This document shows positions 1 through 64,000 of a stretch of 64,000 nucleotides of DNA, piece by piece (position 1 is the first letter of the stretch; every line of letters begins with the position of its first letter). The DNA lies in the NCBI RefSeq assembly GCF_008000815.1, contig NZ_CP042806.1, forward strand, positions 434,001 to 498,000, written 5' to 3'. Origin of the DNA: Terriglobus albidus. Lineage in GTDB: Bacteria; Acidobacteriota; Terriglobia; Terriglobales; Acidobacteriaceae. The position numbers were made by a program, and so were the translations under genes. Under the pieces are notes generated by a model. The model was not told the DNA's origin. It was given only the letters and a program-made list of their open reading frames with translations, and did no database searches.

Positions 1-407
1 TTCTCTACCGGAAAAGTATCGGCCAGAATCGCCTGCTCCGATGGCGCCAGGCCACCGCCGCCAAGCCCCTGCAGCACGCGCGCCAGAATCAGGATCGGCA
101 TTGACGGCGCGATACCGCAAAGGAATGAGCATGCCGTGAACAGAATCACGCAGGTCATGTAGAAACGCTTGCGTCCGAAGCGGTTGGAGAGCCAGCCCGA
201 GATAGGCAGGATGATGGCCGAAGCGACCAGGTAGCTGGTCAGCACCCATGTCGCCTCTTCCTGGCTGGCGCCGAGTGAACCGGCGATATGTGGCAGAGCG
301 ACGTTTGCAATGGAGGTATCGAGCACCTCCATGAAGGTGGCCAGCGTGACCGTAAGAGCAATAGCCCACGGATTGTGCCGGGGCTTCCAGTTGTGGTCGT
401 ACGACAT
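1..407 (-). CDS. DHA2-family MFS drug efflux permease (N-terminal part, cut by window edge)
   Basis: About 135 N-terminal residues are present; the rest lies beyond position 1. Reading from the ATG at 405-407, the protein has a first membrane helix containing LDTSIANVALP, the signature of EmrB/QacA-type proton-driven exporters, then a second helix and the loop motif SNRFGRKR (MFS motif A). Family members export drugs, dyes or other hydrophobic compounds across the inner membrane, usually with 14 helices. It is divergent from a MarR regulator 41 bp away, the usual arrangement for a repressor-controlled pump. The substrate cannot be told from the sequence. Confidence 0.9.
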   Translation of the reverse strand, partial: MSYDHNWKPRHNPWAIALTVTLATFMEVLDTSIANVALPHIAGSLGASQEEATWVLTSYLVASAIILPISGWLSNRFGRKRFYMTCVILFTACSFLCGIAPSMPILILARVLQGLGGGGLAPSEQAILADTFPVE

Positions 408-411
408 GATC

Positions 412-448
412 GAATATCAGCTAGCTGCGATAGAATATCAGCTAGCTG
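412..448. promoter_or_regulatory. Tandem operator in the divergent MFS/MarR promoter
   Basis: A 16-bp direct repeat, GAATATCAGCTAGCTG, occurs at 412-427 and 433-448, offset by 21 bp (two helical turns). Each copy holds the palindrome CAGCTAGCTG. The second copy touches the marR ATG at 449. A TAGAAT at 431-436 could be the -10 for marR, which would leave a very short or absent leader. Binding by the adjacent MarR is inferred. Confidence 0.75.
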
Positions 449-907
449 ATGATTGAAAACGACAGGAACGCGGAAAAAACCTCCCGGAAACAATCGGAGG
501 CTCGCCGGACCCTCAAGCTGCTGAAGCGGCTGACACTTGGTTTCCGCGCGCGGCTGGACGAAGATCTGCGGCCGTTGGGCATCACGCTGGCACAGCTCCG
601 CGTGCTGCACGCTATCAAATCAGAAGCCACAGCCAGCGGCGCCCAGGTGGCGCGGGAATGCAGCATCACTCCCCAAACCGCACATGGCCTGATTCTGCGC
701 GCAGAGAAGAACGGCTGGATCGTCCGTCAGCAGGACGCAACCAATGAACGCCGGCGCATCGCCAGCCTCACGGCAACCGGCGAAAAGCTGCTCCAGGATA
801 CCGACGTGGTTGTACAGAAGATCGAGATGGACCTGTGGGAGGGCGTAAAACGCTCAGACCTGAAAGCCATGAACGACCTGCTGGAGATGGCCGCAGACCG
901 GCTGTAG
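449..907 (+). CDS. MarR-family transcriptional regulator
   Basis: The protein has 152 residues and a winged-helix fold: a dimerisation helix, then ITLAQLRVLHAI, the recognition region SITPQTAHGLILRAEKNGWI, and a wing with the DxxNxRRR pattern (DATNERRR) typical of MarR. It most likely represses the divergent DHA2 pump and itself through the tandem palindromes in the 41-bp gap. No Shine-Dalgarno sequence stands before the ATG and the operator runs into it, so translation may be from a nearly leaderless mRNA. The ligand is unknown. Confidence 0.9.
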   Translation: MIENDRNAEKTSRKQSEARRTLKLLKRLTLGFRARLDEDLRPLGITLAQLRVLHAIKSEATASGAQVARECSITPQTAHGLILRAEKNGWIVRQQDATNERRRIASLTATGEKLLQDTDVVVQKIEMDLWEGVKRSDLKAMNDLLEMAADRL

Positions 908-927
908 GTTTCTTATGAACAAAGGCT

Positions 928-983
928 GGGTGCCCCACATACGCGAAGCTTATGTGGGTGTATCGAGCGTTAGCTCGATCCGC
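928..983 (+). repeat. REP-like palindromic repeat, family B
   Basis: Starts GGGTGCCCCACATACGCG, then AGCTTATGTGGG, then a GAGC/GCTC hairpin. It faces an inverted copy at 1031-1083, so the pair resembles a bacterial interspersed mosaic element. Related copies lie at 59943-59995 and, in variant form, at 14502-14552 and 18904-18956. Confidence 0.8.
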
Positions 984-1030
984 CTTTATTCATAGAACCG
1001 ATAATCCGGAAGCAGGAAGAACTGGAAGCA

Positions 1031-1083
1031 ATTCGAGCTCCGCTCGAATGTCCCACATAAGCTACGCGTATGTGGGGCACCCG
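1031..1083 (-). repeat. REP-like palindromic repeat, family B (inverted copy)
   Basis: This is the reverse complement of the element at 928-983, with the same TCGAGC hairpin and CCCACATAAGCTACGCGTATGTGGGG core split around its centre. About 50 bp of non-repeated sequence separate the two copies. Confidence 0.8.
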
Positions 1084-1137
1084 TCCTTATCTGAGAGTCG
1101 AGTTCACGAGACTCCCCCTCATTTACCCTAATGTCAT

Positions 1138-2373
1138 ATGGCGACCGAGACAGCGACCCCGAGCGTTTCCCTTGCGGATGTGCAAGCCGCCCGCGAACGG
1201 ATGCGCGGCAGTGTCTACGAATCTCCCTGCTCCCGTTCGGAGAGGCTGTCCAAGACCACCGGACTTGAGATCTATCTCAAGCTCGAAAACCTGCAGATGA
1301 CCGGCAGCTTCAAAGAGCGCGGTGCCCTGAACAAGATCGCCACCCTCACCGCGGAGCAGGCCAGCCGCGGCGTGATCGCCGCAAGCGCAGGCAATCACGC
1401 CCAGGGCGTCGCCTATCACGCCACCAAGCGCGGCATTCCCGCCACCATCGTCATGCCGGTGCAGACGCCGCTGGTCAAAGTCACCGCCACTCGCAACTTC
1501 GGCGCCGAGGTGGTCCTGCACGGAGCCAACTATGACGAGGCCTACGCCGAAGCCCGGCGGCTCTGTGATCTGAAGGGCATGACCTTCGTACATCCCTTTG
1601 ACGATCCCGTCGTCATCGCCGGCCAGGGCGTCATCGGCCTGGAGATTCTGGAGCAGGTCCCTGGCCTGGAAGCAGTCGTCATCCCGATCGGCGGTGGCGG
1701 ACTAACCGGCGGCATCGCCGTTGCGCTGAAAGAGACCAACCCGAAGATTCAGGTCGTCGGCGTGCAGACAGCCCGTCTGGCCAGCATGAAGGCCGCTGTA
1801 GAAGCAGGCCATCACGTCACCCTCGACGCCGCCACCACCATCGCCGACGGCATCGCCGTACGGCGCGCCGGTGACGTCACCCTTCCGATCGCGGAGCACT
1901 ACGTCGACCGCATCGTGACCGTTGAAGAAGATGAGATCGCGTCCGCCATCCTTGTCCTGCTCGAACGGGAAAAGACACTCGCCGAAGGCGCGGGCGCGAC
2001 TGCCCTGGCCGCCGTCATGCAGCATAAGACCGGTCTGCCGCCCGGCACCCGGACAGCGGTCCTGGTCAGCGGCGGCAATATCGACGTCACCCTGCTCTCG
2101 CGCATCATCGAACGCGGTCTGGTCAAAGACGGCCGTCTGATCCGCCTGCGTATCCATCTACTGGACAAGCCGGGCGCGCTCGCCGAGCTCACCGAGCTGA
2201 TCGCCACCCACCGCATCAACATCGTGGATACCCTCTACAACCGGGCCTACTACGATGTGAACCTCGGCGACACCGCCATCGATATCACTATGGAAGCCCG
2301 TGGCCCGGAGCATGTGGCGGAACTGCTGGCAGCCTTGACGGAGCGGGGCTTCCGCCACCAGCGCGTCCAGTAA
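1138..2373 (+). CDS. ilvA: Threonine ammonia-lyase (threonine dehydratase)
   Basis: This PLP enzyme deaminates threonine to 2-oxobutanoate, the first step toward isoleucine. The 411-residue protein has the PLP lysine in TGSFKERGA (Lys59), the phosphate-binding glycine loop IPIGGGGLTGG, and a C-terminal ACT domain from about residue 335 (LLDKPGALAEL). One ACT domain and this length match the TdcB/YgkA-like allosteric type found with biosynthetic function in many bacteria, rather than the 514-residue E. coli IlvA. It has no operon partner; a 26-bp palindrome lies 113 bp downstream. Allosteric control by an amino acid is inferred from the ACT domain. Confidence 0.93.
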   Translation: MATETATPSVSLADVQAARERMRGSVYESPCSRSERLSKTTGLEIYLKLENLQMTGSFKERGALNKIATLTAEQASRGVIAASAGNHAQGVAYHATKRGIPATIVMPVQTPLVKVTATRNFGAEVVLHGANYDEAYAEARRLCDLKGMTFVHPFDDPVVIAGQGVIGLEILEQVPGLEAVVIPIGGGGLTGGIAVALKETNPKIQVVGVQTARLASMKAAVEAGHHVTLDAATTIADGIAVRRAGDVTLPIAEHYVDRIVTVEEDEIASAILVLLEREKTLAEGAGATALAAVMQHKTGLPPGTRTAVLVSGGNIDVTLLSRIIERGLVKDGRLIRLRIHLLDKPGALAELTELIATHRINIVDTLYNRAYYDVNLGDTAIDITMEARGPEHVAELLAALTERGFRHQRVQ

Positions 2374-2486
2374 CCTGACCGGCAAACCATCGTGACTATT
2401 GCCGGTCCCAAAACCCCGCAGTAAACTTTTTGTTCAACGTTACATACATTCGTTGATACTGTGGTGCTCCAGAGAGAGGCGCCCTG

Positions 2487-2512
2487 GTATGCACGTTTTT
2501 AAACGTGCATAC
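2487..2512. promoter_or_regulatory. Perfect 26-bp palindrome between ilvA and the small membrane gene
   Basis: GTATGCACGTTT at 2487-2498 and AAACGTGCATAC at 2501-2512 are exact inverted repeats around TT, followed by TTCTCTTT. It could be a terminator for ilvA (hairpin plus a weak T-run) or an operator for the gene starting 58 bp further on. Confidence 0.6.
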
Positions 2513-2570
2513 TTCTCTTTGCCTCACTGTCTGCGTCACAAGGCATCCTACGCTTCTGGAGAAAAGCACG

Positions 2571-2840
2571 ATGGCTCCAAACCTGCAATATGCAACCGAA
2601 GAAGAGCTCAGCACTGGACCTACACCCCAGCGGCTTGCAATTGAATGCGGCATTGTCGCCGCCCTGTGTTTTCTGGCCCTGAAGTTTGGCGGCTTCCATA
2701 GGGGAGGCAATCCCCTGGGCGAAGTCGTAGAGATCAACTTAGTCTCAGCCCTTGTCATCTCTACCGTAGTCACTCTGCTCTTTCTGGCCGCACGCGTGTG
2801 GCGCATTCAGGGCAAGCGGGAGAGTTCTTCAGACGAATAG
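2571..2840 (+). CDS. Small two-helix membrane protein, unknown function
   Basis: I do not recognise this 89-residue protein. It has a soluble N-terminus, a hydrophobic segment around CGIVAALCFLALKFGGF, a short loop, and a second segment LVSALVISTVVTLLFLAARV, ending in a charged tail. The ATG at 2571 is preferred over an upstream in-frame ATG because GGAGAA stands 7 nt before it. It is transcribed alone and ends in a strong bidirectional terminator shared with the convergent yceI-like gene. Confidence 0.65.
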   Translation: MAPNLQYATEEELSTGPTPQRLAIECGIVAALCFLALKFGGFHRGGNPLGEVVEINLVSALVISTVVTLLFLAARVWRIQGKRESSSDE

Positions 2841-2855
2841 GTGGAACGTCACTTC

Positions 2856-2892
2856 AACAGAAAAGGCCTCCCTGGCGGGAGGCCCTTCTGTT
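2856..2892. terminator. Bidirectional rho-independent terminator
   Basis: GGCCTCCC (2865-2872) and GGGAGGCC (2877-2884) form an 8-bp stem with loop TGGC. It is extended by CAGAA/TTCTG pairing, with an A-run on one side and a T-rich tract on the other. It lies between two convergent genes. Confidence 0.88.
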
Positions 2893-2908
2893 TCGTTACC
2901 GATTACGC

Positions 2909-3496
2909 TTACTCTTTGTCGGCCTCAACATCGATGGTGATCTTCACCAGATCGCTGACCACGGCATCCGGGAACTTGCCACCGAAGTTGAAGTCAGAGC
3001 GCTTGATGCTGCCGGTCGCCGAGAAGCCGGTCACCAGCTTGCCCTGCTGATTCTTCTGGGGAGGCGTCGGTCCATCGACCGTCAGCGTCACCGGCTTGGT
3101 TACACCGTTCAGCGTAAGGTCACCGGTCACCAGATAGCTGTCGCCGGAGCGCTTCACCTCTGTCGACTTGAAGGTCAGCGTGGGGTACTTTTCGACGTCG
3201 AAGAAGTCGGCTGACTTCAGGTGATCGTTGCGCTTCTGAACACGTGTATCCAGACCCTTGGTCTCAACCACTGCGGCGACGGTCGACTTGGTGGGGTCTT
3301 TCTCATCCCAGTTCACCGTACCGTTCACAGCGCCGAGCGAGCCACGCACGTTGGACACGGAGAGGTGCTTGACCTGGAAGCCTGCCTCCGAGTGGTTCGG
3401 GTCGATCTTCCATGTCGAAGTCTGAGCAAATGCCTGCGATCCAACCAGAAGCAGGCCTCCAAGAAGGGATGCAACGAACGTACGAGTCACTTTCAT
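2909..3496 (-). CDS. YceI-family periplasmic lipid-binding-like protein
   Basis: The 195-residue precursor has a signal peptide (KVTRTFVASLLGGLLLVGSQAFA, cut near residue 24) and a single YceI domain starting WKIDPNHSEAGFQVKHL. YceI proteins form a lipocalin-like barrel that binds polyisoprenoid or other amphiphiles in the periplasm. Family landmarks visible are the DPNHS start, the SADFFDVEKYP segment and the KRSDFNFGGKFPDAVVSD segment. It is monocistronic, with GGAGACATAA before the ATG. The ligand is not deducible. Confidence 0.92.
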   Translation of the reverse strand: MKVTRTFVASLLGGLLLVGSQAFAQTSTWKIDPNHSEAGFQVKHLSVSNVRGSLGAVNGTVNWDEKDPTKSTVAAVVETKGLDTRVQKRNDHLKSADFFDVEKYPTLTFKSTEVKRSGDSYLVTGDLTLNGVTKPVTLTVDGPTPPQKNQQGKLVTGFSATGSIKRSDFNFGGKFPDAVVSDLVKITIDVEADKE

Positions 3497-3601
3497 TTAT
3501 GTCTCCAAAATCCTGGTTGGGGAGCGCCCCAGGCGCCCGGGTTGAGGTTGATGGTGGCAGGAAGCGCGCGGGCTGCGACGGCCCGCGCGACCGTATCCGG
3601 C

Positions 3602-4309
3602 TCAGGCTACGAGTTCAAAAACCAGCACCTCGCTGCTGCCTGTGCTTCCCGACTGCAAATGAATCTTTGTTTCCTGCCGCAGAGCAGCGGCATCGCCTGC
3701 TTGAAGGGACGTTCCGTTAACCTGAACGTCACCCTTCACCACATGTACCCACGCCGAGCGTCCTTCTGCAAGCGGATAATCAAGTTCCTTACCCGGCTCC
3801 AGCTCCGCTACGGCTACCGCGGCGTCCTGGTTGATCATCGCTGCGCCGGCCACCGGCGTCGAAGAGGCAAGTACGCGGAAACGGTTCTTTTTCTCCGCCG
3901 GATCGAAGGCCAGTTGCTCATAGCTGGGCTTCTCGCCGCGGGTACGCGGCTCAATCCAGACCTGGAACAGGTGCACCGGTTCTGCGTTCGATCCATTGAA
4001 CTCGCTGTGTACGACACCCGACCCTGCAGACATACGCTGGATCTCATTCGGCCCCAGCTCTTCTGTATGGCCCATGCTGTCCTTGTGCGCCAGCTTGCCG
4101 GAGATGACGTAGGTCAGAATCTCCATATCGCGGTGCGGGTGCGAGCCGAAGCCACGGCCGGGAGCGACCACATCCTCATTGATCACCCGCAGCGGACCGA
4201 AGCCCATGTGGCGGGTGTCATAGTAGTTGGCGAACGAAAACGTGTGGTACGTATCCAGCCAGCCATGATTGGCGTGGCCACGCTCTTTGCTCTTGCGTAC
4301 GGTAATCAT
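3602..4309 (-). CDS. Pirin-family bicupin (YhhW-like)
   Basis: The protein has 235 residues with two cupin barrels. The N-terminal metal site is visible as HPHRDME near residue 58, followed by the later His and Glu of the family (VVHSEFN). YhhW-type pirins are iron-dependent and some act as quercetin 2,3-dioxygenases; others serve as redox-linked regulators. The start codon overlaps the stop of the upstream marR by 4 nt (ATGA), so the two are translationally coupled. A MarR-regulated pirin suggests a response to aromatic compounds or oxidative stress. This is inferred from context. Confidence 0.9.
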   Translation of the reverse strand: MITVRKSKERGHANHGWLDTYHTFSFANYYDTRHMGFGPLRVINEDVVAPGRGFGSHPHRDMEILTYVISGKLAHKDSMGHTEELGPNEIQRMSAGSGVVHSEFNGSNAEPVHLFQVWIEPRTRGEKPSYEQLAFDPAEKKNRFRVLASSTPVAGAAMINQDAAVAVAELEPGKELDYPLAEGRSAWVHVVKGDVQVNGTSLQAGDAAALRQETKIHLQSGSTGSSEVLVFELVA

Positions 4310-4779
4310 GCTCTCTCCTGCCGCTGGGACTTCGTCTTGTTGGTGGCGGCGGCGGTCTGGCCCAGCTTCTTCAGGCCGTCATGCAGCGCCCGGCGGTCAG
4401 CGGCCGAAAGCGGCCGCATCATCTCCTCCAGGTCGCGGCTGTGCGCCGAGAAAGTGCAGCGGATGAGCTTCTCTCCTTCGTCCGTCAACTCGACGACACG
4501 AACCCGCCGATCCGTCGCATGAAACCCGCGGCGGACCAGGTTGCGGCGCTCCAGACGGTCAATTGCAGCCGTTGTGGAGGCGTTCGCAAGTCTTGCCTTT
4601 TCAGCAATCTGCGTCATCGAGAGAGGGCCTTTGTGCAGCAGCATCTCCAACACAATGAAGTCACTCAACCCCAGGCCCGTGCCGACAATGGATTCTTCGG
4701 CAAAGGTCCGGACAGCGTCGTAGGCCTTCATCATCACCAGCCAGAGGCGGGTTGCCGAGAGTGCTTTCTGCTCGCTCAT
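4306..4779 (-). CDS. MarR-family regulator of the pirin operon
   Basis: The 157-residue winged-helix regulator has the helix-turn-helix SMTQIAEKARLANASTTAAI and the wing ATDRRVRVVELT, which carries the DRR motif of MarR. It is the first gene of a two-gene operon with the pirin. A Shine-Dalgarno (AAGGAG) lies upstream, and a perfect 14-bp palindrome sits 33 bp before the start. It probably represses its own operon; the inducer is unknown. Confidence 0.9.
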   Translation of the reverse strand: MSEQKALSATRLWLVMMKAYDAVRTFAEESIVGTGLGLSDFIVLEMLLHKGPLSMTQIAEKARLANASTTAAIDRLERRNLVRRGFHATDRRVRVVELTDEGEKLIRCTFSAHSRDLEEMMRPLSAADRRALHDGLKKLGQTAAATNKTKSQRQERA

Positions 4780-4811
4780 GCCTGTCCTGCTCCTTTCTAC
4801 TACATCAGATG

Positions 4812-4825
4812 TTTCGATATCGAAA
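4812..4825. promoter_or_regulatory. Palindromic MarR operator candidate
   Basis: TTTCGATATCGAAA is a perfect 14-bp palindrome 33 bp upstream of the marR-pirin operon. Its position and symmetry suit a MarR dimer. Autoregulation is inferred. Confidence 0.65.
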
Positions 4826-4929
4826 TAGATTCAGCGAGAGCGTTCCCACCAGCTTTGTTGGCTGAGCAAAGCGTAGTGGAGAAATCCACTTTTCTACCCA
4901 GGGCCTACGTTCCCGGGGAACGATGGGCA

Positions 4930-4965
4930 AAAGCAGATTTCTCCGCTTCGCTGCGAAATGACAAA
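4930..4965 (+). repeat. Short intergenic repeat, family C
   Basis: AAGCAGATTTCTCCGCTTCG followed by CTGCGAAATGACAAA. Near-identical copies lie at 14750-14787 and 18977-19017, always outside genes. Confidence 0.75.
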
Positions 4966-4972
4966 AGAGTAC

Positions 4973-7900
4973 CTACGCCGTCTGTCCAGAGGAAGTCTGA
5001 ACGCAGTTCTTCCCCGATCGCTTAGCCCGGTAGAGTCCCTGATCCGCACGAGAGATCAGAGCCTCCAACGACTCCTCTTCGCCCATTGAGGTCGCCAGGC
5101 CGATGCTGGTCGTCGTGTGAAAGACGATTCCGGCGTATTCGATCGGGGCCGACTCCACCATCTGGCGAAGCCGCTCTGCCATTTGCAGCGCCTGGCTTTC
5201 GTCGGTCTCCGGCAGTAGAAGGATGAACTCCTCGCCTCCGTAACGGCTCAGGATGTCTGAGGTACGAATGGAGGAGGCAAACATGGTGGCGATGGCTCGC
5301 AATGTCGCGTCACCGGCACTATGCCCCATGGTGTCGTTGGTCTGCTTGAAGTTGTCGAGGTCGGCCAGCAGCAGGCTGTAGCTGCGGCCTGACCTGTGGG
5401 AGCGCGAGACCTCCAGCGAAGCACGCTCAAAGAAGCCGCGACGGTTCAGTGTTCCGGTCAGCTCGTCATGCAGAGCAATCCTCGCCAGTCGCTCATTGAC
5501 GCGGATCAGCTCCTGGCGGCTCGACTCCAGCTCACTGGTTCGCGTCGCAATCACGGCCTCCAACTCCCGCTGACGGCGCGCCATGTAAGCAAGCCGGATG
5601 CGGACCAGCAGCAACACGACACCAATCGTTAGCAGGATCAGCAGGATCTGAAACCACAAGGTCTCGGTCACACCATTGCGGATGTGGATGGGAAAGCTGA
5701 TCTCCTGCGATGGTCCTGCGCCATTGCGGCTGACAGCACGGATATGGAAGACATACTGGCCGCCAGGAAGGTTGGTGTAGGTCGCGGAACGGCGGCTGAT
5801 GCTCGGCACGCTCCAGCCATCGTCGAAGCCTTCCAGTTGATAGGAGTAAAGCGTGTCGTCGGGAGAGGTGTAGTCCAGCAGGGCGAAGTTCACCTCAAAA
5901 CCGCGATGGGACGGAAAGCTCAGTTGTCCTGCTCCTGCCTGGCGTGCCAACAGCACCGGCGACTGTGCCACTCCCTGCACTGTCACCTCGGTCGCCACGA
6001 GTGGTGCTGCAAAGGTCCATGGGTGGAGCTTCTGCGGCCGGACGATGACCACCGAGGAGTTCCCCGGAAAGAGGATGGTTCCGTCGTCCAGCATGCCGGA
6101 GCTGAACAGATTCTGCGCCGTCGACTGCAATCCATCTGGAACTCCGTACCGCCGCACGGCAAAGCTCTTTGGATCGACCGCCGCCAGCCCCCGGGGCGTA
6201 TTGATCCACATCGTTCCGTCGAGCCCTCTCCTGATCACCAGGATGATGTCATCCGGCAGATTGTTACGGTCGTGGTCGATCGTGCGGAATCGCGCCGTCC
6301 CATCCGGCTTGAGCTCATCCAGCACCTGAACGCCGGAGCCAATGGAACCGATCCAGAGGCGGCCCTGAGTATCCTCCGCAATCGGCTGGATATTATCCGT
6401 CGCAATCGAAGCTGGATCGTTCTTGTCATGGCGTACATGACGGAAGCTTTCAGCTGCAGGATCAAAGAGATCCAGCCCCAGCCGGGTCGTTACCCAAAGA
6501 CGTCCATGCGAGTCCCTGAGCATGTCGCGGACATAATCGTCCGAGATGCTGGAGGCATTGTTCTGATCGTGGGCAAAGACCTTCAGTTGGCCGGTGCGCC
6601 GGTTGTAGCGCGCCAGACCGTTGTAGCTTCCCGCCCACAGGTCATCGCCATCCACCAGGACCGCATTCACGATCTGCTTGCGAAGAAAGACATCGTCGAC
6701 AGGGCGGTAAGTCCGCGTCGCAACATCGATCAGGTACAGGCCAATACCACCAGCGACCACCGTCTTCTCATCCACCGGCTTGATCGCCAACACTTCGCGG
6801 TGGGAGATCTGATCTCCGCTTATTCCCGGCGCAGGCTGTATCCGATGGATGCTTCCATCCCGATCAATCTCTGCAAACCCGCCCTGGTCGAAGCCAACCC
6901 ATACCCGGCCGTACCCGGCGCCGACGCTACGCACCTCCGAACCAAAGAGACGGTCCGGCCTCAGCGGGGAGCTGCGGATGTTGAAGATGCCGCGCCCATT
7001 CACGGTGATGGAGGAGAGACCGCTGTCGGTCCCCAGCCATACCACACCGGAGCGATCGCGCAGCATGCCGCGAATGAAGTCATTGCTTAGGGGCGCGGAT
7101 GCCGTTGGGTCCTTAGCCCAGTGCAACGTCTGCCCCGTCGCCGTATCGACCGAGAACAAACCCGCGCCATAGGTCGCAAACCACAGCAGGCCAGGCTGCA
7201 TTTCCAGAAAGACACGCACCGTGTGAGGCCCAACCGACGATCCCTCGCCCGCGAGCCCGGGATATCCATGGATCGTCCCGGACGCTCGATCGACAGTCCC
7301 TACCCCGGTCGTGTCTGTCCCTACCCAGATTCCCCCGGCATGGTCCTGGAAGATCGACCACACAGCAGGTCTCTGTCCCAGCTTGTCGTCGCCGGCGATA
7401 AATGCATAGTCCCCGGCACCCTTCCCCAACAGATAGAGCCCTGTACCGGATCCTACCCAGAGGTTGCGATCCTTATCCTGCAGCAACGCAAAGATTCCGC
7501 CGGACGGCACTCTGCCGGTAACAGGCTTACCCGTTAGTCCGCCGTAGAGATCGAACTCACCGGTATTGTCGTGATAATGTGCGAATCCGTTCTGTGTACC
7601 AATCCAGACACCGCCCTCTCCATCAGGCGCCATGCAGAAGACACGCGCCTTCCGTAGCACGGATGGCGTCTTCGCCGGAATGACAAAACTGTCTGTCGCC
7701 GGCTGATAGATAGAAAGACCGGCGCTTCCCGTGCCGACATACAGGCCGCCATCGGCACGAGGCAACAGCACCCGCACATTGTTATCCGGCAGAGAACCCG
7801 GATCATGGGCGTCGTGAGTGTAGTTATAGATCTGGTAACCATCGAACCGGGAGAGCCCGCCGAAGCTGGCGATCCAGACATAGCCTGCAGTGTCCTGCGC

Positions 7901-8119
7901 GAAGCCATAGACAGAGTCATGGGGCAGACCCTGCTTCATGGTCATCACATCGAAGTTCATCTCGGAGATAGCCTGAAGCTTATCCCCATCCAATCCGGCA
8001 GCCGAACCAGTCTGTGCGCCGGCTCTCGCTCCACAATTAAAAATCCCGGCCAGCGCAAGAAACCATAGCGCCGGACGGAGAATCCACCACTCCGCTTTCA
8101 CCCACGACCGCCGCGTCAC
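4973..8119 (-). CDS. Beta-propeller sensor diguanylate cyclase (Reg_prop, Y_Y_Y, GGDEF)
   Basis: This makes cyclic di-GMP from two GTP. The layout is an N-terminal signal or membrane segment (LRPALWFLALAGIF), about 700 residues of two-component-regulator propeller blades (repeats such as LWVGSGTGLYLL and VWLGTDSGLSSI), a Y_Y_Y domain, one membrane helix (FQILLILLTIGVVLLLVRI), a coiled linker, and a C-terminal GGDEF domain. The active site reads GGEEF, and RTSD five residues before it is a product-inhibition I-site. The sensor is therefore periplasmic and the cyclase cytoplasmic. The GTG at 8119 is chosen because it keeps the gene clear of yceH; ATG at 8263 would overlap that gene. The signal sensed is unknown. 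Confidence 0.88.
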   Translation of the reverse strand: MTRRSWVKAEWWILRPALWFLALAGIFNCGARAGAQTGSAAGLDGDKLQAISEMNFDVMTMKQGLPHDSVYGFAQDTAGYVWIASFGGLSRFDGYQIYNYTHDAHDPGSLPDNNVRVLLPRADGGLYVGTGSAGLSIYQPATDSFVIPAKTPSVLRKARVFCMAPDGEGGVWIGTQNGFAHYHDNTGEFDLYGGLTGKPVTGRVPSGGIFALLQDKDRNLWVGSGTGLYLLGKGAGDYAFIAGDDKLGQRPAVWSIFQDHAGGIWVGTDTTGVGTVDRASGTIHGYPGLAGEGSSVGPHTVRVFLEMQPGLLWFATYGAGLFSVDTATGQTLHWAKDPTASAPLSNDFIRGMLRDRSGVVWLGTDSGLSSITVNGRGIFNIRSSPLRPDRLFGSEVRSVGAGYGRVWVGFDQGGFAEIDRDGSIHRIQPAPGISGDQISHREVLAIKPVDEKTVVAGGIGLYLIDVATRTYRPVDDVFLRKQIVNAVLVDGDDLWAGSYNGLARYNRRTGQLKVFAHDQNNASSISDDYVRDMLRDSHGRLWVTTRLGLDLFDPAAESFRHVRHDKNDPASIATDNIQPIAEDTQGRLWIGSIGSGVQVLDELKPDGTARFRTIDHDRNNLPDDIILVIRRGLDGTMWINTPRGLAAVDPKSFAVRRYGVPDGLQSTAQNLFSSGMLDDGTILFPGNSSVVIVRPQKLHPWTFAAPLVATEVTVQGVAQSPVLLARQAGAGQLSFPSHRGFEVNFALLDYTSPDDTLYSYQLEGFDDGWSVPSISRRSATYTNLPGGQYVFHIRAVSRNGAGPSQEISFPIHIRNGVTETLWFQILLILLTIGVVLLLVRIRLAYMARRQRELEAVIATRTSELESSRQELIRVNERLARIALHDELTGTLNRRGFFERASLEVSRSHRSGRSYSLLLADLDNFKQTNDTMGHSAGDATLRAIATMFASSIRTSDILSRYGGEEFILLLPETDESQALQMAERLRQMVESAPIEYAGIVFHTTTSIGLATSMGEEESLEALISRADQGLYRAKRSGKNCVQTSSGQTA

Positions 8120-8189
8120 GACTCTTCGTCCAAAGGGAAAAATATCATGCCCCGAGGTATCTTCCCCAGGCTTTTTGTCACAGCGGACT

Positions 8190-8807
8190 ATGCTGATGCA
8201 TATGGAACTCTCTGCCATGGAAGCGCGCGTGCTCGGTGGGTTGATCGAGAAAGAGATCAACACCCCGGAGTACTATCCCCTGTCTCTGAATGCATTGATC
8301 GCCGCATGTAACCAGAAGTCATCGCGCGAACCCGTCATGGAGCTCAGTGAAGAAGAGGTGCGTTCCTCCCTCCGCCATCTGGAAGACATCGGTTACACCT
8401 CCACTGTGCACGACAGCCGCGTGCTTAAGTTTGAACACCGCGTACGCACGGTGCTGAACCTGCGCCGTGACGAGACCGCTGTTTTGTGTCTACTGCTGCT
8501 GCGCGGACCCCAGACTCCGGGAGAACTACGTACACGCGCCGACCGCATGTACACCTTCGATGATCTGGCGGCCGTGCAAAGCACGCTGACACGCATGCTG
8601 GAACGAGAGACACCTCTCGTTGTCCTGCTGCCCCGCCAGGCGGGAGCAAGGGAAGCCCGTTACGCACATCTGTTGTGTGGGATGCCGGAGACCAGTGAAG
8701 TGGCTGCTCCTGTCAAAGCATCTTCACCCAGCCGCCTGGAAGAGCTGGAAGCCCGCATCGCCGCCCTCGAAGCCCGCGTCACCGAACTTGAGACGAAACA
8801 GGGTTAA
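8190..8807 (+). CDS. YceH-family (DUF480) protein
   Basis: The protein has about 205 residues, closely following the YceH pattern: LSAMEARVLGGLIEKEINTP, ACNQKSSREPVM, and LLLRGPQTPGELRTRADRMY. These proteins have two winged-helix domains and no proven role. The C-terminus adds a short coiled coil (LEELEARIAALEARVTELE). ATGs at 8190, 8196 and 8202 are all possible; the family start fits 8190-8202. It is divergent from the cyclase gene. Confidence 0.9.
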   Translation: MLMHMELSAMEARVLGGLIEKEINTPEYYPLSLNALIAACNQKSSREPVMELSEEEVRSSLRHLEDIGYTSTVHDSRVLKFEHRVRTVLNLRRDETAVLCLLLLRGPQTPGELRTRADRMYTFDDLAAVQSTLTRMLERETPLVVLLPRQAGAREARYAHLLCGMPETSEVAAPVKASSPSRLEELEARIAALEARVTELETKQG

Positions 8808-8895
8808 CTTTTTTGTCACCCCGCAGGGATCTGCTTTTCGAGTTCTTGATGGAGACCCTGGCATTCCACTCACCCATGGCGTACGTCTTCAACTT

Positions 8896-9795
8896 TCAAC
8901 TTTTAACTCTTCCAACTCCGCTCCTCAGAATCTCCGCAAAACCCTTAACAATCGCTCGATGTTCGCCCTCGCGATACGCCAGTTCCAGGTCGCTGCGCAC
9001 CTTGACTCCCCGCAGGCGTACACACACCACATCGTTCAGCGCAATCTTCTCGACACACGCAGGCGCCACCGTGACCCCAAGGCCTGCACCCACCAGACGC
9101 AGCAGCGTCAGCCACTGTGGCGCCTCCTGCACAATCTGTGGCCGGAAGCCGTGCTCTTCGAAGATGGACATCGGCTTCTCAAACGCCCGCGTTCCCGCAG
9201 TCGGAGCATGAAAGACAAACGGCTCGTCGCGCAGCGCAGCGGCCGAGATGCTATTGCTGGCGGCGAGTGGATGCCGCTTTGGAAGCACGGCAACATAGGG
9301 CTCGCTGAGCAACGGCTCCACATGCAGGCCGTTGGCAGGACCGCCATCGCGCAGAATGCCCACATCGATCTCTCCGCTCGTGAGAGACCGCATCACCAAT
9401 GCCGTGTAGCTCTCAAAAAGCTGAAGCTGCACCTTGGGAAACCGGCGGCGATACGTACCGAAGGTACGAGGCACGACCGTCAGCATGGCCGAGCTGATAA
9501 AACCCACACGCAGTAAGCCCTGCTCACCGCGTCCGATGCTGCGGGCCTCCTGCATATCATCCTGCACATTGCTCAGGGTACGGCGTGCGCGTTCCAGAAA
9601 AGCCTCGCCGGCGGCAGTCAGGCGAACTGCCCGTGACGTTCGCAGAAAGAGCTGACAGCCAAGGATCTCCTCAAGCTTGCGGATCTGCTGTGAGAGCGGA
9701 GGCTGGGCGAGATGCAGGCGGCGTGCGGCGCGTCCGAAGTGGAGTTCGTCCGCGACGGCGACGAAGTAGCGCAGATGACGCAGCTCGATATCCAT
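8896..9795 (-). CDS. LysR-family transcriptional regulator (CatM/BenM-like)
   Basis: The 299-residue protein has an N-terminal winged helix-turn-helix, MDIELRHLRYFVAVADELHF with AQPPLSQQIRKLEEILGCQL, and a C-terminal periplasmic-binding-like effector domain (DVGILRDGGP, LLSEPYVAVLPKRHPLA). It resembles regulators of aromatic catabolism, but no catabolic genes are adjacent; the divergent neighbour is a GNAT enzyme. The stop codon falls inside a CAACTTTCAACTTTT repeat. ATCCT and AGGAT arms at 9805-9827 may be part of an autoregulatory site. Confidence 0.9.
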   Translation of the reverse strand: MDIELRHLRYFVAVADELHFGRAARRLHLAQPPLSQQIRKLEEILGCQLFLRTSRAVRLTAAGEAFLERARRTLSNVQDDMQEARSIGRGEQGLLRVGFISSAMLTVVPRTFGTYRRRFPKVQLQLFESYTALVMRSLTSGEIDVGILRDGGPANGLHVEPLLSEPYVAVLPKRHPLAASNSISAAALRDEPFVFHAPTAGTRAFEKPMSIFEEHGFRPQIVQEAPQWLTLLRLVGAGLGVTVAPACVEKIALNDVVCVRLRGVKVRSDLELAYREGEHRAIVKGFAEILRSGVGRVKS

Positions 9796-9880
9796 ATCTT
9801 TAACATCCTAATGTGGATAAACAGGATATTGGACATATCGCACGTGGGGCGAAAGACTCAGACGTACTGGAGGTGACCCC

Positions 9881-10396
9881 ATGCAGGGCGCTTTGCTGCT
9901 GGCCGATCTCCCCGTCGAAAGCGGGCGAGTAACCATCCGTACCTTCCAACCTGGAGACGAAGATGCCTTCCGCTCTCTGAACGAGAACTGGATCAGCAAA
10001 CACTTCAAAATGGAAGAGCACGACTACGAGACGCTGGACGATCCACACACGCACATCCTGAAACCAGGCGGACAGATTCTATGCGTGGAAGAGGATGGAG
10101 CTGTCTTTGGGTGCGTCGCTCTGGTACCCATGAAGGAAGCGCGCAGCTTCGAGCTGGCGAAGATGGCCATCGATGACTCCTGGCAGGGACGCGGCATGGG
10201 CCGCAGACTGCTGACCGCGACCGTGGGTTATGCGCGCGATGTTCTGAAGGCGAAGAAGCTCTTTCTCGAGAGCAACGCGAAGCTGAAGAACGCTGTACAC
10301 CTCTATGAGGCTGTCGGCTTCCGTCATCTTCCACCGGAGCGAGTGAAGACATCACCCTATGCGCGCGCAGATGTGCACATGGAGCTGGTCTTCTAA
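9881..10396 (+). CDS. GNAT-family N-acetyltransferase
   Basis: The protein has 171 residues with the acetyl-CoA pyrophosphate-binding motif QGRGMGRRLL in the middle and the C-terminal motif VHLYEAVGFRHLP, both standard for GNAT enzymes that acetylate small amines or proteins. A strong Shine-Dalgarno, GGAGGTGA at 9869-9876, fixes the ATG. It is divergent from the LysR gene and may be its target. The acceptor substrate is unknown. Confidence 0.9.
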   Translation: MQGALLLADLPVESGRVTIRTFQPGDEDAFRSLNENWISKHFKMEEHDYETLDDPHTHILKPGGQILCVEEDGAVFGCVALVPMKEARSFELAKMAIDDSWQGRGMGRRLLTATVGYARDVLKAKKLFLESNAKLKNAVHLYEAVGFRHLPPERVKTSPYARADVHMELVF

Positions 10397-10501
10397 ATTA
10401 AATTTCGCAGCATTACGCCAAGGTGACCGGCATCCCGGTGAACTCGTTCGCCGGGGTTACGGGTAGGGAGAACGACTGCTCCTCTACCCAACCTTCCTGA
10501 G

Positions 10502-10533
10502 GGGCTTCAGCGCAAAGCTGAAGCCCTATTTTT
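10502..10533 (+). terminator. Rho-independent terminator-like hairpin
   Basis: GGGCTTCAGC (10502-10511) pairs with GCTGAAGCCC (10517-10526), followed by TATTTTT. It lies 105 bp past the GNAT stop codon. The same GCTGAAG word recurs in nearby repeats, so it may also be of repeat origin. Confidence 0.6.
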
Positions 10534-10728
10534 GGTTCTTCGCGCCGGGTATGGCGACCGAGCAGTGTAAGCGCTGAAGGCGCGCTCTATACCAGCCTGG
10601 GGCAACGCCCCAGGTATGCTGCCCATAGAAAGCAAAAGGGCTGAAGGCCCGCTCTATAATTCCGCAGTGAAGGTGAAGGATACACCGTGGTGTCTGAATC
10701 TAATGTTCATGACATGGATCATGAAGAG

Positions 10729-10789
10729 CTTTGCCATCCGAAACGTTGAAGAAGCAGGTCCTTCACTCCGTTCAGGATGACAACATTTA
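10729..10789 (+). repeat. Intergenic repeat, family D
   Basis: It reads TTTGCCATCCGAAACGTTGA, then a GCAGGTCCTTCACT segment, then TTCAGGATGACAACATT. A copy with two or three changes is at 25849-25908. Confidence 0.8.
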
Positions 10790-10850
10790 TGGCTAAAGCC
10801 CAATCTCTTTGGATCTGTTTAACCGTGGCCTGAAGGCCACGGCTCCCACC

Positions 10851-11618
10851 CTACTCATCCAACTTGAAGGTCTTGATCTTCACCAGCTTGGCAACCGTCA
10901 GATCTTTCAACCCTCTCGCCTTCATCTTCTCGATAAACGCCTTATCGATATGAAAGACACACATCTCGATCAATTCCCTGTCACTTGGATTCAGCCCCAT
11001 CGACTTGATCTCGCGGATGCGCTCCGGCGTGACGCCAACAGCCTTCATCTCCGTAAGCTTGTTGGCCCGGAGCTCAGGATATCCCTCGGCCGCGATGGCG
11101 CGGATGTATTCGGGATCGACGTGCAGAGCCCGCAGCCCCATCAGGTGGTTCGCTGTAAGGTTGGTAACACCGGTAGCCTGTATCTGCTTGATCCACGCGA
11201 TAGAGACGTCCAGCATCGCAAAACCCTCCAGGCGCTTGTCGGGAATCTCTCCCTCCAGACCAAGGGAACGCACCTGGCGCGCGTAGTCCATGTTAGGGGT
11301 AAAGGTGTAGCGGCCCGCGAGCATGCCGTCATGCACGACACCGTTGCACCGCATCTCTCCCGCGTCTGCATGCAGACGAGCATCCACCGGCGTTCCCTCC
11401 CGGGTCAGCAAGTCACGTGTGATGCCCCAACGCTCCCAGCCCATGTTGGAGTTCGAGGTGCCGCAACCGCCATCACCCTCACAGTCTGTGCGGTTGATGA
11501 GAAGCGAGACCTGTTCAGGATGCTTCTCCGAAGCCGAAAGCATGCACACACCGGTCCGTGTTTGGGCGTGCGCCGCCGTTAGCCCCAGAACAAGGAGCGT
11601 GAGTGTAAGCGTCTTCAT
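10851..11618 (-). CDS. Secreted protein with BlaR1-type 29-residue repeats
   Basis: This 255-residue protein has a signal peptide (KTLTLTLLVLGLTAAHA) and an N-terminal domain of about 115 residues with several Cys (C25, and the CEGDGGC cluster). From about residue 133 to the end it has four units of a 28-29-residue repeat with cores such as ALHVDPEYIRAI and AVGVTPERIREI. Its last unit, FHIDKAFIEKMKARGL, matches the C-terminal cap of the BlaR1-like protein encoded upstream (FHIDEAFIAKAKSHGF). It is the third gene after blaI and blaR1 and is separated from blaR1 only by a 117-bp repeat element. The role is unknown; a ligand or partner of the sensor is a reasonable guess. Confidence 0.75.
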   Translation of the reverse strand: MKTLTLTLLVLGLTAAHAQTRTGVCMLSASEKHPEQVSLLINRTDCEGDGGCGTSNSNMGWERWGITRDLLTREGTPVDARLHADAGEMRCNGVVHDGMLAGRYTFTPNMDYARQVRSLGLEGEIPDKRLEGFAMLDVSIAWIKQIQATGVTNLTANHLMGLRALHVDPEYIRAIAAEGYPELRANKLTEMKAVGVTPERIREIKSMGLNPSDRELIEMCVFHIDKAFIEKMKARGLKDLTVAKLVKIKTFKLDE

Positions 11619-11627
11619 GATGTCTCC

Positions 11628-11745
11628 TTAGCGCATTTTTCCTGTTACCGGGTATCCCGTAAGTGGCGTGCAGCGGCGTTTTCATTGCGGAAAACGCCCA
11701 TAGATACACAAGCCCTGCACTACACCCACAGGAAAAATGCTTTAG
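11628..11745 (+). repeat. MITE-like inverted-repeat element, family A, copy 1
   Basis: The ends are TAGCGCATTTTTCCTGT and ACAGGAAAAATGCTTTA, with an inner hairpin GGCGTTTTC/GAAAACGCC. It fills the gap between blaR1 and the downstream secreted-protein gene, and its end forms the TAA stop of blaR1. Other copies: 31261, 50463, 52950, 55184 (inverted) and 60035. Confidence 0.88.
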
Positions 11746-13988
11746 TCTTCGAGCAGGCCGCTGATCTTCAGCTTCACCAGCTTGTCCAGAGAGGTGTTGT
11801 TGAAGCCATGCGACTTGGCCTTTGCGATAAAAGCTTCATCGATGTGGAAGTTTGCGGCCTCGCGGATCGTTTTCATATCCGCGTTGGGGAAGGTTTGCTT
11901 CACCCAGCGCGTGTACTCCGGCGTCACGCCCTGGGCCTTGAGCGAGACCAGCTGGTGAGCATCCAGGTCGGTGAAACCTGCAGCCGCCATGCTCTTCGCA
12001 TACTCCGGAGTCACGCCGACGGACTTGATGCTGACAAGGTCATGCAGGTTCTGTACCGGGATCCCCGAGCTCTTCAATCCTGCCGCGTACTCCGGCGTAA
12101 TACCCATGGACTTCAATGCGACCAGATCATGCACAGTCGGCGAACCGTAGCCCATGCCGGCGATCTGCTTGGCATAGTCACCGGTGATGCCCAGACTCTT
12201 CTCTGAGATGACGTCGTGCAGCGACGCAGGTGCGATGCCGGAGTTCTTCAGCTCTGCGACATATTCCGGTGAAACTCCCATCGACTTCAGTGCAACTAGA
12301 TCATGCAGATTCGGTGTGCCGATTCCGATCTGCGCGATAGACTTCGCGTACTCGGGAGTGACGCCGACAGACTTCATACCGACCAGATCGTGCAGCGTGG
12401 GCTTGCCGTAACCGGACTCGGCCACTGACTTGGCATACTCCGGCGTCACGCCGACGGATTTCAGGCTGACCAGGTCATGCAGCGAGGGCGTGCCGTAGCC
12501 TGCCTCCGCCATCTTCTTCGCGTACTCCGGCGTGACACCGACGGAGCGCATCGAGATGATCTGGTCGAGGTCCTTATCCAGGTCCAGCGGATAGCCGGCA
12601 TCCTTCATCTGCTGCAGATAGGCTGCACCGCCTTTGGCGGCGTCCTGGAACATTTTCATGCGTGCGACGGAGACGACGGGAGCGACATTCGCGGCGACAG
12701 CGACATTGACTGCCGGAGCCACTGCAGCCTGTATCGAAGAGTTAACATCCGGAGCAATGTTGGCCAACGGTTCGGGTTCCGGATTTGCCATCGGCGCCGC
12801 TGGCCGGTCAGGTTCCGGCTGCGCAAGCGGTGCGGGATGCTGTTGCTCAACAGCGGTGGGAGCCAGGGCTGGCGCAGCCTGCGGAGCTGCGATGCTCTCA
12901 GCCATGATGGGAGCCGGAATCGGCACGATCTTTGCCTGCTGCTTCAGTCCCTGCGCCATCTTCGGCGCCAGCATCAGGCCCACCACTACCGCTCCGGCCA
13001 CTGCGGCCTGTACACCACTCTTCATTCCTGCCTCCATCTGTCGACCCTCTCCCAAAATCTGTTTCACCCTGCCCAGCAGCGGCGTGTGTCCGTTATTGAG
13101 CGCCACAGCCAGCCGCAGCCGCTCGGTACGTTGTTCTTCCAGGCGCAGCAAGGCCTGCGCATACACCACCGGATCGGCACAGGTCTGCGCCGCCACAGCG
13201 TCGCAGCACACCTCACGCAGATCACGCGCCCGGCGGCTGATCCACCACACCGCCGGATGGAAGAAGAGCAGGCTCTCGATGGCTGTCTGCAGCAGGTTTG
13301 CCGCATAGTCCCACCGGCGGATATGCGCCAGCTCATGCGCCAACACCGACTCCAGCTCCTCCGGCTCAAGCTGAGCCAGAATGCTCGCCGGCAGAATCAC
13401 GGCTGTGCGCCACACTCCCATTGCCAGCGGCGACAACACCTCGTCGGAGAAGCGCAGGGCGACGTTGCGGCCCGTGCGAAGCTGCCGATTGATGCGCTGG
13501 AAGATAATCTCTAGCTCCGCCGGAACCAGCCCCGTGGCGCGTCGCCGTACCAGCTCCAACTGCCACCATCCACCGGCGGCACGAAGGGCGAGCAGCAAGA
13601 CACCACCGATCCAGATACCGTCGATCCAGGGAAGAATGCGGTCAGCGTTCCAGGCGATCCATAGCTCGCTTTCCTGGACGACCGGTGCGGCGACCGGAAT
13701 CTCTTTCACGATTGCTTCGTGGAATGCTCCAAGCTGCGATGCCGCCACAGTCTGCCCGTCGTGCGAGATATGCACCACCAGCCGTGACTGGTCGACATAG
13801 GTTGCGATGGCGGCCAACGGCATCAGCAGCGTAGCAACAAGTGCAATCAGATAACGCGTATTTGCTCCGGCCTTATGCGTCAGGCGGTCGGCAATGCTGT
13901 AGAACATCGCAATCGCCGTTCCCTGCCAGCAGAAGTGCAGCAGAGTCCAGCCCAGCGCCACCATGGTTCCGTTGTCGATCAATCTCAT
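11742..13988 (-). CDS. BlaR1-like M56 metallopeptidase with C-terminal 29-residue repeats
   Basis: This 748-residue membrane sensor protease has N-terminal helices (LGWTLLHFCWQGTAIAMFY and onward), the zinc motif HELAH at residues 218-222 in LAHELAHIRRWDYAANL, and a helix near residue 330. An Ala/Pro-rich linker (about 370-450) follows, then eight 29-residue repeats at about 480-711 with the core KSVGVTPEYAK. Classical BlaR1 has a penicillin-binding sensor domain in this place; here it is absent and the repeats replace it. In BlaR1/MecR1 systems the activated protease triggers loss of the BlaI repressor. The gene is 28 bp downstream of blaI. Its stop codon lies in a repeat element. What the repeats bind is unknown. 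Confidence 0.88.
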   Translation of the reverse strand: MRLIDNGTMVALGWTLLHFCWQGTAIAMFYSIADRLTHKAGANTRYLIALVATLLMPLAAIATYVDQSRLVVHISHDGQTVAASQLGAFHEAIVKEIPVAAPVVQESELWIAWNADRILPWIDGIWIGGVLLLALRAAGGWWQLELVRRRATGLVPAELEIIFQRINRQLRTGRNVALRFSDEVLSPLAMGVWRTAVILPASILAQLEPEELESVLAHELAHIRRWDYAANLLQTAIESLLFFHPAVWWISRRARDLREVCCDAVAAQTCADPVVYAQALLRLEEQRTERLRLAVALNNGHTPLLGRVKQILGEGRQMEAGMKSGVQAAVAGAVVVGLMLAPKMAQGLKQQAKIVPIPAPIMAESIAAPQAAPALAPTAVEQQHPAPLAQPEPDRPAAPMANPEPEPLANIAPDVNSSIQAAVAPAVNVAVAANVAPVVSVARMKMFQDAAKGGAAYLQQMKDAGYPLDLDKDLDQIISMRSVGVTPEYAKKMAEAGYGTPSLHDLVSLKSVGVTPEYAKSVAESGYGKPTLHDLVGMKSVGVTPEYAKSIAQIGIGTPNLHDLVALKSMGVSPEYVAELKNSGIAPASLHDVISEKSLGITGDYAKQIAGMGYGSPTVHDLVALKSMGITPEYAAGLKSSGIPVQNLHDLVSIKSVGVTPEYAKSMAAAGFTDLDAHQLVSLKAQGVTPEYTRWVKQTFPNADMKTIREAANFHIDEAFIAKAKSHGFNNTSLDKLVKLKISGLLED

Positions 13989-14016
13989 CAGTCGCCCCTT
14001 CCGCCGTTGCTCTGAC

Positions 14017-14400
14017 TTACTTTTTGCGGCGCTTTAGAAGTTTGCGAATCTCGTCCAGCTCTTCTTCACTGGCCTGTTCCATCTCCAGTGCGTGCAGTGC
14101 GAGCTGTGCCGCGCTTCCGGCGAAGAAGCGTTCGCTCAGCTCCCGCATAAAACGGCGCTGCGCATCCTCACGCTTGATCGCTGCGCGGTAGACGTGAGCG
14201 CGCTCGCTCTCGTCGCGCGTGACCAGACCCTTCTCGGTCATGATCTGCATCAACTTCAGCACGCCAGTGTAGACCACGGGACGCTGCGCATTCACGTCCT
14301 CGAAGATCTCGCGAACCGTGGCCTGACCACGATTCCAGAGAATCGTCAGCAATTCAAGCTCGCCTTCGGTCGGTTTGGGTGTCTCCCTGTTCTTCATCAT
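14017..14400 (-). CDS. blaI: BlaI/MecI-family repressor
   Basis: The protein is about 127 residues: a winged helix (PTEGELELLTILWNRGQATVREI, VYTGVLKLMQIMTEKGLV) and a C-terminal dimerisation helix rich in Glu and Lys. BlaI represses its own operon and is removed when the BlaR1 protease is activated. An ATG at 14424 is also in frame, but it lies inside the core promoter (-35 TTGACA, -10 TATAAC), so the start is more likely at 14400 or 14397, giving a leaderless or nearly leaderless message. It is the first gene of the blaI-blaR1-repeat-protein operon. Confidence 0.9.
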   Translation of the reverse strand: MMKNRETPKPTEGELELLTILWNRGQATVREIFEDVNAQRPVVYTGVLKLMQIMTEKGLVTRDESERAHVYRAAIKREDAQRRFMRELSERFFAGSAAQLALHALEMEQASEEELDEIRKLLKRRKK

Positions 14401-14409
14401 GGGAGGAAC

Positions 14410-14455
14410 GTTATACGAATTCATTCGTATGTGTCAACGAAAAAGTTCGTACGAA
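14410..14455 (-). promoter_or_regulatory. blaI promoter with overlapping palindromic operators
   Basis: On the minus strand, TTGACA (14432-14437) and TATAAC (14410-14415) are separated by 16 bp. The spacer contains the inverted repeat ATACGAAT/ATTCGTAT (14413-14430). A second palindrome, TTCGTACGAA (14446-14455), lies just upstream with its centre 29 bp away. A BlaI dimer bound here would block the polymerase. Confidence 0.82.
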
Positions 14456-14501
14456 GATTTTTGCACGATAAATGGTGCAGCCTAAAAGACGCCCATACAC
14501 C

Positions 14502-14552
14502 GGGTGCCCCGGGTCCCTAAAGGGACCTGGGCATTCGCGCGGAGCTCGAACC
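14502..14552 (+). repeat. REP-like repeat, family B variant
   Basis: Starts GGGTGCCCC like family B, but the core is the palindrome GGTCCCTAAAGGGACC, followed by the GAGCTCGAACC tail. The closest relative is at 18904-18956. Confidence 0.75.
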
Positions 14553-14603
14553 AAGGTGGGAGCCGTGGGCTTTCAGCCCACGGGTTATCGAGTATGGGAA
14601 AGT

Positions 14604-14662
14604 TGGGCTTTTAGCCCTGGGTTCTCTTCAATTGGATAGAAAGAGCCCAGGGCTAAAGCCCA
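14604..14662. repeat. Long inverted repeat
   Basis: TGGGCTTTTAGCCCTGGG (14604-14621) and CCCAGGGCTAAAGCCCA (14646-14662) form a near-perfect 17-18-bp stem with a 24-nt loop. Its direction and role are unknown; it could terminate transcripts. Confidence 0.7.
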
Positions 14663-14749
14663 TCGTTTAAAGCTCTTAATCAGCGGGCTGAAGCCCGCTG
14701 CTCCCACCCAAATACAACCTAGAGATAGAGCCGTCAAAGTTAGGCGCAT

Positions 14750-14787
14750 CAAGCAGATTTCTCCGCTTCGCTGCGGAATGACAAACA
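14750..14787 (+). repeat. Short intergenic repeat, family C
   Basis: AAGCAGATTTCTCCGCTTCG then CTGCGGAATGACAAA, one base different from the copy at 4930-4965. Confidence 0.75.
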
Positions 14788-14797
14788 AAAGAAACGA

Positions 14798-15991
14798 CTA
14801 ATCGACGCGCGTAATCAAGCACTTCAAATAACGCGTCTCCGGCAGCGTCAACACCTCCGGATGATCCGGAGCCGCGGCCCGCGTCTCCAGCAGCCGCACC
14901 CTGCGCTTCGCGTCCGCAGAAGCCGCCGCGACCGTAGCCACAAAATCCTCTAGGTGCACATGGTGCGAGCACGAACACGTCACCAGCACACCACCGGGCT
15001 TCAACATCCTCAGTGCCCGCAGGTTCAGCTCCTTGTAACCACGCATCGCACCCTCGGCCGCACGGCGCGTCTTCGCAAAGGCCGGCGGATCGAGCACGAT
15101 GGTGTCAAAGCGTTCATTCGCAGCATCGTACTCACGCAGCAGCGCGAAGGCGTCACCCTCGATCCACTCGACGGGCTTCTTTACCTGCGACGCATTCAGT
15201 TCCAGATTGCGGTCAGCAACCTCCAGCGCTGCACGGCTCTGGTCCACCGCCGTCACTTCGTCGCACACCCGCGCCAGATGTAGGGCAAAGCCTCCCTGAT
15301 AGGTACAGACATCCAGCGCACGTCCGCGTGCGTAGCTTGCCGCTGCAGCATAATTCAGACGTTGATCGAGAAACGCTCCCGTCTTCTGCCCTGCATTGGC
15401 GTCGTAATGAAACTTCAATCCATTCAGATCAAAAACGGTCGCCAGCTTTGCCTCGCCGCGATTGAAGATCGCCTCAGCCGGAGCCGGCGCGAGCTGCTCC
15501 AGCTCACGCACACGCGGATCAGGCCGCTCGACAATCGTTGCAATGCTCTCGATCTCACGCACCACTTCCACGACGGCATCGCGAACGGCCGCCTGCGCTG
15601 TTCCCTGTGTTAATAGCTGCAGCACGGCGAGATCGTTGTAACGATCGAGCACAATCCCGGGAAGCTCATCCGCCTCACTGAAGATCAACCGGCATGCAGC
15701 CTGACTCTCACGACGCGAGACCGATGCACGCACACGCTCACGCACCAATGTCAGGTACCCGGCGCGATCCAATGCTGGATCAGTAGAGACCATGCGCAGC
15801 GCAATCTGCGAGGCCGCACTGTAGATGGCCGCGCCGAGTGGAATGCCGCGATTATCGGCCACGGCGACCACGGCGCCGGGCGCGATGCCCTCGGGAAGAG
15901 ACTGCACATCCGAGCTGTAGACCCACACGTGGCCGTCGCGAATGCGATCGGCGGCGCGGCGGGAGATGGCGATAAACGACTGCTGCTTCAC
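14798..15991 (-). CDS. RlmI-like rRNA cytosine methyltransferase
   Basis: The 397-residue protein has an N-terminal PUA domain (HVWVYSSDVQSLPEGIAPGAVV), an RlmI-type linker domain (FSEADELPGIVLDRYNDLAVLQ) and a class I SAM domain with motif I DVCTYQGGFALHLA and the catalytic-site motif DPPAFAKTR. RlmI makes m5C1962 in 23S rRNA. The SCSHHV segment matches the CSH signature of this family. It is monocistronic and divergent from the malic enzyme gene 41 bp away. Confidence 0.9.
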   Translation of the reverse strand: MKQQSFIAISRRAADRIRDGHVWVYSSDVQSLPEGIAPGAVVAVADNRGIPLGAAIYSAASQIALRMVSTDPALDRAGYLTLVRERVRASVSRRESQAACRLIFSEADELPGIVLDRYNDLAVLQLLTQGTAQAAVRDAVVEVVREIESIATIVERPDPRVRELEQLAPAPAEAIFNRGEAKLATVFDLNGLKFHYDANAGQKTGAFLDQRLNYAAAASYARGRALDVCTYQGGFALHLARVCDEVTAVDQSRAALEVADRNLELNASQVKKPVEWIEGDAFALLREYDAANERFDTIVLDPPAFAKTRRAAEGAMRGYKELNLRALRMLKPGGVLVTCSCSHHVHLEDFVATVAAASADAKRRVRLLETRAAAPDHPEVLTLPETRYLKCLITRVD

Positions 15992-16032
15992 CCCTTAATC
16001 GTCGCACAGGAATAAAATCGACCCCAGCACCT

Positions 16033-17715
16033 ATGGCGCAGGACAAAACGATCTATACCTCCCTCACCGGCTTTGGTCTGCTGAACAGCCCGGCATTGAA
16101 CAAGGGCACCGCATTTACCGAAGCCGAGCGCGACGAGTTCTTTCTTCACGGCCTTCTGCCGCCTCAAATCGGGACCCTCGACCAGCAGGTAGAGCGCCGC
16201 ATCAAGGCCTTTCGTGCTTTGAACAGCAGTCTCGAGAAGTACGTCTTCATGCGCGACCTGCAGGACCACAGCGAGACCATCTTCTACGCCCTGGTCTCCC
16301 GCTATATCGAGGAGATGCTTCCTATCGTCTATACACCCACCGTAGGCGAGGGCTGCCAGCGCTTCTCGGAGCACTATCACACCCCGCGCGGCGTCTATCT
16401 CAGCTATCCCAACAAACACCGCATCGCGCAGATCCTCTCTCACCCTCGCTACGACCACATCCGCTGTATCGTCGTCTCCGATGGTGAACGCATCCTTGGT
16501 CTGGGAGACCAGGGCGCGGGCGGCATGGGCATCCCCATCGGCAAGCTGGCGCTTTACACAGCGCTCGCCGGTATCCACCCCATGTGGTGTTTGCCTGTCT
16601 TTCTCGACGTGGGCACCGACAACCAGGACCGCCTGGATAACCCGCTCTATATCGGCTGGAAGAACCGCCGTATCCGGGGAAAAGAGTACGACGAATTCGT
16701 CGAAGAGTTCGTCCGTGCCGTACGCCGCCGTTGGCCGCACGTTCTGCTGCAGTGGGAGGACTTTGCCGGAAACAACGCAAGCCGCCTGCTTGAACGCTAC
16801 CGTACGAAGGTCTGCAGCTTCAACGACGATATCCAGGGCACGGCGGCCGTCTCCACCGCCACCATCCTTGCAAGCTCCTCGCTCACCGGCATTCCGCTAC
16901 GCGATCAGCGTGTCGCCATCTTCGGCTTTGGCTCTGCGGGCACCGGTATTGCCCAACTGCTGGCAAAGGCCATGCAGGACCAGGGCCTCTCTCAAGCCGA
17001 GGCGCGCAGCCGCTTCTTCCCTGTCGATATCGGCGGCCTCGTCCTGCAGGACACACCCAATCTGCGCGACGACCAGAAGGCCTTCGCACAATCGCGCTCT
17101 GTTCTCGCCAACTGGCAACTCAACGATTCCGGCTTTATCAGCCTTGAGGATGTCGTCCGCAATGCGAAGCCCACGGTGTTGATCGGTGTCTCAGGCCAGT
17201 TTGGCGCCTTCAACGAGACCATCGTGCGTGAGATGGCGAGACACGTTGCGCGGCCCGCGATCTTCCCGCTCTCGAACCCGACCTCACGCGCCGAAGCTAC
17301 GCCGCTCGACCTGCTGCACTGGACTGAGGGACGCGCCATCATCGGCACCGGCAGCCCCTGGGGCACGGTGGAATACAACGGAGCTCCTTATCGCGTGGCG
17401 CAGACCAACAACTCCTACATCTTCCCCGGTCTCGCGCTGGGCATCATCATGTCGCGCGCCAAGCAGGTTAGCGACGGCATGATCATGGCCTCCGCAAAGG
17501 CTTTGGCCGCGGTAACGCCCTCCTGCAGCGATCAGAGTGCATGCCTGCTGCCGGAGATGAGCCGCATCCGCGAAGTCTCGACCACCATCGCACTCGCTGT
17601 CGGCATGCAGGCTCAACAGGAAGGCCTCGCAGCCGTGAAAGGCGATACCTTCGAAAAGGCTCTGCGCGAGCATGTCTGGGAACCAGTCTATGTGCCTTAC
17701 CGGAGGCGCAAATAG
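16033..17715 (+). CDS. maeA: NAD-dependent malic enzyme
   Basis: It oxidatively decarboxylates malate to pyruvate. The 560-residue length matches the large malic enzyme family. Visible landmarks are YTPTVGEGCQRFSEHYHTPR (substrate site), GLGDQGAGGMGIPIGKLALY, the metal-binding ERYRTKVCSFNDDIQGTAA, and the NAD fold FGFGSAGTGIAQLL. The ATG is 41 bp from the divergent rlmI-like gene. Its TAG stop overlaps the putative AUA start of the next gene, and GGAGG just before the stop would serve that gene. Confidence 0.95.
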   Translation: MAQDKTIYTSLTGFGLLNSPALNKGTAFTEAERDEFFLHGLLPPQIGTLDQQVERRIKAFRALNSSLEKYVFMRDLQDHSETIFYALVSRYIEEMLPIVYTPTVGEGCQRFSEHYHTPRGVYLSYPNKHRIAQILSHPRYDHIRCIVVSDGERILGLGDQGAGGMGIPIGKLALYTALAGIHPMWCLPVFLDVGTDNQDRLDNPLYIGWKNRRIRGKEYDEFVEEFVRAVRRRWPHVLLQWEDFAGNNASRLLERYRTKVCSFNDDIQGTAAVSTATILASSSLTGIPLRDQRVAIFGFGSAGTGIAQLLAKAMQDQGLSQAEARSRFFPVDIGGLVLQDTPNLRDDQKAFAQSRSVLANWQLNDSGFISLEDVVRNAKPTVLIGVSGQFGAFNETIVREMARHVARPAIFPLSNPTSRAEATPLDLLHWTEGRAIIGTGSPWGTVEYNGAPYRVAQTNNSYIFPGLALGIIMSRAKQVSDGMIMASAKALAAVTPSCSDQSACLLPEMSRIREVSTTIALAVGMQAQQEGLAAVKGDTFEKALREHVWEPVYVPYRRRK

Positions 17716-18875
17716 CCGCGTGGGATGCCATCGTCGTCGGCGCCGGAGCTGCCGGGATGATGGCTGCGATCGAAGCCGGCAAACGCGGCCGTCGTGTGCT
17801 TGTGCTCGACCATTCGCAGCGTATCGGACGCAAGATTCTGATCTCCGGCGGCGGACGCTGCAACTTCACCAATATTGGCGCACGCGCCGAGAACTATCTC
17901 TCGGCGAACCCGCACTTCGCCAAATCTGTCCTTGCGCGTTATACACCGCGTGACTTCATCGCTCTCGTCGAGAAGCACCGCATCGCGTATCACGAGAAGA
18001 CGCTGGGGCAGCTCTTCTGCGATGGCTCCGCACAGCAGATCGTCACCCTGCTCGAACGTGAGGCTGCGGAGGCCGGAGTCACCATACAGGCCGATACCGC
18101 CGTGCAGGAGGTACAGCACGGCGATTCCTTTACGTTGCGCACCAACCGCGGAGACTTCCACGCTTCCGCATTGGTTATCGCTACCGGCGGTCTCTCCATT
18201 CCCAAGATCGGCGCAACCGGCTTCGGCTATGACATCGCCCGCCAGTTCGGTCTGCGTGTGCGCGACCTCCGCCCCGGCCTGGTGCCGCTGGTCTTCAACC
18301 CGGACGATACCAAGCGTTGGTGCGATCTCACCGGGCTCTCCACAGAAGTGGTTGCCTACGCCGGCAAACGCAGCTTCCGCGAGAAGCTATTGATCACACA
18401 TCGCGGTATCAGCGGACCGGCTGTCCTGCAGATCAGTTCATACTGGCAGCCCGGCAGCGCGCTGCGCTTCGACATTGCCCCAGGCAAGAAGGTACTTGAA
18501 GCGTTGCAGGCCTCGCCAAGCGGACGTGAGACAACCGCGCTGCGTCAGGCACTTTATGCTGCTCTTCCACAGCGCTTCGCTGACCGGTGGATAACAACGC
18601 ATCCCCAGCAGAAGTGGAGCAACGCCGCGCTGGAAGCAAGTGAGCAGGCGCTGCATCAGTGGGAGATTATTCCCGCCGGTACTGAAGGCTACGAGAAGGC
18701 CGAAGTCACAGCGGGCGGTGTCGATACCGATGACCTCGATGCAAAGACCATGCAGGCACGCAACGTGCCCGGCCTCTTCTTCATAGGCGAGGTTGTCGAT
18801 GTCACTGGCTGGCTCGGCGGCTATAACTTCCAGTGGGCCTGGGCCTCGGGCGCTGCCGCGGGACGTGCCTTGTAG
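17712..18875 (+). CDS. YhiN/HI0933-family FAD-binding protein, apparent AUA start
   Basis: This 387-residue flavoprotein has the dinucleotide fold DAIVVGAGAAGM at its N-terminus, the family signature GRKILISGGGRCNFTN, and the C-terminal FIGEVVDVTGWLGGYNFQWAW. Function in E. coli YhiN is unproven. No ATG, GTG or TTG lies near the expected start: the next in-frame upstream ATG is at 17541, inside maeA, and the next downstream would cut off the FAD motif. An ATA at 17712 sits 5 nt after GGAGG (17702-17706), overlaps the maeA stop as ATAG, and falls exactly where E. coli YhiN (MERFDAIIIGAG) has its Met. A CTG at 17676 is a weaker option. Confidence 0.87.
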   Translation: MAAWDAIVVGAGAAGMMAAIEAGKRGRRVLVLDHSQRIGRKILISGGGRCNFTNIGARAENYLSANPHFAKSVLARYTPRDFIALVEKHRIAYHEKTLGQLFCDGSAQQIVTLLEREAAEAGVTIQADTAVQEVQHGDSFTLRTNRGDFHASALVIATGGLSIPKIGATGFGYDIARQFGLRVRDLRPGLVPLVFNPDDTKRWCDLTGLSTEVVAYAGKRSFREKLLITHRGISGPAVLQISSYWQPGSALRFDIAPGKKVLEALQASPSGRETTALRQALYAALPQRFADRWITTHPQQKWSNAALEASEQALHQWEIIPAGTEGYEKAEVTAGGVDTDDLDAKTMQARNVPGLFFIGEVVDVTGWLGGYNFQWAWASGAAAGRAL

Positions 18876-18903
18876 ATGGCAATCGTTCGAATAACCCATG
18901 TTC

Positions 18904-18956
18904 TGGGTGCCCCAGGTCCCTTAAGGGACCTGGGTATTCGAGCGGAGCTCGAACCG
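18904..18956 (+). repeat. REP-like repeat, family B variant
   Basis: GGGTGCCCC followed by the palindrome AGGTCCCTTAAGGGACCT and a GAGCGGAGCTCGAACC tail, matching 14502-14552. It lies just past the YhiN-like gene. Confidence 0.75.
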
Positions 18957-18976
18957 TTTTCATCTACCTGGACTAA

Positions 18977-19017
18977 GAAGCAGATTTCTCCGCTGCGCTG
19001 CGAAATGACAAACAAAA
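18977..19017 (+). repeat. Short intergenic repeat, family C
   Basis: AAGCAGATTTCTCCGCTGCG then CTGCGAAATGACAAACAAAAA. This is the third copy in the window. Confidence 0.75.
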
Positions 19018-19053
19018 AGACTGTTTCGGTATCACCGGCGACGTTAATCGTCC

Positions 19054-19791
19054 TCAGCGCATTGCAACCTTCATAGAGCTGTCAATCATCTCCCGCGCCT
19101 TTTCAAACGATGTCCGCACGACAAGAAAGATAGATTCATCGTCAGGATCTTCCCGCAGATAGAGATCGACTCCAGCAAGACAGGCATCGCGCTCGTTCTT
19201 CGACAACCGGATCAGTGTCTCCGCATCCAGCAGAGGAACATAGAACGGATAACTGCGATAGACATCGTCATCGATCTTTCCCTTCAGCCATGTCGAAATC
19301 TGCCGCGCCTCTCGCTCGGCCCATCCTTCCGAAGCAACAATCTCCAGCAGAGCTCCAGAGCCTGCCATCTGCTCTTCTACATCCTGGCGAGCATCTTCAT
19401 CTTTGGCAAGAATCCGCCGCACCTCATGCGAGAGCGTCGGAAACTTCTGGCCCGGCAGACGGTGCGTGAAATCCCGCTTCGTCATCGAACGCGGCGGCTC
19501 CCTGTCGGGCCACACTCCCATGGCGAGGCTGGGTATCCACTTCGAACTGTTGCGGCTCAGCAAGGTCGCGCCCCCTGGGCGAGACAACTGTGTCATCTGA
19601 ATCAGGATCTCCCGGCGCAGAAGCTTGTTCTGCTGCCGTTCCATCCAGCGCTGACAGCCAGAGAGAACCTCGATCAGGTCTGCACGCTCCTCCTCCGAAA
19701 GCGGAAACCTGCATTCGATGCGAAGAGCTGATAGCTCCTCAGGGCCCCGGTCAACGATAGGAAGCTGTTCGATCTCCCATTGTGGTTTCAT
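19054..19791 (-). CDS. Unknown cytoplasmic protein in the vgrG operon (paralogue 2)
   Basis: I do not recognise this 245-residue protein. It has no signal peptide or membrane helix. Its C-terminal part (VDLYLREDPDDESIFLVVRT, then a helix) aligns without gaps with the C-terminus of the upstream protein (FDVFIAESPDDRGILFACKD). The middle LIQMTQLSRPGGATLL also matches LQMKLTAPQGHLKETL there, so the two are diverged tandem paralogues. The genes overlap by 4 nt. Its place at the end of a vgrG operon suggests an immunity or adaptor role, but that is inference. Confidence 0.7.
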   Translation of the reverse strand: MKPQWEIEQLPIVDRGPEELSALRIECRFPLSEEERADLIEVLSGCQRWMERQQNKLLRREILIQMTQLSRPGGATLLSRNSSKWIPSLAMGVWPDREPPRSMTKRDFTHRLPGQKFPTLSHEVRRILAKDEDARQDVEEQMAGSGALLEIVASEGWAEREARQISTWLKGKIDDDVYRSYPFYVPLLDAETLIRLSKNERDACLAGVDLYLREDPDDESIFLVVRTSFEKAREMIDSSMKVAMR

Positions 19792-20714
19792 TGCGGCTGT
19801 TTCCTTTCGAGGTCAAACACCGGATGAGGTTCGCCGTCCTGACGCATCTTCTCCAGGATCTCTGTCAGCACCTCATCCAGACTGTCTTTGCAGGCGAACA
19901 GAATCCCCCGGTCATCCGGGCTCTCCGCAATAAATACATCGAAGACCTCAAACCATTGAGCGAGGTCATCGGGTGTGGCCGCCAGGAAGTCGCTTGCTTT
20001 CCAGTATGGAATGATGAAGGTCAGGCCGTCGAAGGAGGCTTCGTCTTCGAGACCTTTGCCGAATACCTGTTTGCTCTTCTCCCGAAAGGCGTCTCCCATC
20101 AGAAAGGTCGCCTGCCATAACGTGTCGGTGTCGAAGTGCTTGAAGGCGGGCATCTCCCGAACAGCTGGATAATCCGGAATCGGCGGAGGTGTAGTCGCGG
20201 GATCGGGAGGAAGATAGATCATCGTATATCCGCCGTTCCCCAGGAACAGTTCGCGCTTCCATTGCTCGTCCCGGTGCAGAAACCAGAACATGTAATCGGC
20301 GACGTGTTCATTGAAATCGAACTTCGCTTTGCCCTTGATAACCGCATCGAGGTCTTCTTCGGTAGGAATCGGCGGTAGCTTGCCGTTCGGCTTTCGTCCA
20401 AGCCCCATCAACGGTATCAGCTTCATCTGGTGCCGATGCAGCGTCTCCTTCAGGTGGCCTTGAGGCGCTGTGAGCTTCATCTGCAGAAAGCTCTCCTGCC
20501 TCAGCTTGCCGTCCTTTGCGAGTACGGCGTGAAGCTCGTCGAAGAACCGGTGCAGCCACTGAAGTTCTCTGCCGTAGACCGGTGTGTTACTGACCGGCAG
20601 CCAGTAGAGAGAACAGACGCTAACGTCGTGCGACTTTCTGATTGGCAGCATCCCCTGCTCGGGAATGGGGTTGAGGCGGCTACGAGGCTCTTTCTTCGTC
20701 GTCTCTGGATTCAT
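19788..20714 (-). CDS. Unknown cytoplasmic protein in the vgrG operon (paralogue 1)
   Basis: The protein has 308 residues and is soluble, with no recognised catalytic motif. It is acidic toward the C-terminus, with FDVFIAESPDDRGILF followed by an amphipathic helix. It is paralogous to the next gene, which it overlaps by 4 nt (ATGA), so both are made together. General shape and context resemble the DUF3396-type immunity proteins of type VI secretion loci, but I cannot confirm membership by eye. The start ATG at 20714 is 29 nt past the stop of the membrane-protein gene. Confidence 0.7.
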   Translation of the reverse strand: MNPETTKKEPRSRLNPIPEQGMLPIRKSHDVSVCSLYWLPVSNTPVYGRELQWLHRFFDELHAVLAKDGKLRQESFLQMKLTAPQGHLKETLHRHQMKLIPLMGLGRKPNGKLPPIPTEEDLDAVIKGKAKFDFNEHVADYMFWFLHRDEQWKRELFLGNGGYTMIYLPPDPATTPPPIPDYPAVREMPAFKHFDTDTLWQATFLMGDAFREKSKQVFGKGLEDEASFDGLTFIIPYWKASDFLAATPDDLAQWFEVFDVFIAESPDDRGILFACKDSLDEVLTEILEKMRQDGEPHPVFDLERKQPQ

Positions 20715-20743
20715 CGAAGATCACTGCTTCCCCAAAACTGAAA

Positions 20744-21349
20744 CTACTGTTGTTTTGCCTGCTTCTGTGCCTTGATGGTTTGCTCGATAAAGGCTTTTCC
20801 GGCATCTTCCGCACTTACACCGCGGTTCGGTTTCGGTGCCTGCATACCGGTCGGCTGCGCGCTGCCTTTGACCTGCAAAAGGAATTGATTCGCCGCATTG
20901 GCCGCTTGAAAGTGGCCGTTGCGCGACGTCCATCCGCTGCCCGTAGGAATACGATCCCCCGATGTCAGCGCGATATACAGCATGTGGCTTCGGCCATCGT
21001 CCTGTGCGACTTCAGCATGATCGACGGCTGTAAGTGGATAGACGGTCTTCGTCGTCCGGAAGAATGCGTGATCCTCGATGACCAGGTTGTGGTCCGCTTT
21101 GGAGAACATCAGAGTGGAGGTCTGTGTGACCGTGTAGATACACAGCACGAACGGAATGAAACCGGCAAGGAACAAGATCGATACCGGTTTCAAACCAGTC
21201 TGCTTGATCAGAATTGCAAAGATAATAGCCAGCGGAAATCCGATAACGGCCAGAGGGATTGCCACAAGATACTCCGGCGGAAAGTGCAGGATAAGATCGC
21301 CGTTCCTCGCGTGCAAAATCTGGATCGCTGATGACCAGGAAAAACCCAT
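20744..21349 (-). CDS. Two-helix membrane protein in the vgrG operon, unknown function
   Basis: The 201-residue protein starts at MGFSWSSAIQIL, chosen because GAGGAG lies 3-8 nt before this ATG (an in-frame ATG at 21433 would overlap the upstream gene). It has two adjacent membrane helices (YLVAIPLAVIGFPLAIIFAI and ILFLAGFIPFVLCIYTV), then a soluble domain of about 130 residues with a PH-like strand pattern (HNLVIEDHAFFRTTKTVYPL) and a Lys/Gln-rich tail. It could anchor at the inner membrane as an immunity protein or be a pore-forming effector; neither is shown. Confidence 0.7.
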   Translation of the reverse strand: MGFSWSSAIQILHARNGDLILHFPPEYLVAIPLAVIGFPLAIIFAILIKQTGLKPVSILFLAGFIPFVLCIYTVTQTSTLMFSKADHNLVIEDHAFFRTTKTVYPLTAVDHAEVAQDDGRSHMLYIALTSGDRIPTGSGWTSRNGHFQAANAANQFLLQVKGSAQPTGMQAPKPNRGVSAEDAGKAFIEQTIKAQKQAKQQ

Positions 21350-21356
21350 GTACTCC

Positions 21357-22082
21357 TCAATCGAAGGGGGTGATTGGCGTGGGGGCGGGCAGCGCGTTCG
21401 GCTTGAACGGAGTTCCGAAGCGAAGCATCGCAATCAAAGCACCCGTCACCATCAGCTTTGCCGAAGTCAAACGGATCGCGGTCTTGATCGCTGCGATCTT
21501 CGTATCGATTGCCTTCGCGTCCATCCGGAAGACAGAGATGTCGCCCTTCCACATGCTGAGATCGAACTTGGCGCCGTTGATCGTGGTAGCTGTAGTGCAG
21601 ACGTCCAACTTGGCAATGTCATACAGCGTGACCCGCAGATCATAGCGATGGAAACAGTCTTTGAACGACTGAAGCCATGACTCGGGATGCGTCTCGACCA
21701 GGTCTCCCTGGTAGTTGCGCGTCGTTACCCCGGTAAAGTGCTCGGTTCGCGTGTTGCCGTTCAACTGCATATGAGGACCGAAGTGGCTCACATTTGTGGA
21801 TTGAACCACCGTTGATGTGAGATTTCCATTCAGCGTGTAGATGTGATCGACAGTGATGGTCTCATTCAGCGTGCCAGTGAGCACACTCGTCATATCTCCG
21901 GTCTGGTAATAGTTCAGATTGCCTCTGATCTCACGCAGGACATTTCCCGTGACCTCATCCCACTCCTGAAATGCCGGAGAGCCGCTGAATGGGATCCTTG
22001 CTCCCATCGTCGGCAGCTTCGCATCGTTCGCTCCATAGGTTCTCGTGCCAACCTTGATCGATGTATCCATGACAGGCGCCAT
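21357..22082 (-). CDS. Unknown VgrG-linked protein (strand-rich, hydrophobic C-terminal helix)
   Basis: This 241-residue protein starts 2 nt after vgrG ends, so coupling is tight. It begins MAPVMDTSIKVGTRTYG and has a long stretch of short Thr/Asn-rich strands (GNLTSTVVQSTNVSHFGPHM, then LNGNTRTEHFTGVTTRNYQG) like the beta-helix tails of VgrG spikes. A hydrophobic helix (TSAKLMVTGALIAMLRFG) and a Pro-rich end follow. I know no family for it. Position suggests a spike-associated adaptor or cargo. Confidence 0.65.
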   Translation of the reverse strand: MAPVMDTSIKVGTRTYGANDAKLPTMGARIPFSGSPAFQEWDEVTGNVLREIRGNLNYYQTGDMTSVLTGTLNETITVDHIYTLNGNLTSTVVQSTNVSHFGPHMQLNGNTRTEHFTGVTTRNYQGDLVETHPESWLQSFKDCFHRYDLRVTLYDIAKLDVCTTATTINGAKFDLSMWKGDISVFRMDAKAIDTKIAAIKTAIRLTSAKLMVTGALIAMLRFGTPFKPNALPAPTPITPFD

Positions 22083-22084
22083 GA

Positions 22085-23644
22085 CTAGTTGGTCTCCTTG
22101 GTAAAGAACTTGCTGCGGATGTGGACCTGGCCATTCGGCGCGCTCAGGCAGATATCTCCATCTTCGGAGTGCACCAGGATCGTGGACCGCCCGTGTTCAT
22201 CGGTGTTTTCCAGCATGGCAATACGCAGCTTATTCGGCGTGGCCATGACCAGAGACTCTTTGCCCTGCTTATCGATGAACTGGATACGGTTTCCGCTCTT
22301 GGTCATCAGGCGCTTGATGTCGTTGTTCGGAATCTCGCCACCGAAGAACGCATCGCGCGGCTGTTCATGGACACCGTTCCATAGAGCTCCAATTACAACC
22401 GGACGCTCCGGATCGCCATCTTCAAACGCCACGGCAACCTCATCTCCAACCTCGGGCATGAACATGAACCCGCGGCCAGGGCCGGCGTGAGGACTGGTCG
22501 TTCGTGCCCAGTGCGTCGAGCCGTTTTCCTGCCAGAAGAACTGGACTTTGACCCGTCCCATCTTCTTCGGATCGTTGTGATCGACCACACGGGCCGGAAC
22601 GATTCCGTTCCAGGTGCGGGCGACCGGAGCATGCTGATTGCGATACTCCTTCCACGGCGTGCAGACAAAGCTGTTCGTATAGCCCTGGGGAGTCCAGTTA
22701 TGCTCCACACGCACCAGGCCGTAGGTGCCCTTTGCATCCAGAGTGCCGCTGATCGTCACCGTATTACCGGCTAACAGCGTCTGATTACGCGACTGTCCGC
22801 GCCCAGTAATGGCGCTGCCGATCGAGCGCTCGCTCTCCGCCTGCAATTGATCGTTGTAATGATCCAGCGTAACGGCGCGAGCCCGCTGAGGCTCAAAGCC
22901 CGGCGGCAGTTTCTGCGATGCCGACTGCACTGCGCTGGTAAGCCGTTGAGCTCCATCATAGAACTGCGGCGCCTTCGACACATTGTTGAAGGTATTCGAC
23001 TGCATGACGTGGTGGTCATAGTGCGAGCCGCAAAAGCTTGCCGGCGAGAGTGTGCCCTGCAAGCTGAAGCCGGTCAGTCCACCCTCTTCTCTCCAGTTAA
23101 CCGAAGAGCCGCTCCGGAAGCTGTTGAAGATCTCGACGCCACTCTCGTTCGGGCGAAGCCACGCTCCGTAGTCATCGACGATACGGTTCAGGAACGAGAA
23201 GTCGGTCTCGCCATACTGCACATAGTTCAGCGGCGAACCATCGCCCGCGTTGACGCTTACTGCAACGCCATCGCGGCCGCCGATGGTACCGGCAATCGAT
23301 GAGAGCGTCTGCGCCGGAAAGTACTGCTTGCGCTCCGTCACGTCGAGCTTATAGCTGGTGCTTACCGCCATCAGGTAAGCCGTATAGCTTCCCCAGATCT
23401 CGTACACCAGGCGAACATCATAGAAAAAACCCGAAAAGTGGACGTGTTTCGTGCCGTCCTCATCGGTGGTTGTGATTTTTACCGTCTTCCCAAGCAGATC
23501 TTCTACAGGGAGACGGTTGTCTTCGGTCTGACGGCAGGCAATGGTGCACCACCAGTGCTGGTTCAACTCCTGCACCACATCGACTGACGTGAGGATAGAG
23601 TCCTGCAGCAGGCCGTCACTAATCTCAACGGAGGGTAAAGCCAT
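22085..23644 (-). CDS. vgrG: Type VI secretion tip protein VgrG
   Basis: VgrG trimers form the puncturing spike of contractile secretion machines. The 519-residue protein has the gp27-like domain (residues 1 to about 330), the gp5-like OB-fold region with VKVQFFWQENGSTHWAR and GRGFMFMPEVGDEVAVAFEDGDPERPVVIGALWN, and a short beta-prism tail. There is no extended C-terminal effector domain. A good Shine-Dalgarno (GAGGAG) precedes the ATG. It heads a five-gene operon reaching 19054. No other type VI structural gene is in the window, so this is an orphan vgrG island or the rest lies elsewhere. Confidence 0.95.
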   Translation of the reverse strand: MALPSVEISDGLLQDSILTSVDVVQELNQHWWCTIACRQTEDNRLPVEDLLGKTVKITTTDEDGTKHVHFSGFFYDVRLVYEIWGSYTAYLMAVSTSYKLDVTERKQYFPAQTLSSIAGTIGGRDGVAVSVNAGDGSPLNYVQYGETDFSFLNRIVDDYGAWLRPNESGVEIFNSFRSGSSVNWREEGGLTGFSLQGTLSPASFCGSHYDHHVMQSNTFNNVSKAPQFYDGAQRLTSAVQSASQKLPPGFEPQRARAVTLDHYNDQLQAESERSIGSAITGRGQSRNQTLLAGNTVTISGTLDAKGTYGLVRVEHNWTPQGYTNSFVCTPWKEYRNQHAPVARTWNGIVPARVVDHNDPKKMGRVKVQFFWQENGSTHWARTTSPHAGPGRGFMFMPEVGDEVAVAFEDGDPERPVVIGALWNGVHEQPRDAFFGGEIPNNDIKRLMTKSGNRIQFIDKQGKESLVMATPNKLRIAMLENTDEHGRSTILVHSEDGDICLSAPNGQVHIRSKFFTKETN

Positions 23645-23896
23645 GGGGGAGCTCCTCGGTTGTGTTCGTTAGCCAGTTAGATGCCGAGTTCGGGGGAACT
23701 CGTTCGATTTCGATCAGTCTATTTCACATCTCCAGTCTCAATCCACGAACCCCGCCGCGATTTGCGATTAAATAATGATGAAGTCCCGTCGAGGGCTTCT
23801 CGAATTCATCGCAAAATAATTGCCTTGCCTGCCGAGGAGTACTCGTGCTTGTTCTAGCCGAGTCCGGGTTGCGTATGTAAACATGGACGCGCCGAA

Positions 23897-25045
23897 ATGA
23901 ACACAACTTTAACCGCAACCTCCACAGCCACGATTGCGCCCGCGAAGAGTCACTACGTCGTCCTGGACGGCCTGCGCGGCGTCGCGTCCCTGATGGTCGT
24001 CATCTTTCACACCTTTGAGGCATACGCCGACGGGAACCCGATCAAGCAGATCATCAACCATGGCTACCTGGCGGTTGACTTCTTCTTCCTGCTTTCCGGC
24101 TTCGTCATCGCCTATGCCTATGACGACCGCTGGAGCCGCATGGGCCAGTGGGAGTTCTATAAGCGGCGCCTGATCCGGCTTCAGCCAATGGTCGTAATGG
24201 GCAGCCTGATTGGCGCGGCACTCTTCTACCTCCAGGGCGGCAGCATGTTTCCGCTGGTGAACTCAACCCCGGTATCGAAGATGCTGCTGGTCATGCTGCT
24301 GGGCTGCACGCTGCTCCCATTGCCGGTCTCCCTGGATATTCGCGGCTGGAGCGAGATGCATCCGCTCGACGGTCCGGCATGGTCCCTGTTCTTCGAATAC
24401 GTTGCAAATATTGCATATGCGATCGGCCTTCGCAAGCTTTCGAATCGAGTTCTCGCGATACTGGTATTGCTTGCAGGAATCTTTCTTGGGCAGGTCGCGA
24501 TCTTCGGGCCACGCGGTGATCTGATCGGCGGCTGGTCGCTGAACGCCGCACAGCTTCACATTGGCTTCGCACGTCTATTGTTCCCGTTCCTTGCAGGCAT
24601 GCTGTTGATGCGTGTGGGAAAACGCATTCATACGCGCGCGCCCTTCGGCATCTGCACGCTGCTTCTGGTAGCAGGACTTGCCCTACCGCGATTTGGTGGA
24701 GCACAACACCTCTGGGTCAACGGGATCTATGACCTTCTGTGTGTCATCATTCTGTTCCCCATCATCGTTGCGATTGGCGCGGGAGAGAAGCGCGTGGACG
24801 GTCCCTCCATCCGCATCGCCCGTTTCTTCGGAGACCTCTCTTACCCGCTCTACATCACACACTATCCGCTGATCTACATCTACACCGCATGGGTGGTGCA
24901 GGAGAAAGTACCACCCGCTCGCGGTGCTGTGTGGGGCGTAGTCCTTGTGATTGCAGCCGTGTCTATCGCGTATGCCTGTTTGAAGCTCTACGACGAACCG
25001 GTCCGCCGCTGGCTCAGTCGTCGCTTCCTGGCAAAGACTTCCTGA
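23897..25045 (+). CDS. Acyltransferase-3 family membrane protein (OafA/YrhL-like)
   Basis: The 382-residue integral membrane protein has about ten helices. Family landmarks are YVVLDGLRGVASLMVVIFHT near the N-terminus (with the catalytic His of the RGxA...H pattern), the FFFLLSGFVIAYAYDDR segment, and YKRRLIRLQP. Such enzymes O-acetylate surface polysaccharides or other exported molecules using acyl-CoA. It is followed 43 bp later by a VanX-like dipeptidase gene, but a functional link is not evident. Confidence 0.9.
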   Translation: MNTTLTATSTATIAPAKSHYVVLDGLRGVASLMVVIFHTFEAYADGNPIKQIINHGYLAVDFFFLLSGFVIAYAYDDRWSRMGQWEFYKRRLIRLQPMVVMGSLIGAALFYLQGGSMFPLVNSTPVSKMLLVMLLGCTLLPLPVSLDIRGWSEMHPLDGPAWSLFFEYVANIAYAIGLRKLSNRVLAILVLLAGIFLGQVAIFGPRGDLIGGWSLNAAQLHIGFARLLFPFLAGMLLMRVGKRIHTRAPFGICTLLLVAGLALPRFGGAQHLWVNGIYDLLCVIILFPIIVAIGAGEKRVDGPSIRIARFFGDLSYPLYITHYPLIYIYTAWVVQEKVPPARGAVWGVVLVIAAVSIAYACLKLYDEPVRRWLSRRFLAKTS

Positions 25046-25088
25046 ACCGGCATTGCTCTCGCGCTCATGCCATGACACCATCTGGATC

Positions 25089-25808
25089 ATGAAACAATCT
25101 CTTTGGCTGACTGCCAGTTGCATGCTCGCGTTGACCTCGGCGCTGGCTCAATCACCGGTCTTCAAGATCACGCCTCTGCGCCCGGTCGAAGAGCTCCGCA
25201 AAGAGGCATTGGCCGTCCAGCCTCCCCACGAGGAAGGCGCTTTTCTGCAGCCGGCGCTCACCGAGTTGGTAAAGTTCGATCCAACGATCAAGCTCGACAT
25301 CCGCTACGCCACAGCGAACAACTTCCTGGGTACACCGGTTTATACGCAGGCACGCGCCTTTCTAGAGCGCCCAGCGGCAGAGGCCCTGGTACGTGCAAGT
25401 CAGGAGCTGCGGCCACTAGGCTACGGCCTCATCATCCACGATGCCTACCGCCCCTGGTACATCACCCGTATCTTCTGGGACGCCACGCCGGATAACCTGA
25501 AGATCTTTGTCGCCGATCCCAAAGCCGGCTCAAAACATAACCGGGGCTGCGCCGTCGATCTCTCGCTCTACGACCTCAAAACCGGGACAGAGGTCGTCAT
25601 GCCCAGCGGCTACGACGAGATGACCGAACGCGCCTATGCCAACTACAACGGCGGAACCGAGGAAGAGCGTAGCCGGCGGAGTATTCTGCGCCATGCGATG
25701 GAGAAGCAGGGATTTCAGATCAATCCAACGGAATGGTGGCACTTCGACTATAAGGACTGGAAGCAATATCCGATCTTGAATAGCCCCTTCGAAACCCTGA
25801 GCAATTAG
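25089..25808 (+). CDS. D-alanyl-D-alanine dipeptidase (VanX/DdpX-like, M15D)
   Basis: The 239-residue precursor has a signal peptide (KQSLWLTASCMLALTSALAQ). The zinc-site motifs of the VanX group are visible: SKHNRGCAVDLSL (SxHxxGxAxD) and EWWHFDY (ExxH), with DAYRPW before them. The enzyme hydrolyses D-Ala-D-Ala; exported members are thought to recycle cell-wall dipeptide rather than give vancomycin resistance. The ATG at 25089 is preferred over one at 25053 because it gives a clean signal peptide. Confidence 0.9.
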   Translation: MKQSLWLTASCMLALTSALAQSPVFKITPLRPVEELRKEALAVQPPHEEGAFLQPALTELVKFDPTIKLDIRYATANNFLGTPVYTQARAFLERPAAEALVRASQELRPLGYGLIIHDAYRPWYITRIFWDATPDNLKIFVADPKAGSKHNRGCAVDLSLYDLKTGTEVVMPSGYDEMTERAYANYNGGTEEERSRRSILRHAMEKQGFQINPTEWWHFDYKDWKQYPILNSPFETLSN

Positions 25809-25848
25809 CGTTCTGCCTCTAAGGTTCGTGCCACAGATGATGAAGTGC

Positions 25849-25908
25849 ATTTGCCATCCGAAACGTTGAAAAAGCAGGTCCTTCACTACGTTCAGGATGA
25901 CAACATTA
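25849..25908 (+). repeat. Intergenic repeat, family D
   Basis: Second copy of the element at 10729-10789, joined at its right end to a GCTGAAGGCCCGCTCTATAG word also seen near 10640. Confidence 0.8.
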
Positions 25909-25993
25909 GCGCTGAAGGCCCGCTCTATAGATTTCAGTCAAAGTCGAACATGTCACCACACCCTACGAATATCGCAATACCTTAAGTCGCCCT

Positions 25994-28618
25994 TTACTCC
26001 GCTCGCAACGCCTCGACGGGACTCACGCGTGTAGCACTCCATCCCGGCGCCAGGGCTGCTGTAAGCGCTGTCAGCAGGAGCAGCATGGACACTACGACCA
26101 GGCTCACAAGGTCTGTTGGTCGCACGCCGACGAGCATGCTCTCCACCAGCCGTGCCGACACTGCACTCAGCACACCGCCCAGCAGAATTCCGATACATGC
26201 CATGCGTGATGCGTGCTTCAACACCGACCATAAGATCGTTCGGCGTTCTGCACCGAATGCCATCCTCACGCCAAACTCGAACCTCCGTTGCGCGACAGAG
26301 TATGCCACAGTGCCATAGACACCCAACATCGCCAGAAGCAGTCCCACTCCCGCAAAGGTGCTGAGCAGCACTGCCCGAAAGGTCTCCGTCGCCATCGATT
26401 TATCCAGCATGGAGTCCATCGTCGTGTAACGCCGCGCAATCAGCGGATTCGCCTGCGCGATCTTTGCATCTACGGCATTCATCAGCGACAGCGGCTTCAC
26501 ACCGGTCCGCAGCACGATATGGATCTGGTTGGCATAGAACGGATGTTGTGTCAGCGGCATATAGAGTGCCGGTCCTGGCAGCTCTGCCGGAGACTCCTGT
26601 CTGACGTCTCCCACGACTCCAACCACAGTCATCCACTTGTCGGAATCCAGTCCGCAGCGGATCTGTTTACCGATTGGGTCCGCATCTCCGAAGCTCTGCT
26701 TTGCTACTGCTTCGCTGATCACCGCAACCATCCCGTTATCGTGCGTATCCTCCTGGCTGAACTCCCGCCCTCGCTTCAGAGGAACTCCCATCGCCCCAAA
26801 GTATCCCGGGCTCACCACACTAAAATTGGCCCACGGTTGATGATCCTTATCGATCGGCAATCCTCCACTCGATTCGTAGTACCCGTTCGACCCGTAGTTC
26901 CCCGTGGGCAGACCCATCACGCCTGCCGCGCGCTGCACTCCCGGCAACTGACGCAGCTCTCCAAAGAGGCGTTCAAACATGGCCGCAGCTTGTAGATGAT
27001 CCTGCTCGTTTTTTGCCGGAGCATCCGCGTCTACAACCAGCATTTGCCGCGTCTCGTATCCCATATCACGCACATTCAGGGTCATCACGGTCCGCAGCAG
27101 CAGGCTTGCTCCTACTGCCAGCACGAATGTGGCTGCTACCTCTGCCACGACCAGACCATCCCGCAGCCGGCCTGAACCCTTGCGCGTGATGCCTCGTGAA
27201 GAGTCGCACTTTAGCGCCTCGGCAGGGTCCACCTTGGCTGCACGCAACGCAGGCAACATGGCGGACGCCAGCGCTGTCCCCGCCGACAGCACCAGCGCAA
27301 ATCCCAGCACCCACCCATTCGGTGCAATCTCCGCTGCGCGCGGCAGATCCTTTGGAGCGAGTGCGACAAGCACCTTCAGCGCTGGAAACGCCAATGCCAC
27401 ACCCGTCAGTCCACCCATCAGCGCCACCAGGAGACTTTCCAGGAAGACCGGCCGCATCACACGCCATCGCGAAGATCCGAGGGCGCGGCGTATGGCCAGC
27501 TCCCTCTGCCGTTCCATTCCCCGTACAAGTTCCAGATGCATTACGTTGACGCAGGCAATCAACAGGATCAATCCTGCAGCGCCCCACAGAAAGATCAGTG
27601 TCGTCTTCGCGTCGCCAGTCAACGCCTCCTTCAGCGGAACGACCGTGAGCACCTTACCTTTGTTTTCTTTCGGGTAAGCCGCTTCTAACTGCTTGCTAAG
27701 CGCCTGCAGCTCTGCCTGCACCTGATGCGGACCGCTTCCTTCCTGCAGCAGTGCCACCGCTTTGTAATTGAAGGCTGTCCTGGACTTCGACTCCGGACTC
27801 AGTGAAGTGGCTACCCAAACCTGTGTTCCGTTTGGATAGTCAAAGCCCGCAGGAAGAACTCCCACAATCTCCGCCGGCTCGCCCTCTACGCGTAGGATTT
27901 TTCCCACCGCTGTCTGTACAGTGCCGAAGTTGTCTGTGGCAAAACGTTCACTCACCATTGCAGACCGCTTTGCCTCGCTGTCGCCATACAGCCGTCCTGC
28001 GACTGGCTTCAGGCCGAAGACCCGGCCGAAGTTCGCGTCAGCCGTCGTCACCGTCGCAAACGCTGCATGGTCCGCTAACTGCACTCCGAGATTGCCACCG
28101 CCGTACAGGCTCACAACTTTCAAGCTCTTCGCCTGCCCCCTAATGTCTGCTCCGTCCGGCCCCGTGACCCGTGGAATGGCTCTCCCCAACTGACTGCGGT
28201 ACGTCTTCAACAGCGCCAAACGGTCTGCATTGTTATATGGGAGCGGCGCCAGCAGTACCCGCTCCACCACAGTGAAGATCGCCGTGTTTGCCCCGATGCC
28301 AAGCGCCAGTGTCAGCACAGCCGTTGCAGTAAATGCAGGATGCTTCCAAAGTTGACGTATCGCAAACCGCACATCATCGAGCAGGATCTTCACGCCATTC
28401 TCCCATCCGTATTCGTTTGCCCGCTCCCGCGCCGCCGCCATGCCTCCTGCCTCTCGATGCACCGCGCGTCTCGCCTCTTCCGGTGATAGACCGCGCTCTC
28501 TCCACTCCGCTTCGGCATCTTCAAAGAACTGCGAGACTTCATCAGCCACGTCTCGCTCACGACGCCCCCGCTGCAGCAGCGCTCGCACTCCATACGTGAT
28601 CTGTCGCAGCAATGACAT
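25994..28618 (-). CDS. ADOP-type MacB/FtsX-like ABC permease
   Basis: The 874-residue protein has eight predicted membrane helices in two FtsX units. An N-terminal prefix domain (residues 1 to about 90, with RRERDVADEVSQFFEDAEAE and LSPEEARRAVHREAGG) is typical of acidobacterial duplicated orphan permeases. The MacB-type periplasmic domain follows the first helix (TATAVLTLALGIGANTAIF). Each FtsX unit ends in a PVEAL/DPAEAL motif. No ATPase gene is adjacent, again typical of ADOPs. Transported substrate is unknown. A promoter with an overlapping palindrome lies 60-90 bp upstream. Confidence 0.92.
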   Translation of the reverse strand: MSLLRQITYGVRALLQRGRRERDVADEVSQFFEDAEAEWRERGLSPEEARRAVHREAGGMAAARERANEYGWENGVKILLDDVRFAIRQLWKHPAFTATAVLTLALGIGANTAIFTVVERVLLAPLPYNNADRLALLKTYRSQLGRAIPRVTGPDGADIRGQAKSLKVVSLYGGGNLGVQLADHAAFATVTTADANFGRVFGLKPVAGRLYGDSEAKRSAMVSERFATDNFGTVQTAVGKILRVEGEPAEIVGVLPAGFDYPNGTQVWVATSLSPESKSRTAFNYKAVALLQEGSGPHQVQAELQALSKQLEAAYPKENKGKVLTVVPLKEALTGDAKTTLIFLWGAAGLILLIACVNVMHLELVRGMERQRELAIRRALGSSRWRVMRPVFLESLLVALMGGLTGVALAFPALKVLVALAPKDLPRAAEIAPNGWVLGFALVLSAGTALASAMLPALRAAKVDPAEALKCDSSRGITRKGSGRLRDGLVVAEVAATFVLAVGASLLLRTVMTLNVRDMGYETRQMLVVDADAPAKNEQDHLQAAAMFERLFGELRQLPGVQRAAGVMGLPTGNYGSNGYYESSGGLPIDKDHQPWANFSVVSPGYFGAMGVPLKRGREFSQEDTHDNGMVAVISEAVAKQSFGDADPIGKQIRCGLDSDKWMTVVGVVGDVRQESPAELPGPALYMPLTQHPFYANQIHIVLRTGVKPLSLMNAVDAKIAQANPLIARRYTTMDSMLDKSMATETFRAVLLSTFAGVGLLLAMLGVYGTVAYSVAQRRFEFGVRMAFGAERRTILWSVLKHASRMACIGILLGGVLSAVSARLVESMLVGVRPTDLVSLVVVSMLLLLTALTAALAPGWSATRVSPVEALRAE

Positions 28619-28676
28619 GGCTTAAGCCTCCATCTCTACTAACCGCGCGAGATCGCGCTGGCTCTTGGTTTCTCGG

Positions 28677-28711
28677 ACTCTAGCCTCTCACGTCTTGATT
28701 GTCAAGATGTG
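28677..28711 (-). promoter_or_regulatory. ADOP gene promoter with operator-like palindrome
   Basis: On the minus strand, TTGACA (28700-28705) and TAGAGT (28677-28682) are spaced by 17 bp. The -35 lies inside the inverted repeat TCTTGA/TCAAGA (28693-28707), which extends to CAC/GTG on both sides. A repressor of PadR or MarR type could bind; none is encoded next door. Confidence 0.72.
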
Positions 28712-28755
28712 ATCGTCATCTGTTGTAAAGACCTGTGACCCGAGCTTCCCCAAAG

Positions 28756-28782
28756 AAAAATGCGACGGCCTTCGCCGTCGCA
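28756..28782 (-). terminator. Rho-independent terminator of the UDP-sugar operon
   Basis: TGCGACGGC (28761-28769) pairs with GCCGTCGCA (28774-28782) around a four-base loop; on the minus strand it is followed by TTTTTCTTT. It lies 25 bp past the stop of the dehydrogenase gene. Confidence 0.9.
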
Positions 28783-28807
28783 TCTCCTATTTCAACCTGC
28801 TGCAGTC

Positions 28808-30211
28808 TTAGCAGTGATAGATCTTCGGGGAACGGATGCCACGCGTTGCATTGCGTGTATCCACCACCAGCCTGGACTCGGCAACGATCTTCTCGAAGTC
28901 GTAGGCAGAGTGGTCCGTAACGATCACCACGCAATCGTACTGGTCGAGGTTCTCCAAAGGAGCGCTCTCGGTGTTCAGCCAGTACTTACGCCCAGAGCCC
29001 ACGCGCGGGAAGTAGGGATCGTTGTACCGTACCTCAGCGCCCTTCTTCTCCAACATCTCGTAGATGGGCAGCGAAGGCGATTCGCGCAGGTCGTCGATGT
29101 CTTTCTTGTACGCCAGGCCGAGCATCAGCACCTTTGCGCCCTTGATGGACTTGCCCTGATCGTTCAGCGCATTCACCACGCTGCGGATCACATGCTCCGG
29201 CATGCTGCGATTCACCTCGCCGGCAAGCTCGATAAAGCGTGTGGAGAAGTGATACTCCTTCGCCTTCCACGAGAGGTAGAAGGGATCGACAGGGATGCAA
29301 TGCCCGCCGATACCTGGCCCAGGATAGAAGGCCTGGAAGCCAAAGGGCTTGGTCGCTGCTGCATCAATCACCTCCCAGATGTCGATGCCCATGCGCATGC
29401 AAAGCTGCTTAAGCTCGTTCACCATGGCGATGTTCACGCAACGATAGATGTTTTCGAGCAGCTTGGTCATCTCGGCCGTTGCCGGTGTAGAAACGCGTAC
29501 CGTGCGGCGGAAGATGCTGGCATAGAGAACCTCGGCGGCCTCAGACGCACGTCGATCAATACCGCCGATCACTTTGGGGATATCGTGCCGCTCCACATCA
29601 GTATTGCCCGGATCCTCGCGCTCGGGCGAGAAGGCAACCATCACACCATCCAACTCCTGTGGCATCTCCGCCTCTTGCGAGTGCCGATCACGCAGTACCT
29701 GCACATCGGTCTCTTCGCCGATGCGGTCGATGGTGGCAGCAATGATCTCTTCCGTCGTTCCCGGATAAGTTGTGCTCTCCAGCACCACCAGCTGACCGGC
29801 GTGAAGATGAGGCGCCAGCGCCTCAATGGTGTTCACGACGTAGCTCATATCCGGAGCGCTGTGGTCGTCAATCGGCGTCGGAACGCAGATCAGAATTGCG
29901 TCGAGGTAACGCGCCTCAGAGAAATCCGCCGTCGCGACAAAGCCGTTCTTCTGCGCTGCCTGAATGCTCTCCGCTTCAATGCGGTGAATGTACGATTTTC
30001 CCTTGTTGAGAAAGTCGACCTTCAGCGAATCGACGTCAAACCCGGTAACCGCAAAACGCTCCTCACTGAACAGCAGCGCCAGCGGCAGACCAACATAACC
30101 AAGACCTACAATTCCGACCTTCGCTTCGCGATTGGCAATACGGTCTTTCCATGCATCAAGTGTCGCAGCTTCGGGTGCGACCGCCTTACGGATGATGTGA
30201 AGTGGAGTCAC
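28808..30211 (-). CDS. UDP-N-acetylhexosamine 6-dehydrogenase (WbpA-like)
   Basis: It oxidises the C6 alcohol of a UDP-sugar to a carboxylate with two NAD+. The 467-residue protein has the NAD motif VGIVGLGYVGLPLA near residue 32, the catalytic Cys in PGPGIGGHCIPVDPFYL, and the three-domain layout of the UDP-Glc/UDP-GlcNAc dehydrogenase group. TTYPGTTEE and FSPEREDPGN fit the WbpA/TviB branch. It is 15 bp downstream of a UDP-sugar 4-epimerase, so the pair could make UDP-GalNAc uronic acid for a surface polymer. Its transcript ends in a clear terminator. Confidence 0.9.
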   Translation of the reverse strand: MTPLHIIRKAVAPEAATLDAWKDRIANREAKVGIVGLGYVGLPLALLFSEERFAVTGFDVDSLKVDFLNKGKSYIHRIEAESIQAAQKNGFVATADFSEARYLDAILICVPTPIDDHSAPDMSYVVNTIEALAPHLHAGQLVVLESTTYPGTTEEIIAATIDRIGEETDVQVLRDRHSQEAEMPQELDGVMVAFSPEREDPGNTDVERHDIPKVIGGIDRRASEAAEVLYASIFRRTVRVSTPATAEMTKLLENIYRCVNIAMVNELKQLCMRMGIDIWEVIDAAATKPFGFQAFYPGPGIGGHCIPVDPFYLSWKAKEYHFSTRFIELAGEVNRSMPEHVIRSVVNALNDQGKSIKGAKVLMLGLAYKKDIDDLRESPSLPIYEMLEKKGAEVRYNDPYFPRVGSGRKYWLNTESAPLENLDQYDCVVIVTDHSAYDFEKIVAESRLVVDTRNATRGIRSPKIYHC

Positions 30212-30226
30212 GTACCAGATCTCCCT

Positions 30227-31201
30227 CTAACTTCTTACGAGTTCTTCTGTATTTGAGGAGTATGCACTGCTCAAATACCAGGCAACGGTGCGTCGCAGTC
30301 CCTCTTCAAACCCCACGATCGGGGCATAGCCAAAAGCTTCATGGGCAGCGGTGACATCTGCTTGTGAGTCGCGGACATCTCCTGTGCGCACGAGCCCGTA
30401 CTGAGGGGGCTCAGCATAGTTCAATAGATGCGCGATCACAGCATAAGTCTCATTCAGAGTGTGCCGTTCTCCGCACGCCACGTTGAAAACCCGGCCCGCT
30501 ACCTTCTCCGCCGGCGCAGACATCGCCAGCAGATTGGCATGGACGGCGTTATCAATGTAGGTAAAATCACGGCCCTGCTCGCCATCACCAAAGATCACCG
30601 GCCGTTCGCCCTGCATCATCTGCAGCGTAAACTTCGCCATCACGCCGGAGTACGGCGAGTCCGGCACCTGACGCGGACCGAAGATATTGAAGTAACGCAG
30701 GCACACCGTCTCCAGGCCATAAACCTGCCAGTAGCTCTGCATGTAGAGCTCACCTGCAAGCTTCTGCACCGGGTACGGTGCAATCGGCTGCGGCTTCATC
30801 GTCTCGACCCGGGGGAATCCGGGTTGGTTGCCGTACGCGGATGACGAAGCGGCATAGACCACGCGCTTCACGTTGTTCGCACGTGCGCCTTCCAGCAGGT
30901 TGAAGGTACCGTTGATATTGGTTTCGTGGCTTGGCCGCGGCTTCTTGACCGATCGCGGTACCGAGGGCAAGGCTCCCTCGTGAAAGATGTAGTCCACGCC
31001 TTCGCACGCCTTCATCACGGCATCCGCGTCACAAAGGTCGGCTTCGACGAAGTCGAGCCCACCCATCACCGCCGCGAGATTCTCGCGCCGTCCTGTAGCA
31101 AAATTGTCGAGCGCCCGGACCTGCTCTCCACGGGCAACTAACGCTTCCGTCAGATGCGATCCGATAAAGCCGGCTGCTCCTGTAACCAGATACTTCGCCA
31201 T
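30227..31201 (-). CDS. UDP-N-acetylglucosamine 4-epimerase-like SDR (WbpP/TviC-like)
   Basis: The 324-residue extended SDR has the NAD motif TGAAGFIGSHL at the N-terminus, the active-site Ser-Ser-Ala-Tyr stretch (AASSSAYGNQ), and the catalytic YPVQK. RYFNIFGPRQ and GDGEQGRDFTYIDN are family signatures. The ATG at 31201 directly precedes the nucleotide-binding strand; an in-frame ATG at 31318 would lie in a repeat element. With the dehydrogenase 15 bp downstream it forms a two-gene operon for a nucleotide-sugar acid. Substrate stereochemistry is inferred. Confidence 0.9.
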   Translation of the reverse strand: MAKYLVTGAAGFIGSHLTEALVARGEQVRALDNFATGRRENLAAVMGGLDFVEADLCDADAVMKACEGVDYIFHEGALPSVPRSVKKPRPSHETNINGTFNLLEGARANNVKRVVYAASSSAYGNQPGFPRVETMKPQPIAPYPVQKLAGELYMQSYWQVYGLETVCLRYFNIFGPRQVPDSPYSGVMAKFTLQMMQGERPVIFGDGEQGRDFTYIDNAVHANLLAMSAPAEKVAGRVFNVACGERHTLNETYAVIAHLLNYAEPPQYGLVRTGDVRDSQADVTAAHEAFGYAPIVGFEEGLRRTVAWYLSSAYSSNTEELVRS

Positions 31202-31260
31202 AATGACTAATAAACCCTTAGACGCAATTATTGCCGCTTGGACTCGGTAATGAGTAGCAT

Positions 31261-31379
31261 CTGGAGCATTTTCCCTGTTGCTGGGTGTCCCGGAAGGGGC
31301 GTGCAGCGGCGTTGTCATTGCGGAAAACGCCCATAGATACGGAATCCCTACATTACACCTACAGGGAAAAATGCTCTAG
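31261..31379 (+). repeat. MITE-like inverted-repeat element, family A, copy 2
   Basis: The ends are GGAGCATTTTCCCTGT and ACAGGGAAAAATGCTCTAG, and the inner hairpin is conserved with one change. It lies between the photolyase gene and the 4-epimerase gene. Its right end supplies the TAG stop of the photolyase. Confidence 0.88.
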
Positions 31380-32797
31380 GCCGAATTTTCTGCCCCCATC
31401 TGCTGGATATATCGTTTCGAGTCAAACTTCCGGCCGGTGGACTCGCGGGACATATACCGGATTTTCCCAAAGATGGGCCGCTCGTTCCATGCCCGGTCGA
31501 ACTTTCCCAGCATCGCCCAGGCGATACCGGCATATCCATTCGGATCTCGCCCGTCGATGAAGTATTTGTCGTTGAGATGGATCCCCCGCTTCACCGCCAC
31601 CTTTACGCTCGGCGACCATTCCAGAATCTTTTTCGCCCAATACATGCGCATGACATTGTGCATCCATCCGAAATCCAGCATCTGACGCTGTGCCGCATTC
31701 CAAAGGTCGTCGTGGGTCTGACCTGCCTCCAACTGCGCCAGAGAATACAGGTGCGGCCGTTCGTCCGTGGCATGCTCCACAATCGTTTGCTTAGCCCAGT
31801 TCTCCGCTGCGGCGTCTGAATCGTAAACGTCATGCTGAAACCAGCAGTAATTGATCGCCAGCTCCCGCCACACCAGAAGCTCATTGAAGTAGCTGTCGCG
31901 GGCGGACTTTAACCCGGGCTCCTTCTTCACCGCATCCTGCGCGGCAAGCGCGATCGTCAGTGGCCCAATGTGGCCAAAGTGCAGGTATGGCGAAAGCCGT
32001 GAGCTGCCATCCAGCTCCGGATGATTGCGGTCGTGCTCATACCCTGCAAGCATCTTCTGCACGAAGTGCCGTAGCCGTTTCATCGCCGCGTGCGTTCCTC
32101 CAGCCCATTCCTCGACGGGCAACACACTGCGGTCCAGGTCCTTCCAGCCGCGCGTAATATCGAGCTTCAGATCTTCCTTTTGCAGTCCCCGAGGTTGCTT
32201 CCAGACAAACTGCGCCTTCTGGTTCCGATACGGCTTCAGAAAATGCGGCCATAACTTCTGCACACGCGGCCGCAGCGTGTAAGCGCCGTACTGTGCTTTC
32301 TCCAACAACCGGGAGGGCACAACAACATCCGCATCCACCGTCCAGAACGGCACATGCATATGCCGTGCGATGTGCCTGCGCCAGCTCTCCGGCACACGCA
32401 TCGGGTTCTCGTCCCCGATCACGATGGCGGCTTTCACCTCAGCGAAGAAACTCAGGTTATTCTCATGCGGCGGCCGGCGAACAACAAAGCTGACATTGCG
32501 CTCCGCCAGGTCTTGCTCCACATCGCGCAACCCCTGGTTGAGAAAGAAGTAGTGGCGCAGATTCGCATGCGGAAAATTGGTGATCGCAGCAAAGTACACC
32601 ACGACCGGCAAGCCAAGCTCGTTGCCCAGATCGATTGCCGTGTCCAGTGCGTGATTATCGACGCCACGTTCAGCGCGCTGCATCCAGTAGACGACGCATT
32701 TCCCAGCCTTGTCCGGCATCCCGCCGCGGCGAACGGTCACACGCGGGTCTTCCGCAATGGATCTGAGGGAATCAGGTAGGTCCTGCGAATCAGTCAT
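31376..32797 (-). CDS. Class II CPD photolyase
   Basis: It repairs cyclobutane pyrimidine dimers with blue light and FADH. The 473-residue protein has the N-terminal antenna-type Rossmann domain (VVYWMQRAERGVDNHALD) and a C-terminal FAD domain with the class II landmarks LSPYLHFGHIGP, RELAINYCWF, and the C-terminal MLDFGWMHNVMRMYWAKKIL. The ATG at 32797 is chosen over 32827, which lies inside the upstream terminator. The stop codon is inside the family A element. Whether the gene has its own promoter is not clear. Confidence 0.93.
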   Translation of the reverse strand: MTDSQDLPDSLRSIAEDPRVTVRRGGMPDKAGKCVVYWMQRAERGVDNHALDTAIDLGNELGLPVVVYFAAITNFPHANLRHYFFLNQGLRDVEQDLAERNVSFVVRRPPHENNLSFFAEVKAAIVIGDENPMRVPESWRRHIARHMHVPFWTVDADVVVPSRLLEKAQYGAYTLRPRVQKLWPHFLKPYRNQKAQFVWKQPRGLQKEDLKLDITRGWKDLDRSVLPVEEWAGGTHAAMKRLRHFVQKMLAGYEHDRNHPELDGSSRLSPYLHFGHIGPLTIALAAQDAVKKEPGLKSARDSYFNELLVWRELAINYCWFQHDVYDSDAAAENWAKQTIVEHATDERPHLYSLAQLEAGQTHDDLWNAAQRQMLDFGWMHNVMRMYWAKKILEWSPSVKVAVKRGIHLNDKYFIDGRDPNGYAGIAWAMLGKFDRAWNERPIFGKIRYMSRESTGRKFDSKRYIQQMGAENSA

Positions 32798-32805
32798 ACC
32801 AATAA

Positions 32806-32829
32806 GAATGCGGCCCGCAGGCCGCATTC
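32806..32829 (-). terminator. Terminator of the act-cta operon
   Basis: GAATGCGGCC (32806-32815) pairs exactly with GGCCGCATTC (32820-32829) around a CGCA loop. On the minus strand it is followed by TTATTGG, a weak T-run. It lies 24 bp past the last oxidase gene. Confidence 0.75.
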
Positions 32830-32853
32830 GTGTACTGCAATTTCAGTAGCTCT

Positions 32854-33192
32854 TTACCAAAGTCCCCAGGCACGGCTCATGTAGTCACTCAGCGTCATCG
32901 CAATCAGGACGAGGAAGGTGAACACGCCGGCGCCGATGGTCAGCTTCAGCAGCTTGGACTGGTACTTCATGTGCATGAACCACAGGATCACCACCGTCGC
33001 TTTGATGACGGCAATGAGAACGGCCACGATAGGGTTCAGGGCGCCCATCTCCACAAAAGCGGCCGCCACCGTGATCGCGGTGAGCGCCAGCAGCGTACCG
33101 TAGATGACCAGGTAGGTCGAGGGCCCGACGATGTGGTGCTCATGATGCTCGGGATTCGTGATGTTTGCGGGGTCGTGATGAAGATCCGACAT
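32854..33192 (-). CDS. ctaF: Cytochrome c oxidase subunit IV (caa3 type)
   Basis: This 112-residue subunit has a His-rich N-terminus (PEHHEHHIVG) and three membrane helices: YLVIYGTLLALTAITVAAAF, IVAVLIAVIKATVVILWFMHM and ITIGAGVFTF-like LTIGAGVFTFLVLIAM. Length and the WFMHMKYQSK loop match the prokaryotic subunit IV family. It is the last gene of the respiratory operon, directly abutting subunit III. Confidence 0.92.
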   Translation of the reverse strand: MSDLHHDPANITNPEHHEHHIVGPSTYLVIYGTLLALTAITVAAAFVEMGALNPIVAVLIAVIKATVVILWFMHMKYQSKLLKLTIGAGVFTFLVLIAMTLSDYMSRAWGLW

Positions 33193-33906
<714 letters not shown>

Positions 33907-33910
33907 TGTG

Positions 33911-35572
33911 TTATCCAACGGTCGTCACCTCTTGTTTCTGCTTGTGGGCGAGCCACTCAAAGTCATACGCCTCGTAATCGACGTACGGGATCTCCGTAAA
34001 GTTCTCCGTCACCGGCGGCGACTGCAGCTGCCACTCCAGACCGGTGGCCTGCCACGGGTTGGAACCGGCGATCTCACCGTACTTCAGCGACCACGCCAGG
34101 TACAGGATCGGCAGCAGATAACCGACGCCCAGAACCGTAGCGCCTGCCGTCGACAGCACATTCAGCACCTGGTAGTCAGCCGGATACGCATGGTAGCGGC
34201 GCGGCATGCCGAGGTAACCGAGGATGAACTGCGGGAAGAAGGTCAGGATGAAGCCGATAAAGGTCGTCACCGCGGCCAGCTTCGAGAGCGACTCGGGGTA
34301 CATACGGCCCGTCATCTTCGGCCACCAGAAGTGGATACCGGCGAGGAAGGCCATCAGCATGCCGCCCACCATCACGAAGTGGAAGTGCGCCACGATGAAG
34401 TAGGTCTCGGTCAGGTGAATGTCCATACCCAGCGAACCGAGGAAGACGCCCGTCAGACCGCCGATGGTGAACAGACCGATGAAGCCGAAGGCGTACAGCA
34501 TCGGGGTTTCGAAGGTAATCGAGCCCTTATACAGAGTCGCCGACCAGTTGAAGATCTTGATGGCCGAAGGCACGGCAACCAGCATGGTCAGCAGCGAGAA
34601 GACCAGGGCCGAGTAGTTGGAGACACCCATGATGAACATGTGGTGCGCCCATACGAAGAAGCCGAACACCGCGATGGCCACCGAAGAGAAGGCGACGGCC
34701 GTGTAACCGAAGACGCGCTTACGGCTGAAGTTCGCAATCACCTCGGAGATCACACCCATACCCGGCAGAATCATGATGTACACGGCGGGGTGCGAGTAGA
34801 ACCAGAACAGGTGCTGGAAGAGCAGCGGATCGCCGCCCTTGGACGGATCGAAGACGCCCAGGCCAACCGTACGCTCCAGAACCACCAGGACGATCGCGAT
34901 AGCCAGAACCGGCGTGCCCAGCACCATCAGGATGGAGGCAGCATAGTTCGACCACACGAACAGCGGCATACGGAACCAGGTCATGCCCGGCGCGCGCATA
35001 CGGTGGATCGTCACGATGAAGTTCAGACCCGTAAAGATCGAGCTGAAGCCGGCGACGAAGATCGCCAGACCGGTCGTGATCACGTGCGTGTTGAGATAGT
35101 GCGTCGACAGCGGCGTCGTGAAGGTCCAGCCCGTATCCACACCACCCAGAACCAGCGCGGTCAAGGTGAAGGTGCCGCCAACCAGGTACAGGTACCAGCT
35201 CAGCAGGTTGATCTTCGGGAAGGCGAGATCCTTTGCTCCGATCATGATCGGGATCAGGAAGTTGCCGAGTGTTGCCGGAACCGAGGGCACCAGGAACAGG
35301 AAGATCATCACGATGCCGTGCATCGTGAACATCTTGTTGTAGGTGTCGGCAGCCAGCAGGTCACCTGCAGGAGTCAACAGCTCCAGACGCACCAGGCCGG
35401 CAAATGCTCCACCCAGGAAGAAGAAGCCGGTGATCGAGATCAGGTACAGCATGGCGATCCGCTTGTGGTCTCCGGTCAGGAGCCAGCTCAGCAGGCCGTG
35501 CTCAGCGTTCAGGTAATTCCGCTTCGGCAGAGCAGCAGTGCTCTGATCCGGAAGGCTAACGATAGTGCTCAT
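33911..35572 (-). CDS. ctaD: Cytochrome c oxidase subunit I (haem-copper catalytic subunit)
   Basis: The 553-residue subunit carries haem a and the haem a3-CuB centre. Conserved stretches are [13 protein letters not shown] (haem a His), [22 protein letters not shown] (CuB His and the cross-linked Tyr, with the E of the D-channel region two turns on), [10 protein letters not shown] (CuB His pair) and [14 protein letters not shown] (haem a3 and a His). The start overlaps the ctaC stop by 4 nt. It reduces O2 and pumps protons. Confidence 0.97.
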
Positions 35573-36612
35573 GGCTTCACCATCCCCGGCGTGGTCGGCG
35601 CCGCTTCTGTGGACGTTGCTGTGGTCAGCGTTTGCTGCACACGATAGTTGGTCTTCAGAGACTTGAGGTACTCCACCAGGTCGATCAGGCCTTCTTCGCT
35701 GATCTGACCCTGGTAGGTCGGCATAATCGGCTTATAGCCGGCCGGAACGTGCGATGACGGATTCAGGATCGTGTCGCGCAGAAATGCCTCGTTGGCAAGC
35801 TGCGTCGATCCGTCTTCCATCTGAACCTTCTTGCCATACAGGCCGGCAAGGTTCGGTCCGCGGGCGCCGGGATCGCCGGTGTGGCACTGGTTGCAGCCCA
35901 GGCTGGCAAACAGGCGTTCGCCGTTCTGCGCCAGGCTCATGCCGCTGGTCGAGGCCTCGGTCCACTTCTGGTAGTCGTCCGGTGACAGGGCCGTTACCGT
36001 ACCGATCATGCCCGAGTGCAGCGTACCGCAGTACTGGGTGCAGAACAGGTGATAGACACCCGGCTCGGTGGCATTGAACCACACTGTCGAGTAGCGGCCG
36101 GGAATCACTTCACGCTTCACGCGGAACTCGGGGATCGAGTAGGAGTGGAATACGTCCTGCGAGATCATGGTCAACTGCACCGGACGGCCCGTGGGCACGT
36201 GCAGCGTGTTGATCTCGTGCTGGCCGCCTGGATGCTCGGCCTTCCACATCCACTGCTTGCCGACGATGTAGATGTTCATCGAGTTGGCAGGCGGGTTGTA
36301 GATGCGGAAGTACAGCAGCGCGCCCCAGACGAAGGTCACGAGGAAGATGACCAGCGGAATGATGGTCCAGGTTGCTTCCAGCAGCGTGGAGCCCTCGATC
36401 TGCGTCGCCTCGGGATTGCGCTCCTTACGGTAGCGGATCGAGAAACCGAAGACCAGCGCGCCGACGATCACCACGCCAACAAGCGTCATCGCCAGCAGGA
36501 AGAAGTAAAGCGCGTCGGCATAGGGAGCAATGGTCGACGCCTCCTTCGGAAACAACGCCGAAGAGGTGAGCCACTTGTTTAGAAATTGCCAAAGTACCGG
36601 ACTGATTCCCAT
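35569..36612 (-). CDS. ctaC: Cytochrome c oxidase subunit II with fused cytochrome c domain
   Basis: The 347-residue caa3-type subunit has two N-terminal helices ([20 protein letters not shown] and [19 protein letters not shown]), the CuA domain with [12 protein letters not shown], and a C-terminal class I cytochrome c with CNQCH and the distal Met in KPIMPTYQG. The fused haem lets the oxidase accept electrons directly from complex III. It is 9 bp downstream of the Sco gene and overlaps ctaD by 4 nt. Confidence 0.96.
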
Positions 36613-36621
36613 CGTTTCCCT

Positions 36622-37524
36622 TTATCCGTTCTGTCGCTTCGTCAAAGAATGATCACGTCCCAGCTTTATATCCCGCCGGAACATCAAGAACATGAACCCA
36701 CCCAGGCCGGCCACGGTAACCATGCCGCCCAGTTGCACCACACGCGACACGATCAGGCTGTGCTTGTTCTGCTGCGGGTCGTAGTGGTAGCAGTACGTCA
36801 AAATATTGGCGACCGGCGAACCGATCTTGTTGCCGGAAGCTTCGATCAGGCCGAGCAGCAGATCCTTGGGCGAGTACTCCACGCCCATGTAGTACTGCGC
36901 CAGCCGTCCCTCAGGTGTCACCACTTCCAGCGCCGAGGCATGCGCGAACTGCGAAGTCTGCCCGTCCGGGCTCTTCACCTCGACATAGCCATACCCGGTA
37001 GCCTGTGAGACCGCATCGATCGAGGTCTTCGGTCCAACCAGGAAGTGCCAGCCGTTTGCTGTCTCCGGATGTCCATACCGCTTCACATACATCGCCTTCT
37101 TCTCGGCCGCGTCCTGCGGAGTCTCCCGCGGATCGATCGAGACCATCACGATGTTGAAGTCACTGCCCGGCTTCAGCTTCACCATCTGAAGAGCGGAGGC
37201 CATGCCATCCATCTCCTCGGAGCAAAGCATCGGGCAGCGGTAGTACACCAGAGCAAAGAGCCCAGGCTTCTTGCCGTCGAAGTAGTCGTTCAGCGTGACA
37301 GGCTTTCCAGTCTCGTCCGTGAACGGAACATGCAACGGCAAAGGCGTATTCAGGTGCTGCTCCACGCCTACGCGCTGCAGAACGGTCGGCAGCTGCCCGC
37401 CGCTGACTTCGCCAGTCTGTTTGTCACCATAGCCGCTGACCTGCCCCATCGCGGAGGCGCACGCCAGCGCGCATCCCAACAGGGCGGCGAGGCGGATCTT
37501 CCGGATTGGGTGCATCGTCGTCAT
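36622..37524 (-). CDS. SCO1/SenC-family copper chaperone
   Basis: The 300-residue protein has a signal peptide (IRLAALLGCALACASAMGQ), a thioredoxin-like Sco domain with the copper CxxxC motif in YYRCPMLCSEEMDG and the copper-ligand His late in the domain (QFAHASALEV), and a C-terminal membrane helix (LGGMVTVAGLGGFMFLMF). Sco proteins load CuA in subunit II, which is encoded next. An ATG at 37515 is an alternative start. Confidence 0.92.
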   Translation of the reverse strand: MTTMHPIRKIRLAALLGCALACASAMGQVSGYGDKQTGEVSGGQLPTVLQRVGVEQHLNTPLPLHVPFTDETGKPVTLNDYFDGKKPGLFALVYYRCPMLCSEEMDGMASALQMVKLKPGSDFNIVMVSIDPRETPQDAAEKKAMYVKRYGHPETANGWHFLVGPKTSIDAVSQATGYGYVEVKSPDGQTSQFAHASALEVVTPEGRLAQYYMGVEYSPKDLLLGLIEASGNKIGSPVANILTYCYHYDPQQNKHSLIVSRVVQLGGMVTVAGLGGFMFLMFRRDIKLGRDHSLTKRQNG

Positions 37525-37526
37525 GG

Positions 37527-38198
37527 TTACTTCTTCTCTTCCTTACTTGCTTCTTTTGCGAACTCAAGCTTCTGCTCGCGCTCTGCAATGCGTTCCTGCT
37601 CAAAACCGCTGCGGGCAAATCCGTTGGTCAGCGGAGCCGTCACAACTGGAGTATCCGCACCGACCATCTTCGCTACCGTCGTCGCAGCCTTAGCATCGGC
37701 AGCCAGCGGAAGTCCGCGCTCGGCGGTCAGTTCAATCGCGCGATCGATCGGAATGCGAACCGAGTTCGGCATGCCCTGCACCTGCGAGTAGTTCTCCAGC
37801 AGCAGGTCTTCCCGGGCGTGCAGATCGCTCGAGCTCTGGTTGCCGTCGTCCGGATCGAGGCGCGGTCCGGGGAAAGTCTTCACAATCTGCGAGGCTGAAC
37901 GCTGCTCGAAGACCGGGTTCGAGGTCAGACCGTCGCTTGTCTTCGGGGCGGCATACTGCTGATGCCACTTGTCCAGCGGGCCGTCATCCTTGGCGATCTG
38001 GCTGTTTACCAGACGGCCGATGAAGAAGCAGACCACGAAGAAGACAGCAACGAAACCGACCAGGCCGCCGACGAAGACCAGAATGCCGCTGACATTGACG
38101 TCGGTGACTTCATAGCCCGGATTCTCAGGATCGTTCACCTGAGGATGCGGATTCGGATTCAGGGTATCCCCATCGTTCTGATTGGGCTTAATGTGCAT
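37527..38198 (-). CDS. Single-helix protein of the act-cta operon, unknown function
   Basis: I do not recognise this 223-residue protein. It has a short cytoplasmic N-terminus rich in Asn and Pro, one membrane helix (VSGILVFVGGLVGFVAVFFVVCFFIG), and a periplasmic part of about 150 residues that ends in a charged helix (ERIAEREQKLEFAKEASKEE). PIDRAIELTAERGLP is the motif-like stretch. It overlaps actF by 11 nt and precedes the Sco gene by 2 nt, so it is made with the respiratory complexes. An assembly factor or accessory subunit is likely. Confidence 0.75.
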   Translation of the reverse strand: MHIKPNQNDGDTLNPNPHPQVNDPENPGYEVTDVNVSGILVFVGGLVGFVAVFFVVCFFIGRLVNSQIAKDDGPLDKWHQQYAAPKTSDGLTSNPVFEQRSASQIVKTFPGPRLDPDDGNQSSSDLHAREDLLLENYSQVQGMPNSVRIPIDRAIELTAERGLPLAADAKAATTVAKMVGADTPVVTAPLTNGFARSGFEQERIAEREQKLEFAKEASKEEKK

Positions 38199-39510
38199 GC
38201 TCGGGCTCCAGAATCTCTTCGGTGTGCGGGTCGTTCACGACAACCAGCGGACGCGACATCAGCGTGGTGAAGTAGTACGCCGCCCAGATGGAAAGGACCG
38301 CGACCGGTACGGTGATATAGGCCAGGATGCTGAAGTTGCCGCTCAGGTGCAGGTTGTGGGCCGCATCCGGGAAGTTCGGCTCAATCAGCCAGAACAGGTC
38401 GAAGGCGCGGGCGAAGATCATCCAGCCGGTCAGGGCCAGCATCTTCGACTTCGAACGCTTCAGGTCCTTCGACAGCAGCGCGACGAACGGGATCACCCAG
38501 TGGAAGATGAAGTCACAGGTACAGATTACCCACCATCCACCATTGATACGGTTCAGATACCAGGGAAGCTCTTCCGGCTGGTTGCCCGACCAGATGATCA
38601 GGAACTGGGCAAACGACAGGTAGATGTTCAGCATGACGAAGCCAAGCATGAACTTACCGAGGTCGTACTGCTCGGTCTTGCGCAGGATCGTCGCCACCGG
38701 CTCATACTTCGAGAGCCGAATCGCGGTGTGGACCGAAACCGCCAGTACCAGATACCCCTGACCGACCAGGAAGAGCAGGCCCCATACCGAGGAGTACCAG
38801 GTCACATCCAGCGCCATGATCATGTCGATAGCGACAACGGTCAGCAGGCCGACGTAGATCAGAACACCGATACCCGACAGATTCTCGAACTTGATGCGCC
38901 AGCGGTCATAGCTTCCCTGCGAACCCCGCTCAGGGTCGGCATCGCGCTCGAGCGACCACTTGTTCAGGAAGTAGGCGAAGGTCCCCATGATCAGGAAGAC
39001 CACGAGAAGCTGAATGCTCACACTTACAGGAGAAAGCATCGGCCGCTTGAAGTTGAGGGCATGTGCCTGAGCCTCCGTCAGCAGCTTGGCCTTGAGGCCT
39101 TCTTCTACCGAGTCGAAGGTAGGATATGCCGCCCAGAGATACAGCTTCTTGGAAAAGGCGAGAAGCGGAATCGCCAGAACGCCGACCAGCCACCACGAGC
39201 GGCTCATTGCCTCCAGAGGACGGCGGAGCAGAAGACCCCACTTACCGCCGGAGACATACTGCAGCATCAGCAGGCAGAGGCCGCCGCCGCAGAGCGTGAA
39301 CGCCATCATCCAGCCGAGCAGGTAGCCGCGCAGTACGTGGTCCGCACCGCCGCCGAAAAGGAAGAGCAGCGAGACGATCGCAGCGACCGCCGCCACAATC
39401 AGAGCCCGCGTGCGCCATGCCGCGACAACCTCAGGCGCCAGCAGCGAAGCCGGCAATGTCTTCGCCCCGTGGTGAGCTCCGTGTCCGTGTTGTTCGTGTC
39501 CGTGTGCCAT
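38188..39510 (-). CDS. actF: Alternative complex III subunit ActF
   Basis: The 440-residue membrane protein has about ten helices and a His-rich start (HGHEQHGHGAHHG). It matches the ActF quinone-oxidoreductase subunit: LRGYLLGWMMAFTLCGGGLC, SRSWWLVGVLAIPLLAF, and DVTWYSSVWGLLFLVGQGYL. ActF is a shortened relative of ActC and completes the membrane arm. It follows actE after 53 nt and overlaps the next gene. Confidence 0.92.
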   Translation of the reverse strand: MAHGHEQHGHGAHHGAKTLPASLLAPEVVAAWRTRALIVAAVAAIVSLLFLFGGGADHVLRGYLLGWMMAFTLCGGGLCLLMLQYVSGGKWGLLLRRPLEAMSRSWWLVGVLAIPLLAFSKKLYLWAAYPTFDSVEEGLKAKLLTEAQAHALNFKRPMLSPVSVSIQLLVVFLIMGTFAYFLNKWSLERDADPERGSQGSYDRWRIKFENLSGIGVLIYVGLLTVVAIDMIMALDVTWYSSVWGLLFLVGQGYLVLAVSVHTAIRLSKYEPVATILRKTEQYDLGKFMLGFVMLNIYLSFAQFLIIWSGNQPEELPWYLNRINGGWWVICTCDFIFHWVIPFVALLSKDLKRSKSKMLALTGWMIFARAFDLFWLIEPNFPDAAHNLHLSGNFSILAYITVPVAVLSIWAAYYFTTLMSRPLVVVNDPHTEEILEPEHAH

Positions 39511-39563
39511 TCGTTACGGCCTTAATCCTTCTTCAGATCTCGAAAATCAGTCGGTGCCCAAAA

Positions 39564-40640
39564 TCACTCAGATCCCAGATATGCGATCAGGTGATCGATA
39601 TCCGAGGAAGAGAGCTTGGAGGAAAATGACGGCATCTGAATCTTGCCCGTCGGAATACCCTGTGTAACGACCTGCCGGATACGATCCGGACCAACTCGGC
39701 CTACGATGCCCACCAGCGAGGGAATGTTCGGCGGAAGGCCGGTGCGCGCTGCCTGGTGACAGACACTGCAGTTCGCCATATAGGTAGCCTTCCCTGCGGC
39801 GATGTCTTCAGGCTTGGGCTTGGCCGGGGCAGCGGTCTTAGCCGTTGCCGGGGCTGCTTCCTTAGTTACCGCCGGAGTAGTTGCCTTCTGGTTCTCGCTG
39901 GTCGCCGGAGCTACGCCTGGCGTCGTGGTTGGCGTCGGCGTGGCAGACTCAACCGGCTTCGCTACTTCAGGAGCTGCGGGACCCGTGGTATTCGGCACCG
40001 ACCAGTCACCTGCGAAACCCACCGGCATGCCCTGCTCTTCCGCCAGCTTTAACAGCGGCTTCACCTCAACACCCGCCGGCACATCGCTCGCCTTGGCGTT
40101 CTGGCTTAACTGCAGCGCGCGGATATAGGACGCGATCGCCCAGCGGTCAGCTGGCGTAATCTGCGCTGAGTAATCAGGCATCGCGCCATAACCGTTGGTC
40201 ATCACGCTGAAGAAATGTCCGAGCGGTGCGCTGCGCAGGCGCTCCGTATGGAAGTTGCCGGCCAGACGGTAGCCGCGCTCAACGATCTCGCCGGCGCCGT
40301 TGCCCACACGCGAGTGGCACGGCGTGCAGTACACGTTGAACCGCTCCTGGCCGCGCTTCAGTACATCGAGCGTCGCCGGGAAGGGCATGCCATCGGCTTC
40401 CTTGCCGTCCACCAGACCGGTATAGAAGTAGCTGTCCTCGTGCAGTTGGCCACGAGCTACGGTGTTGGTCACCTGAGGACGTGCCGAGCGGCCGTCGGCG
40501 AAGATCGTCGTCGAACGCTGCGGAAACATCTTCGGCTGGTCGTGCATATCCTGACGGCAACCGGTCAGGACAGCAACGCTGGCCAGAGTGGCTGACAGGA
40601 TGAGGCGTGCGCCTTGAACCTTGAAGCTTGCGCCCTGCAT
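39564..40640 (-). CDS. actE: ActE cytochrome fused to a second cytochrome c domain
   Basis: The 358-residue lipoprotein (lipobox ending LTGC) has an ActE-type monohaem domain with CTPCH (in RFNVYCTPCHSRVGNGAG) and NGYGAMPDYSAQI carrying the axial Met. A Pro/Ala/Thr-rich linker of about 75 residues follows, then a second class I cytochrome with CSVCH and QMPSF. Ordinary ActE has one haem and about 200 residues, so this is a fusion. The second haem may hand electrons to the caa3 oxidase. The ATG overlaps the actD stop by 1 nt (TAATG). Confidence 0.92.
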   Translation of the reverse strand: MQGASFKVQGARLILSATLASVAVLTGCRQDMHDQPKMFPQRSTTIFADGRSARPQVTNTVARGQLHEDSYFYTGLVDGKEADGMPFPATLDVLKRGQERFNVYCTPCHSRVGNGAGEIVERGYRLAGNFHTERLRSAPLGHFFSVMTNGYGAMPDYSAQITPADRWAIASYIRALQLSQNAKASDVPAGVEVKPLLKLAEEQGMPVGFAGDWSVPNTTGPAAPEVAKPVESATPTPTTTPGVAPATSENQKATTPAVTKEAAPATAKTAAPAKPKPEDIAAGKATYMANCSVCHQAARTGLPPNIPSLVGIVGRVGPDRIRQVVTQGIPTGKIQMPSFSSKLSSSDIDHLIAYLGSE

Positions 40641-41182
40641 TAGAGATCTACCTCCACCACGCTTACAGCATGGAACTGCTCGAGGAAGGCGCGCGTCTCG
40701 TTCACATCGAACTTGGGATCGATCGCTTCCAGGCACAGGAAGAACTTATGGTCGGTCGCTCCCTGACGGAAGTTGGGAGCGTTGAACAGCGGATGGTAAG
40801 GCTGCGGCAGACCATTCAGTGCCAGCATGCCGAAGGCAGCCGAGAGACCACTGAACAGAATCGTCCACTCATACGTCGGGATGATGAACGCCGGCCAGGA
40901 GAACAGCGGACGCCCGGCGATGTTCAACGGATATCCCCAGCGCGCGATCCAGGTCTGCATCAGAAACGCCGTCGTCAGACCCAGGATGCCGCCCATCAGG
41001 GTCAGCAACGGAACGCGGTTACGCACCACGCCCAGAGCCTCGGCGGCCTCTTCCACCGGATACGGTGTGTAGCACTCCATGCGGCGGTATCCGGCATCCC
41101 GCGCAGCCTCAGTGGCATGCACCAGGGCTCCCGGAGTATCGAACTCCGCCAGCAGTCCGTAGGTTCCTTCTTTTACCGGCAT
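40640..41182 (-). CDS. actD: Alternative complex III subunit ActD (DUF3341)
   Basis: The 180-residue protein starts PVKEGTYGLLAEFDTPGALV, the family start. It has two membrane helices (LTLMGGILGLTTAFLMQTWI and IIPTYEWTILFSGLSAAFGML), and the PQPYHPLFNAPNF and HKFFLCLEA motifs of DUF3341. The start overlaps the actC stop (TGATG) and its stop overlaps the actE start. Confidence 0.93.
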   Translation of the reverse strand: MPVKEGTYGLLAEFDTPGALVHATEAARDAGYRRMECYTPYPVEEAAEALGVVRNRVPLLTLMGGILGLTTAFLMQTWIARWGYPLNIAGRPLFSWPAFIIPTYEWTILFSGLSAAFGMLALNGLPQPYHPLFNAPNFRQGATDHKFFLCLEAIDPKFDVNETRAFLEQFHAVSVVEVDL

Positions 41183-42600
41183 CAGGCGGTCTCCTCTACG
41201 GTGGTGTCTGCAGGCTTGATCTTGGTCTGAGGCAGCATCATCTTGATCTCGTTCATCGGAATCATCGGGGCAAGCCGGACGAAGAGCAGGAACAGGAAGG
41301 TAAACATTCCCAGCGTGCCGACGTAGAGCATGTAATCCCACTTGGTCGCCTTGTACGTACCCCAGCTCGAAGGCAGGAAGTCGCGGTAAAGCGAGGTGAC
41401 GACGATGACAAAACGCTCGAACCACATACCGGTGTTCACGATCAGTGACAGGATGAACAGATACGTTACGTTCACCCGCAGCTTACGCGACCACAGGGTG
41501 GTCAGCGGGATAGCGATGTTCGTCGCGATCAGGATCCAGTATGCCCAGCCCATCGGCCCGAACATACGGTTCCACATCATGAAGAACTCCCAGTGGCTGG
41601 CCGAGTACCAGGCCATGAAGACCTCTAGGCCGTAACCGTAGGCCACGATCAGACCGGTACCGAGCATCACCTTGGCCATGTTGTCCAGGTGGCGCAACGT
41701 GACCAGGTCTTCCATGTGGTAGAACTTGCGGATCGGAATCGCCAGCGTAAGCACCATGGCAAAACCGGAGTAGATAGCGCCGGCGACGAAGTAGGGCGGG
41801 AAGACCGTTGTATGCCAGCCCGGCAGAGCCGCGACCGCGAAGTCGAAGCTGATGACCGTGTGTACCGAAAGCACCAGCGGCGTCGAAAGACCGGCCAGAA
41901 GCAGCGAGGCCGTCTCATAGCGCATCCAGTGGCGGGTCGAACCGCGCCAACCCAGCGAGAGCATACCGTAGACGTACTTGGCCAGCGGCAACTGCGCCTT
42001 GTCGCGCAGCGTTCCGAAGTCGGGAATCATGCCGATGTACCAGAACACTACCGAGATGGTCGCGTACGTCGATACGGCGAAGACGTCCCAGCACAGCGGC
42101 GAACGGAACTGCGGCCATACGTTCATCGTGTTCGGGTACGGGAACAGCCAGTAACCGAGCCACGGACGGCCGACGTGCAGAACCGGGAACAGGCCGGCGC
42201 AGCATACGGCGAAGATCGTCATCGCTTCGGCGAAGCGGTTGATCGAGTTACGCCAGGTCTGCTTGAAGAGCAGAAGGATCGCCGAGATCAGCGTTCCGGC
42301 GTGACCGATACCGATCCACCAGACGAAGTTGATAATGGCGAAACCCCAGGCGCCCGGGATGGTTACACCCCAGATGCCCACGCCCTTCAGGAAGAGCCAG
42401 GTAACGGCAATCACCAGGAAGGTCGCCACGCCGGAGGCTACGGTCAGGCCGAAGAACCAGCCCAGCGGTGTGTTCGACGTCAGCACGACGCCGGCAATCT
42501 TCTCGGTTACCGATTTGAAGTTATGGCCCGGAGCGATGACGGCAAATTCACCCGTCTTCGGGTCGATCATCGGATCGCTGATTTGTCCCTTGGTCGCCAT
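41182..42600 (-). CDS. actC: Alternative complex III subunit ActC (NrfD/PsrC-like)
   Basis: The 472-residue integral membrane protein has about ten helices and carries the quinol site of the complex. Landmarks include WWIGIGHAGTLISAILLLFKQTWRNSINRFAEAMT (as two motifs, GIGHAGTLISA and WRNSINRFAEAMT), HVGRPWLGYWLFPYPN, and VSFDFAVAALPGWHTTVFPP-like SFDFAVAALPGWHTTVFPPY. It directly abuts actB (no gap) and overlaps actD by 1 nt. Confidence 0.93.
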   Translation of the reverse strand: MATKGQISDPMIDPKTGEFAVIAPGHNFKSVTEKIAGVVLTSNTPLGWFFGLTVASGVATFLVIAVTWLFLKGVGIWGVTIPGAWGFAIINFVWWIGIGHAGTLISAILLLFKQTWRNSINRFAEAMTIFAVCCAGLFPVLHVGRPWLGYWLFPYPNTMNVWPQFRSPLCWDVFAVSTYATISVVFWYIGMIPDFGTLRDKAQLPLAKYVYGMLSLGWRGSTRHWMRYETASLLLAGLSTPLVLSVHTVISFDFAVAALPGWHTTVFPPYFVAGAIYSGFAMVLTLAIPIRKFYHMEDLVTLRHLDNMAKVMLGTGLIVAYGYGLEVFMAWYSASHWEFFMMWNRMFGPMGWAYWILIATNIAIPLTTLWSRKLRVNVTYLFILSLIVNTGMWFERFVIVVTSLYRDFLPSSWGTYKATKWDYMLYVGTLGMFTFLFLLFVRLAPMIPMNEIKMMLPQTKIKPADTTVEETA

Positions 42601-45713
<3,113 letters not shown>

Positions 45714-45717
<4 letters not shown>

Positions 45718-46559
45718 CTGTGGCACACCTCGCAGCTTGAGAGCTCGTTCGGGGTGCGGATGTGGTACTTGTCCGTCAGGAACTTGCCAAGGTCTTCCTG
45801 GCTGGTGAACTTTACGTAGTTGAGCGGAAGCTTGATCACCGGAGCTACAGCGCCTTCAGACCTGGCGCCGGGCGCCGACTCCTGCAGCAGAGCAACCTTC
45901 GGACCTTCCGGCTTCTCGGTGGAGCAAACCACACCCTGCGAGGTCGGTCCGCTTACGCCTGTGTCGGCGCAGTAGACCGGCTTGTCAGACGTGGGGCCGG
46001 TCCAGGCCATGTTGTAAATCTCGCTGGTCGGACGGAGGTTCTTGCCAGGATTGCGGTGGCAGTTCAAGCACCACTCCATCTGGAGGGTGTTCTCCTGATA
46101 CATCAACGGCATCTCATCCACACGGCCGTGGCAGCTTGCGCAGCCGATGCCCTTGTTCACGTGGATCTCGTGGTTGAAGTACACATAGTCCGGAAGATCG
46201 TGTACGCGGGTCCACTTGACGGACTCGCCCGTTGCCCAGCTCTGACGAACCGGCTCGAGCATCTCGGCGTTCGTCCAGATCTGCGCATGGCAATTCATAC
46301 ACGTCTTTGTCGGCGGAATGCCGGCGTACATCGACTTCTCCACACTGGTGTGGCAGTACTGGCACTGCACGCCAAGACCCTCAACGTGATGCCTGTGACT
46401 GAACGGGACGGGCTGATCCGGTCGCTGGCCCTGCCGTGTTACCCACGGAGAGCGCTGCAACTGGTTCAGCGCAACGCCCAGTGCGATCACGATCAGGCCC
46501 GTAATAACCAGACTTGCCCGGGCCAGCGCGTTCGAACTGCGGTCAAATACTTGCGCCAT
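45714..46559 (-). CDS. actA: Alternative complex III pentahaem cytochrome ActA
   Basis: The 281-residue protein has one N-terminal membrane anchor (ASLVITGLIVIALGVALNQL) and five CxxCH haem sites: CQYCH, CMNCH, CASCH, CLNCH and CEVCH. This is the count expected for ActA. It passes electrons from the iron-sulfur clusters of ActB to ActE. It is the first gene of the respiratory operon; a 500-bp upstream region carries the promoter. Confidence 0.95.
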
Positions 46560-47073
46560 GAGTGCGTTCCTGTTTCCTCTGCGTCAAAGAGAAGTCGTTG
46601 CTGATGTTTTGAAGAAGACCATCCAGGACGTGGGGTAGAGAGCTGTCCAGGAAAAACCTGCCTCGGAAAGTTTGAGTATAAGCAGCGGGTCAGGACCCCT
46701 TCAAGTGACCCCCATCACTGCAACCATCATTTCTTTCTACAACTTCGATAATCGGCACCATTCCATCGAAGTGCCTTGCACAACATCTCGTGCAACCTGT
46801 GGGTAAAGCGGCAGAAAAGACACAACATCTGACTCCCCGGTCACCGATTAACCTCTAAAATTCGCACTTAAATGGTCTTAGATTGATATTCGGTCACGAT
46901 TTGTCGATATCCGAACAACCTTTATCGAAGAACCGCGATCTCACTTGTCTCCCAACACAATCGGAGCTGACGGGCGTGCGGTGTAGACAGGGGCCTGCAA
47001 CACACCCAGCCACTTTACGTCGTCGTAGGCCGGGTTCTCATAGGCCGAGTGTTCTCTGCGGAGCCATCTTCAA
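46560..47073. other. Non-coding region upstream of the respiratory operon
   Basis: No gene can be supported here. It holds the candidate act promoter and is otherwise more AT-rich than its surroundings (46740-46960), with no family A-D repeat. The far end is the 3' side of the GNAT gene at 47074. Confidence 0.6.
46675..46704 (-). promoter_or_regulatory. Candidate promoter of the act-cta operon
   Basis: On the minus strand, TTGAAG (46699-46704) and TATACT (46675-46680) are separated by 18 bp, about 115 bp upstream of actA. The spacer has a small GGGTC/GACCC symmetry. Found by eye only. Confidence 0.5.
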
Positions 47074-47580
47074 CTAAGAGGCCGGCCCGCGCCATCGCAT
47101 ACCCGTCTTCATGCCCTCATCGCGCACTGCCTCAAACCCCATACGCCTGTAGAGACCCTCAGCGCGGTTTCCGCGATCGACACTCAGCACGACGTCCAAA
47201 CCTGCAGCAGAGGCCTGCTCCAGCACACTTCGCAATAGTCCGCTTCCAAGGCCACGACCGCGGTCCTCCGGCATGATCGAGATCTCTACAACTCGCAGCG
47301 CATCCGGCTCGGTCGCAAGATACAGCCTCCCAATCGACCGGCCATTCCGTTCCACAATCCATCGCTCCAGCCGCTTATAAGTGCGGTCGTAGTGCGTCCA
47401 CTGCATCCGTTCCTGGATCGCCAAAAAATCGCGCGTCTGCTCTTCGGGCCATCCGGCGGCACCGAACTCAGGAGATCGCACTGCATAGAACAACTGTTTC
47501 AGGAACTCCGCATCGTCAGGCCTTTCTCTGCGAAGCTCCATGCCTTCGAGCATAGCCATCGGGAGAACCTTATCAGGCAT
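47074..47580 (-). CDS. GNAT-family N-acetyltransferase
   Basis: The protein has up to 168 residues. The acetyl-CoA motif is EDRGRGLGSGLLRSVL after the strand VVEISIM, and the C-terminal NRAEGLYRRMGFEAV is the second GNAT landmark. ATGs at 47580, 47559 and 47541 are all possible starts; none has a strong Shine-Dalgarno. It is divergent from the AlkA-like gene 45 bp away. Acceptor unknown. Confidence 0.87.
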   Translation of the reverse strand: MPDKVLPMAMLEGMELRRERPDDAEFLKQLFYAVRSPEFGAAGWPEEQTRDFLAIQERMQWTHYDRTYKRLERWIVERNGRSIGRLYLATEPDALRVVEISIMPEDRGRGLGSGLLRSVLEQASAAGLDVVLSVDRGNRAEGLYRRMGFEAVRDEGMKTGMRWRGPAS

Positions 47581-47625
47581 TGCTGAACGGCGGAAAGACA
47601 CATAACTTTCGGTACACTCTCCTGC

Positions 47626-48339
47626 ATGTCCAGCTCCCGCTCCGGCCGTACTCACAAGCCTCCTTATGACCCTGCACACGCTATCGCCGAACTCTCTGCC
47701 GCTGACCCGAAGCTTGGCCGACTGATTGCGCGCTGGGGCCCTTTCACCATGCGCCTGGCCGCAACGCAGTCCCCCTTTGAAGCGCTGGCCGAGAGCATCA
47801 TCTACCAGCAGGTGCACGCCAATGCAGCGCGCGCCATTCACAGCCGCATGATCGAGAGCTTTCACCACGTCTGCGGCATCGGCAATCATCCTTCGCCCGA
47901 ACACATCCTCGACTGCCCAAACGATCAGCTCCGCAAAGCCGGGCTCTCACATAACAAGACGCTTGCTCTGCGCGACCTTGCGGCAAAGACCATCGACGGA
48001 ACCGTACCCACGCTGGCAAGGATCAAGAAGATGTCCGACGAAGAGATCATTGAACATCTGGTCCAGGTGCGCGGCATCGGCAAGTGGACAGTGGAGATGC
48101 TGCTGATCTTCCGCCTCGGCCGTCCCGACGTTCTACCGCTCGATGACTACGGCGTACGCAAAGGCTTCGCGCTCACCTTCCTTGGCCTGAAGCCAACCCA
48201 GAAGGTCACACCGGACCTGCTCGCAACCAAAGAGCAGATGTTGCGCCGTGCCAAGAAGTGGCGCCCATGGTGCTCGGTTGCGAGCTGGTACATGTGGCGC
48301 GCCTGCGATCTTGCCGCCGGCAAACCGCCGGCGGAGTGA
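47626..48339 (+). CDS. DNA-3-methyladenine glycosylase II-like (HhH-GPD)
   Basis: The 237-residue protein starts base-excision repair of alkylated bases. It has the helix-hairpin-helix VQVRGIGKWTVEMLLIF and, after it, the catalytic Asp in VLPLDDYGVRKG. SIIYQQVHANAARAI is the AlkA-family segment. It lacks the N-terminal domain of E. coli AlkA, as in the shorter bacterial and yeast Mag-type enzymes. It stands alone, divergent from a GNAT gene. Confidence 0.9.
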   Translation: MSSSRSGRTHKPPYDPAHAIAELSAADPKLGRLIARWGPFTMRLAATQSPFEALAESIIYQQVHANAARAIHSRMIESFHHVCGIGNHPSPEHILDCPNDQLRKAGLSHNKTLALRDLAAKTIDGTVPTLARIKKMSDEEIIEHLVQVRGIGKWTVEMLLIFRLGRPDVLPLDDYGVRKGFALTFLGLKPTQKVTPDLLATKEQMLRRAKKWRPWCSVASWYMWRACDLAAGKPPAE

Positions 48340-48465
48340 AGAGATCGGCTAAACACGACATCGCGCTGCGCGCGACCGGGTACAAGCCGGATCGTGCTCG
48401 GCTCCGTCCTTTCGTTGCGCGTAGCACAACCATTTCGCACCGAGGGTGCGAATGCCTTGCTTAAG

Positions 48466-48486
48466 GGCACGGCTTTTAGCCGTGCC
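48466..48486. terminator. Hairpin after the glycosylase gene
   Basis: GGCACGGCT pairs with AGCCGTGCC around TTT. There is no clear T-run, so termination is only possible. A smaller TTCGCAC/GTGCGAA hairpin lies just before it at about 48434-48452. Confidence 0.45.
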
Positions 48487-48533
48487 GTATCAGAGCAAGA
48501 ACGAAATGCGGCTTCGGCCGCTGAGGTACATGC

Positions 48534-48586
48534 TTAGAGCGTTTTCCCTGTTGTTGGGATACCCAGCAACAGGGAAAGCGCTCTAT
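48534..48586. repeat. Collapsed family A element (long hairpin)
   Basis: AGAGCGTTTTCCCTGTTG (from 48536) is mirrored by CAACAGGGAAAGCGCTCT (to 48584), a 24-bp stem with two imperfect pairs and a tiny loop. The ends equal those of the family A element, but the middle is missing. It lies 1-3 bp past the stop of the minus-strand anti-sigma gene. Confidence 0.8.
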
Positions 48587-48587
48587 G

Positions 48588-49766
48588 TCACAGGTTTCTC
48601 TGCCCGCGCCGGTAGCGCCGCCAGAGAAACCATCCCGGCAGGCCAAGCAGGATGGTCCAAAGTACAAACAACGCTCCATACTCAGCCAGGAAGAGCAGGA
48701 AGCCCGAGGCTGTGTCGGCGATATGCCTCCAGCCCTTTCTCAATGCGTCATGTAGACGTGCAGGAAGAGTTGCCTCTTTCGACTCCGCGGTGATCTCTTC
48801 GGCGTGAAGCGTTACCGTTGCAAATGTAACCCGCTGATGAAGCGTCTTCTCGTCCGCTTCCATCTGTTCGATTTCGCCCCGGATCCGCGCCGCACTTTCT
48901 TCCACCTCCAGCACATCGCTGATGCTTCCCGTGCGCTGTTGCAGAATTGCGCGGAAGCGTTCTTCTGTTACTCGCGCGGTCTTCAGGCGCTGATCCAGAT
49001 CCGCGGATTGTGCAGTAACATCTTCGCCTGACTGGCTCTCATTCATCACCTTGCCCAGCCCACGTAATGCGCCGCAGGCTTCATCAAGAACGGTGTCAGG
49101 CACTCGGAGCTCCGCATTGAATATGCGTCCTCCGTATCGGGGTGTCTCCACCTGAAGACTGGCCGCATACCCCTGATACTGCCTTAGGATCGACTCCGTC
49201 CGTGTTCTTGCTTCCAACACATTCGATGTCTGCACCGTGATCATTGCTCGCCGGGCAATCAATGTCGCGGGCTTCGCTGCGGAAAGATCCAGCTGCTGCT
49301 TTGCAACCACATCTTCCCCCACACCCAGCCTGTCATTGGTATAGCGCGAACGTGGAGTGGCGAGTCTCTCCGGAGTTCTTAGTGCAAGCGGCGGCGACTC
49401 TAATATGGCTGATTTGGAGATATATTCGACCCTTCTTGTGCCACCGGCCCACACCAGGATTAGCAACAGCAGCGACGCTCCGGCGCCCGCCACAATCCAC
49501 TTCAGGTTCGGTAATTGCTTCTCCTTAGGCGTTTCGTCCAGGAGATCTCGAACCTGGGCCGGCATCGTAGAAGATCCTGGCGGAACCTCCCATGCAGCCA
49601 GAGAGGCCGAAGTCCGACGCATATCAGCCGCTACTCCCGAGCAGACCTCGCAGGCAAACAGATGCGCCTCCATCTGCTGCGCCTCGGCGGCGGGAAGCTC
49701 TCCGTCGAGCCATGCCATGATCTCTTCCGGCGAAAAAGGGTGCTGTGCCGTAACCGTGCTGCTCAT
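48588..49766 (-). CDS. Zinc-finger anti-sigma factor with DUF4349 domain
   Basis: The 392-residue protein has an N-terminal zf-HC2 anti-sigma domain (WLDGELPAAEAQQMEAHLFA then CEVC), a membrane helix (WIVAGAGASLLLLILVW), and a DUF4349 domain with MITVQTSNVLEARTRTESIL and a long coiled coil (RIRGEIEQMEADEKTLHQRV). A last helix (FLLFLAEYGALFVLWTILLG) and a basic tail follow. It overlaps the sigma-factor gene by 4 nt, so it most likely holds that sigma factor inactive at the membrane. Confidence 0.87.
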   Translation of the reverse strand: MSSTVTAQHPFSPEEIMAWLDGELPAAEAQQMEAHLFACEVCSGVAADMRRTSASLAAWEVPPGSSTMPAQVRDLLDETPKEKQLPNLKWIVAGAGASLLLLILVWAGGTRRVEYISKSAILESPPLALRTPERLATPRSRYTNDRLGVGEDVVAKQQLDLSAAKPATLIARRAMITVQTSNVLEARTRTESILRQYQGYAASLQVETPRYGGRIFNAELRVPDTVLDEACGALRGLGKVMNESQSGEDVTAQSADLDQRLKTARVTEERFRAILQQRTGSISDVLEVEESAARIRGEIEQMEADEKTLHQRVTFATVTLHAEEITAESKEATLPARLHDALRKGWRHIADTASGFLLFLAEYGALFVLWTILLGLPGWFLWRRYRRGQRNL

Positions 49767-50365
49767 ACTCCCTCCTTCTGGCGGCTGACATCTGCTTGTA
49801 CAGTTCCCTGTAAGAGATCGCGGAGTGCCATCCGCGCGCGGAAAAGACGAGACCGCACCGTGTTGACCGGAAGCGAGAGCAGCGCGGCGATCTCTGCGTA
49901 GCTCAACTCTTCAAACTCGCGCAGCATCACTACCTCGCGGTCTATCGCCTCCAACCTCGCCACAGCATCTCGCAAGACGAATGCGGAATCAGTGCCTCTC
50001 GCTGTCGCGGGTTCGATCTCTTCACTGCTCCAGAACATGGCGCGAAAGGCAGCCTTTCTGCGGAACGAACGGAGCTGCTTCAATGCGATCGAGTAAAGAT
50101 AGGTGCGGAAGGTTGCCGAAGGCCGGTAGTGTGGGGCTGAGCGTACGACCGCCATCCAGGTCTCCTGCGCCAACTCGTCCGCCACTGAAGGCTCTTTGAG
50201 ACGGCGCCGGAAGAATCCCGAAAGCGGATTCCGATAACGCGCATACAGCTCTTCGAATGCGGGAGTGATACCGGATGCAAAGGCGAGCATCAATTGCTCA
50301 TCGCTCGTGCCTTCCCCCGCTCCCGACATCCGCTCCTCCGGCTTGCAGCTCATCTCTCGCACCAT
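49763..50365 (-). CDS. ECF-type RNA polymerase sigma factor
   Basis: The 200-residue protein has sigma region 2 (FEELYARYRNPLSGFFRRRL, ELAQETWMAVV) and region 4 (EVVMLREFEELSYAEIAALL, then VNTVRSRLFRARMALRDLL). It is coupled to the anti-sigma gene downstream. Regulated genes are unknown; autoregulation is usual in such pairs. Confidence 0.92.
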   Translation of the reverse strand: MVREMSCKPEERMSGAGEGTSDEQLMLAFASGITPAFEELYARYRNPLSGFFRRRLKEPSVADELAQETWMAVVRSAPHYRPSATFRTYLYSIALKQLRSFRRKAAFRAMFWSSEEIEPATARGTDSAFVLRDAVARLEAIDREVVMLREFEELSYAEIAALLSLPVNTVRSRLFRARMALRDLLQGTVQADVSRQKEGV

Positions 50366-50462
50366 GCGGCAACGCTCTGATAATTGCGCGAGCGGCGAGA
50401 AAGTTCCCTGCTTTCCAAAGACGGATTGGAAAATATTTTGTCGAGGGAGGGCTGGCTCTTTT

Positions 50463-50579
50463 TTAGATCATTTTCCTGTTGTGGGGTATCCCGGGAGGAG
50501 CGTGCAGCGGCGTTTTCATTGCGGAAAACGCCCATAGATGCACAAGCCCTCCACTACACCTCCAGGAAAAATGCTCTAG
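50463..50579 (+). repeat. MITE-like inverted-repeat element, family A, copy 3
   Basis: The ends are TTAGATCATTTTCCTGT and CAGGAAAAATGCTCTAG, with the inner hairpin GGCGTTTTC/GAAAACGCC. It lies in the gap between the sigma-factor and DoxX genes; the 84 bp that follow it to the DoxX stop hold nothing I recognise. Confidence 0.88.
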
Positions 50580-50662
50580 GCCTGGATGGAAAGGCGAACG
50601 GGAAGGGCCGACGCCCCACCCTTCGCGATCAACCGCGAAGGATGGGGCCGCGGGAAGAGCTT

Positions 50663-51046
50663 TTACTCGGGTTTCGCCGCAAGGATTCCGCGGAAGCTTG
50701 CCCGGTACTGCGAGAAGACCAGCAGCCACAGCACTACCGCAACCAGCGCCGGAGCAATACCGGGCGACAGCGTCAGATGGAAGGCCAGGATGTTATACAG
50801 CTCTGCCGCCAGCAGGGTGAGCGCCAGTGGCACAAAGAAACCCGACAGCAGCAGCAGGCCTGCAATCAACTGCACCGCGAAGAAGAAATCGGCGAAGTGA
50901 GACATGGCCACCGCACCGAAGAACTGCAGCGCCAGCGGATTCGCCGGTGGGGGCTGCGGAATGAAATGAAAGAAACCGTTCAAGCCAAAGACTGTGAACA
51001 TCAGGCCCAGAAGATAACGGGCAATCAACGATGCAATCTTCATCAA
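50663..51046 (-). CDS. DoxX-family membrane protein
   Basis: The 127-residue protein has four membrane helices: IARYLLGLMFTVFGLNGF, DFFFAVQLIAGLLLLSGFF, LALTLLAAELYNILAF and IAPALVAVVLWLLVF. This is the usual DoxX layout. It starts 9 bp after the azoreductase gene and so shares its promoter and TetR control. DoxX proteins are linked to thiol or quinone stress; the exact role is open. Confidence 0.87.
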   Translation of the reverse strand: MMKIASLIARYLLGLMFTVFGLNGFFHFIPQPPPANPLALQFFGAVAMSHFADFFFAVQLIAGLLLLSGFFVPLALTLLAAELYNILAFHLTLSPGIAPALVAVVLWLLVFSQYRASFRGILAAKPE

Positions 51047-51055
51047 TCGTTCTCC

Positions 51056-51682
51056 TTATGCGCTCTGCGCGTGTAGTTGTACGGCTTCAAGATGAGGCTG
51101 CAGGAAAGCGTCCCGGTCCTGCCCATACCGTAGCGCCGCGGTACCACCGGCGGTAAGGAAGGTCGTATCCGTCACCCCAAGAAAACCGAAGGCCGAGCGC
51201 AGATACGGCTCCACGAAGTTCAACGACTCCATCGCGCTCCCCGGTCCATAGACGCCTCCGGTCGCAAGCAGGAAGGTCGCCTTCTTACCGGTAATCAGCC
51301 CCTTGGGACCATTTTCCCCATAGGAGAAGGTCTTCCCGACGCGGGCGATCTGGTCGATCCATAGCTTCAGCGATGATGGCACGCTGAAATTATGCATCGG
51401 AACGCCGAAGACGTATTCGTCCGCGTTCTCCAGCTCCGCGATCAGCGTGTCGGAAAGCTTCAGCAACTCCGCCTGCTGGCCGGTGCGCTGATCTTCGGGC
51501 GTGAATGCAGCGCCGATCCACTCTGCCGTAATTGGCCACAACACGGTAGCGGTAAGGTCTCGCACGACAACCTGGCCGTCGGGATGGGCGGCTTTCCAGG
51601 TCGACTCAAAAGTCTCGGTCAGTTGGCGTGTAACGGAAACCCCATACAGTGGGCTGGAATCGACACGCAATAGGGTAGGCAT
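51056..51682 (-). CDS. azoR: FMN-dependent NADH:quinone/azo reductase
   Basis: The 208-residue flavodoxin-like enzyme has the FMN phosphate loop in DSSPLYGVSVTRQL, the FMN motif YVFGVPMHNFSVPSSLKLWI, and IARVGKTFSYGENGPKGL typical of AzoR. These enzymes reduce quinones by two electrons and also azo dyes. A clear AAGGAGA precedes the ATG. It heads an operon with a DoxX gene and is divergent from a TetR regulator, with a perfect inverted repeat between. Confidence 0.92.
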   Translation of the reverse strand: MPTLLRVDSSPLYGVSVTRQLTETFESTWKAAHPDGQVVVRDLTATVLWPITAEWIGAAFTPEDQRTGQQAELLKLSDTLIAELENADEYVFGVPMHNFSVPSSLKLWIDQIARVGKTFSYGENGPKGLITGKKATFLLATGGVYGPGSAMESLNFVEPYLRSAFGFLGVTDTTFLTAGGTAALRYGQDRDAFLQPHLEAVQLHAQSA

Positions 51683-51724
51683 AGCCAGAATCTCCTTTAC
51701 GACAAATGATGGTTAAGCAACACC

Positions 51725-51747
51725 TGTCGATTCATAAATAATCGACA
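51725..51747. promoter_or_regulatory. TetR operator candidate
   Basis: TGTCGATT (51725-51732) and AATCGACA (51740-51747) are perfect inverted repeats with a 7-bp spacer, 43 bp upstream of azoR and 50 bp upstream of the tetR gene. It likely controls both. Confidence 0.75.
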
Positions 51748-51796
51748 TCTGTCGCAAAAGCAACGGGCGATGCAAAAAGAGGTATCCTGTTTCTAG

Positions 51797-52387
51797 ATGG
51801 AACCGGCGACCCAAGCCGAGCATGTTTGTACGGAACCGACTGATCCACGCATCCGGCGCACTCGCCAGATGCTGCAGAGCGCCCTCTTCAACCTGCTGAA
51901 TCGAAAGCACTTCAACGATATCTCCATCAGTGATATCGCGACCCAGGCAGGTGTGAACCGGGCCACGTTCTATCTCCATTACACCGACAAGAACGCCCTG
52001 CTTCAGGCCATGACCGAAGCTCGCTTCCGCGAACTGCTCGACCGCCGCGGGGTTGTTTTCGGCTGCGAAGGTGTGTTGCGCTCCCTGGCGTTGGGAGTCT
52101 GCGACTTTCTCTCCCAGACCGGGGGATGCCCTGAACAACTGGCCTCCATGCCACTTGAGACCTCGATCATTCCCGTCGTTGAAGGCATGATCCTTCACGG
52201 TCTTCGGGTGCACCAGGCTCCACCGGAGACGCCGACAGCCCTCATCGCCGCGACCGTCGCCTGGGCCATCTTCGGCGCCGCCAAGCAATGGATCCAGACA
52301 CCGGAACGCCTTCCCGCTGAAGAAGTTGCCACGACCATAGAAACCCTGGTCAAACCGATCTTCTCGGCCATTCCAGCGGCACACTAA
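51797..52387 (+). CDS. TetR/AcrR-family regulator
   Basis: The 196-residue protein has the helix-turn-helix ISISDIATQAGVNRATFYLH after TRQMLQSALFNLL, a standard TetR start. The C-terminal ligand domain has no recognised family. It is divergent from the azoreductase-DoxX operon and probably represses it, with quinones or azo compounds as likely inducers (inference). Confidence 0.9.
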   Translation: MEPATQAEHVCTEPTDPRIRRTRQMLQSALFNLLNRKHFNDISISDIATQAGVNRATFYLHYTDKNALLQAMTEARFRELLDRRGVVFGCEGVLRSLALGVCDFLSQTGGCPEQLASMPLETSIIPVVEGMILHGLRVHQAPPETPTALIAATVAWAIFGAAKQWIQTPERLPAEEVATTIETLVKPIFSAIPAAH

Positions 52388-52437
52388 AACCCAATTTGGA
52401 ATACGAAATTTTGGAGGATCGAGCTATTCTCGACATA

Positions 52438-52460
52438 AATATAGATTTAAAAGTTATATT
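52438..52460 (+). promoter_or_regulatory. Putative NsrR box upstream of the globin
   Basis: Half-sites AATATAGATTT and AAAGTTATATT flank a central A (52449): an 11-1-11 inverted repeat with 9 of 11 pairs matched. This is the same architecture as the proteobacterial NsrR box (AAGATGCATTT and mirror). It ends 16 bp before the globin ATG, and an NsrR-type gene follows downstream. Confidence 0.68.
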
Positions 52461-52476
52461 AAGTTTCAGAGGAGAG

Positions 52477-52953
52477 ATGACCTTGCTCGATCACCAGAAG
52501 CTGCTTGTTAAGTCCACTGTTCCCGCCCTCACCAAACACGGCGAAGAGATCACCCGGGTGTTCTACCAGCGCATGTTTGCCGCACATCCCGAGATTGCCC
52601 CGATGTTCAACCAGGACGACCAGAAAAATGGAGAGCAGCCCAAGCGCCTTGCGGCCGCGATTCTTGCCTATGCCGGCAACCTTGACCGTCTCGACCTGCT
52701 TGGTCCCGCGGTCTCCAGGATCGAGCACCGTCACGTCGCGACCAAGGTTCGTCCGGAGCACTACCCTATCGTCGGAAAGTACCTGCTCGAAGCCATCAAG
52801 GAAGTTCTCGGCGACGCCGCTACGCCGGAGATTCTGGAAGCCTGGGGCGTTGCCTATAACGAGTTGGCGCAGATCATGATCGGTCATGAAGCCGCCATCT
52901 ACGCACAGCAGGAAAAAGAGCAGGAGCAGGAAGAAGAAGTCGCTGCCGTCTAG
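52477..52953 (+). CDS. Single-domain globin related to flavohaemoglobin
   Basis: The 158-residue protein is close to the haem domain of Hmp: distal Tyr in VFYQRMFAAHPE, the FNQDDQKNGEQ segment with the distal Gln, and the proximal His in IEHRHVATKV, then AWGVAYNELAQIM and EAAIY. The reductase domain is missing; a Glu/Gln-rich tail ends the protein. It probably converts NO to nitrate with a separate reductase. AGAGGAG precedes the ATG. A putative NsrR box lies just upstream and an NsrR-like gene downstream. The TAG stop belongs to a family A element. Confidence 0.9.
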   Translation: MTLLDHQKLLVKSTVPALTKHGEEITRVFYQRMFAAHPEIAPMFNQDDQKNGEQPKRLAAAILAYAGNLDRLDLLGPAVSRIEHRHVATKVRPEHYPIVGKYLLEAIKEVLGDAATPEILEAWGVAYNELAQIMIGHEAAIYAQQEKEQEQEEEVAAV

Positions 52954-53067
52954 AGCGTTTTCCCTGTTGCCGGGTATCCCGGAAGTGGCGTGCAGCGGTG
53001 TTTTCATTGCGGAAAACGCCCATGGATGTGGGAGACCTACCCTACACCTACAGGGAAAATGCTCCAG
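52950..53067 (+). repeat. MITE-like inverted-repeat element, family A, copy 4
   Basis: The ends are CTAGAGCGTTTTCCCTGT and ACAGGGAAAATGCTCCAG. It lies between the globin and the NsrR-like gene and provides the globin stop codon in its left end. Confidence 0.88.
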
Positions 53068-53115
53068 GTCAGGCAAACCCAGGGAGCGGCAGTACTATGA
53101 CGAGAGTCGAACTCG

Positions 53116-53550
53116 ATGCAACTGACCCGATTTTCCGATCTCGCACTACGTCTACTGCTCTACCTTGCCGGCCATGACAAACCGATGGAGACGACAGCAA
53201 CCGTCCGTGCCGTCTCCGAACTCTTCAACGTGCCCTACACCCATATGGTGAAGGTCACGCACCAACTTGGTCGCAAGGGCTGGCTCACCACCACCAAGGG
53301 TAAGGGAGGCGGACTTCGCCTCTCACGCCCCCCCGAAGAGGTCCGCATTGGCGAGATTCTGCGCACCACCGAGCCCGCTAACGACGTCATCGACTGCTTT
53401 ACCCAGGCCTGCCCGCTGCGCTCCGCATGCACGCTGAAAGAAGCGCTCGACCGTGCCTATGAGGCTTTCTTCCGCGAACTCGACCAGTACACGCTGGCTG
53501 ACGTTGCCGCCATGCCCGCACTGCAGAAACTGATCCAGATTTCACTCTGA
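53116..53550 (+). CDS. nsrR: NsrR-type Rrf2 regulator (NO sensor)
   Basis: The 144-residue Rrf2 protein starts MQLTRFSDLALRLLLYLA, as NsrR does, with the recognition helix VPYTHMVKVTHQLGRKGW. Three cysteines, CFTQACPLRSAC, follow the C-x4-C-x5-C spacing of the NsrR iron-sulfur ligands. NO destroys the cluster and relieves repression. The upstream globin with its NsrR-like box is the natural target. The gene is 48 bp after a repeat element, so it may have its own promoter. Confidence 0.88.
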   Translation: MQLTRFSDLALRLLLYLAGHDKPMETTATVRAVSELFNVPYTHMVKVTHQLGRKGWLTTTKGKGGGLRLSRPPEEVRIGEILRTTEPANDVIDCFTQACPLRSACTLKEALDRAYEAFFRELDQYTLADVAAMPALQKLIQISL

Positions 53551-53552
53551 TC

Positions 53553-54572
53553 TCACGACGCGATATCGAAACGCCTGCGATATGCCGCAGGCGAGCATCC
53601 CGCGTGACGCTGAAAAACCGTCCGGAAGAAAGCCACATCGCCATAGCCCACTGCCTGGCTGACCTCCTCGATCGTCTGTGAAGGGTTCTCCAGCAACCGC
53701 TTGGCCGCCGCCACGCGTAGCTTCTGCTGATACTCGAGTGGCGAGTCACCCGTCGCCTGCTTGAAGCGCCGGGCAAAGTTACGCTCACTCATCCCTGCAT
53801 GACGCGCTGCCTCCACCGCCGACCCGTGATGGAAGTGACTATGCATCCACTCTTGCGCACGCTGCACGCCGGCATCCCCATGCTCCAGTTTGAGAGGAGC
53901 GATCGCGAAGCCGGCCTGCCATGCCCGCCTGGTCTCAATCGACATCGCCCGCGCGCTCTGCAGCGCGATCTCGTGTCCGCAGAAGCGCTCCACCAGGTAC
54001 AGGCTCAGATCCAGGGCGGCATGTACCCCTCCGCCGCAGAAGAGATTGTCTTCTTCTGTGACCATGTACTCCGGCATCCACAACACGCGGGGATACAGCA
54101 TGCGGAACTTCGCCGCCAGCCCCCAGTGCGTGGTCGCACGCCTTCCGTCCAGCAAGCCTGTCGCCGCCACCAGCCCCACGCCGGAACAGACGCTGGCAAT
54201 CGCTACACCACGCTCGCGCCAGCGGCGCAGCCACGGCACCACATCACGGTTACGCTCGACGACATCTTCCAGAGCGAGCCCGGTGGATGGAATCAAAATC
54301 ACATCGGTCTTCGAGACGTCGTGGATCGACGCCATCGGCTCGATACGAAGCGGGCCATCGCACTCCACCGCCCGGCCATCTATCGAGACCGTGGTCACCC
54401 GGAACCGCGTCTCCACCTCCGTGCCGCTGCACAGGTTCCACAGGCTTCCGCTATGGCGAAACACCTCCATCGGCCCAATCGCCGTGGAAGAAAACATCCC
54501 TTGCGGAAAGTAGATGGTGACGTCGATCATTGGCTGTTTCACCGCCGCACTTTGGCCCATTTGCCACTTCAT
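53553..54572 (-). CDS. GlxA-type AraC regulator with DJ-1/PfpI domain
   Basis: The protein has up to 339 residues. The N-terminal DJ-1/PfpI-like domain has the Cys elbow IASVCSGVGLVAATGLL. The C-terminal AraC DNA-binding domain has MSERNFARRFKQATGDSP and TIEEVSQAVGYGDVAFFRTV. GlxA-type regulators act on varied metabolic genes. An ATG at 54530 (MIDVTIYFPQG) may be the true start. It is divergent from the DUF4242 gene 73 bp away and converges on nsrR with 2 bp between stops. Confidence 0.9.
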   Translation of the reverse strand: MKWQMGQSAAVKQPMIDVTIYFPQGMFSSTAIGPMEVFRHSGSLWNLCSGTEVETRFRVTTVSIDGRAVECDGPLRIEPMASIHDVSKTDVILIPSTGLALEDVVERNRDVVPWLRRWRERGVAIASVCSGVGLVAATGLLDGRRATTHWGLAAKFRMLYPRVLWMPEYMVTEEDNLFCGGGVHAALDLSLYLVERFCGHEIALQSARAMSIETRRAWQAGFAIAPLKLEHGDAGVQRAQEWMHSHFHHGSAVEAARHAGMSERNFARRFKQATGDSPLEYQQKLRVAAAKRLLENPSQTIEEVSQAVGYGDVAFFRTVFQRHAGCSPAAYRRRFDIAS

Positions 54573-54645
54573 ACGCCGTACTCCATTGCCTACGATTGGA
54601 TTCGGTCAAGAACCACTCAAAAACAGCAACAGGAGCAACAAAAAC

Positions 54646-54924
54646 ATGAAGCGCTATCTGATTGAACGCGACATTCCCAAGGTCGGTTCCCTGAATCCGG
54701 GGCAGCTCTGCGACGCGGCGGCTACCTCCAACGCCGCGCTGGCACAGCTCGGTCCGGACATTCAATGGGTACACTCCTACGTCACCGCTGACAAGACCTT
54801 TTGCATCTATCTGGCCAAGGACGAGGCAGTGATTCGCCGCCATGCCGAGATCAGCGGATTCCCTGCAACGAAGATTACTGAGATCACCACCATCATCGAT
54901 CCCTCGACGGCGACCCCGAAGTAG
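54646..54924 (+). CDS. DUF4242 (SCO4226-like) small protein
   Basis: The 92-residue protein starts KRYLIERDIPKVGSLNPGQL and contains IQWVHSYVTADKTFCIYLA, both typical of DUF4242. Its Streptomyces relative is a nickel-binding ferredoxin-like dimer. AGGAG lies 10 nt before the ATG. It may be a target of the divergent GlxA-type regulator. Confidence 0.88.
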   Translation: MKRYLIERDIPKVGSLNPGQLCDAAATSNAALAQLGPDIQWVHSYVTADKTFCIYLAKDEAVIRRHAEISGFPATKITEITTIIDPSTATPK

Positions 54925-55314
54925 GCTTTGGCTGTCGGCAAAAAGAAATTTTCGGTGGCCCTGCTCATCGCAATGCGATGAGCAGGAGGCCTCGAGCGGC
55001 GCTCGAGGCGGTGGGAGCCGCAAGTTAGCCGCAATCAACGAAAGACCGCCCAACCAGCGTCCTGGAAACCAGGGCTCTTCGCGGCTTCTTGCCGTCCCGT
55101 CGGACAACTGAACCCCATCCAATGTCGCAGCCATCATTTCTCCACTTGATACATTGCTGGTTGCATACGCCGCACGATGCCGGATAGTTCATTTTTCCTG
55201 TAGGTGTAGTGCAGGGCTTGTGCGTCTATGGGCGTTTTCCTCAATGAAAACGCCGCTGCACACTCCTCCCGGAATACCCGGCAACAGAAAAAATGCTCTA
55301 GAGTGGGATGCACC
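54925..55314. other. Non-coding stretch with hairpins and a repeat element
   Basis: No gene is seen. After the DUF4242 stop come two hairpins at 54961-55009: CTGCTCATCG/CGATGAGCAG and GCCTCGAGC/GCTCGAGGC. The middle (55010-55183) shows nothing I can name, and a family A element fills 55184-55301. Confidence 0.7.
55184..55301 (-). repeat. MITE-like inverted-repeat element, family A, copy 5 (inverted)
   Basis: The only copy in reverse orientation. The ends are TAGTTCATTTTTCCTGT and ACAGAAAAAATGCTCTAG, and the inner hairpin reads GGCGTTTTC/GAAAACGCC with a slightly changed loop. It ends 13 bp before the DUF2809 start codon. Confidence 0.88.
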
Positions 55315-55713
55315 ATGCCTCGCTCCATCGCCTGTCTTCTTTTGTTGATGGCCACCATCCCTGTCGGCCTGGCTGCTCGTTTTGCCCCACTGCATCTCTC
55401 ATGGTTCTGGGAGAAATATCTCGGCTCCGCCCTCTGGGCCGTGGCGCTTTACTGGTTTATTGCGGCACTGTTACCGCGGTTGCAACCGGTCGCGCTTTTC
55501 TGTGTCTCCGCCACTGCCGCGACCCTGGTAGAGCTCTCGCGACTTTTTCCGGAGCCGCATATTGACGCCTTTCGCCTTACGCTCGCCGGACGGCTTCTGC
55601 TTGGGCGTTTCTTCTCGGTTAAAAATATCGCCGCATATCTTCTAGCCATTGCGTTTACAGCCTGGGCTGACACGATCTTCCATCCCGGCGCATCCAATGC
55701 TGAGGCACACTAA
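55315..55713 (+). CDS. DUF2809-type membrane protein
   Basis: The 132-residue protein has four hydrophobic helices (IACLLLLMATIPVGLAARF, LGSALWAVALYWFIAALL, VALFCVSATAATLVELS, IAAYLLAIAFTAWAD) and the RLFPEPHIDAFRLTLAG segment typical of DUF2809. Function is unknown. The ATG at 55315 is chosen because an in-frame ATG at 55228 lies inside the repeat element. Confidence 0.82.
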   Translation: MPRSIACLLLLMATIPVGLAARFAPLHLSWFWEKYLGSALWAVALYWFIAALLPRLQPVALFCVSATAATLVELSRLFPEPHIDAFRLTLAGRLLLGRFFSVKNIAAYLLAIAFTAWADTIFHPGASNAEAH

Positions 55714-55767
55714 AAAAGGGACGTTCAACTGCCCGGATGCCCGGGCACAGCAGAAACATGGAGAGTA

Positions 55768-58335
55768 ATGGCCAAGACGAAAAAAATCGCGGACATGCCT
55801 GAATCTGGTGTCCCCGTCTCCCCTTCACCAGAGCAGCATCAGCGTTACGTTTGCGTGCATGGGCACTTCTATCAGCCGCCGCGCGAGAATCCATGGCTTG
55901 AGACCGTGGAGGTACAGGAGTCCGCGCATCCGTATCACGACTGGAATGAGCGCATCACCGCCGAGTGCTACTCCACCAACGGAGCCTCGCGCATCGTTAA
56001 CTCAGCGAACCAGATCGTGCGCATTTCCAACAACTATTCGCGCATGAGCTTCAACTTCGGCCCCACGCTGTTAAGCTGGCTTGCCGAGTTTGCACCGGTC
56101 ACCTATCGCACCATCCTCGACGCGGATCGCATCTCGGCACAACGCTTCAGCGGTCACGGCTCCGCCATAGCGCAGGTTTACAACCACATCATCATGCCGC
56201 TGGCCAACGACCGCGACTGCCTGACGCAGATCCGCTGGGGCAAGGCAGACTTCCGCTTCCGCTTCGGGCGCGATCCGGAAGGTATGTGGCTCGCCGAGAC
56301 CGCGGCCAGCCGTCGCGTGCTCGATCTGCTGGCACAGGAAGGCATCAAGTTCACCATCCTCGCTCCTGCACAGTGCGCTCGTGTCCGTCCCCTTCCCAGG
56401 GATGGTGGAGCACCCGTCGGGTGGATCGATACCCGCGACGCCAAAGTTGATCCTTCACAGCCCTATCTCGTGAAGCTCGATGAAGGCCGCTCCATCACCG
56501 TGTTCTTTTATGACGGGCCAGTTTCGCGTGCTGTCGCTTTCGAAGGCCTGTTGAACTCCGGCGAATATCTCGCCAACCGTATCGTCGGTTCTCTGCCTCC
56601 GAACGACAACGATGGATCTACCCCGCAGCTGGCGCATATTGCGACCGATGGCGAGAGCTACGGACATCATCATCGTCATGGTGAAATGGCGCTGACATAT
56701 GCCTTTCACTTCATCGAGCAGCAGGGCCTGGCGAAGCTGACCAACTATGGTGAATTCCTGGAGAAGTTTCCAGCTTCCTGGGAGGCCGAGATCTTCGAAA
56801 ACACCTCCTGGAGCTGCGCGCATGGCGTGGAGCGCTGGCGCTCCAACTGCGGCTGCAATACAGGACGCGCAGGCTGGAACCAGGAGTGGCGCGCACCGCT
56901 GCGCGAAGCTCTCGACTACGTCCGTGATAATGTCAACCCGCTCGCAGAAGACTTTGCCAAACCCTTCCTCAAAGACCTGTGGGCCGCGCGTGATGCGTAT
57001 ATCCATGTCGTCCTCAATCGCAATCCTGAGAACGTCCACGCCTTCTTCACCGAGCACGGCACACGCGAGCTGACCGCCGGAGAACGAATCCGCCTGATCG
57101 AGCTGCTGGAGCTGCAGCGGCATACGCAACTGATGTACACCTCATGCGGCTGGTTCTTCGATGAGATCTCCGGCATTGAGACTGTGCAGATCATCGCCTA
57201 CGCCGGCCGCGTGCTGCAGCTTGCCTATCAGCTCTTCGGTGAAAAGGGTAAAGAGCTCGAAGGGAAGTTCCTCGATATTCTGAAGAACGCAAAATCCAAT
57301 ATCGCCGAGATGAGTGACGGCGCCCAGGTCTATCGCCGCTGGGTGCTGGGCATGCGCGTCGGTCTGGAGCAGGTGGGCGCGCACTACGCCATCTCCTCCA
57401 TCTTCCGCACCTATCCGGAAGAGGGCTACATCTTCTGCTACGACATCCGCCGGCACGAATACAAAGTCTTCTCCTCCGGCCGTGGACGTGTGGCGCTTGG
57501 TACCGCCACGGTTCGCTCACGAATTACCGGGGAGTGCGAGATGGTTGCTTTCGCCGTACTGCACCTGGGCGGCGACCAGAATCTCTCCGCAGCGGTGCGT
57601 TGCTATTCTCCGAATGAAGAAGAAGCCTTCAAGAACTTTGCCACGGCCGTTTCCGGAGCCATGGCGCAGGCCAATCTTCCCGACATCATCCGCAGCATCG
57701 ATGGCTTCTTTCATCACGACCGCTCGCAGACCAGCTACTCGCTGCGTTCGCTCTTCTCCGACGAGCAACACCGCATCCTGCAAACCATCCTGACCAGCAC
57801 GCTCTCCGAAGTGGAAGAGAGCCTGCGCCGCATCTACCAGGACCACGCCTCGCTGCTGCACTTTATCCGCCAGAGCAACATGCCCACGCCACCCGCTCTG
57901 GCCCTCACCGCCAACTTTGCGCTCAACGCGGGGATCCGCAATGCCGTTGAGGCTGATCCCTTCGATGCTCCGGCACTCTCCAGCCTGCTGCAACAGGCCA
58001 TGACCGATGAGATTCAGCTCGACGGCCAGATCATCGGCTACTCCGCCGGTAAACGTATGCACGCGGTGATGCAACAGTTGCGGGACACGCTTTCGTCCGA
58101 CTCGCCCTCGGTGGAGATTCTGCAGCTGGCAACCACCATGGCCGAGTGCTTCCGCCAACTGCCCTTCGAGGTGCGCTTCTGGGACAGTCAGAACGTCTGG
58201 AACTATCTCCTCGACCAGGTGCGCAACGATCCACGCCTGAACGGAGCATGGCAGGATGGCTATCGCCGGCTCGGCATCGCACTTGGCATCGGCGTTGATG
58301 AGCTGGTGGTGGAAGAGGGAGTCGGGAAACCTTAG
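55768..58335 (+). CDS. GH57-like glycoside hydrolase with DUF3536 domain
   Basis: The 855-residue protein starts its GH57 domain at VCVHGHFYQPPRENPWLE. DPEGMWLAETA holds the likely nucleophile Glu, and ATDGESYGHHHRHGE holds the likely acid/base Asp of the family. The C-terminal half is DUF3536. GH57 members act on alpha-glucans (amylopullulanases, branching enzymes, alpha-amylases); the exact reaction here cannot be read. No signal peptide is seen, so it is cytoplasmic. GGAGAG precedes the ATG. Confidence 0.9.
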   Translation: MAKTKKIADMPESGVPVSPSPEQHQRYVCVHGHFYQPPRENPWLETVEVQESAHPYHDWNERITAECYSTNGASRIVNSANQIVRISNNYSRMSFNFGPTLLSWLAEFAPVTYRTILDADRISAQRFSGHGSAIAQVYNHIIMPLANDRDCLTQIRWGKADFRFRFGRDPEGMWLAETAASRRVLDLLAQEGIKFTILAPAQCARVRPLPRDGGAPVGWIDTRDAKVDPSQPYLVKLDEGRSITVFFYDGPVSRAVAFEGLLNSGEYLANRIVGSLPPNDNDGSTPQLAHIATDGESYGHHHRHGEMALTYAFHFIEQQGLAKLTNYGEFLEKFPASWEAEIFENTSWSCAHGVERWRSNCGCNTGRAGWNQEWRAPLREALDYVRDNVNPLAEDFAKPFLKDLWAARDAYIHVVLNRNPENVHAFFTEHGTRELTAGERIRLIELLELQRHTQLMYTSCGWFFDEISGIETVQIIAYAGRVLQLAYQLFGEKGKELEGKFLDILKNAKSNIAEMSDGAQVYRRWVLGMRVGLEQVGAHYAISSIFRTYPEEGYIFCYDIRRHEYKVFSSGRGRVALGTATVRSRITGECEMVAFAVLHLGGDQNLSAAVRCYSPNEEEAFKNFATAVSGAMAQANLPDIIRSIDGFFHHDRSQTSYSLRSLFSDEQHRILQTILTSTLSEVEESLRRIYQDHASLLHFIRQSNMPTPPALALTANFALNAGIRNAVEADPFDAPALSSLLQQAMTDEIQLDGQIIGYSAGKRMHAVMQQLRDTLSSDSPSVEILQLATTMAECFRQLPFEVRFWDSQNVWNYLLDQVRNDPRLNGAWQDGYRRLGIALGIGVDELVVEEGVGKP

Positions 58336-58361
58336 CAGCATCCGGCTGCGCCGGATGCTGC

Positions 58362-58460
58362 GTTGAAAGTTAAAAGTTGAACGTTGAAAACGTACAGTAT
58401 GGGCGCTCCCTATGCTGGATTCAGCACATACCGCACGTTTTCAACTTTCAACTTAAAAGT
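58362..58460. repeat. Paired CAACTTT/AAAGTTG repeats
   Basis: GTTGAAAGTTAAAAGTTGAA near 58363 and TTTTCAACTTTCAACTTAAA near 58438 are inverted versions of one AT-rich word. Others lie at 8888-8911, 59885-59914 and 60155-60181. No gene lies in this stretch. Confidence 0.65.
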
Positions 58461-58572
58461 TCTGCCACAAAAATCAGTGGCTGACCGAAATGCCAACTTA
58501 ACCACCGCTTTACGGCTTCAACTATCCCCAGAGTCCCTCGGCGCCTGCCAAGCATCTAAGATGGAATTCGTT

Positions 58573-59409
58573 ATGAGCCTTCTGATTACGCCGCAGCAGT
58601 TGAACTCGCGCCTGAAAGACCCCGGCACTATTGTGCTGGACGCCACCCTTCCGCCCGTCGGCGTGACACCTCCTGTAGACACCCGCGCCCGCTACCTGGA
58701 AAAGCACATCCCCGGCGCTGCTTTCTTCGACATCGACGAGATCTCCGATCACACCACGCCGCTGCCGCACATGCTGCCCAACGAGCGTGAGTTTGCCAAG
58801 GCAATCTCTTTCCTCGGCGTCGGCTCCGATATGACCATCGTCATCTATGAGCAGGAGGGCGTCTTCTCCGCTCCACGTGCCTGGTGGATGCTGAAGACCT
58901 TCGGTGCGGAGGATGTGGTCATCCTCGATGGCGGCCTAAAAGCCTGGGAGGAAGCAGGCTATGCAACCCACTCCGGATTCGTCACCTGCAAGCCGGCAAG
59001 ATTCACACCGCGCTTCGATGCCGAAGCGGTTATCAGCTTCGACGAACTCCAACAGGCCATTGCCGCGGGAGAGACCATCCTGGACGCCCGCGCAAAGGGC
59101 CGCTTCGACGGTACTGCTCCCGAACCACGTCCCATCTCCTCCGGCCATATGCCGGGCTCCATCAACATTCCCTTCCTGGAGCTCACCGAGAACGGCCGCT
59201 TCAAGTCGGCACACGACCTGAAGGCGTTGTTTGCGGCAAAGGGTGTGGACAAGAAAAAGCCCATCATCACCAGTTGCGGCTCCGGCGTAACAGCCGCGGT
59301 ACTTGCCTTTGGCCTGGAGATGATCGGCGCAAAACATGTCAGTCTCTACGACGGCTCCTGGTGCGAATATGCCCAGCACCCGGAGGCGCAGATCGAGAAG
59401 GCACTGTGA
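58573..59409 (+). CDS. sseA: 3-mercaptopyruvate sulfurtransferase-like two-domain rhodanese
   Basis: The 278-residue protein has an inactive N-terminal rhodanese domain (TIVLDATLPP, DGGLKAWEEAGY) and an active C-terminal one with CGSGVTA, the catalytic loop of mercaptopyruvate sulfurtransferases (rhodaneses prefer CRKGVT). GHMPGSINIPF precedes it. It moves sulfur from 3-mercaptopyruvate to thiols or cyanide. ATGs at 58573 and 58561 are both possible. Its TGA overlaps the GTG start of the next gene. Confidence 0.92.
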   Translation: MSLLITPQQLNSRLKDPGTIVLDATLPPVGVTPPVDTRARYLEKHIPGAAFFDIDEISDHTTPLPHMLPNEREFAKAISFLGVGSDMTIVIYEQEGVFSAPRAWWMLKTFGAEDVVILDGGLKAWEEAGYATHSGFVTCKPARFTPRFDAEAVISFDELQQAIAAGETILDARAKGRFDGTAPEPRPISSGHMPGSINIPFLELTENGRFKSAHDLKALFAAKGVDKKKPIITSCGSGVTAAVLAFGLEMIGAKHVSLYDGSWCEYAQHPEAQIEKAL

Positions 59410-59885
59410 CCTCAGAAGAGCTCATCGTACATCTCGGGCTCGAACGTCATCCCGAAGGCGGATGGTACCGCCAGACCTATCTCGCCGCGAAGAAGGTACA
59501 TACCGCTCGCGGCGAGAGGGCTGCCTCCACCGCCATCTACTTTCTGCTCAGCGGCAACGAATTCTCTGCCCTGCACCGTATCCAGTCTGACGAAGTGTGG
59601 CACTTCTACGCCGGTGACACGCTGATTGTGAGCGTGATTCATCCTGACGGCCGCCACGAAGACCTTCTGCTCGGCCAAAGCCTTCCCGCAGGCGAAACCC
59701 TGCAAGGCTGGGTCGCCGCCGGCGCATGGTTCGGCGCCCGCCTCAAGTGGCCCGGCACCTATGCTCTTGTCGGCTGCACCGTCGCCCCCGGCTTCGACTT
59801 CGCCGACTTCGAAATGGGCAACCGCGAGGTGCTGTTGCGGCAGTTTCCGCAACATGCGGAACTTGTCGCGAAGCTCACGCGGTAA
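59406..59885 (+). CDS. DUF985-family cupin
   Basis: The 159-residue protein starts at a GTG overlapping the sseA stop (GTGA). It has HPEGGWYRQTY at its start, STAIYFLLSGNEFSALHRI with the cupin core, SDEVWHFYAGD, and the end VAPGFDFADFEMGNRE, all typical of DUF985. Members bind a metal or sugar-like ligand; the function is unknown. Translational coupling suggests a link with the sulfurtransferase. Confidence 0.9.
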   Translation: MTSEELIVHLGLERHPEGGWYRQTYLAAKKVHTARGERAASTAIYFLLSGNEFSALHRIQSDEVWHFYAGDTLIVSVIHPDGRHEDLLLGQSLPAGETLQGWVAAGAWFGARLKWPGTYALVGCTVAPGFDFADFEMGNREVLLRQFPQHAELVAKLTR

Positions 59886-59942
59886 GAGTTGCAAGTAAAA
59901 AGTTGAAAGTTAAAGCGTTCACGCATGGGCCGCCCGAAGTCC

Positions 59943-59995
59943 GGGTGCCCCACATACGCGTAGCTTATGTGGGACGTTCGAGCGAAGCTCGAATC
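59943..59995 (+). repeat. REP-like palindromic repeat, family B
   Basis: GGGTGCCCCACATACGCGTA, then GCTTATGTGGGA, then the TTCGAGCGAAGCTCGAA hairpin. It is closest to the copy at 1031-1083. Confidence 0.8.
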
Positions 59996-60034
59996 GTTAT
60001 TTGGGCCGGGCATCATCTCTGATCCCACACATGC

Positions 60035-60152
60035 TTTAGAGCATTTTCCCTGTTATTGGGTATCCCGGACGAGGGGTGCAGCGGCGTTTTCATTTCGGAA
60101 AACGCCCATGGATGAGGAAGCCCTACTCTACACCTACAGGGAAAATGCTTTA
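60035..60152 (+). repeat. MITE-like inverted-repeat element, family A, copy 6
   Basis: The ends are TTTAGAGCATTTTCCCTGT and ACAGGGAAAATGCTTTA, with the inner hairpin conserved. It is followed directly by a CAACTTTTAACTTTCAAC repeat that forms the stop codon of the M48 gene at 60179. Confidence 0.88.
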
Positions 60153-60178
60153 ACGCTTCAACTTTTAACTTTCAACTT

Positions 60179-61510
60179 TTAACGAGCGCCGCCGACGTCC
60201 GTCTTAGGAAAGTACTTCGGCTCCATTCCCACCCTCCAAGGGTCATACGCATTCGCGAAGTTTGTGCGGAACCAGATCGGCGGATGACCTTCTGACCAGA
60301 ACTCCTCAAACGGATGTGGCCTTGGGTCGTCGAGAGATGTTTCGCCAAGCACCTGGAAGCCGTGCACCGCTGCCCGTTGCGGATCGGCGACGATGCCGTG
60401 AATGACTTCCTGCCCATAGATGTCGGCGTTGTGTTCCAGCGTGCGGCTGATGGTGTTCCCGATGGGGTCGGAGATTTGGATCAACAGCACGCTCACCAGC
60501 AGCAGTACCGGTGCTGAAGCCCATTCGGTCTCAGCAGAGATTCCCCATCGGGCTCCAAAGCGCCGAATCATTGCGCGCTCTGCCCGCACGCCTAACGGCA
60601 ACAGCACGAGGACAAGCAGTGCCGTAGCCCCCATGCCCAACCAGAGATGCTGCATTACGTAGTGCCCGGCCTCATGGCCGAAGACGAATGCGATCTCATC
60701 CGGAGTTGCACGGGCAATCGTCGTATCCCACACCACTACGCGTTTCGATGCGCCAACGCCGGTGACGTACGCATTCAGCCCGGTCACCTTCTCGCTGGCT
60801 TTCATCAGGAACATACGCTCAGTGGGAATTGCAACCCCACTGCGTTCAACGACTTTCTCCAGCTGCGCCACCAGAGCCGGGTTCGACCGCTCAAGGGGCT
60901 CGAACTTGTTGAAGAGTGGATCGATGAAGACCGGGGCGATAAAGACCATAAACACGATGCATGGCAGCATCGCTACCCATAGCCACCACCACCAGGTACG
61001 TGGAAACCGGCGGATCAGCCAATAGACGCCCAGACCGACAAGGACGACGAGGCCGGTCCGCAGAGCAACCCCTTTGCCCCAGTCTGCAAACCAGCTTCCC
61101 CAGTGCTGCACTGAGAGTCCGTAGCGTACGGCCAATTGATGCCCATACATCGCCAGCGGTAGCTTCAGCACCGACACCGTCACCAGCATGGCGCCGAGAA
61201 AGAGAATGCCCTTCACCCAACGCCGCAAGGCATATCGTTCGATCCACGTGCGCACCCGCCGAAAGTAGCCCGCGCTCAGCAGCACCAGAAGGATCGCGAT
61301 ATCGGCCGTGGGTGAAAGCCAGGAGAGGATCGTCCGCTGGCGATGGAGCGCCACGGCCTGCTGCATCTTCTGCGGCGGTAAGCTGTAGAGCATCGGACCG
61401 GAGCGCGCCGCCTGTTCTGCGGTCACGACCGCTGGCGTCTCCGCCCGGACGCAGGGGAAAACTGTTGCAAACAAGACAACAAAGAGCCAGCTCAGGCGTC
61501 GAAAAGTCAT
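60179..61510 (-). CDS. M48-family metallopeptidase (Ste24/HtpX-like)
   Basis: The 443-residue membrane protease has a signal or first helix (LSWLFVVLFATVFPCVRA), several more helices, and HEAGH at about residue 279 in FVFGHEAGHYVMQH. The third zinc ligand is in RTLEHNADIYGQEV. Layout and length match CAAX-protease-1/Ste24-type M48 enzymes, which handle membrane-protein quality control in bacteria. The ATG at 61510 gives a clean signal; an in-frame ATG at 61759 lies in the divergent gene. Confidence 0.92.
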   Translation of the reverse strand: MTFRRLSWLFVVLFATVFPCVRAETPAVVTAEQAARSGPMLYSLPPQKMQQAVALHRQRTILSWLSPTADIAILLVLLSAGYFRRVRTWIERYALRRWVKGILFLGAMLVTVSVLKLPLAMYGHQLAVRYGLSVQHWGSWFADWGKGVALRTGLVVLVGLGVYWLIRRFPRTWWWWLWVAMLPCIVFMVFIAPVFIDPLFNKFEPLERSNPALVAQLEKVVERSGVAIPTERMFLMKASEKVTGLNAYVTGVGASKRVVVWDTTIARATPDEIAFVFGHEAGHYVMQHLWLGMGATALLVLVLLPLGVRAERAMIRRFGARWGISAETEWASAPVLLLVSVLLIQISDPIGNTISRTLEHNADIYGQEVIHGIVADPQRAAVHGFQVLGETSLDDPRPHPFEEFWSEGHPPIWFRTNFANAYDPWRVGMEPKYFPKTDVGGAR

Positions 61511-61619
61511 CAGGCGTTGGCGCGTCTCCGTCAAAGTGCTGCGATTGTTGCATCGCCGCGTTTCAGGCGCAAGCGGAGCCGCCCAAATTCCGATACACTC
61601 GCATCTCACACGGCCTCTT

Positions 61620-63329
61620 ATGTCCTTGAAGTCAATCTGCACGCTTCTGGCAATCGCGTCCGCGGTTGCACCTGCTGTCGTCTCTGCCTCCGGCGCCCCC
61701 TCTACGCCGCAGCCGTCTGCGTTGCTCGACACCATGCACACCGAGCTCAACCGCGCCATGGACTCGCTCGGAAAGGGCGACCAGCAGCCCCATCCCTACT
61801 TCATCTCCTATGAGGTAGCGGATGCCTCTTCGCTAAATCTCGTCGCACAGTACGGCGCCATCGTCACTACATCGCAGGGTCACCGCCGTGTCGCCGATGT
61901 ACAGGTCCGCATTGGTTCGCCCGCTCTCGACAACACGCACGGCGACCATCGCACCTCGGCGCTCACCACGATCAACCTTCCTTTGACGGACGACAAAGAG
62001 GCCATCGCCCGTTCCTTGTGGTTTGCCACCAATCGCGGCTACGGCAAAGCCCTGGACGGCTACCTGAAGGTGAAGACAGAGACACAGGTCCGCGCGAAGG
62101 AAGAAGACGCCTCACCGGACTTCTCGGTGGAGAAGCCCACCGACTCCGAGGCAAAGGCTGTGGCCCCGCTCACCGCCGACGTGGAGGCATGGAAGACGCG
62201 GCTCCGCGAGATCTCCGCCAGCTTCAAACCCTATAAGAACATCTTCTTCAACTACGTCGCCCTGACTGCCTCCAGCGAGACCGACTACTTCACTTCCAGC
62301 GAAGGCACACGCATCGCCAATCCCTACACCACAGCGCGCCTGGTCGTGGTCGCCCGCGCCCGCGCTGACGATGGCATGGACCTCTTCCGCGTTGAGACCT
62401 TTGAAGCGGATGCCCTCGATCACCTGCCGGACCAGAAGGCTGTGCTTGAGAAGCTAACCGCGCTGGCGAAGAACCTCGAAGCTCTGCGCACCGCACCTGT
62501 GACCCAGCCCTTCAACGGACCGGCGATCCTCTCCGGCCGCGCCTCTGCCGTCTTCTTCCATGAGGTGCTCGGCCACCGTCTCGAGGGTCAGCGGCAGCGT
62601 GGGGATGAGGAAGGACAGACCTTCACCAAATCGCTTGGCAAACCGATCCTTCCCGACTTTCTCTCCGTCGTCGACGACCCCACCATTGCGGCGCTTCACG
62701 GCATCCCGCTGAACGGACACTATAGCTACGACGACGAGGGCCAGCCCGCTCAGCGCGTTGAGCTTATCCAGGACGGCGTCCTGAAGACCTTCCTGATGTC
62801 GCGGCTGCCGATCGCTTCCGTGTCCACCTCTAATGGCCACGGCCGCGCACAGACGGGCCGCATGCCCGCCGGACGCCAGGGCAACCTCATCGTCAGCTCC
62901 ACCAAATCAGTCAACGACGCCGAGCTGCGAAAGATGCTGATTGAGGAAGCAAAGAAACAGGGCAAGCCCTACGGCCTGTTCTTTGAGGACATCTCCTCCG
63001 GCTTTGCCGTCACCACACGCCGCTCGCCGCAGGCTTTCCAGGTCATTCCGCTGGTTGTCTATCGCGTCTACGTCGACGGCCGCCCGGACGAGCTGGTCCG
63101 CGGCGTCTCGATCGTTGGCACACCACAGGCAGCGTTGAACCGCATCCTCGCTACCGGCGACCGCCAGGAGATCTTCAATGGGGAGTGCGGTGCTGAATCT
63201 GGCTCGGTTCCCGTCTCTGCCGTCGCTCCGGCCATGCTGGTCAGCGAGATTGAAACTCAACGGCAGGCTCAGGGGACCACCCGGCCGCCCATTCTTCCAC
63301 CACCAGGCATGGATGAGGAGGTCAAGTAA
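61620..63329 (+). CDS. Exported TldD/PmbA-family metalloprotease
   Basis: The 569-residue protein has a signal peptide (LKSICTLLAIASAVAPAVVSA), unlike cytosolic E. coli TldD. The zinc motif HExxxH is present as FFHEVLGHRLEG. Further TldD landmarks are GRMPAGRQGNLIV and FEDISSGFAVTTRR. TldD/TldE pairs degrade unfolded peptides through an inner cavity. A second gene of the same kind follows with TAAATG at the junction. The export and extended N-terminus suggest a periplasmic role, so far unproven. Confidence 0.9.
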   Translation: MSLKSICTLLAIASAVAPAVVSASGAPSTPQPSALLDTMHTELNRAMDSLGKGDQQPHPYFISYEVADASSLNLVAQYGAIVTTSQGHRRVADVQVRIGSPALDNTHGDHRTSALTTINLPLTDDKEAIARSLWFATNRGYGKALDGYLKVKTETQVRAKEEDASPDFSVEKPTDSEAKAVAPLTADVEAWKTRLREISASFKPYKNIFFNYVALTASSETDYFTSSEGTRIANPYTTARLVVVARARADDGMDLFRVETFEADALDHLPDQKAVLEKLTALAKNLEALRTAPVTQPFNGPAILSGRASAVFFHEVLGHRLEGQRQRGDEEGQTFTKSLGKPILPDFLSVVDDPTIAALHGIPLNGHYSYDDEGQPAQRVELIQDGVLKTFLMSRLPIASVSTSNGHGRAQTGRMPAGRQGNLIVSSTKSVNDAELRKMLIEEAKKQGKPYGLFFEDISSGFAVTTRRSPQAFQVIPLVVYRVYVDGRPDELVRGVSIVGTPQAALNRILATGDRQEIFNGECGAESGSVPVSAVAPAMLVSEIETQRQAQGTTRPPILPPPGMDEEVK

Positions 63330-64000
63330 ATGAAGACACGTCGTATCTTCTCCTCTCTCACCGTCCTTGGCATCGCACTCGTTCCTGTCGCTGCCGTAGC
63401 ACAACAACTTCCTGTCGCTGCCGTCCCGCAACAACAGACCGATCCCATGCTCACTGCCATGCAGCAGGAGATGGAGCGCAGCCGTCAGAAGCTGGTGCTG
63501 CCCGGCATGCTGCGCCCGTACTTCATGGAGTACCGCCTGGAAGACGTCACCGAGTACCAGGCCGATGCAAGCTTTGGCGCCCTGACCAACGAGACGGAAA
63601 ACCACCAGCGCTTTGTGCGGGTCCAGGTCCGGGTCGGCAGCTATAAGTCAGACAACTCCAGCGTACGCGGCGAAGGCACCGTGCAGGTCGCGCCCATGGA
63701 CCAGAATCCCGAAGCCCTGCGCTACGCTCTCTGGTTCGCCACCGATGAAGCCTACAAGGCAGCGCTGAATGCCTACTCCCGCAAGCAGGCCGACCTCAAG
63801 CGCTTTGAGACTCCGCCGACCGCCGATGATTTCTCCCCTGCAAAGCAGGTGACGAAGATCGATCCGCTGGTGAAGCTCGACCTCGATCGTGAGGACTGGA
63901 AACAGCGCGTCATCGAGGCCAGCGGTCTTTATGCAACGGATGCGCACGTAAAAGGGTTTGCGGAACAGATTCAGTACTCCAACTCAAGCTTTCGTGGCCT
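63330..64000 (+). CDS. Second exported TldD/PmbA-like protein (3' end outside window)
   Basis: The first 223 residues are visible. It has a signal peptide (RIFSSLTVLGIALVPVAAVAQ) and the same N-terminal layout as the upstream protein: DPMLTAMQQEMERS here versus DTMHTELNRAMDS there, and ALRYALWFATDEAYKAAL versus ARSLWFATNRGYGKAL. The zinc-motif region is beyond the edge, so I cannot say whether this is the active TldD-like or the inactive TldE-like partner. The two genes are adjacent without a gap. Confidence 0.85.
   Translation, partial: MKTRRIFSSLTVLGIALVPVAAVAQQLPVAAVPQQQTDPMLTAMQQEMERSRQKLVLPGMLRPYFMEYRLEDVTEYQADASFGALTNETENHQRFVRVQVRVGSYKSDNSSVRGEGTVQVAPMDQNPEALRYALWFATDEAYKAALNAYSRKQADLKRFETPPTADDFSPAKQVTKIDPLVKLDLDREDWKQRVIEASGLYATDAHVKGFAEQIQYSNSSFRG

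Follow-up and report, generated by a model that had tools for sequence, protein, structure and literature searches.

Bacterial genomes commonly encode BlaI/M56 pairs, but few of their signals are known. The locus described here raises the question of what an M56 protease senses when it carries a helical-repeat solenoid instead of a penicillin-binding sensor, and how it relates to a secreted protein with similar repeats encoded by the next gene. The window, that is the whole stretch of DNA analysed, comprises 64,000 nt of Terriglobus albidus (GCF_008000815.1, NZ_CP042806.1 positions 434,001-498,000, forward strand). Three genes of its minus strand, coding for BlaI, an M56 protease (M), and a secreted protein (S), apparently form one operon. 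A first-pass annotation described it as a BlaI-BlaR1-like operon with a secreted partner and 29-residue repeats in both envelope proteins, and the gene order, Pfam, and AlphaFold models agree with this description.

Genes and predicted domains of the locus

14017-14424, minus strand: blaI-type repressor gene (ORF of 135 aa; Penicillinase_R 94.4 bits, cut-off 22.6)
11742-13988, minus strand: gene for M, an M56 (BlaR1-type) membrane metalloprotease with a C-terminal repeat solenoid (748 aa; Pfam, AlphaFold)
13062-13826, minus strand: M56 domain, residues 55-309 of M (Pfam)
13323-13337, minus strand: HELAH, residues 218-222 of M, with E259 downstream
12669-12944, minus strand: Pro/Ala-rich linker, residues 349-440 of M, predicted disordered
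11883-12578, minus strand: eight 29-residue repeat units, residues 471-702 of M (spacing 29; helical hairpins)
11760-11876, minus strand: divergent terminal hairpin and cap with FHIDEAFIAK, residues 705-743 of M (sequence, AlphaFold)
10851-11618, minus strand: gene for S (255 aa; AlphaFold mean pLDDT 91.7)
11295-11558, minus strand: beta-domain, residues 21-108 of S, which enclose its strands (AlphaFold)
10869-11291, minus strand: helical solenoid, residues 110-250 of S (four hairpins and flanking helices; repeat HMM)
within 10869-11291, minus strand: FHIDKAFIEK, in the last hairpin of the S solenoid

The repressor contains a Penicillinase_R winged-helix domain (Pfam), and its sequence finds solved MecI/BlaI structures (MecI, E 1.5e-9). 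M contains a Peptidase_M56 domain scoring 106.9 bits against a cut-off of 31. Its zinc motif is retained, as had been noticed, and H218, E219, H222, and E259 are invariant among 48 aligned sequences. This half of the protein has the BlaR1 fold (8exs; VIA Z 19.8, 246 residues aligned, 3.6 A; Foldseek E 6e-5), and M scores 93.2 bits on the NCBIfam BlaR1 equivalog, for which 400 are required. Pfam finds no penicillin-binding domain in M, in line with the first reading of the sequence, and the C-terminal region is instead the repeat solenoid. The linker in front of it was also rightly recognized; the AlphaFold pLDDT is under 50 over residues 349-449. From residue 484 to residue 687, the glycines of the eight units follow one another at intervals of exactly 29 (7/7 spacings). 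In the model, eight helical hairpins are canonical and a ninth is divergent, and caps are present as well. The units had been called near-identical. Their count and spacing hold, but their mean pairwise identity is 51%, with a core that is much closer.

S begins with a stretch (residues 1-19) that we read as signal-peptide-like. The four repeat units ascribed to it appear in the AlphaFold model as four hairpins and a cap. Its separate N-terminal beta-domain had been missed; a Pfam search gave no convincing family for it, and as modelled it is an undescribed domain. In Foldseek, no match to the S structure reaches an E below 0.03. Members of the S group hit some Pfam families weakly (LYTB in 21/56, best 9.5e-7; DUF732 in 10; others), which we take to be probable noise produced by helical repeats.

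With M or S as query, no second locus with the repeats was found in the 6.4-Mb Terriglobus albidus genome. A plasmid search with S gave no match, and in a defence-system library (E 0.01) M and S had no match and BlaI a weak one only.

Pairing, fusion, and divergence of M and S

The profile search proposed in the first-pass annotation, for repeats shared by M56 and secreted proteins in one locus, reveals systematic pairing. A repeat-bearing M56 gene adjoins an S gene in 32 of the 36 genomes of the order that bear the module and in 55 of 80 named loci from several phyla, four of them from myxobacterial isolates. In the phylum search, such adjacency is seen at 11 of 59 loci, and at least 62 of 396 genomes gave a match, a lower bound because five candidates were scored per genome. 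M precedes S on the same strand in 98/98 pairs, with a median gap of 42.5 nt. The two observations that could have undone the idea of a link were that the proteins never co-occur or that the unit is a common domain with a known unrelated role. Neither was made, since pairing is systematic and curated families gave no convincing match.

The association is not obligatory. At 34 of the 59 phylum loci, S-type genes occur without M56, and therefore the module also works without this protease. Three genomes (G034, G175, G406) have the M repeat and lack S, in G117 S adjoins an M56 protein without repeats, and at two loci (L147, L149) one M56 gene is followed by two S genes.

At six loci (L057, L117, L125, L154, L163, L320) the S-type beta-domain and repeats are fused to M56. 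Mapping the fused state onto the M56 tree takes four changes, at least three of them forced by well-supported branches. A separate S was found in none of four fusion genomes of the phylum (G254, G313, G490, G538), where all candidates outside the fused frame were scored. Two further candidates were rejected: the apparent in-frame fusion L245/L327 (885 aa) contains a run of X that marks an assembly gap (L327 is still entered as fused in the count of 80 named loci), and L135 (855 aa) is an over-long ORF whose real gene is a stand-alone S.

At the Terriglobus albidus locus, identity is 24% between S and M units and 29% among the S units. The terminal units are closer, as had been claimed, sharing 16 of 34 aligned residues by eye and the pattern FHID[K/E]AFI.K. 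Over the 98 pairs (2 to 4 of them without a value), mean unit identity is 30% between M and S, 44% within M, and 39% within S. Judged from these sequences, the units are diverged and do not evolve in concert. The identities give no sign of gene conversion linking the repeats of M with those of S, and charge complementarity is not seen either, the charge correlation being positive (0.55).

The shared module had been taken to mean that the two proteins interact, or that one mimics the other, to gate the protease. Synteny, apparently common control by one promoter, and fusion or fission on several occasions lend good support to a functional link between S and the protease. Gating or mimicry through the shared repeats is less certain, because the units show neither concerted evolution nor charge complementarity and because each partner occurs without the other.

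Promoter and operator-like sites of blaI

14437-14451, minus strand: operator 1, TACGAACTTTTTCGT, an exact match, upstream of blaI in relatives too
14415-14429, minus strand: operator 2, TACGAATGAATTCGT, palindromic, abuts and partly covers the -10 region, likewise found ahead of blaI in relatives
14410-14437, minus strand: promoter with TTGACA (14432-14437) and, after 16 nt, TATAAC (14410-14415); the operators overlap it

TATAAC as the -10 element is our own reading of a promoter that a simple promoter scan did not list. The longest ORF would begin with an ATG that sits inside an operator, so the true start of BlaI is likely Met9 (position 14400, 127 aa); BlaI of close relatives begins at the equivalent residue. 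The double operator (14415-14451) is a feature absent from the first-pass annotation.

The sites are conserved. Allowing up to one mismatch, a pair of TACGAA-N4-TTCGT operators lies ahead of blaI in 84 of 92 cassettes (36/42 and 48/50 M+S loci), and at least one operator does so in 37/42 and 48/50, with shuffled controls at about zero. The TTGACA-operator arrangement occurs in 36 of 250 family genomes versus one match for a reversed-pattern control. Upstream of blaI in the fused G loci, the operator was found in 0/5. Operator-like sites also stand ahead of beta-lactamase-family, outer-membrane (OMP), TPR, and MacB-like genes. With every ORF scanned, operator locus L242 proved to include blaI, and operator locus L246 proved to include blaI, M56, an ORF with repeats, and S. 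A class A beta-lactamase operon (C1:3660408) has a single, exactly matching operator, which counts as weak only, because about 1.5 such matches are expected in the genome by chance (hand estimate from base composition).

Candidate mechanisms and known systems

The reading we favor, at about even odds (roughly 0.5), is a BlaI/BlaR1-type operon with a split non-penicillin sensor of which S is the detached half. BlaI would bind the operator pair that covers the sigma-70 promoter of its own gene, repressing a co-transcribed blaI-M56-S unit together with a small set of envelope genes. M would retain the BlaR1 membrane protease, with a periplasmic alpha-hairpin solenoid replacing the penicillin-binding domain. 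S, by its beta-domain and related solenoid, may capture an envelope or antibiotic-derived ligand, dock on M, and present the signal to the M56 solenoid, thus activating the protease. The active protease would remove BlaI by proteolysis and so raise S, whose effect would be positive and close a positive loop. The recurrence of this set of three genes in many soil bacteria makes an undescribed type of envelope sensor probable. We advance more tentatively the wider proposal of a two-protein BlaR1-like receptor, in which protease and secreted co-receptor would recognize each other via homologous solenoids while the beta-domain sets ligand specificity, sensing envelope attack across Acidobacteriota and myxobacteria and repeatedly fused and split.

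The split sensor is favored by the BlaR1 fold, the adjacency of M and S, the fusions, the operators, and the operator-bearing envelope genes. Against it stand the diverged units without charge complementarity, M repeats without S, S next to an M56 protein that has no repeats (G117), S without M56, the missing operator in the fused G loci (5/5), and a BlaI without phenylalanine at the cleavage position. Several of these points would suit a shared ligand-binding module, in which the M solenoid senses the ligand alone and S, a secreted effector made on induction, binds or sequesters it too, with no M-S contact. The BlaR1 sensor, being homologous to beta-lactamases, offers a parallel. S follows M in a seemingly autoregulated operon, sometimes as two genes behind one M56 gene, and the divergence of the units and the many unpaired genes also agree with such a module. 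It is nevertheless rather doubtful, as S-M56 fusion without a separate S (4/4 phylum genomes) better fits a sensor part than a diffusible effector.

The same fusions weigh on a role of S as soluble decoy or inhibitor, in the spirit of the mimicry suggested at first, in which S would occupy the M solenoid or the ligand and keep the protease off by negative feedback. The like terminal units and the shared gene order speak for it, but a fused receptor would be permanently inhibited and the units have diverged, so that we consider it improbable. The least probable reading gives the repeats of both proteins a general role as an envelope-anchoring or structural solenoid, binding for instance cell wall or outer membrane, and explains their joint occurrence by common localization only. 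It accounts for S-type proteins standing alone in many genomes and other neighbourhoods, but not for the conserved gene order, the operators shared across phyla, or the single repeat locus of Terriglobus albidus. Among open PMC full texts, the scope of the literature search, no paper describing M56 proteins with such repeats was recognized.

The widespread BlaI/M56 pair described here offers a sensor module that can be identified, a secreted partner conserved along with it, fusions that occur in nature, a precisely defined operator-like site, and a limited set of candidate targets, and what such M56 proteases sense becomes directly testable. From sequence, a BlaI operator is proposed for Acidobacteriota and Myxococcota. 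Since the candidate targets include beta-lactamase-family hydrolases, those of soil bacteria may answer to a receptor without a penicillin-binding domain.

The locus resembles BlaR1-BlaI and MecR1-MecI of Staphylococcus and Bacillus licheniformis in its BlaI-family repressor gene adjacent to an M56 gene, in a membrane protease with HEXXH...E and the BlaR1 fold, and in operator-like sites over the blaI promoter and before some beta-lactamase-family genes. Unlike BlaR1 and MecR1, M has no penicillin-binding sensor; a solenoid of helical repeats takes its place, and a secreted partner is encoded alongside. In S. aureus BlaR1 the autocleavage loop is Ser283-Phe284. Unlike MecI, for which an excerpt of PMC9834060 gives Phe102 as the cleavage position, BlaI here has alanine at that position in 88/106 sequences and phenylalanine, the residue looked for at P1', in 0/106.

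Compared by description, PetR-PetP of Synechocystis is similar in that a BlaI/CopY-family factor is under a BlaR-type membrane protease sensing a non-beta-lactam signal. It differs in that PetP is reported to sense copper, and neither a repeat solenoid nor a secreted partner is mentioned in the passage on it in the review PMC12292863.

The repeats themselves resemble TAL-effector/BurrH and mTERF solenoids, which are superhelices of two-helix units of about 30 residues. The similarity of M to TAL structures (VIA Z up to 9.6, rmsd 15.6 A, 295 aligned) and of S to mTERF4, TAL, and BurrH (Z 5.0 to 5.3, 3.9 to 4.4 A) may reflect a common arrangement only, and S members have no Pfam match to the TAL-effector or mTERF repeat families at E 0.01. 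TAL-effector/BurrH and mTERF proteins bind nucleic acid inside cells; in contrast to these intracellular proteins, M and S are predicted envelope proteins.

The repeat-bearing cassette

The cassette consists of three genes on one strand of the window:

14017–14424, minus strand: blaI; Pfam Penicillinase_R, far over the cut-off
11742–13988, minus strand: M, the M56 (BlaR1-type) membrane protease gene; Pfam Peptidase_M56, far over the cut-off
10851–11618, minus strand: S, the small secreted-protein gene, third of the cassette

The first-pass annotation had read M as a BlaR1-like protein with eight 29-residue units in place of a penicillin-binding domain. Both points hold, as Pfam gives no such domain and the eight unit-core glycines are spaced by exactly 29 residues. 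S matched nothing in Pfam or NCBIfam over any curated cut-off. Mean identity of the repeat units in the window proteins is 51% within M, 29% within S, and 24% between M and S. The genome, 6.4 Mb in a single contig, has four M56 matches that pass the cut-off, and searches with M and with S found the repeats only at the cassette locus. In the flanking intergenic stretches (14555–14708 and 10501–10658) there are short repeats, both inverted and direct, whose arms are GGGCTTTAGCCC-like.

In the AlphaFold models, S (mean pLDDT 91.7) folds into a beta-domain, with strands within residues 21–108, and then four capped helical hairpins, and M (pLDDT 78.6) into a membrane protease, a disordered linker (349–449, pLDDT <50), and a long hairpin solenoid (441–743). 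The protease half of M matches S. aureus BlaR1 (8exs; Z 19.8 over 246 residues, 3.6 Å; Foldseek E 6e-5). Both solenoids resemble TAL-effector/mTERF repeats at a level that may reflect a common arrangement only, and no chain compared with the beta-domain of S scored above Z 4.1.

Candidate BlaI operators

Upstream regions of blaI in relatives have in common two copies of TACGAA-N4-TTCGT, which lie on either side of TTGACA and reach into the -10 region. At least one copy, with up to one mismatch allowed, precedes blaI in 37 of 42 loci where M and S adjoin in the numbered relatives' genomes and 48 of 50 in named genomes; 36 and 48 of these loci have two. The corresponding figures are 4/6 and 2/2 for loci with M only, 0/5 and 1/2 for fusions of the S module to M56, and 0/2 and 0/3 where S accompanies a repeat-free M56 protein; composition-shuffled controls gave about none. 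All four myxobacterial cassettes (L308, L311, L313, L324) carry the operator. The exact double operator occurs in 36 of 250 family genomes (reversed-pattern control, 0), as does TTGACA with the operator (control, 1). A blaI gene lies beside the double site in 29 of 30 loci fetched, one per genome, the exception (L215) being near a contig end. A blaI-M56 pair with repeats and S undetected follows the double operator at L239:2892–4897 (G645), and at L073 the palindrome upstream of blaI is a different one, CTACTACATATGTAGTAG.

Eight double sites lie away from blaI. In the window's genome one precedes the gene of a 932-residue outer-membrane protein that includes a carboxypeptidase-regulatory domain, and one has the equivalent position in G177, where the gene is cut off by the contig end. 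Others precede a beta-lactamase-family gene in both G043 and G177, a MacB-like permease gene in G072, and, in G112 and G115, a gene for a 310–314-residue protein that matches no Pfam family; one lies at the start of another beta-lactamase-family gene in G065. Similar-looking secreted proteins of this description, with the double operator upstream, were noted in two genera (L230:5075–6019, L234:4879–5811). In the window's genome and in G043, similar TPR genes have a single operator with TTGACA upstream; in both genomes the gene that follows belongs to one further family (AP_endonuc_2 in G043).

Two beta-lactamase-family genes of the window's genome have one-mismatch sites upstream of their starts, by about 10 bp at C1:701494–702978 (L361:1995–3479) and about 26 bp at C1:715478–716920 (L198:11479–12921); they are the third-best and best matches there to the G043 target. 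The second-best match and two others whose surroundings were read have no operator site. Sites with one mismatch are frequent, at 132 matches compared with 75 for the pattern reversed, and could be used by other BlaI-type proteins. Between the two genes, near C1:709 kb, two imperfect operators 22 bp apart lie in sequence that looks like the beginning of the 715-kb gene. At C1:3660408 (L199:4409) an exact single operator precedes an amino-acid permease gene, and a class A beta-lactamase-like gene overlaps the latter; the site could be a chance occurrence.

Distribution of M, S, and their fusions

Matches were found in 36 of 200 genomes of the order. M and S genes adjoin in 32 of these, the window's included, with blaI detected in 31; the others have S adjoining a repeat-free M56 protein (G117), S only (one), or M only (two). 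In the phylum, at least 62 of 396 genomes match, a lower bound with five candidates scored per genome. Among 59 loci of 55 further genomes, 11 have M56-repeat and S genes, 4 are fused, 4 have M56-repeat without a beta-domain ORF, 1 has S with a nearby repeat-free M56, 4 have repeat-only ORFs, 1 has BlaI only, and 34 have S-type genes without M56, some clipped by contig ends. Named genomes scanned with a subset alignment gave 92 confirmed loci, the best 80 of which comprise M with S (55), S only (9), S with a truncated repeat ORF (7), S with repeat-free M56 (3), scored fusions (3), M only (2), and repeat only (1). One scored fusion, L327, is instead an assembly gap. Adjoining M and S genes are present in Myxococcus xanthus, M. 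eversor, M. qinghaiensis, and Hyalangium versicolor, and in MAGs labelled Rhodothermia, Marinimicrobia, and Eisenbacteria.

Four S-without-M56 loci whose surroundings were read have S beside a carboxypeptidase-regulatory-like gene, with no BlaI detected, and three of them also have a putative secreted beta-helix protein gene beside S. L120, L123, L127, and L128 have in common an aminotransferase-like, a carboxypeptidase-regulatory-like, and an S-type gene, with BlaI and M56 undetected. At L073:4783–8216, and at L315, an S with nine repeat matches adjoins an M56 protein in which none was detected. A single 723-residue frame at L299:3197–5368 spans BlaI and M56, by natural fusion or a lost stop codon.

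In L057, L117, L125, L154, L163, and both L320 proteins, one chain holds the M56 domain followed by an S-type beta-domain and repeats. L314 (Acidobacteria bacterium Mor1) and L117 are apparently one locus, because the M56 domain of L314 was left out of the tree as identical. On the M56 tree (100 rows) the fused state requires four changes, of which well-supported branches force at least three; L057 and L073 are long branches of unsure placement. Queried with the beta-plus-repeat part of L163 and with every candidate scored, the phylum genomes with a fusion (G254, G313, G490, and G538) gave no match outside the fused frame at E 0.001. G076, one of the 32 order genomes, carries a split cassette at L056 alongside a fusion at L057.

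S as a proposed part of the sensor, and known systems

The fusions provide the strongest evidence for assigning the S module to the M56 receptor, and we put the probability that S is a detached half of the sensor at about 0.5. Several observations count against a split sensor. M and S units have diverged, being less alike than units within either protein (98 pairs, 2 to 4 without a value), and the net charges of the two solenoids correlate positively. It is common for S-type proteins to occur without M56 (at 34 of 59 phylum loci), and M-repeat genes are kept without S in G034, G175, and G406. The chief rival follows the logic of BlaR1 and beta-lactamase, in which sensor and induced effector would have a ligand-binding module in common and make no contact; we regard it as less likely, and the detached sensor half is the reading we favour.

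The layout is that of BlaR1-BlaI, namely a repressor, a membrane anti-repressor protease, and candidate operators over the blaI promoter. Passages of PMC9834060 describe direct cleavage of BlaI by BlaR1 between Asn101 and Phe102 and BlaR1 self-cleavage between Ser283 and Phe284. In the present system the protease residues are conserved. Of 106 BlaI sequences, 88 have Ala at the Phe102 position and none has Phe; therefore a different cleavage site, or a different mode of release, is probable. By the tests made, M is not a BlaR1 beta-lactam receptor, because the sensor domain is absent and M scores 93 against 400 for BlaR1 in NCBIfam. No prior description of the sensor module, secreted partner, or operator was found in the searchable literature (open PMC full text). 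A BlaI-BlaR-type pair with another signal is already known: PetR-PetP, which responds to copper according to a passage of PMC12292863.
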